From: a virus
Length of the DNA: 21,784 bases
Virus record (IMG/VR): IMGVR_UViG_3300042197_003370
Span: 1 to 21,784 of that record
Reading direction: 5' to 3' (one strand)
Below the pieces are notes generated by a model. That model searched no databases, was not told the origin of the DNA, and worked only from the letters and a program-made list of their open reading frames with translations. Below, in pieces: positions 1 through 21,784 of the stretch (its first letter is position 1; each line of letters opens with the position of its first letter). The position numbers were made by a program, and so were the translations under genes.

Positions 1-1495
1 GATTGGTTAGTAGAGATCCAGACTCATTTAGTAATGTTTTTTCATTAAATTTATTAAAAACTTCTTCAATGTGGGATATTTTTTTAGAAAGTTTTTTATT
101 CTGTTCTTCTATAAAATCTACTTTTAATTTTTCTAGAATAGAATAAATGTCTTCTTTTATATTTTGATAATCCTTATTTCTTTGAATTATTCTCTGTTCA
201 TTTATTAAGATATCCTTTTGCAATATTTCAATTTTTTCATTTAAATCGTTGTTTACACTTAATAAATTTTGATTTAAATTATTTTCTAAATTTATAATAT
301 TTTCTTCATATTTTTTTGATATTTCACTTACTTCTTGGGAAATATCTTCTTTTGCCTCAACTAAATTATCTATTGATTTAGAAAATGTCTCTAGTTTTCT
401 ATCAACATTTATTTCTCTATTTTTAATATCCTTTAAAGTATTTTCATATATTTTAGAAATATGAGAAAACTCATCTATAGAAGAATCTATTTTTTCTTTA
501 CATGAAGAAATTACATTTTGAATATCATCCTTAAGTATAGAGTTTTCTTCTGATAATGTTTTTTCAAATATTTTTAATTCATTTGAAAAAATATCAATTT
601 TATTTTTTGCATACTTCTCTATTGATTTTATTTCTTCTTCAGTAGTTAATTTTAAATTAATTAATAGATCATTATATTTTGGAATTTCTATATTTGAAAA
701 ATTTTCTACCTTTAAATTTACTTTTAGTATTTCTTCTTTTAGATTTTCTTCAAAAGAAGATACCTTTTTAGATATTGTATTTAAATATTCCTCGGATTTT
801 AATTTTCCTTCAGTAAATATCCTTTTATATTTTGGAAGTTCTTCATTGGAAAAATTATTTACATATTCAAATAAAGAACTTACTTCTTTTTTAATTTCAT
901 ATAAACTTTTTTCATTAATACCTTCGAGATTCTTTTCTAGTTCTTTGAATTTTTTATTTGAATACTGATCGATCTGATCAAATTTTTCTTCTAGTTTATC
1001 AATTACATTATCAATTCTAGAACTAGACCTTACTTCAGATTCTACAATAAGTTTGTCATATTTCGGTACATCATTTTCAATAAAATCTTTTACCTGATTC
1101 TTTAATCCAATAAAATCGGATTTTAATCTGCTGATACTTTTTGAATTTAAAGATTTAATATTTTCTTGAACATCATCAATATACGCCTCAATCGAAACTA
1201 GATATGTTACCATAGTTTTATCTAGTTCTTTTTTTTTCGAGGTATCTTTTATTTCCTCCTTTATTTTTTCAATTTCTTTTGAAAGAAAAGAAATTTGACT
1301 TATATTATTTTTAAACTCTTCTATAGTTTCTGTAAAATTTGAAGTGGCACTGAAACTCTCTAATTTTTCTTTCAGTAAAGAAAAATCTTCAGAAATATTA
1401 ACATTACTTTCAATAGAATTTTTTATATTTCCAATAATGGATTTATTATTATCTGACTCATTATAAAAAAGTTCCGAAGGTTTTTTTAATGCCAC
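1..1495 (-). CDS. Long coiled-coil protein, 3' end outside window (unknown function, T4-like phage late region)
   Basis: Reading the minus strand from a GTG at 1495 gives 498 codons without a stop, running off the left edge. The protein starts MALKKPSELFYNES and is extremely rich in Lys, Glu, Asn, Ile, Ser and Leu, with long heptad-like stretches (for example KKELDKTMVTYLVSIEAYID, DNVIDKLEEKFDQIDQYSNK), so an extended coiled coil is likely over most of its length. A motif [VLI]PKY[DKN] occurs three times (starting at nt 1069, 838 and 685). No signal peptide, membrane segment or catalytic motif is seen. An in-frame TAA at 1537-1535 limits the start to GTG 1495 or further in; a GGAG lies 10 nt before the GTG. 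It follows gp16 after 66 nt, in the interval between small and large terminase where I would expect gp17 next. A fibrous virion or packaging-associated role is inference only. I do not recognise the family. Confidence 0.8.
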   Translation of the reverse strand, partial: MALKKPSELFYNESDNNKSIIGNIKNSIESNVNISEDFSLLKEKLESFSATSNFTETIEEFKNNISQISFLSKEIEKIKEEIKDTSKKKELDKTMVTYLVSIEAYIDDVQENIKSLNSKSISRLKSDFIGLKNQVKDFIENDVPKYDKLIVESEVRSSSRIDNVIDKLEEKFDQIDQYSNKKFKELEKNLEGINEKSLYEIKKEVSSLFEYVNNFSNEELPKYKRIFTEGKLKSEEYLNTISKKVSSFEENLKEEILKVNLKVENFSNIEIPKYNDLLINLKLTTEEEIKSIEKYAKNKIDIFSNELKIFEKTLSEENSILKDDIQNVISSCKEKIDSSIDEFSHISKIYENTLKDIKNREINVDRKLETFSKSIDNLVEAKEDISQEVSEISKKYEENIINLENNLNQNLLSVNNDLNEKIEILQKDILINEQRIIQRNKDYQNIKEDIYSILEKLKVDFIEEQNKKLSKKISHIEEVFNKFNEKTLLNESGSLLTN

Positions 1496-1496
1496 T

Positions 1497-1511
1497 CTAT
1501 GGTTTCTCCAT
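1497..1511 (-). other. Four-codon mini-ORF (MEKP-stop) ahead of the GTG start
   Basis: On the minus strand ATG GAG AAA CCA TAG reads from 1511 to 1497. It is preceded by AGGA (1519-1516) at 4 nt, the best ribosome binding site in this gap. Its stop is separated by one base from the GTG of the coiled-coil gene, which would favour termination-reinitiation. Alternatively a one-base indel has split an ATG start from its gene: removing one base would give MEKPRVALKKPSELF. The sequence ATGG-agaaa-CCAT can also form a 4-bp hairpin. Confidence 0.35.
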
Positions 1512-1561
1512 TTTATCCTATAGGAATATTTATTTTAGAAAAATCTTCTTATAAAATTACT

Positions 1562-1996
1562 CTAAGGAATATCAGTTTGTTTACTTTGCTTTATCAATTT
1601 CAAAAGATCTGAAGTGGATCCTACATACAACGCATTATTAACTGTGGTGGACCCTTTTGTTTTTGTTTCATCAATATCCTTTAATTTTTTTTGAAGATCT
1701 AGTAATTTATCTGTGGCATCAGCAACATTTTTAATAAGTTGACCTGCTACTTCATATGCTCTAGGTTGATCAGTTTCTTGAGCTAATTCTAAAATAGAAT
1801 TTATTGCTTCTTGACCCTTTTCAATTAAGGAATATAAATTACCTCTGGTATATTCATAATCTTTCGTTAAATCATTATTAGATGAAACAACTTCATTTTT
1901 TATAGGTAATATTTCGGGAGATACTGTTAAATTTATTTCTTCAGATGTTCCATCAACATCAAAAGTTTCATTTAATTTTTCAAATTTATCTTTCAT
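1562..1996 (-). CDS. 16: Small terminase subunit, T4 gp16-like
   Basis: This 144-residue protein is the DNA-recognition or regulatory subunit of the packaging motor; in T4 gp16 forms rings and stimulates the ATPase/nuclease gp17. The diagnostic central block is present at about residues 46-108: DYEYTRGNLYSLIEKGQEAI, then PRAYEVAGQLIKNVADATDK and LLDLQKKLKDI, matching the helical core of T4-type gp16 with its PRAYEV-GQLIK signature. The N-terminal ~45 residues are acidic and look disordered; the C-terminal tail (KTKGSTTVNNALYVGSTSDL) is the usual flexible end. The length is slightly shorter than T4 gp16 (164 aa). The ATG lies 2 nt after the gp15 stop (TAA-TC-ATG) and lacks a clear Shine-Dalgarno, suggesting translational coupling to gp15. 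It ends with TAG. Confidence 0.9.
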   Translation of the reverse strand: MKDKFEKLNETFDVDGTSEEINLTVSPEILPIKNEVVSSNNDLTKDYEYTRGNLYSLIEKGQEAINSILELAQETDQPRAYEVAGQLIKNVADATDKLLDLQKKLKDIDETKTKGSTTVNNALYVGSTSDLLKLIKQSKQTDIP

Positions 1997-1998
1997 GA

Positions 1999-3024
1999 TT
2001 ATAAATCAGTATTTTGTGATGGACTATACTCTTTGAAGTCTTGGAAGAAAGTCGTATCTTCATTAAATCCAAAATCATCTCCATAATCAATTAGAGCATC
2101 ATCTGCAGCAGTGACTAAGTTGACAGCAGTTCCTGCAACGTGTCCCTCAATTTCTGTATCTTCATATCCTCTGATAACGACTAACTTATTTCCATCTTTG
2201 GATTTAACATACATTAACTCAGTATCTACATATATTCTTGATCCAGTAGTAATAGCAGTCGCATCACCTACATTTACATATGCCGCAACTTCATCAATAT
2301 CTGATGCAATTGTTGTTGTTGCATCATCATTATAATCTTTTGTTGCTCTAGGAGTTACAACATATCTCATTTCTCTCTTCTTAGTTTCAACTCCAGACAT
2401 ATAATCCAAAGTAACTTTTTTGATAACTCCAGTAGAAGATGATGGAATAGGACCAAACAGATAAGTTTTGGCAGTAAATCTTAAAGTATAAACTAATGAT
2501 CTTCTTTTTGTATAATCTCCTTCATAATCATCAGTAAAAGAAACACTATCTAAAATAATAGGAATATCTCTCTTTTCATTGATTGGTTCTACTAACTTAA
2601 CAGTTAAATTATAACTAGGTTGAAAATATGGAAGAACTTGTTCAACAATTTGAAGTGCATCATCATTTAATTTTGTAATAATATTCAATTCAAATTGCAT
2701 ATTATAAGGAACTGGCATATAAACTTTTTTGCCAGTGTCTGTAATAAAACTTTGAGTTGTTGAAACTTTTCTTGCAGAATCATAGTTTAAACCTACAAAT
2801 TCAAATGACATCCTGGGAAGAGTCATTTTTATTGGTTTTAATGCAGATGGATCTTGCTCAATTCTTGCTAAAAACTTTTGAATTGGTCCATAAGCTAAAG
2901 GAACTTTTATGACACTAACGGTATCATCAGAATTATTGACGTGATGAATTTCGATATTATTGAAAATATTTCCAAATGCAACAATAGTTTTTCTAAAAAT
3001 TTCGTGATAAAAATAATCAAACAT
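1999..3024 (-). CDS. 15: Tail sheath terminator / proximal tail sheath stabiliser, T4 gp15-like
   Basis: In T4, gp15 forms a hexamer that caps the tail tube and sheath and joins the tail to the neck of the head. This 341-residue protein has the family N-terminus (MFDYFYHEIFRKTIVAFGNI) and the hallmark block QIVEQVLPYFQPSYNLTV at residues 125-142, followed by the KRDIPIILDSVSFTDDYEGD segment seen in T4 gp15. T4 gp15 is 272 residues; the excess here is mostly a C-terminal segment, residues about 240-303, containing SRIYVDTELMYV, VIRG and HVAGTAV, which resembles a module in the two giant proteins of this window. Upstream, AAAGGGA sits about 9 nt before the ATG, in the 31-nt gap after gp14. The core TTAAATA in the same gap is a poor late-promoter match. 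Confidence 0.93.
   Translation of the reverse strand: MFDYFYHEIFRKTIVAFGNIFNNIEIHHVNNSDDTVSVIKVPLAYGPIQKFLARIEQDPSALKPIKMTLPRMSFEFVGLNYDSARKVSTTQSFITDTGKKVYMPVPYNMQFELNIITKLNDDALQIVEQVLPYFQPSYNLTVKLVEPINEKRDIPIILDSVSFTDDYEGDYTKRRSLVYTLRFTAKTYLFGPIPSSSTGVIKKVTLDYMSGVETKKREMRYVVTPRATKDYNDDATTTIASDIDEVAAYVNVGDATAITTGSRIYVDTELMYVKSKDGNKLVVIRGYEDTEIEGHVAGTAVNLVTAADDALIDYGDDFGFNEDTTFFQDFKEYSPSQNTDL
2116..2307 (-). repeat. DTELMYV...VIRG...HVAG module in gp15
   Basis: Residues ~240-303 of gp15 show the pattern I.[VI]D.E[LF]...[VTI]......[LV].V.RG....H..G..V, also found in the giant proteins at 6570-6744 and 17308-17451. It is absent from T4 gp15 as I remember it. Likely a small beta domain added to the C-terminal side; function unknown. 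Confidence 0.55.
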
Positions 3025-3055
3025 TTTAGTGTGTCCCTTTACTTATATTTAACAA

Positions 3056-4435
3056 CTAAACTTCTCCGAAAGGATTTCTTTCACTAAAGTCTGTAATTTC
3101 ATCACCTTCAGTTTCAAATATATCATTTTGTGCATATGGATCCACCAAATTATCTGTAGTCACTGATTGAACTGTATATCTTGCAGAAGAAGACGATCCA
3201 ACCAGAGTTTCTCCAACTGCAAAAGATCCATCTATAATTGCAACTTCAAGTTTCCCAGTAACTGCATTCCACTCTCTAACTTTTGCAGTTGTAGATGTTG
3301 CAGATCCAGTAACAACTTCATTATAACGATATGTTCCCGTTCCAACTGAAGATGGGTTTGATATGGTTATTATCGGAGTAATTGTATATCCAATTCCAGA
3401 GTTAGTAATTCTTATTTGAGAGATAGTTCCTGCTGCAGAAACAACAGCAATTCCAGTTGTTGTAACCGCATAAGAAACGTTTGATGGTGAAGAGAAAGTG
3501 ATTGTAGGTGAAGAAGTATATCTACTTCCACCATTTGTAATAGTGATCGCACCAATAGATGCTCCTGAAGTTGCAACACCAACTGTAGCTGCTGCACCAA
3601 TTCCCCCACCACCAATAAAGAATACTGAAGGTGGATATGTATATCCGGATCCTGGTTTTGTTATATAAACTTTATCAATAGAATATGCTGTAGTGAGACC
3701 AGATCTGGATGTCATTATTGCAACAGCTTCAGCAGTAACACCAGAAGTTGGTGGTGATATTGCAACTCTAGGTGCAGATGTATATCCTTGACCATCATTT
3801 ATAAGAGTAATTGTTTGTACACCACCAGTAACTTGAGTAGTTGTTGCTGTTGCAGTAGTACCAATTCCAACTAAAGAAATAGTGGCAATATAACCTTGAT
3901 CTTTAATTACCTCATCAATTTCGGTAACCCCAGTATCAATATCTTCATCTTCATATTCAAAGAGTTCACAACGAAGTTCATAAACATAATTTTTTCCGAG
4001 TTGATAAAATGGTTTTTCTCTTTCAACAAACTTTACTTCAAATAACTTTTCTCCAAGAGGGAAAAAAATTAAATCTCCTTCATTTGGTCTAAGAGAAGAT
4101 TTTATATTTGGTTGATCTTTTATTAAATCTTTAATGTATAGTTCAAATCTCTCTGCTGAAACGATCAGAGTAATTTCATCAGATACTGTTAATCCAAATT
4201 TTGTAAGAACATCAGTATTTTCTGCATATCCCTCATAATTTGCAACATAAGCCTCTATTGGATATGCCTTATCAAAATTAGATTCAATAACTTCTTTGAT
4301 TATTGTTTTTTCTGTAATATATTTTCTGGGCAGATAATGTATTTCTACCCCAAACATTCTTAGGTGCTCATTGATTAAATCTTGAACAAGTGCTTGTTCT
4401 CCTTGAGAACCTTGTAAGAAAAAGGGATTTAGCAT
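3056..4435 (-). CDS. 14: Neck protein, T4 gp14-like, with large beta-repeat insertion
   Basis: gp14 with gp13 completes the portal vertex after packaging so that the tail can dock. Residues 1-180 align with the T4 gp14 core: INEHLRMFGVEIHYLPRKYI, FGLTVSDEITL, PNEGDLIFFPLGEKLFEVKF and KPFYQLGKNYVYEL. The short tail (DITDFSERNPFGEV-like, residues ~444-459) also resembles the T4 C-terminus. Between them, residues ~185-425 are absent from T4 gp14 (256 aa) and hold four GxGYTxxP repeats (DGQGYTSAP 214, PGSGYTYPP 261, GGSRYTSSP 302, SGIGYTITP 346) and one W-TG-L-V / GE-V-G module (about 383-421). The ATG overlaps the gp13 stop by one base (TAATG), so translation is probably coupled. Confidence 0.92.
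   Translation of the reverse strand: MLNPFFLQGSQGEQALVQDLINEHLRMFGVEIHYLPRKYITEKTIIKEVIESNFDKAYPIEAYVANYEGYAENTDVLTKFGLTVSDEITLIVSAERFELYIKDLIKDQPNIKSSLRPNEGDLIFFPLGEKLFEVKFVEREKPFYQLGKNYVYELRCELFEYEDEDIDTGVTEIDEVIKDQGYIATISLVGIGTTATATTTQVTGGVQTITLINDGQGYTSAPRVAISPPTSGVTAEAVAIMTSRSGLTTAYSIDKVYITKPGSGYTYPPSVFFIGGGGIGAAATVGVATSGASIGAITITNGGSRYTSSPTITFSSPSNVSYAVTTTGIAVVSAAGTISQIRITNSGIGYTITPIITISNPSSVGTGTYRYNEVVTGSATSTTAKVREWNAVTGKLEVAIIDGSFAVGETLVGSSSSARYTVQSVTTDNLVDPYAQNDIFETEGDEITDFSERNPFGEV
3326..3823 (-). repeat. Four-copy GxGYTxxP beta-repeat array inside gp14
   Basis: This segment codes residues ~205-370 of gp14. Four imperfect units of 41-47 residues follow the pattern I..I.IT..G.GYT..P.I.IS.P. 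At DNA level the units share the plus-strand phrase gtatatcc(a/g)(a/g)(a/t)tcc, for example around 3638 and 3385. The same unit occurs in gp8 and both giant proteins. Confidence 0.8.
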
Positions 4436-5280
4436 TATCCAATCATATCCAGTGGTGGTAATTCAAATTCTGTCATCATACGTTTTTTAATATCTTCAAG
4501 TTCATTTACAGCATCTTCATAAATTTCTCTACCATTAAGTTCAACACCACCAGGTAATTTAACTCCTCTAAACTTAATTAGATTTTGTCCCCATTGTTTT
4601 TTAATTAATGATGTAAGATAGGGTTTTAAAAATGAATCGTTCCAAACTCTTGGAGAATCTGCTGGATCCAAAACTCTGTAGCAATCAATAATTAAGTATT
4701 GTCCAGTAGTCACGGACGACCAATCCATATCAATATAGAGTTTATCTTGTCTTTTATTAAATCTAATCATTTTTTCTGGATTTAACAACCAACTGATATC
4801 TTCAAGATATCTTTTAACCATTGTATAAGTTAAAAGTTCAATTGTATTAAAATAATAAACATCATTCAACATCAATTGATATTGAATATTGAACATCCCC
4901 TGAGAAACAGTATTATTTCCATCAACTTTAAAAATTTTATTAACACCAATGACAGTAGATGGGATTTGTATATAATTTGAATTTTCTCTGTATGAAAAAG
5001 TTGTAGCAGTTCCGACTATAGTTGATTGTGCTGATGTTGTTGTAATACCAGAAATTGAATTATTTCCAGGAGCTCTCCCTCTATCAATGTCTTCTTGGGT
5101 TATTTGATATTTCAAATACATTTGCATAACACCATCAAAATGCCGTTCCTGAAAATACTGAACAGCATCATCAACAAGATCTTCTATTTGCTCATCAGCA
5201 ACGTTAATTTCTAAAACTGGATATCCCAGTTTTCTTTTACAATAATCTATAAGTTCCTGTCTTGTAGATGGTTGAGACAT
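4435..5280 (-). CDS. 13: Neck protein, T4 gp13-like
   Basis: gp13 binds the portal after DNA packaging and, with gp14, forms the neck that receives the tail. The 281-residue protein carries the family N-terminus: RQELIDYCKRKLGYPVLEIN, VADEQIEDLVDDAVQYFQER and HFDG (residues 7-50), then LLTYTMVKRYLEDISWLLNP (~149-168) and a C-terminal block WNDSFLKPYLTSLIKKQWGQ with KFRGVKLPGGVELNGREIY. The length is close to T4 gp13 (309 aa). A short Ser/Thr-rich insertion (ISGITTTSAQSTIVGTATTF, ~76-95) resembles the linkers of the giant proteins. The start is supported by AGGGG at 5294-5290, 9 nt upstream. It is first in the neck-terminase group and lies directly behind the TATAAATA late promoter at 5310-5303. 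Confidence 0.93.
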   Translation of the reverse strand: MSQPSTRQELIDYCKRKLGYPVLEINVADEQIEDLVDDAVQYFQERHFDGVMQMYLKYQITQEDIDRGRAPGNNSISGITTTSAQSTIVGTATTFSYRENSNYIQIPSTVIGVNKIFKVDGNNTVSQGMFNIQYQLMLNDVYYFNTIELLTYTMVKRYLEDISWLLNPEKMIRFNKRQDKLYIDMDWSSVTTGQYLIIDCYRVLDPADSPRVWNDSFLKPYLTSLIKKQWGQNLIKFRGVKLPGGVELNGREIYEDAVNELEDIKKRMMTEFELPPLDMIG

Positions 5281-5289
5281 TATAAGATA

Positions 5290-5294
5290 CCCCT
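5290..5294 (-). promoter_or_regulatory. Ribosome binding site of gp13 (AGGGG)
   Basis: AGGGG on the minus strand, 9 nt before ATG 5280. It is one of the few clear Shine-Dalgarno sequences in the window, consistent with gp13 being first in a new transcript while most other genes appear coupled to their upstream neighbour. Confidence 0.65.
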
Positions 5295-5301
5295 GATATA
5301 G

Positions 5302-5311
5302 GTATTTATAG
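5302..5311 (-). promoter_or_regulatory. T4-type late promoter (CTATAAATAC) driving gp13-14-15-16
   Basis: The minus strand reads CTATAAATAC, with TATAAATA at 5310-5303, an exact match to the T4 late promoter -10 element recognised by gp55-RNA polymerase. It sits 22 nt before the gp13 start and overlaps the stop codon region of the 75-residue gene, leaving room for a short leader containing AGGGG. It is the only exact minus-strand match I noticed near a gene start. Confidence 0.75.
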
Positions 5312-5533
5312 TTTACTTGATAGTTGAATTATCAAGGTTTTAATTTGAGATAAATCATCCTTTATTGTATTAACATCCTTTTCCAAATTTTCTATCCTAT
5401 TTTTATCATCTTGAATTATTTTTTTGTGTTTTAGGTGTTGTTGGTACGATAAATTATCAGTATTAACAATTGCACCGGAATTTTTATCTCTATAAAGATT
5501 AGGTTTTCCTTCAACTGGTATTAAATTTTTCAT
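5306..5533 (-). CDS. Small conserved-type protein with C-terminal coiled coil, between baseplate and neck genes
   Basis: A 75-residue protein, start MKNLIPVEGKPNLYRDKNSG. The N-terminal half (LIPVEG-P-LYRD--SGAIVNTD) is a motif I recall from short uncharacterised proteins at this position in marine T4-like phages. The C-terminal half (residues ~40-75, DDKNRIENLEKDVNTIKDDL then SQIKTLIIQLSSKL) has Ile/Leu at heptad spacing and is probably a coiled coil. No membrane segment or enzyme motif. Its ATG lies one base after the TAA of the giant DUF4815-type gene (TAATATG) with no Shine-Dalgarno, so translation is probably coupled. Its 3' end holds the gp13 late promoter. A small virion or assembly factor is inference; T4 has fibritin (wac), a coiled-coil protein, at the corresponding place, but I see no sequence similarity to it. 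Confidence 0.8.
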   Translation of the reverse strand: MKNLIPVEGKPNLYRDKNSGAIVNTDNLSYQQHLKHKKIIQDDKNRIENLEKDVNTIKDDLSQIKTLIIQLSSKL

Positions 5534-5534
5534 A

Positions 5535-8500
5535 TTATGCTAAAGCAATTGCTCTAAGTTCTTTAATTAATGGAACTCTTGATTGATCCGTTCCTGTCAT
5601 AATAATTTTAATGGAATATCCATCAAATTCTGGAAGTTGATCTATACTATATTCATAATCTTTAAAGTCACTATTTGTTGAACTTGGTTCAATATTTTGA
5701 TCTGGATTTCCGTTACTTTGGGTTGGGTCTATTATTTGACCATTAGAATCAATATTTTCATATCCCGGGAAAAATTCATAGACAGAATTAATCTCATCAG
5801 AATCTTTTCTCTTCAATTTATACATTACTCTAATATCAGAAGTATCTGGTCTAATTGCAGAAAAAAGAACTTTAAGTGATGTTGCAGAATTTGCAAGATT
5901 TACCGTGTTTGAAACGTAAACTGCAGAGTGTGGATCGTCAAATTCCTTTTTTGTTTCCAATGTAGTTTCACTTGTTCCTGGCCATACTGTGATTGGATTA
6001 TTAATCCTATTAGAGGTAAGTATCATGCTCACTCTTTCCATATCAATCACTGGAGAAACATTTTTATCAGCAGTAAATAGATCGAGAACAAATGTTAATG
6101 ATTTATTTCCTGGCAGATCATTTAAATTAGAATCTTCATTGTCTCTGTTTGCGATCATTCGAAGTGAAGAGAGATCATTAATATTATTAACTTGAATTGG
6201 TTCGAATCCGAGATCTTCAAAGGAGGTTTCTGATCCATCTACACTTGTCGCACTTATAGTTCTAATTCTAGATCCAATTCCGGTTCCTTTTGGTGTAAAA
6301 ATATTTACATTTGGTGTGATAGAAGAAAATACAATATTTTTGGATGAAATTACAAATTCATCTTTTGCATAATTGAAGTTGCTTCCAAACTTAGTTTCTT
6401 TAAAGTATAAGTTTGGCAATCCACTTGCATTGTTGATCCTATTTAATCCATAAGTTGTATTACTCATATCTATTTTTATATTTAAATAGTCAGAGTCAAT
6501 TGGATTAGGAACAGTTGCAAGTGGAGATGACGTGTTATGAACCCTATTAATTCTTCTTAATGACACACCATTAAATTCATATTTCATAACTAAATCGTTT
6601 GCCGAATGAGCAGTTGCTCCCCCAATTCCTGTTCCAGCAGAATTTGAATCAATTCCTCGGGATATTCCTGTCAACACATTTGTTGATGAATTTACTCCTG
6701 TATATGAAATGAGTTCATTTTGGATTTTTATATATCCGGGATTTGTTGAAGATACTCCAACATTTTCAAAACTATTGAAAACAGAAACGGATTCAACTGG
6801 GATATCTGAAGTTTCTGAAGAATTATAATCTGATATTAATTTAGTTGGTTTTAAATCACTCTTTACATTATTAAGTCTAACCAAATTATTAGTTGCATAC
6901 ATTCCATGATTATAATTTTGAAGTTTTAAATGCAATCCATCAAATGTAGTATTTTGTTCGATATAAGATACAGTTGCAAGACCAATATAGCTTGTGATAC
7001 CAAGTGGAGATTGGTAAATTACTCTACTTCCAATTACATTGTCGTAATTGCCTTGAACATTATCAAGAATAAGAGTATTAAATGCGCCTATTGATTGAAC
7101 TGATAATCTTGCTCCATTACCAAAAGCAATGGATGTTGGAATTCCAACAATATCACCAACTCTGTAGCCAAAACCACCATCTGTAACTGTTACAATTCCA
7201 GATCCAGCAACATCAAGTTTTCCATCGACAAAATATATGTTTGCTTTTAGACCAGATCCATCGCCTGTAATAGTTTCAAGTTCAACATTATCGTATCTAA
7301 ATGTTGTATATCCCGATCCAACAGAATATGATGTCAATCCAGTTCCAGCCGTTGCGTTTAACGTAACAGAACCTCCAATTCCAATTAAATTTCCCGATAT
7401 TGATTTATCTGTTATACCAATGCTCACACCAGGAATTATTCCAACATAATTGGAAATATTTGATGAAAGACCAACTTTAATTTTATTTGAATTAGAACTT
7501 AAATTACCTGGATTTAATTTCTCAAATGTCGTATAATCACCACCTTCAATTGGATTATAAAACGAATATGTTCCTGGATTTGTTGTAAATTCTGCCTTAT
7601 AGAGTGTAAATTTTAAATCCTCATAACTACTTGGTTCCCAAGTTGATCCATTTTGAGATTTAAATAATGATCCAAGATATGGTTGTTGAGATACAATTTT
7701 CTTAACAGATTCTGGTCTATTTCTGGTTGTTATATCTTCCTCACCCATTCTAGAAATCCAAACTTGATATTCTGTAGAATCTGAGAGAAGAACGACCGCA
7801 TATTCCTTATTATTTTCTAAAAATATTGGTGCGTCAAAAGTTACTGTTGTTGGAATAAGACCATCTTCAGATGTTACGATTTGGTTTGGTAGAAGTTCGA
7901 TCTCAGAAAATGGAAGAACAAGACTTGTCGGGAGTCCGGTTTCTATAGTTCTTAGTTGAATAATTACTGGTATATTTGTAGTTGCTTTTGAATAGAAAAA
8001 TAAATCTATTTTTGTTACAAAAATTCCATTTGGGGAACCAATTTTAAATGATTGTGCAAGAGGATCATGATAAACTCTATTTTCTCCAGTAATATTTTCC
8101 GTAACTTCAGTCTCTCTATTTACAAATTGAGTTGCTGTTGAATTAACTGCAGCATCAGATGACACAAGAGTTCTTGTATCAGTTACAACTTCTCTATTAA
8201 TTCTGGCATTTCTGATACCAAGTTCGGTATTTTGGGATGTTTGTAGTAGTCCTTGAGAGTAAAACTCTTCTTCAGCTGAGCTGCTGACAGATCCTGGAAT
8301 TGGATTGTTGTCTTTAATGTTTGTGAGTTTAAATTTTTTGATTCCTGTTTCAAATGAAATTGTTGCTGTTTCTGGAACAAAAAATGATCCGATTACTGTG
8401 CCAACATTATCTGTAATAAGTCTAACGTTAGTTACTCTAGCTCTTGCACCACTACTTGCACCAATTAATATTGCCTGATTTTTTACTAAACCATAAAAAT

Positions 8501-11500
8501 TGCCAATAGCCGCTTCCTCTAAAGATGCAGTATCAACATTTAACACTGTTGATGATGAAGTATAAACACTTGATATTGTGCTATTTATGTCATATGGATT
8601 AATGGTATATGTAGTTGTCGGAGAATTATAAGGCCCGTACTTATGATTTGACTGGGCAACTCTGAATGTTGATGTAATTTGAGATGTATTGCTTGGATCA
8701 TATGCATTTACAGTTTCACCAACTTGGAAAATTTTATCCAGCATTGTAATTTCTAATAATTTTGGATAAGTAAAGGAACTTACATCAACATTATCAAAGA
8801 AAGGATAAACTTGAGTATTTGGTTTTAATTTGCGAGAAATAAATTCAATATTTCTTGCCCTCATGTATCTTATAAATTCATTATTTACAATTCTCTCTCC
8901 AAGCATTTGAGAGTCAATTTGCTCTACAACATTCCACCTAATTCCTTCTCTTGATTGATTTAAAGTATTTGTTACAGAAGTTCTGGAACCTATTGTTATT
9001 CTATCTGCAGTAGTTGTAGATTGTGTTACTCCTGTTGTAATTATATCTACTACTCCATGACCCTCTGGATCTTCAGTTCTTCTTCTTTCAAAATTTTCAG
9101 ATGTTGAACCAACAATTTCATTTCTTACATCAAGTGATAAATCAGAAGAAATATTAACTCCAATCCAATCTGTTTGCCAAGATCTCCAATCAATGGGACT
9201 AAAACCAGTACTTTGATCAATTTGCAACTGTTGAACTGCTGCAGAGTAAGATCCTTCGATTCTAACTCGATTTGGTTCAATTTTTCTTGTATTGACCCAA
9301 GTATCAGAAGATGGGTTTAACTCAATTATTCCACTATACGACGTTACGAGGAAAGGAGTTACATTTTCTATTCTTGTCGCAAATTCATTTTTTACAAATA
9401 CCGTATCAGTATAATTAAGAGTGATGATTTTTTTATTACGTTTGATGTTTTCGTCCTGAGCATTTTCTTCATATCTATAATCAACATTTATATCTTCAGT
9501 AACTCCAATTCCAATAGCAACGGACTGTCCAATTAAATCTATAGAAGTGGTATAATGGGAAGGTCTTAAGTATCCTTTCCCAGTGTCAATACTTGATCTG
9601 AAAATGGGATTTCTAACATCATGCGCTGCGTGGGATTTAAAATTATCTACAAAAAATCCACATTTAAATCTATCAAGACCATTCGTTTTTATCGAAAGTG
9701 ATTCGGTAGATACTTCAAGTAATGAAAGTTGAGTATAATATTCAAGACTTGCAATTCTATTTTCAAGTCTTGATATATCTTGCATTCTATATCTTTTGTG
9801 AGTTGAATATGTAATTTTTGCATCATTTACATTATAAAGATATGCCGGAAGAACAATTGTAGCAATCTCTAAAGATCCATCAATACTTTTTGGTGTTATT
9901 GGATTATCAGACGCAATTCCTTTTTGTAGTTGAAAATTGCCTTCTTTACTTAAAAATAATTTATCAATTCTTGGTAAATAATAGGAAAAACTTGTAATAA
10001 ATGTTTCGTTTGGAGAAAAATAATATGGAGATGATTGTCCTTGTCCACTAAAAACTCTTGATCCAAATTCAAATGGTGAAATGGATGAACTTGTATCATA
10101 CGCATTAACTCTAGGTCTAATATCGAGTGTATCACTCAATCGTGTTCCGTTTAAAGATGGTATAGATGAGTATTCTTCTATTGGATAACTATCTACAGTA
10201 TATACATCACCACTATCAGAAGATTCAACAACATAATTTTGAAAAACTATTTTGATTTTTTTACTGGGATTAAATATAGAATTTCTTTTAATTATTCTAG
10301 AAAAATCATAATAATTTTGTCTTTGCCCTCCATCCAAATTATAATTTGAAGTAACAATTTTATCTCCAGTTGTAGTTGCGTTACAAGTTCCAGTAATTCC
10401 AGATTCTTCAAAAGAAATTGATTCTCCCGGAACAAAAGTAAAACCATTCAAATAAACGATTTCAATTGAAAGAGTTGATTTTGAAATTACAATTGCGACT
10501 GCATTACTTTCTGATCCAATAACTTTCTCACCAATTAAAACATCTGTTGCAACATTATTTGGTCCGGATAGAGATGCTGGAACAAAAGAAATAGATGGTA
10601 GTAAAGGATCATTCGTATCCAATGATTCAAAAATATCAAGAACTCTAACTACATCTGGAACATTTAACGATATTTCATTATCCTGCACTCTTGTTCCATA
10701 AACTGTACTATAAGTTAAACCATCATTTAAAGTTGTAGCGCCAATTCCAGAAGCAATATTGTTTGATCTGTTGACAACAAGTGTATTTGCTTTATTAAGT
10801 CTTTTAATTTTTTCTTTTACCTTACTTTTCTTCAAAGAAACAATAAGAGTTGCATTTGATCCAGAAGATTCACTTAAATTTTTAATTTGTAAATTTTTGA
10901 ATCCATTCGTGAAAATGAATTTATCCGAAGTTAATTCTTCAATTTTTCCATTAGCATAAGTTAAAGTGTATCTTTCATTGCTGAATGGTTCGTAAATGAA
11001 ATCAGTTTCTAATGCAGGACCAGTAATTACATTTCCACTAAAGGAAGCAATGTTATATTGCCTTTTTAAAGAAACATCGGTATTTTCTGTATCAATTGTT
11101 TGTACGTTTGATTTTGATAATCTTGCAGTAAAAGAAGAGTCTGTAGTATTTTGAATTCTAGATGAACGAATTGATAAATCTGACGTTGTTATTTGCACTG
11201 TAGTGGTATTTCCATCACAAATTCCCGGTACAGTTGTAACACTAGTTAAACCAAGAATTCTACCACTTGCTGAAATTGACGATATTGAGTTAAAAGTAAC
11301 TGTTGAAAATCCAGGTCTTGTATAACTTACAACATTTCCTACAGTTGCAACACCAATAAAGTTTGTCGTTGTTGATGTTACTGTCGAAATTCCAGTATCT
11401 GGATCTTTTGCACTAATTGTAAATGACGGAATGTTTATATTTGACGCAGCATTGACAATATTTAATGTTGGTGCAATTTCCACATCTAAAGAAATATCCG

Positions 11501-13169
11501 CATTAAATCCCGCATTGTTGGTTGCAGTGTCTCTGTAGGAAAAAACTGAAACAACATCAGATAATTTATAATCTTTAATACTTTTTACCAAATGTCCATA
11601 AGTTCCAATTCCACTAACTGCGATTGCTTCATTTTTAGAAAATCTTCCGGTTACATCGTATAAAGTTACTGTAGTAGAATTAGATACTGCAGTTTTTACA
11701 TATCCTCGTGCCCCACTTGTTTTTCCTTCAATAAATGAGGAGACTGGTAAATTAATATTTGTGCTTAATCCAAGAGTGGTATATGTTTGGACATCATAAA
11801 GTCTAATTTGATATGTTGTGGTTATACCAGTAGAACTTACAAAATTAAAATCATAAGCCCTTGCTACACCTATTTCACTGCCCGACGCACCAACGCCTAT
11901 CCCTCTTCTTTCACTTCTTAAACTTAAAAATGCAGTTGTGGCTATGCCAACTGTTGGTTGACCAACAACATTGTTTACAAAAATAGATGGTCCGGCATTA
12001 AATCCAATACCTTCTAACTCAACTTGACCAGTTGATCTTGGTTTCTCAATGTCAATAAAGGATTGATTATCTTTTGCAACTTCAAATCCTCTTATGTAAG
12101 CCTTACCCGGTGAAATTTTATATGTCATCAGATTGTCTGATGGCACATTTCCATTTGTTGTTAATTGATTTTGAAAAAACAAACCGTCATTTCCAATTCT
12201 ATTATTCAACGTATTTTTCATTACAATTGAAAATGGAGTAATATAATAATCTCCAGATTCATCAAAAGTTCTTCTTGCCAATTCTTCAGCAATAATATTG
12301 TATTGAGTTTTATCTACTATTTTTTCTAAAGATCCCGAATTAAGTCTTAATAATTCAATAAAATTTTCATCTTCAAAATTATCAATTTCTTTTTTAGACA
12401 AAACTGTTGATATTTTTAATCTATCTGCTCCAGGAGCTGTGTAGTTTGAAGATCCTCTAGAATTATCATACAAACTATCATCTTGATCTGCAGAAACTAT
12501 TTCTTCACTTACAAATAAACCAATTCTATAAGTTGGAGTGCTTGAGAATCTATCAAGAACTAAAGTTTGATTAGAAACTCTTATAAAATAACCTCGAATA
12601 AAATAAACTCCTTCAGATATAAAAACAGCAGATCCAATGTTAGTTGAATTAGAACTAACAGTTTTAGCAAATTCTTCACCTGAAGGTATAATATTCGACA
12701 ATCCAAATGTTATATCGGAAAGAGTGACCAAATTTTCACCATCAGAAAATAGATTATCAATAAAGTTACTACCAGAGTTTTCATAATTTATATAAAGAAT
12801 TATATTATCAGCATCTGTATTTTTTTCAATATTTGTAATGGTTGCCGTAACTCCACTTACAGATCCTCTTATTTGTTTCCCAATCAATTGATCTTGATAT
12901 AAACTTACTGGCAATCCTAAAAAAGTTGGATCTATTTGTACACTTCTATAACTTAAACTATAAGTAACCGCGCCAGGTATAACTCTAGAACCTTCTTTAA
13001 AAAAATGAGTTCCGAATTGTTCAATTTGGTTTTGCAATATTGATTGTAGAGTTGTTAATTCTCTAGCTTGAACGGAATATCCGGGTTTAAAAAGAACTTT
13101 GTGAAAATCCTTATCTGGATTGAAATCATCAAAATATGGTGTTCTATTTAAATTAGTTTCTTGTGGCAT
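5535..13169 (-). CDS. Giant virion structural protein with DUF4815-type N-terminus (baseplate/fibre region)
   Basis: This 2544-residue protein begins with a strong DUF4815-type block: YFDDFNPDKDFHKVLFKPGY, SVQARELTTLQSILQNQIEQ and FKEGSRVIPGAVTY (residues 12-70), then GVYFIRGYFIRV (~188) and GKAYIRGFEV (~350). A middle block contains FIRYMRARNIEFISRKLKPN TQVYPFFDNVDV (~1426). A galectin/jelly-roll-like block starts at LAQSFKIGSPNGIFVTKIDL (~1705). Further on are a GSGYT/GFGYR module (~1946-2013), an NELISYT...RG...HSANDLV module (~2140-2200), LPGNKSLTF (~2351), SPVIDMERVSMILTSNRIN (~2370) and the C-terminus RVPLIKELRAIALA. Such proteins are virion components of marine T4-like phages. Position between gp8 and gp13 corresponds to T4 genes 9-12/wac, so a baseplate-peripheral or adhesin role is inferred. 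The start lies 5 nt after the gp8 stop and lacks a Shine-Dalgarno. Confidence 0.88.
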   Translation of the reverse strand: MPQETNLNRTPYFDDFNPDKDFHKVLFKPGYSVQARELTTLQSILQNQIEQFGTHFFKEGSRVIPGAVTYSLSYRSVQIDPTFLGLPVSLYQDQLIGKQIRGSVSGVTATITNIEKNTDADNIILYINYENSGSNFIDNLFSDGENLVTLSDITFGLSNIIPSGEEFAKTVSSNSTNIGSAVFISEGVYFIRGYFIRVSNQTLVLDRFSSTPTYRIGLFVSEEIVSADQDDSLYDNSRGSSNYTAPGADRLKISTVLSKKEIDNFEDENFIELLRLNSGSLEKIVDKTQYNIIAEELARRTFDESGDYYITPFSIVMKNTLNNRIGNDGLFFQNQLTTNGNVPSDNLMTYKISPGKAYIRGFEVAKDNQSFIDIEKPRSTGQVELEGIGFNAGPSIFVNNVVGQPTVGIATTAFLSLRSERRGIGVGASGSEIGVARAYDFNFVSSTGITTTYQIRLYDVQTYTTLGLSTNINLPVSSFIEGKTSGARGYVKTAVSNSTTVTLYDVTGRFSKNEAIAVSGIGTYGHLVKSIKDYKLSDVVSVFSYRDTATNNAGFNADISLDVEIAPTLNIVNAASNINIPSFTISAKDPDTGISTVTSTTTNFIGVATVGNVVSYTRPGFSTVTFNSISSISASGRILGLTSVTTVPGICDGNTTTVQITTSDLSIRSSRIQNTTDSSFTARLSKSNVQTIDTENTDVSLKRQYNIASFSGNVITGPALETDFIYEPFSNERYTLTYANGKIEELTSDKFIFTNGFKNLQIKNLSESSGSNATLIVSLKKSKVKEKIKRLNKANTLVVNRSNNIASGIGATTLNDGLTYSTVYGTRVQDNEISLNVPDVVRVLDIFESLDTNDPLLPSISFVPASLSGPNNVATDVLIGEKVIGSESNAVAIVISKSTLSIEIVYLNGFTFVPGESISFEESGITGTCNATTTGDKIVTSNYNLDGGQRQNYYDFSRIIKRNSIFNPSKKIKIVFQNYVVESSDSGDVYTVDSYPIEEYSSIPSLNGTRLSDTLDIRPRVNAYDTSSSISPFEFGSRVFSGQGQSSPYYFSPNETFITSFSYYLPRIDKLFLSKEGNFQLQKGIASDNPITPKSIDGSLEIATIVLPAYLYNVNDAKITYSTHKRYRMQDISRLENRIASLEYYTQLSLLEVSTESLSIKTNGLDRFKCGFFVDNFKSHAAHDVRNPIFRSSIDTGKGYLRPSHYTTSIDLIGQSVAIGIGVTEDINVDYRYEENAQDENIKRNKKIITLNYTDTVFVKNEFATRIENVTPFLVTSYSGIIELNPSSDTWVNTRKIEPNRVRIEGSYSAAVQQLQIDQSTGFSPIDWRSWQTDWIGVNISSDLSLDVRNEIVGSTSENFERRRTEDPEGHGVVDIITTGVTQSTTTADRITIGSRTSVTNTLNQSREGIRWNVVEQIDSQMLGERIVNNEFIRYMRARNIEFISRKLKPNTQVYPFFDNVDVSSFTYPKLLEITMLDKIFQVGETVNAYDPSNTSQITSTFRVAQSNHKYGPYNSPTTTYTINPYDINSTISSVYTSSSTVLNVDTASLEEAAIGNFYGLVKNQAILIGASSGARARVTNVRLITDNVGTVIGSFFVPETATISFETGIKKFKLTNIKDNNPIPGSVSSSAEEEFYSQGLLQTSQNTELGIRNARINREVVTDTRTLVSSDAAVNSTATQFVNRETEVTENITGENRVYHDPLAQSFKIGSPNGIFVTKIDLFFYSKATTNIPVIIQLRTIETGLPTSLVLPFSEIELLPNQIVTSEDGLIPTTVTFDAPIFLENNKEYAVVLLSDSTEYQVWISRMGEEDITTRNRPESVKKIVSQQPYLGSLFKSQNGSTWEPSSYEDLKFTLYKAEFTTNPGTYSFYNPIEGGDYTTFEKLNPGNLSSNSNKIKVGLSSNISNYVGIIPGVSIGITDKSISGNLIGIGGSVTLNATAGTGLTSYSVGSGYTTFRYDNVELETITGDGSGLKANIYFVDGKLDVAGSGIVTVTDGGFGYRVGDIVGIPTSIAFGNGARLSVQSIGAFNTLILDNVQGNYDNVIGSRVIYQSPLGITSYIGLATVSYIEQNTTFDGLHLKLQNYNHGMYATNNLVRLNNVKSDLKPTKLISDYNSSETSDIPVESVSVFNSFENVGVSSTNPGYIKIQNELISYTGVNSSTNVLTGISRGIDSNSAGTGIGGATAHSANDLVMKYEFNGVSLRRINRVHNTSSPLATVPNPIDSDYLNIKIDMSNTTYGLNRINNASGLPNLYFKETKFGSNFNYAKDEFVISSKNIVFSSITPNVNIFTPKGTGIGSRIRTISATSVDGSETSFEDLGFEPIQVNNINDLSSLRMIANRDNEDSNLNDLPGNKSLTFVLDLFTADKNVSPVIDMERVSMILTSNRINNPITVWPGTSETTLETKKEFDDPHSAVYVSNTVNLANSATSLKVLFSAIRPDTSDIRVMYKLKRKDSDEINSVYEFFPGYENIDSNGQIIDPTQSNGNPDQNIEPSSTNSDFKDYEYSIDQLPEFDGYSIKIIMTGTDQSRVPLIKELRAIALA
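6570..6744 (-). repeat. NELISYT...ISRG...HSANDLV module in the DUF4815-type giant
   Basis: Residues ~2140-2200 contain YIKIQNELISYTGV, VLTGISRG and AHSANDLVMKYEF. The order and spacing of the acidic-Leu, RG and His-x(2,3)-G/N parts match the modules in gp15 (2116-2307) and in the upstream giant (17308-17451). Confidence 0.55.
7130..7335 (-). repeat. GxGYT/GFGYR repeat pair in the DUF4815-type giant
   Basis: Codes YSVGSGYTTFRYDNVELETI followed ~50 residues later by VTVTDGGFGYRVGDIVGIP, the same unit as in gp14, gp8 and the upstream giant. Confidence 0.6.
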
Positions 13170-13174
13170 GAGAA

Positions 13175-14749
13175 TTAAAATTGCAGTATAACTTTAATAT
13201 CTTCCTTTTGATTGGAAGTTCTGATCACAGATGGTCTATTATCAATATAAAGTATGTCTCCAGAATATTTTTCAACCTCTGGTGCAGCAACACCTTTAAT
13301 AAAAGTTTGTCCAAGATAATAGGTATTGTTATTTATCTCTGTTGATATGCCTGGATTGTCACTAGTTCCAAATGAAGTTTGAATTGCCAAGTTGCTTGAT
13401 CCACCAACAATTGTAACAGAACCTCCAGTATCTGGACTTGAGGTAAAATTGAATAATTGATAACCATACTTAGGAGTTATTGGATTGTTATAGGCATCTC
13501 TCTGCGTTGATATTGATGGTGTTCTTTCTTGCCAATATTTTAAAACTCCAGTCACGTTATCCCAGGATGCAACTTTTCCAACAGATGTTGATCCAACACC
13601 TATAGTTTGTGTAATTTCAGAGTCCAAAGTAAAAGTAGTGGAAGTTGTAATACCAGTCAATTTCAATGCATATAAAGCACTTGCTTTTTGTTTTGTCAAT
13701 ACAGTAGATGAATTATAGAATGTTGGATTTTTGATAATTCCAACTCTGGCAAATTGATTTCCAGTAATAAAATCCGGATCTAAAATATCATTTTCAAATC
13801 GAGAATAAATTAAAACTCTTGTAGCACCAAGTTCTCTATAAATATCAAATCCATGACCACCTGAAGGTGGGATAATCACTGTAAATTCTGCATCTTTGTC
13901 TGTTGATCCATTTACAATCCCAGCAGACTCTAGATCAACCGTTGCGTATGTATATCCAGATCCACCATTTGTTATTGATATTGAGGAAACTTTTTGGTCA
14001 GCACCAACAACAACAGAACAAAGCGCACCAACTCCATTTCCTCTAATTGGAACGTTGTTATAAGTATTTGGAGTATAACCTTGTCCTCTATTTGTGATTA
14101 AAACCGTTTTTATTTGCTCACTAACTAGAGTATTATCTCTTACCGCCGCAACATTTGTATTTGATGACCAATTTCTAGGAACTGGCATATACGAGGTAGA
14201 ATCGAATTTTATTAATTCCGATGGTTTAATTGTAAACAAATATTTCCACACATAACCATCACCACTAACACCAGCAGATCGAGGTTCAAGATCAACAAAA
14301 AGAGGTTCATCAATTGATGGTTTTCCGGAAGGATTTTCTGGATCTGTGCCATTATTAATGCAAATATAAACTCTATAATCACTGCTTACAACATAAAAAT
14401 TTGCATCATACAAATTTGTTCCCCCATTATTTGGAGCTGGATTATTGGCAGAATAATCGTGCCTGTACATATCATAAGTTGTTCCAGATGTCCAAGTTAT
14501 TTTTCTAATAACTTTTGAAATGTCAGAATCATTTATTTTTTTTAAAGCAATTAAAGTATCCCAAAAATTATTATATTGGTCAAAATTATCTACTGGGCTA
14601 GGAGTTGAAATGTCCCAATTTAAATCTACTTGTGAGGGATTTGGTAATCCCAAAAAAATGTAATAACTATTTGAACTTGTTGATGCTATTCCAGCAATCA
14701 AATTTTCAGAATTTAATATTCTAAATTGGTTTGTGATTATCGCAGACAT
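13175..14749 (-). CDS. 8: Baseplate wedge subunit, T4 gp8-like, enlarged
   Basis: gp8 is a dimeric component of the T4 baseplate wedge, binding gp7 and gp10. Diagnostic parts here: SGDGYVWKYLFTIKPSELI at residues 162-180 (T4 has GDGYVWEYLFEI) and the C-terminus GDILYIDNRPSVIRTSNQKE DIKVILQF at 497-524 (T4 ends MIYMENRPPIIMAMDQTEEI then NILFTF). The conserved 'TGNQFARVGIIKNP' at 329-342 matches T4 GFRQISIITNP. The protein is 524 residues against 334 in T4; the extra length lies in two insertions, about 205-295 (two GxGYT repeats, RGQGYT 221 and GGSGYT 262) and about 350-460 (VASWDNVTGVLKYWQ at 393-407). The start follows the upstream giant gene by 17 nt and has no clear Shine-Dalgarno. Confidence 0.92.
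   Translation of the reverse strand: MSAIITNQFRILNSENLIAGIASTSSNSYYIFLGLPNPSQVDLNWDISTPSPVDNFDQYNNFWDTLIALKKINDSDISKVIRKITWTSGTTYDMYRHDYSANNPAPNNGGTNLYDANFYVVSSDYRVYICINNGTDPENPSGKPSIDEPLFVDLEPRSAGVSGDGYVWKYLFTIKPSELIKFDSTSYMPVPRNWSSNTNVAAVRDNTLVSEQIKTVLITNRGQGYTPNTYNNVPIRGNGVGALCSVVVGADQKVSSISITNGGSGYTYATVDLESAGIVNGSTDKDAEFTVIIPPSGGHGFDIYRELGATRVLIYSRFENDILDPDFITGNQFARVGIIKNPTFYNSSTVLTKQKASALYALKLTGITTSTTFTLDSEITQTIGVGSTSVGKVASWDNVTGVLKYWQERTPSISTQRDAYNNPITPKYGYQLFNFTSSPDTGGSVTIVGGSSNLAIQTSFGTSDNPGISTEINNNTYYLGQTFIKGVAAPEVEKYSGDILYIDNRPSVIRTSNQKEDIKVILQF
13946..14113 (-). repeat. GxGYT beta-repeat pair inserted in gp8
   Basis: Codes residues ~213-268 of gp8, with IKTVLITNRGQGYTPNTYNN and VSSISITNGGSGYTYATVDL. 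The plus-strand 16-mer tgtatatccagatcca at 13949-13964 occurs identically at 15379-15394 within the upstream giant gene. Confidence 0.75.
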
Positions 14750-14763
14750 TTAAGTTTTTTACT

Positions 14764-14771
14764 TATTTATG
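14764..14771 (-). promoter_or_regulatory. Possible late promoter of gp8 (CATAAATA, one mismatch)
   Basis: The minus strand reads CATAAATA, one base from the T4 late consensus TATAAATA, ending 14 nt before the gp8 ATG and overlapping the stop codon of the upstream gene, the same arrangement as the exact match before gp13. In AT-rich DNA a single-mismatch match is weak evidence. Confidence 0.3.
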
Positions 14772-17700
14772 ATGTATATAGTGATCTCATTGGAGTTGCT
14801 CTTATGATCAATGGTGCGGTATTTAATCCTGATATGCCGTTAGTTAAATCAACATTAAAAATTTGTGGAGAAGATCCTCTATCTATATTATATATTCTTC
14901 CCCAACTAAATCTACCAAAAATTTGACTCGTTCCAGTACCAGTTAAATTATTAAAGGAGGATACATTTGCAGTAACTCTCAATATTTCATTAGTATTACC
15001 AATTCCAATTGCTGGCGAAACCACGTTTTCAACTTTATATGCTTGATATACATTATCAATATAAGTTGATCCTATACCCAAAATTGATGAATCATTATTC
15101 AAAGATGTTACTCCTCTTCCAATAGTAGATTGAGATATTACAAAATAATATCCTGTTTGAATTCCAGACATAGTAACCGCAACTCCAACTTCATTTATGT
15201 CTCTTAAAACAGAATCTTTTGGAATGAAGAAGTCAAAAGTAATACCTGTAGATAATCCCGATATATTTGTTGTACCTATTCCAGTAACTATACCAAAATC
15301 ACCTTCATATGATACATTTGTTATTGTTTCAGTTGTAAGTGGATCACACTCAATCAAAACTTTTGGGGGATTTGATGTTGTATATCCAGATCCAGGATTT
15401 GTAACTGTAACAGAACTAATTGTTCCAATTCCACTAATTGTACAGGTCGCAATCGCAACCGATCCAGAAGAAGGAGTTGAAATTGAAATTGTTGGATTTG
15501 TCGTAAACCCAACTCCACCATCACTGATAATAATATTTGAAATTGTTCCAGCTATTGAAACTATTGCAGTAGCAATAGCATTTCGTTTTTCGTTTTGGTT
15601 GATAATATTCAAAATTTGCTTTGATGTTGGTAAAATTTCTGGAGTATAATTGAATAAAAGTCTTGTATTTTCGACAAAAATAACTGTACTTCCAACTCCA
15701 ACAGAACTGATAATATTTGTGATTGGAAAAATATTACAATTTAACTCTTCTCTGCTCTTTGAAATAAGAGTTTCATCCAAATAAAAATCTTCTTTTTGCT
15801 TACACCATTCTATAGTTCTATTTACATTTGATAATGAATTAATTCCGGGACCAAAATATGGATTTGTAAATACTGCATCTATAAAAGAAATTTCAGAAAC
15901 AACTCTAGGTGATTGAGTATAAGTATCTTTAGTAGATCTAAGTCTGTCAACTAAAGTTAATTTGTCACCAACTTTTATTGTTGGTTCAACTTCTACTTCA
16001 TTCACATCTGCATCAGATCCTTTAAAGAATAATACTTTTACTTTGTCATCAAACTTTGGTGCTTCAAAAAATTCTACTTGCGATCCACCATCAAATTTGT
16101 AAGATTCTCCAGGAACTTGTAAAATGTCATTGATAAAAATAAGTATATTTTGATCTAACTGTAGAGAAGATCCTCTTGCAGAAATAAAGTTTTGCACTTC
16201 ACCATTTTCTTTAAGTTTAAATGTTCTTTTTGATCCGTCAAATTCACTATCAAAGTCATCTAAAACAACAAATTGTCCTGGATACCAAGCATTAAAGTTA
16301 TCTTTAAATGTTTCCTCGACTGTAACAGTAAATGGTTTATATAGTAAAGATGTGATTGTAGGAATTCCTATTGTTCCCCCAAGTTGAACTGTTAATACAT
16401 TTCCAACAGAATATCCGTATCCCGTATTTGTAATAGTAAAATCAATAATACTATTGCCATATCCAACAACTATATTTGCCTTAGCTTCAGTTCCAATTCC
16501 ACTATTTGATGTCTCATATATTAAAGAAATATTTTCATAATTTAATGGTTGATCTATTAATATTGTTGGAGGATTGGTAGTTGTATATCCAATTCCAGAA
16601 TATGTAACTGCAATTGCAACAATATTTCCATTTAAAGCAGATGCAGTTCCAATTGCTATTGATTGTCCAGTAGAACTGGCAACTGATACGACAATTGACG
16701 TTTGGATTCCCGGTCTATAACCAGATCCACTGTTTCCTATTGAAACTGATTGAATTGTTCCCGCCGCAGAAACTATTGCAGTACCTCCTGCAGCAACTAA
16801 TGGTTGAAATCCATATCCCTGAGTGGATGAAACAGAGACAATAACACCACCTCTAGGAATACCTGCACTATTAATATCAAATTTCATTGGACCAGTTATA
16901 TTATTTGTTGCTAATCCAACAGTGTTTCCACTAAAAACAACACTCGAAATACCTGAATTTTCTATAACTTCATATGTAAATGTTTGAGCAATTCCTGTTG
17001 CCGGATATTTTGGTTTTTGGAAAATATTGTTTACCAACAGAATACCAGCAGAAACTGAAGTTGTTGACACAATTCCAGAAACATTATTACCTTGTGTTTT
17101 TAAACTGAATGTATTGTTTGTACCATTAAATTGATCAGAAACATCATCAAAAATATTGTTATTATAATAAGCACTTACTGAAGATCCAACTTGTTGCGTT
17201 CTTAAAAATATTCTTCCTTGGAAATCAGAAATTCTTTCAGAATTCATTTCATCTCCATGGGGAGATTCTACAAAATAAATTACATCATTTACTATATTGT
17301 AGTTACCAGAATATTTTGTAATAATTGCCCCAGTAGTATGAATGTTAGCAATAGTTCCCAATTGTTCTCTTCTACAAAAAACAGCATTTGTAGCACCTAT
17401 TCCAATATCAGTTATAAGTAAAAACTCATCATCAATTTTTATTAAATCTTTTGCATAAAATCCACGAACATCATCAAAATAAATGATAGAGACAGAATTT
17501 ACATCATTAGTATCTTGTATTACATATGATGTTTTATTTGTTTGTAAGATTGGACTTTGAATTATGTTATTAATGCATATCAATGATTTTGAATTTGATT
17601 TATAATTTGAGGTAAATACATGAGATGCTCCAATTCCAACGGAATTTATGTTTAATACTTCTGGAATTTTTTTAAGTGCTTTTTCTGGTGTATCTGCAAA

Positions 17701-20700
17701 TTGCACTATACTTTCATTTAATTTTACAGCGTAAAGAATACTTGGAAGAAGAGATGTTGTTCCAATACCCGAAATAAAAGTAGATGCAATGCCAATTCTA
17801 ACATCTCCAGATGAAACAGAATAATCAATTTTTTCACCCGTAACGAAAAAATGATTTGGAATACTGATAGAATTGTTAGAAAGATCAACAACTGACGTGG
17901 AAGATCCATCAACCACTTTTTTGAATATCGGAGCAGATTTGTGGGTTAAATTGAAAGATTTTTTAGTCGATATTTGAGTTCCTTCAAAACTAAACTGCAT
18001 AATATCTGATCTAATAATTGCACTATTTAAATCAATGTCATTTGGAGATTGTTTTGGAGTTACTTGCAATGTTTTTTGATACGTTCTAACTTGAACATCT
18101 ACATTTGGTAAAGGGATAAAAGTTAAATTTGTTCCATATGTTGATCTTGCAGCACCTATTGTTCCCAGTTCTATATCTGATGTCAGAACTGCATATTCGG
18201 AAACTGTTGGATTATAATTAAAATCATTAGTTAAAACAAGTTCTGATAATTGAACTCTATTGTTAGTTATATCATGTATTTGAACATAGTATAAAGCCCC
18301 ATCGTGTGGATCTAGAGATGTCGTTCCAAATCCGGCAATAACCGATTCCTGAGGAGAGGTGGAAGACGCGATGGAAACATAGTGTGAGGATAATTCTCCT
18401 TTATAAAGAACCGAAGTTCCAACTCCTGTAGTAGATGTGTTTCCTATTAAAATAGAAATTGCTTTTACATTCGCATTTATATTTTCATTAGGAGTAAAAG
18501 TAACTATAATATTTCCAGATGAAGTAGTTACGCCAACAGATCCGATAATTCCTTGTCCTGGAGATATACTTAAATCTCCAGAATCTATGTCACCAAAAAA
18601 CTCATAATAAACATTACTCCCATTATGAATTAAATTAATTTCATTAAATTGAACATTATCATCAGAGGAAGATGCTGATAATAAAATTTTAGCAGATGAA
18701 TATGAATTAGTTGAAATTGAAACTATAGTATTTGATGATGGAGTTGGTGACGAAGAAATTGCAACGGCAGTGCTGGCAAAACTTACCACTTCTCCTAGAC
18801 TTGATATTCCAATCGCAGAAGTTCCTGCTCCAGTAATATTGACACTGATATTGCTCATATCATAACTGTTATATTCATATTTCTTTGGATAAAATAGAAT
18901 TTCACCACTATTACCTGTTCTTCTAAAGGAGAATTCTCCCAAATCTAAAACTGTTTCATTTCTACCATAAGCAGTCAGATAACCATTTGATCCATCATAC
19001 ACTATGTTAACAATTATTATTTCTTTTTCACCATAATAACGAGCATCTTTGATCAGAATATAAAACTGTGCAGAATTATATTTTGTTATATCAAATGTTC
19101 CTACGACAGCATAGTTAAAAATACTGGGCGTATCATCAAATTGTGAGGATATGTCATCAATTTTTAACACTCTATTTGTTTTAAATTCAGTATAATCAAG
19201 TAGTTTTAAGTAATCAAAATAAATTTCATTTGAAACTAAAGAATTGTTGAATGACTTTGTAAACTCATCTGCAAAAGCAAAATTTTCATAGCAATCAAAA
19301 TCTTTTTCTTGAATAATATCAATTAGTAGTGAAATATCTGCAAGTGCAATATTTTCAGTTGTTCCAAATCCAACAGGTTCTGATATTACTTGTAAATCGG
19401 AAAATTTCTTGAATCCTGAGGTATGAGTAAGCAAATCAACTTTATCATTCCATTTTTCAATAGGAACTTTTGATTTTAAGGAATATGAAAAATTTTGATA
19501 ATAATCACCATCTTGAAGAACTTGAAGAAAAGTACTAAGTTTTCCAGTATCTTTACTATAGTCTTTTAATTTTTGATTAAAACTATTTACTGTAAAATCA
19601 CCATTTGAAGAATAAGCATTTACAATTATTGCTCTATTATCAGTAGCACCCCCACGAATTACTTCTCCAGGTAAAATTTTTCTTGGAGTGTAGTTAATTT
19701 TTAGTAGTTTAAAAATTGGGTTCCAATTAATTACAGATCCAATTTTTTCATTACCAACATAAATATTTTCTCCTTTATTGTATTTAAATGTACCAAAAGA
19801 AATTGTAGGATTAAATATGGGAAGATAAGCTTCCGGAACTATTCTACCAAAAGATCTGATGCCATTATTTAATGAATTTGGTTCAGAAAAAATTCCGGGA
19901 TTTGTGCCTTTGTCTAGTTTAAAATTTAAAACACCGGTAGATCCACCAATTGCACTTGTAACACCCGTTAAAGTAAATAATTCATAATTGTATTCTGAAG
20001 AATTATACCCAGATCCTGTAGAAACAATTCCAATACCTTCAATTAAAATTTTTCCACCAACTTTAAAAGGAAATTCTTTAGATGTACTAAATCCTGTAGC
20101 AAGGTTTATTGTTACAATTTTAGTTGTTGAATTAAATGATATGTTTGTAATTCCTATACCATTGTTATTATTAACTGCAAGTATTTTTGGTGATCCATAT
20201 AATGTTTTTGTATTTTCTAAAATACGAACATTACTTACAGTATTTCCACTTAAGTCTGATTGCAGTTTGACTTCTGGTTTTACTTCTCCAGTCACAGAGT
20301 CAATTACGATAAATGATGGGGGAACCGAGTAATTTTTGCCACCAGAAGATAAACCAACAGATTCGATGGTGTATAGTTGTTCAATTTGCAACCTTGTTGG
20401 AAGTTGTGCAATTGGTTTTAATGTTGGATCCGATGGATATTCAAATCCTGGAGTTTGAACGGTAGATTTTACAATTTTGCCAATATTGTTGCTCTTTGGT
20501 GATAATATCGCACCACTACCATTTGCGGACGTTATTGAAGATATTCCTGGAAGAGACTCATATGAAACACCACCAAATAATATTTCAATGTTGGATATTG
20601 ATCCAACAGAATCAATTTCTTTGGTTTTATACTCAATTAGTGAATTGTTCTCAGTATAAAAAAGTTTCTCGGGATAAGATTTTAGATTAAATGTAAAAGT

Positions 20701-21784
20701 AGTGCTTCCAATGCCAGTAACTATGTGTGATCCATTAAATTTGCTATTAACAATATTAACAACATTAAAATCAAACACATCTTCATCAATAATTATTTCA
20801 GATTTTTCTTTAGTCAGATATGTTTTTCCGATAAGAGGGGTTAATTTGTAATAGAGTTTTCGAGGAACATTATTACTTACAGTGAGAGTAAGTTTAGCAT
20901 CATTGGTAACCCCAATTGTTCCTATTTTTTTAACTTCAAAATTATCTGAACTTAAAGATGTTATGAACTTATTTGTAAATGAAGAACTTTCGTATAAATC
21001 AAAATCAAAAGATTGAACTCTTGTCCCGCCATTCAAATCGGATAGTGAAGAATCAGATAAATCAAAATTTACTGTATTTCCATTAAATAATTCTAATGGT
21101 GGGTTTACTTCAGATAATTCATGTCCCGATCCTGTGCCAGTTATATTAATATAATTTGGATTTGAAATTGTAGTTTGATAAAAACTATCAACTAATTTGA
21201 ATGAATCTTTATCTATTCTTACAACATAATAAATTTTATCATTTATTAATCCAGTAGCAGGATTTGAAGATGTGTAAATTACCTTATTACCAGTTTTATA
21301 ATTATGATCTGATATCGTAATGGCATCTGTCAAAGTATTAATGCCAGAAGACCCAAAAGATTTTGGATTTGCAACTAACCTTCTATTTGCGGAATTATAT
21401 TTAATGATAATTGAAGTTGTAATTCCCGATAAAACTGTTAGATCAATTTTTGCATTTTTGGATAGTCCATGATTTTGTTTTGTCGTTAAAGTGCAAATAA
21501 CTTTTTGAATACTAGAAGTTAATTCATTTTCTTGTGTTTTAAAACTATGATAAACTCCAGAACCAACTGTATTAAAATAAAGAACGTTTGCAGTTGATCC
21601 AATTCCAACAAATCCGCCGGTTGATCCTATTCCTATAGGAAGTGTTGATATTCCAATTAAATCATCAGAAAATTTGGCAACATAGACCTCAGAATTTTCT
21701 GAAAGTTGTCTATTTCCGGAAATATTATCAAAAACCGAAATAGACGTATTTCCTTCGTTTGAGTATATCAATTTTTGTCCAGTA
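14767..21784 (-). CDS. Giant virion structural protein upstream of gp8 (5' end outside window; gp7 position)
   Basis: The frame is open from the right edge (TGQKLIYSNEGN) to TAA at 14767, at least 2338 residues; the TTG at 21771 is not supported as a start because the frame continues upstream. The protein is a chain of small beta-rich modules rich in Gly-Ile/Val-Gly-Ser/Thr turns: an HNYKTGNKVIY module (residues ~150-210 from the edge), GSGYT-type repeats in three groups, two copies of a VYDGSNGYLTAYG / NLIHNGSNVYYEFFG domain (~920 and ~1045), an HFFVTGEKIDY module (~1300), three copies of an LI.IN.I.Q.P module, and the C-terminus GRFSWGRIYNIDRGSSPQIF then PLIIRATPMRSLYTS. In T4 the gene before 8 is 7 (wedge initiator, 1032 aa); I infer a gp7-like or wedge-associated role from position only. 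Similar giant proteins are typical of marine T4-like phages. Confidence 0.85.
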   Translation of the reverse strand, partial: TGQKLIYSNEGNTSISVFDNISGNRQLSENSEVYVAKFSDDLIGISTLPIGIGSTGGFVGIGSTANVLYFNTVGSGVYHSFKTQENELTSSIQKVICTLTTKQNHGLSKNAKIDLTVLSGITTSIIIKYNSANRRLVANPKSFGSSGINTLTDAITISDHNYKTGNKVIYTSSNPATGLINDKIYYVVRIDKDSFKLVDSFYQTTISNPNYINITGTGSGHELSEVNPPLELFNGNTVNFDLSDSSLSDLNGGTRVQSFDFDLYESSSFTNKFITSLSSDNFEVKKIGTIGVTNDAKLTLTVSNNVPRKLYYKLTPLIGKTYLTKEKSEIIIDEDVFDFNVVNIVNSKFNGSHIVTGIGSTTFTFNLKSYPEKLFYTENNSLIEYKTKEIDSVGSISNIEILFGGVSYESLPGISSITSANGSGAILSPKSNNIGKIVKSTVQTPGFEYPSDPTLKPIAQLPTRLQIEQLYTIESVGLSSGGKNYSVPPSFIVIDSVTGEVKPEVKLQSDLSGNTVSNVRILENTKTLYGSPKILAVNNNNGIGITNISFNSTTKIVTINLATGFSTSKEFPFKVGGKILIEGIGIVSTGSGYNSSEYNYELFTLTGVTSAIGGSTGVLNFKLDKGTNPGIFSEPNSLNNGIRSFGRIVPEAYLPIFNPTISFGTFKYNKGENIYVGNEKIGSVINWNPIFKLLKINYTPRKILPGEVIRGGATDNRAIIVNAYSSNGDFTVNSFNQKLKDYSKDTGKLSTFLQVLQDGDYYQNFSYSLKSKVPIEKWNDKVDLLTHTSGFKKFSDLQVISEPVGFGTTENIALADISLLIDIIQEKDFDCYENFAFADEFTKSFNNSLVSNEIYFDYLKLLDYTEFKTNRVLKIDDISSQFDDTPSIFNYAVVGTFDITKYNSAQFYILIKDARYYGEKEIIIVNIVYDGSNGYLTAYGRNETVLDLGEFSFRRTGNSGEILFYPKKYEYNSYDMSNISVNITGAGTSAIGISSLGEVVSFASTAVAISSSPTPSSNTIVSISTNSYSSAKILLSASSSDDNVQFNEINLIHNGSNVYYEFFGDIDSGDLSISPGQGIIGSVGVTTSSGNIIVTFTPNENINANVKAISILIGNTSTTGVGTSVLYKGELSSHYVSIASSTSPQESVIAGFGTTSLDPHDGALYYVQIHDITNNRVQLSELVLTNDFNYNPTVSEYAVLTSDIELGTIGAARSTYGTNLTFIPLPNVDVQVRTYQKTLQVTPKQSPNDIDLNSAIIRSDIMQFSFEGTQISTKKSFNLTHKSAPIFKKVVDGSSTSVVDLSNNSISIPNHFFVTGEKIDYSVSSGDVRIGIASTFISGIGTTSLLPSILYAVKLNESIVQFADTPEKALKKIPEVLNINSVGIGASHVFTSNYKSNSKSLICINNIIQSPILQTNKTSYVIQDTNDVNSVSIIYFDDVRGFYAKDLIKIDDEFLLITDIGIGATNAVFCRREQLGTIANIHTTGAIITKYSGNYNIVNDVIYFVESPHGDEMNSERISDFQGRIFLRTQQVGSSVSAYYNNNIFDDVSDQFNGTNNTFSLKTQGNNVSGIVSTTSVSAGILLVNNIFQKPKYPATGIAQTFTYEVIENSGISSVVFSGNTVGLATNNITGPMKFDINSAGIPRGGVIVSVSSTQGYGFQPLVAAGGTAIVSAAGTIQSVSIGNSGSGYRPGIQTSIVVSVASSTGQSIAIGTASALNGNIVAIAVTYSGIGYTTTNPPTILIDQPLNYENISLIYETSNSGIGTEAKANIVVGYGNSIIDFTITNTGYGYSVGNVLTVQLGGTIGIPTITSLLYKPFTVTVEETFKDNFNAWYPGQFVVLDDFDSEFDGSKRTFKLKENGEVQNFISARGSSLQLDQNILIFINDILQVPGESYKFDGGSQVEFFEAPKFDDKVKVLFFKGSDADVNEVEVEPTIKVGDKLTLVDRLRSTKDTYTQSPRVVSEISFIDAVFTNPYFGPGINSLSNVNRTIEWCKQKEDFYLDETLISKSREELNCNIFPITNIISSVGVGSTVIFVENTRLLFNYTPEILPTSKQILNIINQNEKRNAIATAIVSIAGTISNIIISDGGVGFTTNPTISISTPSSGSVAIATCTISGIGTISSVTVTNPGSGYTTSNPPKVLIECDPLTTETITNVSYEGDFGIVTGIGTTNISGLSTGITFDFFIPKDSVLRDINEVGVAVTMSGIQTGYYFVISQSTIGRGVTSLNNDSSILGIGSTYIDNVYQAYKVENVVSPAIGIGNTNEILRVTANVSSFNNLTGTGTSQIFGRFSWGRIYNIDRGSSPQIFNVDLTNGISGLNTAPLIIRATPMRSLYTS
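15345..15555 (-). repeat. GxGFT/GxGYT beta-repeat pair near the C-terminus of the upstream giant
   Basis: Codes ISNIIISDGGVGFTTNPTIS followed by ISSVTVTNPGSGYTTSNPPK, about 40 residues apart. Contains the 16-mer tgtatatccagatcca (15379-15394) shared exactly with gp8, and the phrase aattgttcca gc..ttgaaactattgcagt also found near 16755. Confidence 0.75.
16018..16252 (-). repeat. INDILQVP module, copy nearest the C-terminus
   Basis: Codes EFDGSKRTFKLKENG, then LIFINDILQVPGESYKFDGG and SQVEFFEAPKFDDKVKVLFF KG. Related copies lie at 16925-17135 (FNGTNNTFSLK, LLVNNIFQKP, FTYEVIE) and 17457-17620 (SLICINNIIQSP, SYVIQD). This looks like an internal domain duplication within one structural protein. 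Confidence 0.6.
16341..16761 (-). repeat. GxGYT beta-repeat group (three units) in the upstream giant
   Basis: Codes IQSVSIGNSGSGYRPGIQ, then IVAIAVTYSGIGYTTTNPPT, then IIDFTITNTGYGYSVGNVLT, spaced about 45-58 residues. It is preceded by STQGYGFQPLVAAGGTAIVS, a phrase I recall from structural proteins of marine phages. Confidence 0.75.
16925..17135 (-). repeat. INDILQVP-type module, middle copy (LLVNNIFQKP)
   Basis: Codes QFNGTNNTFSLKTQGNNVSG, then ILLVNNIFQKP and FTYEVIENSGISSVVFSG. The order F(N/D)G....F.LK..G, then L..(V/I)N(N/D)I.Q.P, then a beta strand is the same as in the copy at 16018-16252. Confidence 0.55.
17308..17451 (-). repeat. DDEFLLI...CRREQLGT...H module in the upstream giant
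   Basis: Codes DLIKIDDEFLLITDIGIG, VFCRREQLGT and ANIHTTGAIITKYSG. The pattern I.ID.E.[LI].......V.[CR]R.....GT...H..G..[IV] is shared with gp15 (2116-2307) and the DUF4815-type giant (6570-6744). Confidence 0.55.
17457..17620 (-). repeat. INDILQVP-type module, first copy (CINNIIQSP)
   Basis: Codes SKSLICINNIIQSPILQTNK and TSYVIQDTNDVNSVSIIYFD. It follows a GVGIGASHVF stretch rather than the FDG element of the other two copies, so it is the most divergent of the three. Confidence 0.45.
18580..19030 (-). repeat. Tandem pair of H/YDG beta-sandwich-like domains in the upstream giant
   Basis: First copy: IIIVNIVYDGSNGYLTAYGR followed by LDLGEFSFRR and GEILFYPKK. Second copy about 125 residues later: FNEINLIHNGSNVYYEFFGD followed by GDLSISPGQG and NIIVTFTPNE. 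The shared order is a strand, (H/Y)(D/N)GS(N), an aromatic strand with (Y/F)G, then a strand ending in F/LxP. Probably duplicated structural domains; the boundaries are approximate. Confidence 0.5.
20310..20625 (-). repeat. Divergent GxxY repeat pair in the N-proximal part of the upstream giant
   Basis: Codes ISNIEILFGGVSYESLPGIS and, about 85 residues later, SVGLSSGGKNYSVPPSFIVI. They keep the strand-GG-x-Y-x-x-(L/V)P-x-(I/F) layout but are more diverged than the other groups. Confidence 0.45.

Follow-up and report, generated by a model that had tools for sequence, protein, structure and literature searches.

Marine T4-like cyanophages are missing the T4 genes wac, g10, g11, g12, g34, g35 and g37, which are presumed to be replaced by unknown proteins (PMC2984593), and their host-attachment fibers are poorly identified. 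In these phages, the slot between gp16 and gp17 is a published insertion hot spot (PMC3037559; PMC2984593), as is the g15–g18 region (PMC2984593). In T4 itself, nothing lies between genes 16 and 17, as a preliminary description of the sequence studied here had rightly pointed out; the two genes overlap. In the cyanophage S-SCSM1, the genes of this slot mostly carry virion-protein annotations, and the one next to gp16 is a ‘long tail fiber protein (virion protein)’. The mass-spectrometry virion proteome of this phage comprises 45 proteins (PMC9602691), and the ‘(virion protein)’ remark in its record presumably marks these. Likewise, proteins _190 and _195 of S-SZBM1, numbered between gp17 (_185) and gp16 (_196), were detected in the virion (PMC9146016). 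Two further phage proteins, which proved to be homologous to the frame described below, carry different annotations: gp272 of B23 (QGT54886.1, 876 aa) is a tail fiber protein, and SWZG_00030 of S-SKS1 (YP_007674395.1, 1187 aa) a baseplate wedge subunit.

In the following, we describe an open frame at the left end of a complete virus contig record of 21,784 bases (IMGVR_UViG_3300042197_003370), the whole of which we refer to as the window. Its genes lie on the minus strand and comprise, from right to left, a giant baseplate-wedge-like gene, a gp8-like gene, a gene of 2,544 residues (phrog_358), a small virion gene, gp13, gp14, gp15, gp16 and the frame in question. Because gp15, gp16 and gp8 are ~50–67% identical to homologs from myophages of Synechococcus and Prochlorococcus, S-SM2 being one of the closest, and gp16 reaches 67% identity to a Synechococcus phage gp16, the DNA comes from a marine T4-like cyanophage or a close relative. 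The placement in a terminase cluster, which the preliminary description had put forward, holds for the upstream side, where gp16 is preceded by gp15, gp14 and gp13; gp17 lies outside the window. The gp14 homolog (3056–4435) has an extra C-terminal region (residues ~185–320) of GGxGYTxxPxVxI-type repeats. Such repeats also occur in baseplate wedge, virion structural and fiber-tip proteins, so that several virion proteins have this beta repeat in common. Rfam yielded no matches in the window.

Re-reading the minus strand from position 1495 to 2 returned the 498-codon frame as it had been described, with a GTG start at 1495–1493 and no stop up to the contig end; no contig extending past the left edge turned up in an exact-match search. 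The frame is rich in Lys (14.3%), Glu (14.1%), Ile (12.0%), Ser (11.0%), Asn (10.6%) and Leu (9.4%), and contains only four Pro and five Gly. Its earlier characterization as Lys/Glu/Asn/Ile/Leu-rich and heptad-like is thus confirmed. The hydrophobic periodicity is strong (power 17.7, vs a maximum of 8.9 in 300 shuffles), but it is not that of a strict heptad: the best period, 3.62 residues, falls between that of heptads (3.5) and hendecads (3.67). AlphaFold2, applied to the stalk as a single chain, gives helices with short breaks from residue 20 to 481 at low confidence (mean pLDDT 59.5), so that the frame is predicted to be almost wholly helical. A sequence search against solved structures yielded nothing significant. 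The Pfam families Apolipoprotein, ATG17_like and Baculo_PEP_C scored far below their cut-offs, and we dismissed them as noise from coiled-coil composition. The features of the frame and its upstream region are listed in Table 1.

Table 1. Features of the probable fiber gene and its upstream region (window coordinates)
Feature	Position	Strand	Basis
gp16, terminase small subunit	1562..1996	-	phrog_445, E 1.6e-51; PF11053, E 3.3e-11
ATAAATA core of T4-like late promoter (NATAAATA), 38 nt before the fiber start codon	1527..1533	-	motif
GGAG, likely ribosome-binding site	1506..1509	-	read from the sequence
Probable fiber gene, 3′ end missing: proposed N-terminal anchor and coiled-coil stalk, 498 codons	2..1495	-	frame, homology, profile
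N-terminal peptide, residues 1–19, MALKKPSELF...	1439..1495	-	conservation in 38 aligned stalks
Segmented coiled-coil stalk, residues 20–481	53..1438	-	AlphaFold2 helices and periodicity
Pro-Lys-Tyr element 1, residues 144–146	1058..1066	-	P144 and Y146 invariant in 38 stalks
Pro-Lys-Tyr element 2, residues 221–223	827..835	-	P221 and Y223 invariant in 38 stalks
Pro-Lys-Tyr element 3, residues 272–274	674..682	-	nearly invariant in 38 stalks
Stalk end just before the connector; the contig stops, connector and tip missing	2..52	-	connector position in relatives

A locus search with the window frame as the single query yielded no relatives. By tblastn on phage genomes, from gp16-anchored loci and through alignment searches, however, we gathered 114 related frames. 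A family profile built from these relatives without the window, B23 and S-SKS1 recognizes all three left-out sequences, with 316.8 bits for the window frame, 321 for B23 and 283 for S-SKS1. Because coiled coils resemble one another by composition, controls were scored as well: T4 fibritin reached −2.7 bits and the reversed sequence −5.8, and 150 randomized sequences, some of them permuted by heptad block or only within heptad positions, all stayed at ≤ −11.6. Judged by its sequence, the window frame is therefore a member of a real protein family, the KPSDFF-stalk family to which B23 gp272 and S-SKS1 SWZG_00030 belong, beyond mere compositional likeness. Among the 109 relatives whose start codon lies within the contig, all have the motif KP[SA][DE][FLY][FY] at residues 5–10, which reads KPSELF in both the window and B23, and all but one (108/109) start with GTG. 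Full-length relatives comprise 677–1290 aa. In a stalk tree computed by a quick method, in which the window, B23 and S-SKS1 all have long branches, the window stalk forms a separate deep branch with a length of 1.46. With at most ~37% identity to known relatives, the window copy is a divergent member of a kind of gene already described from this location: the cyanophage gp16–gp17 hot spot is published, and a fiber encoded there is annotated as a virion protein. The preliminary description could not assign the gene; relatives are annotated as tail fiber proteins, so that the protein largely falls within an already known family.

Upstream of the start codon, 107 of 108 relatives have the ATAAATA core at −29 to −34 (about 31 nt upstream), whereas the background rate of this core is 0.03 per 100 nt. 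The full motif, NATAAATA, is the late promoter known from S-PM2, which also precedes late genes of Syn9 (PMC2984593). From this motif, the fiber gene is very probably expressed late, along with the virion genes. Across the window, ATAAATA is depleted (7 observed vs 18 expected), and three of the five minus-strand copies occupy very short gaps before the fiber gene, gp13 and gp8 (1527–1533, 5303–5309 and 14764–14770), so that the structural cluster may contain more than one internal late promoter.

In the 38 aligned stalks, K5 and P6 of the N-terminal peptide are invariant and S7 is nearly so, and the three Pro-Lys-Tyr elements are common to most relatives. Past the stalk, full-length relatives have a conserved connector (LTPLDQ..HYRLFxNRxQQQ..GGGG), followed by a tip of one of about eight classes. 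As LTPLDQ begins at about residue 500–505 in these proteins, the window contains practically the whole stalk and no tip, and the earlier suspicion that the window lacks the informative domain was correct: in relatives, both connector and tip lie past the point that corresponds to the contig edge.

We defined tip classes by the last 110 residues of the 77 complete relatives with an exact connector motif, setting one frame (L135) aside. Of the eight classes, three are widespread, with 47, 17 and 6 members, one is a pair and four are singletons, including B23 and S-SKS1. Stalks that are 93–96% identical can nevertheless carry different tips, as in L052 vs L066 and in L142 vs L144, and the stalk tree requires at least 10 tip changes, where the minimum would be seven. 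Conversely, tips recur on other stalks in the same slot: the L052 tip on SynMITS9220M01_093, those of L143 and L094 on S-SM2_107, and that of L030 on P-TIM68 gp096, the latter two proteins being annotated as tail fiber proteins. The tip of the S-SCSM1 long tail fiber protein is 46.5% identical to that of L052, and tips of the relatives match PHROG tail-fiber families; a structural model of a tip is of low confidence (pLDDT 55.5). A conserved stalk with swapped tips is the pattern that we would expect of an adhesion fiber under host-range selection. By analogy with the relatives, the window copy would carry a tip as well, and the missing end of its gene probably encodes an interchangeable one that grips the host. 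The frame set aside, L135 (6001–7659), stops at 552 aa just past the connector; its end, RRCNI, is unrelated sequence and suggests a frame change, either natural or from an assembly error. A second coiled-coil fiber family, with the N-terminus LPSIDDF, has the same slot, connector and tips, and its stalk is missed by the KPSDFF profile (loci L011, L018, L023, L025, L038, L045, L049, L062, L083 and L199:1569–5072).

The position of the gene is also conserved. In 102 of the 105 relatives with enough upstream DNA, gp16 is located directly upstream of the fiber gene with a gap of 21–34 nt, and gp17 follows 1.7–3.1 kb downstream in the 29 related contigs that reach it, so the synteny that the preliminary description proposed to check is indeed present. 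As the slot is a published insertion hot spot, the position appears much less strange than it did at first. Seen from the side of gp16, the occupants of the slot are varied. In 78 contigs picked by gp16 similarity alone, with classes set by simple motifs and hence approximate, the next gene is a KPSDFF fiber in 5, an LPSIDD coiled-coil fiber in 9, an xDFFSLIG-type fiber in ~4, a small gene, usually followed by QFKRG-type fiber genes, in ~19, and a Lys/Arg-rich gene type in ~36. A Lys/Arg-rich gene to which we assign no function is also found downstream of the fiber gene in 59 related contigs. Its conserved product (P-TIM68 gp097 type; e.g. L004:11297–12580, L002:3369–4499) precedes gp17 in most such phages and is often encoded by the sole gene between gp16 and gp17. 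This protein, rather than the fiber, would be the candidate packaging partner.

These observations bear on the readings that had been offered for the frame, namely a fiber, an internal head protein or a packaging accessory factor. Of these, the fiber is supported, given that full-length relatives end in interchangeable tail-fiber tips. A role in DNA packaging or inside the head might be read from the place that nearly all relatives occupy between gp16 and gp17 and from the Lys- and Glu-rich coiled coil, but in a known hot spot with varied genes (PMC3037559; PMC2984593), the position in the packaging cluster is no evidence for it. We rejected both versions as hardly credible because the same protein is encoded far from gp16 in B23 and S-SKS1, outside the terminase cluster, and because the relatives terminate in exchangeable fiber tips. 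It is also very improbable that the window encodes a tipless stalk or a decaying fiber gene, whose frame would end soon past the contig edge and yield a spacer or a non-functional product. The window does end a few residues before the connector, with the tip out of view, and L135 does stop right after it; yet 81 of the 82 complete relatives reach at least 677 aa, the five without an exact connector motif retain a recognizable one, and the window stalk is open over 498 codons with a conserved start and promoter.

The main question between the readings is whether the fiber sits on the baseplate or, as a whisker, on the neck. In the latter case, it would be the functional counterpart of T4 fibritin at the collar, with an outward-reaching coiled coil and a variable C-terminus touching the host or the long fibers, and the KPSDFF/KPSELF stalk family would be the missing cyanomyovirus whisker: a neck-attached coiled coil unrelated to fibritin, encoded beside the terminase genes and bearing exchangeable host-binding tips. 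The plan of fibritin is indeed alike, with a conserved N-terminal attachment domain, a segmented coiled coil and alien C-terminal domains in distant phages (PMC3797505), its hydrophobic period is 3.60 compared to 3.62 in the window, and the fiber gene comes after the neck genes gp13-gp14-gp15. Moreover, cyanomyoviruses have no wac, yet a St Kilda isolate is reported to have whiskers (PMC2984593), and S-SKS1, which by its name may be this isolate, has the stalk described here. By contrast, T4 wac precedes gene 13 rather than following gene 16, fibritin scores below zero against the stalk profile, and Pfam scans found no Fibritin_C (PF07921) in the window protein, of which the C-terminus is missing, or in full-length relatives. 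Given this lack of sequence kinship, and because the tips recur in proteins annotated as tail fibers and thus point to tail fibers, we consider the whisker, and with it this role for the whole family, unlikely.

In all likelihood, then, the frame encodes the N-terminal anchor and ~500-residue coiled-coil stalk of a modular adhesion fiber from a marine T4-like (Kyanoviridae-like) cyanophage. In this reading, the gene between gp16 and gp17 would be transcribed late from its own NATAAATA promoter. The product would most likely trimerize through its segmented coiled coil and dock on the virion, probably on the baseplate, via the short conserved KPSELF N-terminus, the proposed anchor. At the far end of the stalk, a C-terminal tip would bind the host surface; this tip, attached via the conserved connector, would be exchanged by recombination between phages. 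By analogy with S-SCSM1 and S-SZBM1, the window fiber may be a component of the virion; no virion proteome was found for any phage that carries exactly this stalk. The window copy adds just one divergent branch to the family, but the family as a whole is a concrete and widespread fiber candidate, whose conserved stalk, swappable tips and conserved slot make tests of host range and attachment site direct.

Among the closest known proteins are the KPSDFF fibers of marine phage contigs in IMG/VR (e.g. L030, L052 and L066), which share the place between gp16 and gp17, the GTG start, the promoter core and the stalk length with the window, and whose stalks are 31–37% identical to it. They differ in the motif, which is KPSELF in the window, and in the gap after gp16, which is 66 nt in the window vs ~24 nt. 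B23 gp272 is homologous across all 498 residues (29% identity, E 9e-27), has the same KPSELF N-terminus and continues past the stalk into the connector and a C-terminal beta-type repeat region; however, it starts with ATG, its stalk repeats are arranged otherwise, and its gene comes after the portal gene gp20 instead of between gp16 and gp17. SWZG_00030 of S-SKS1 likewise has a homologous stalk and the family connector, but the stalk is shorter (connector at about residue 367), the tip is unrelated, and the gene is located at 28–32 kb, far from gp16 at 114 kb. In other phages, the slot and the tips are shared and the stalk is not: Prochlorococcus phage P-TIM68 gp096 and Synechococcus phage S-SM2_107 have tips in common with members of the stalk family, but score −7.2 and −9.9 bits against the stalk profile. 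SynMITS9220M01_093 (Synechococcus phage, LPSIDD-type, hypothetical protein, 1167 aa) has the slot, the connector and a Glu-rich predicted stalk and shares its tip with L052 (56% over 1068 aligned positions), but its stalk is not recognized by the profile (−15.9 bits). Lastly, T4 fibritin (NP_049771.1) resembles the window protein as a segmented coiled-coil fiber of similar length and hydrophobic period, with a conserved N-terminus and a variable C-terminus (PMC3797505), but it shows no sequence homology and has another gene position, and the tips of the relatives are much larger.
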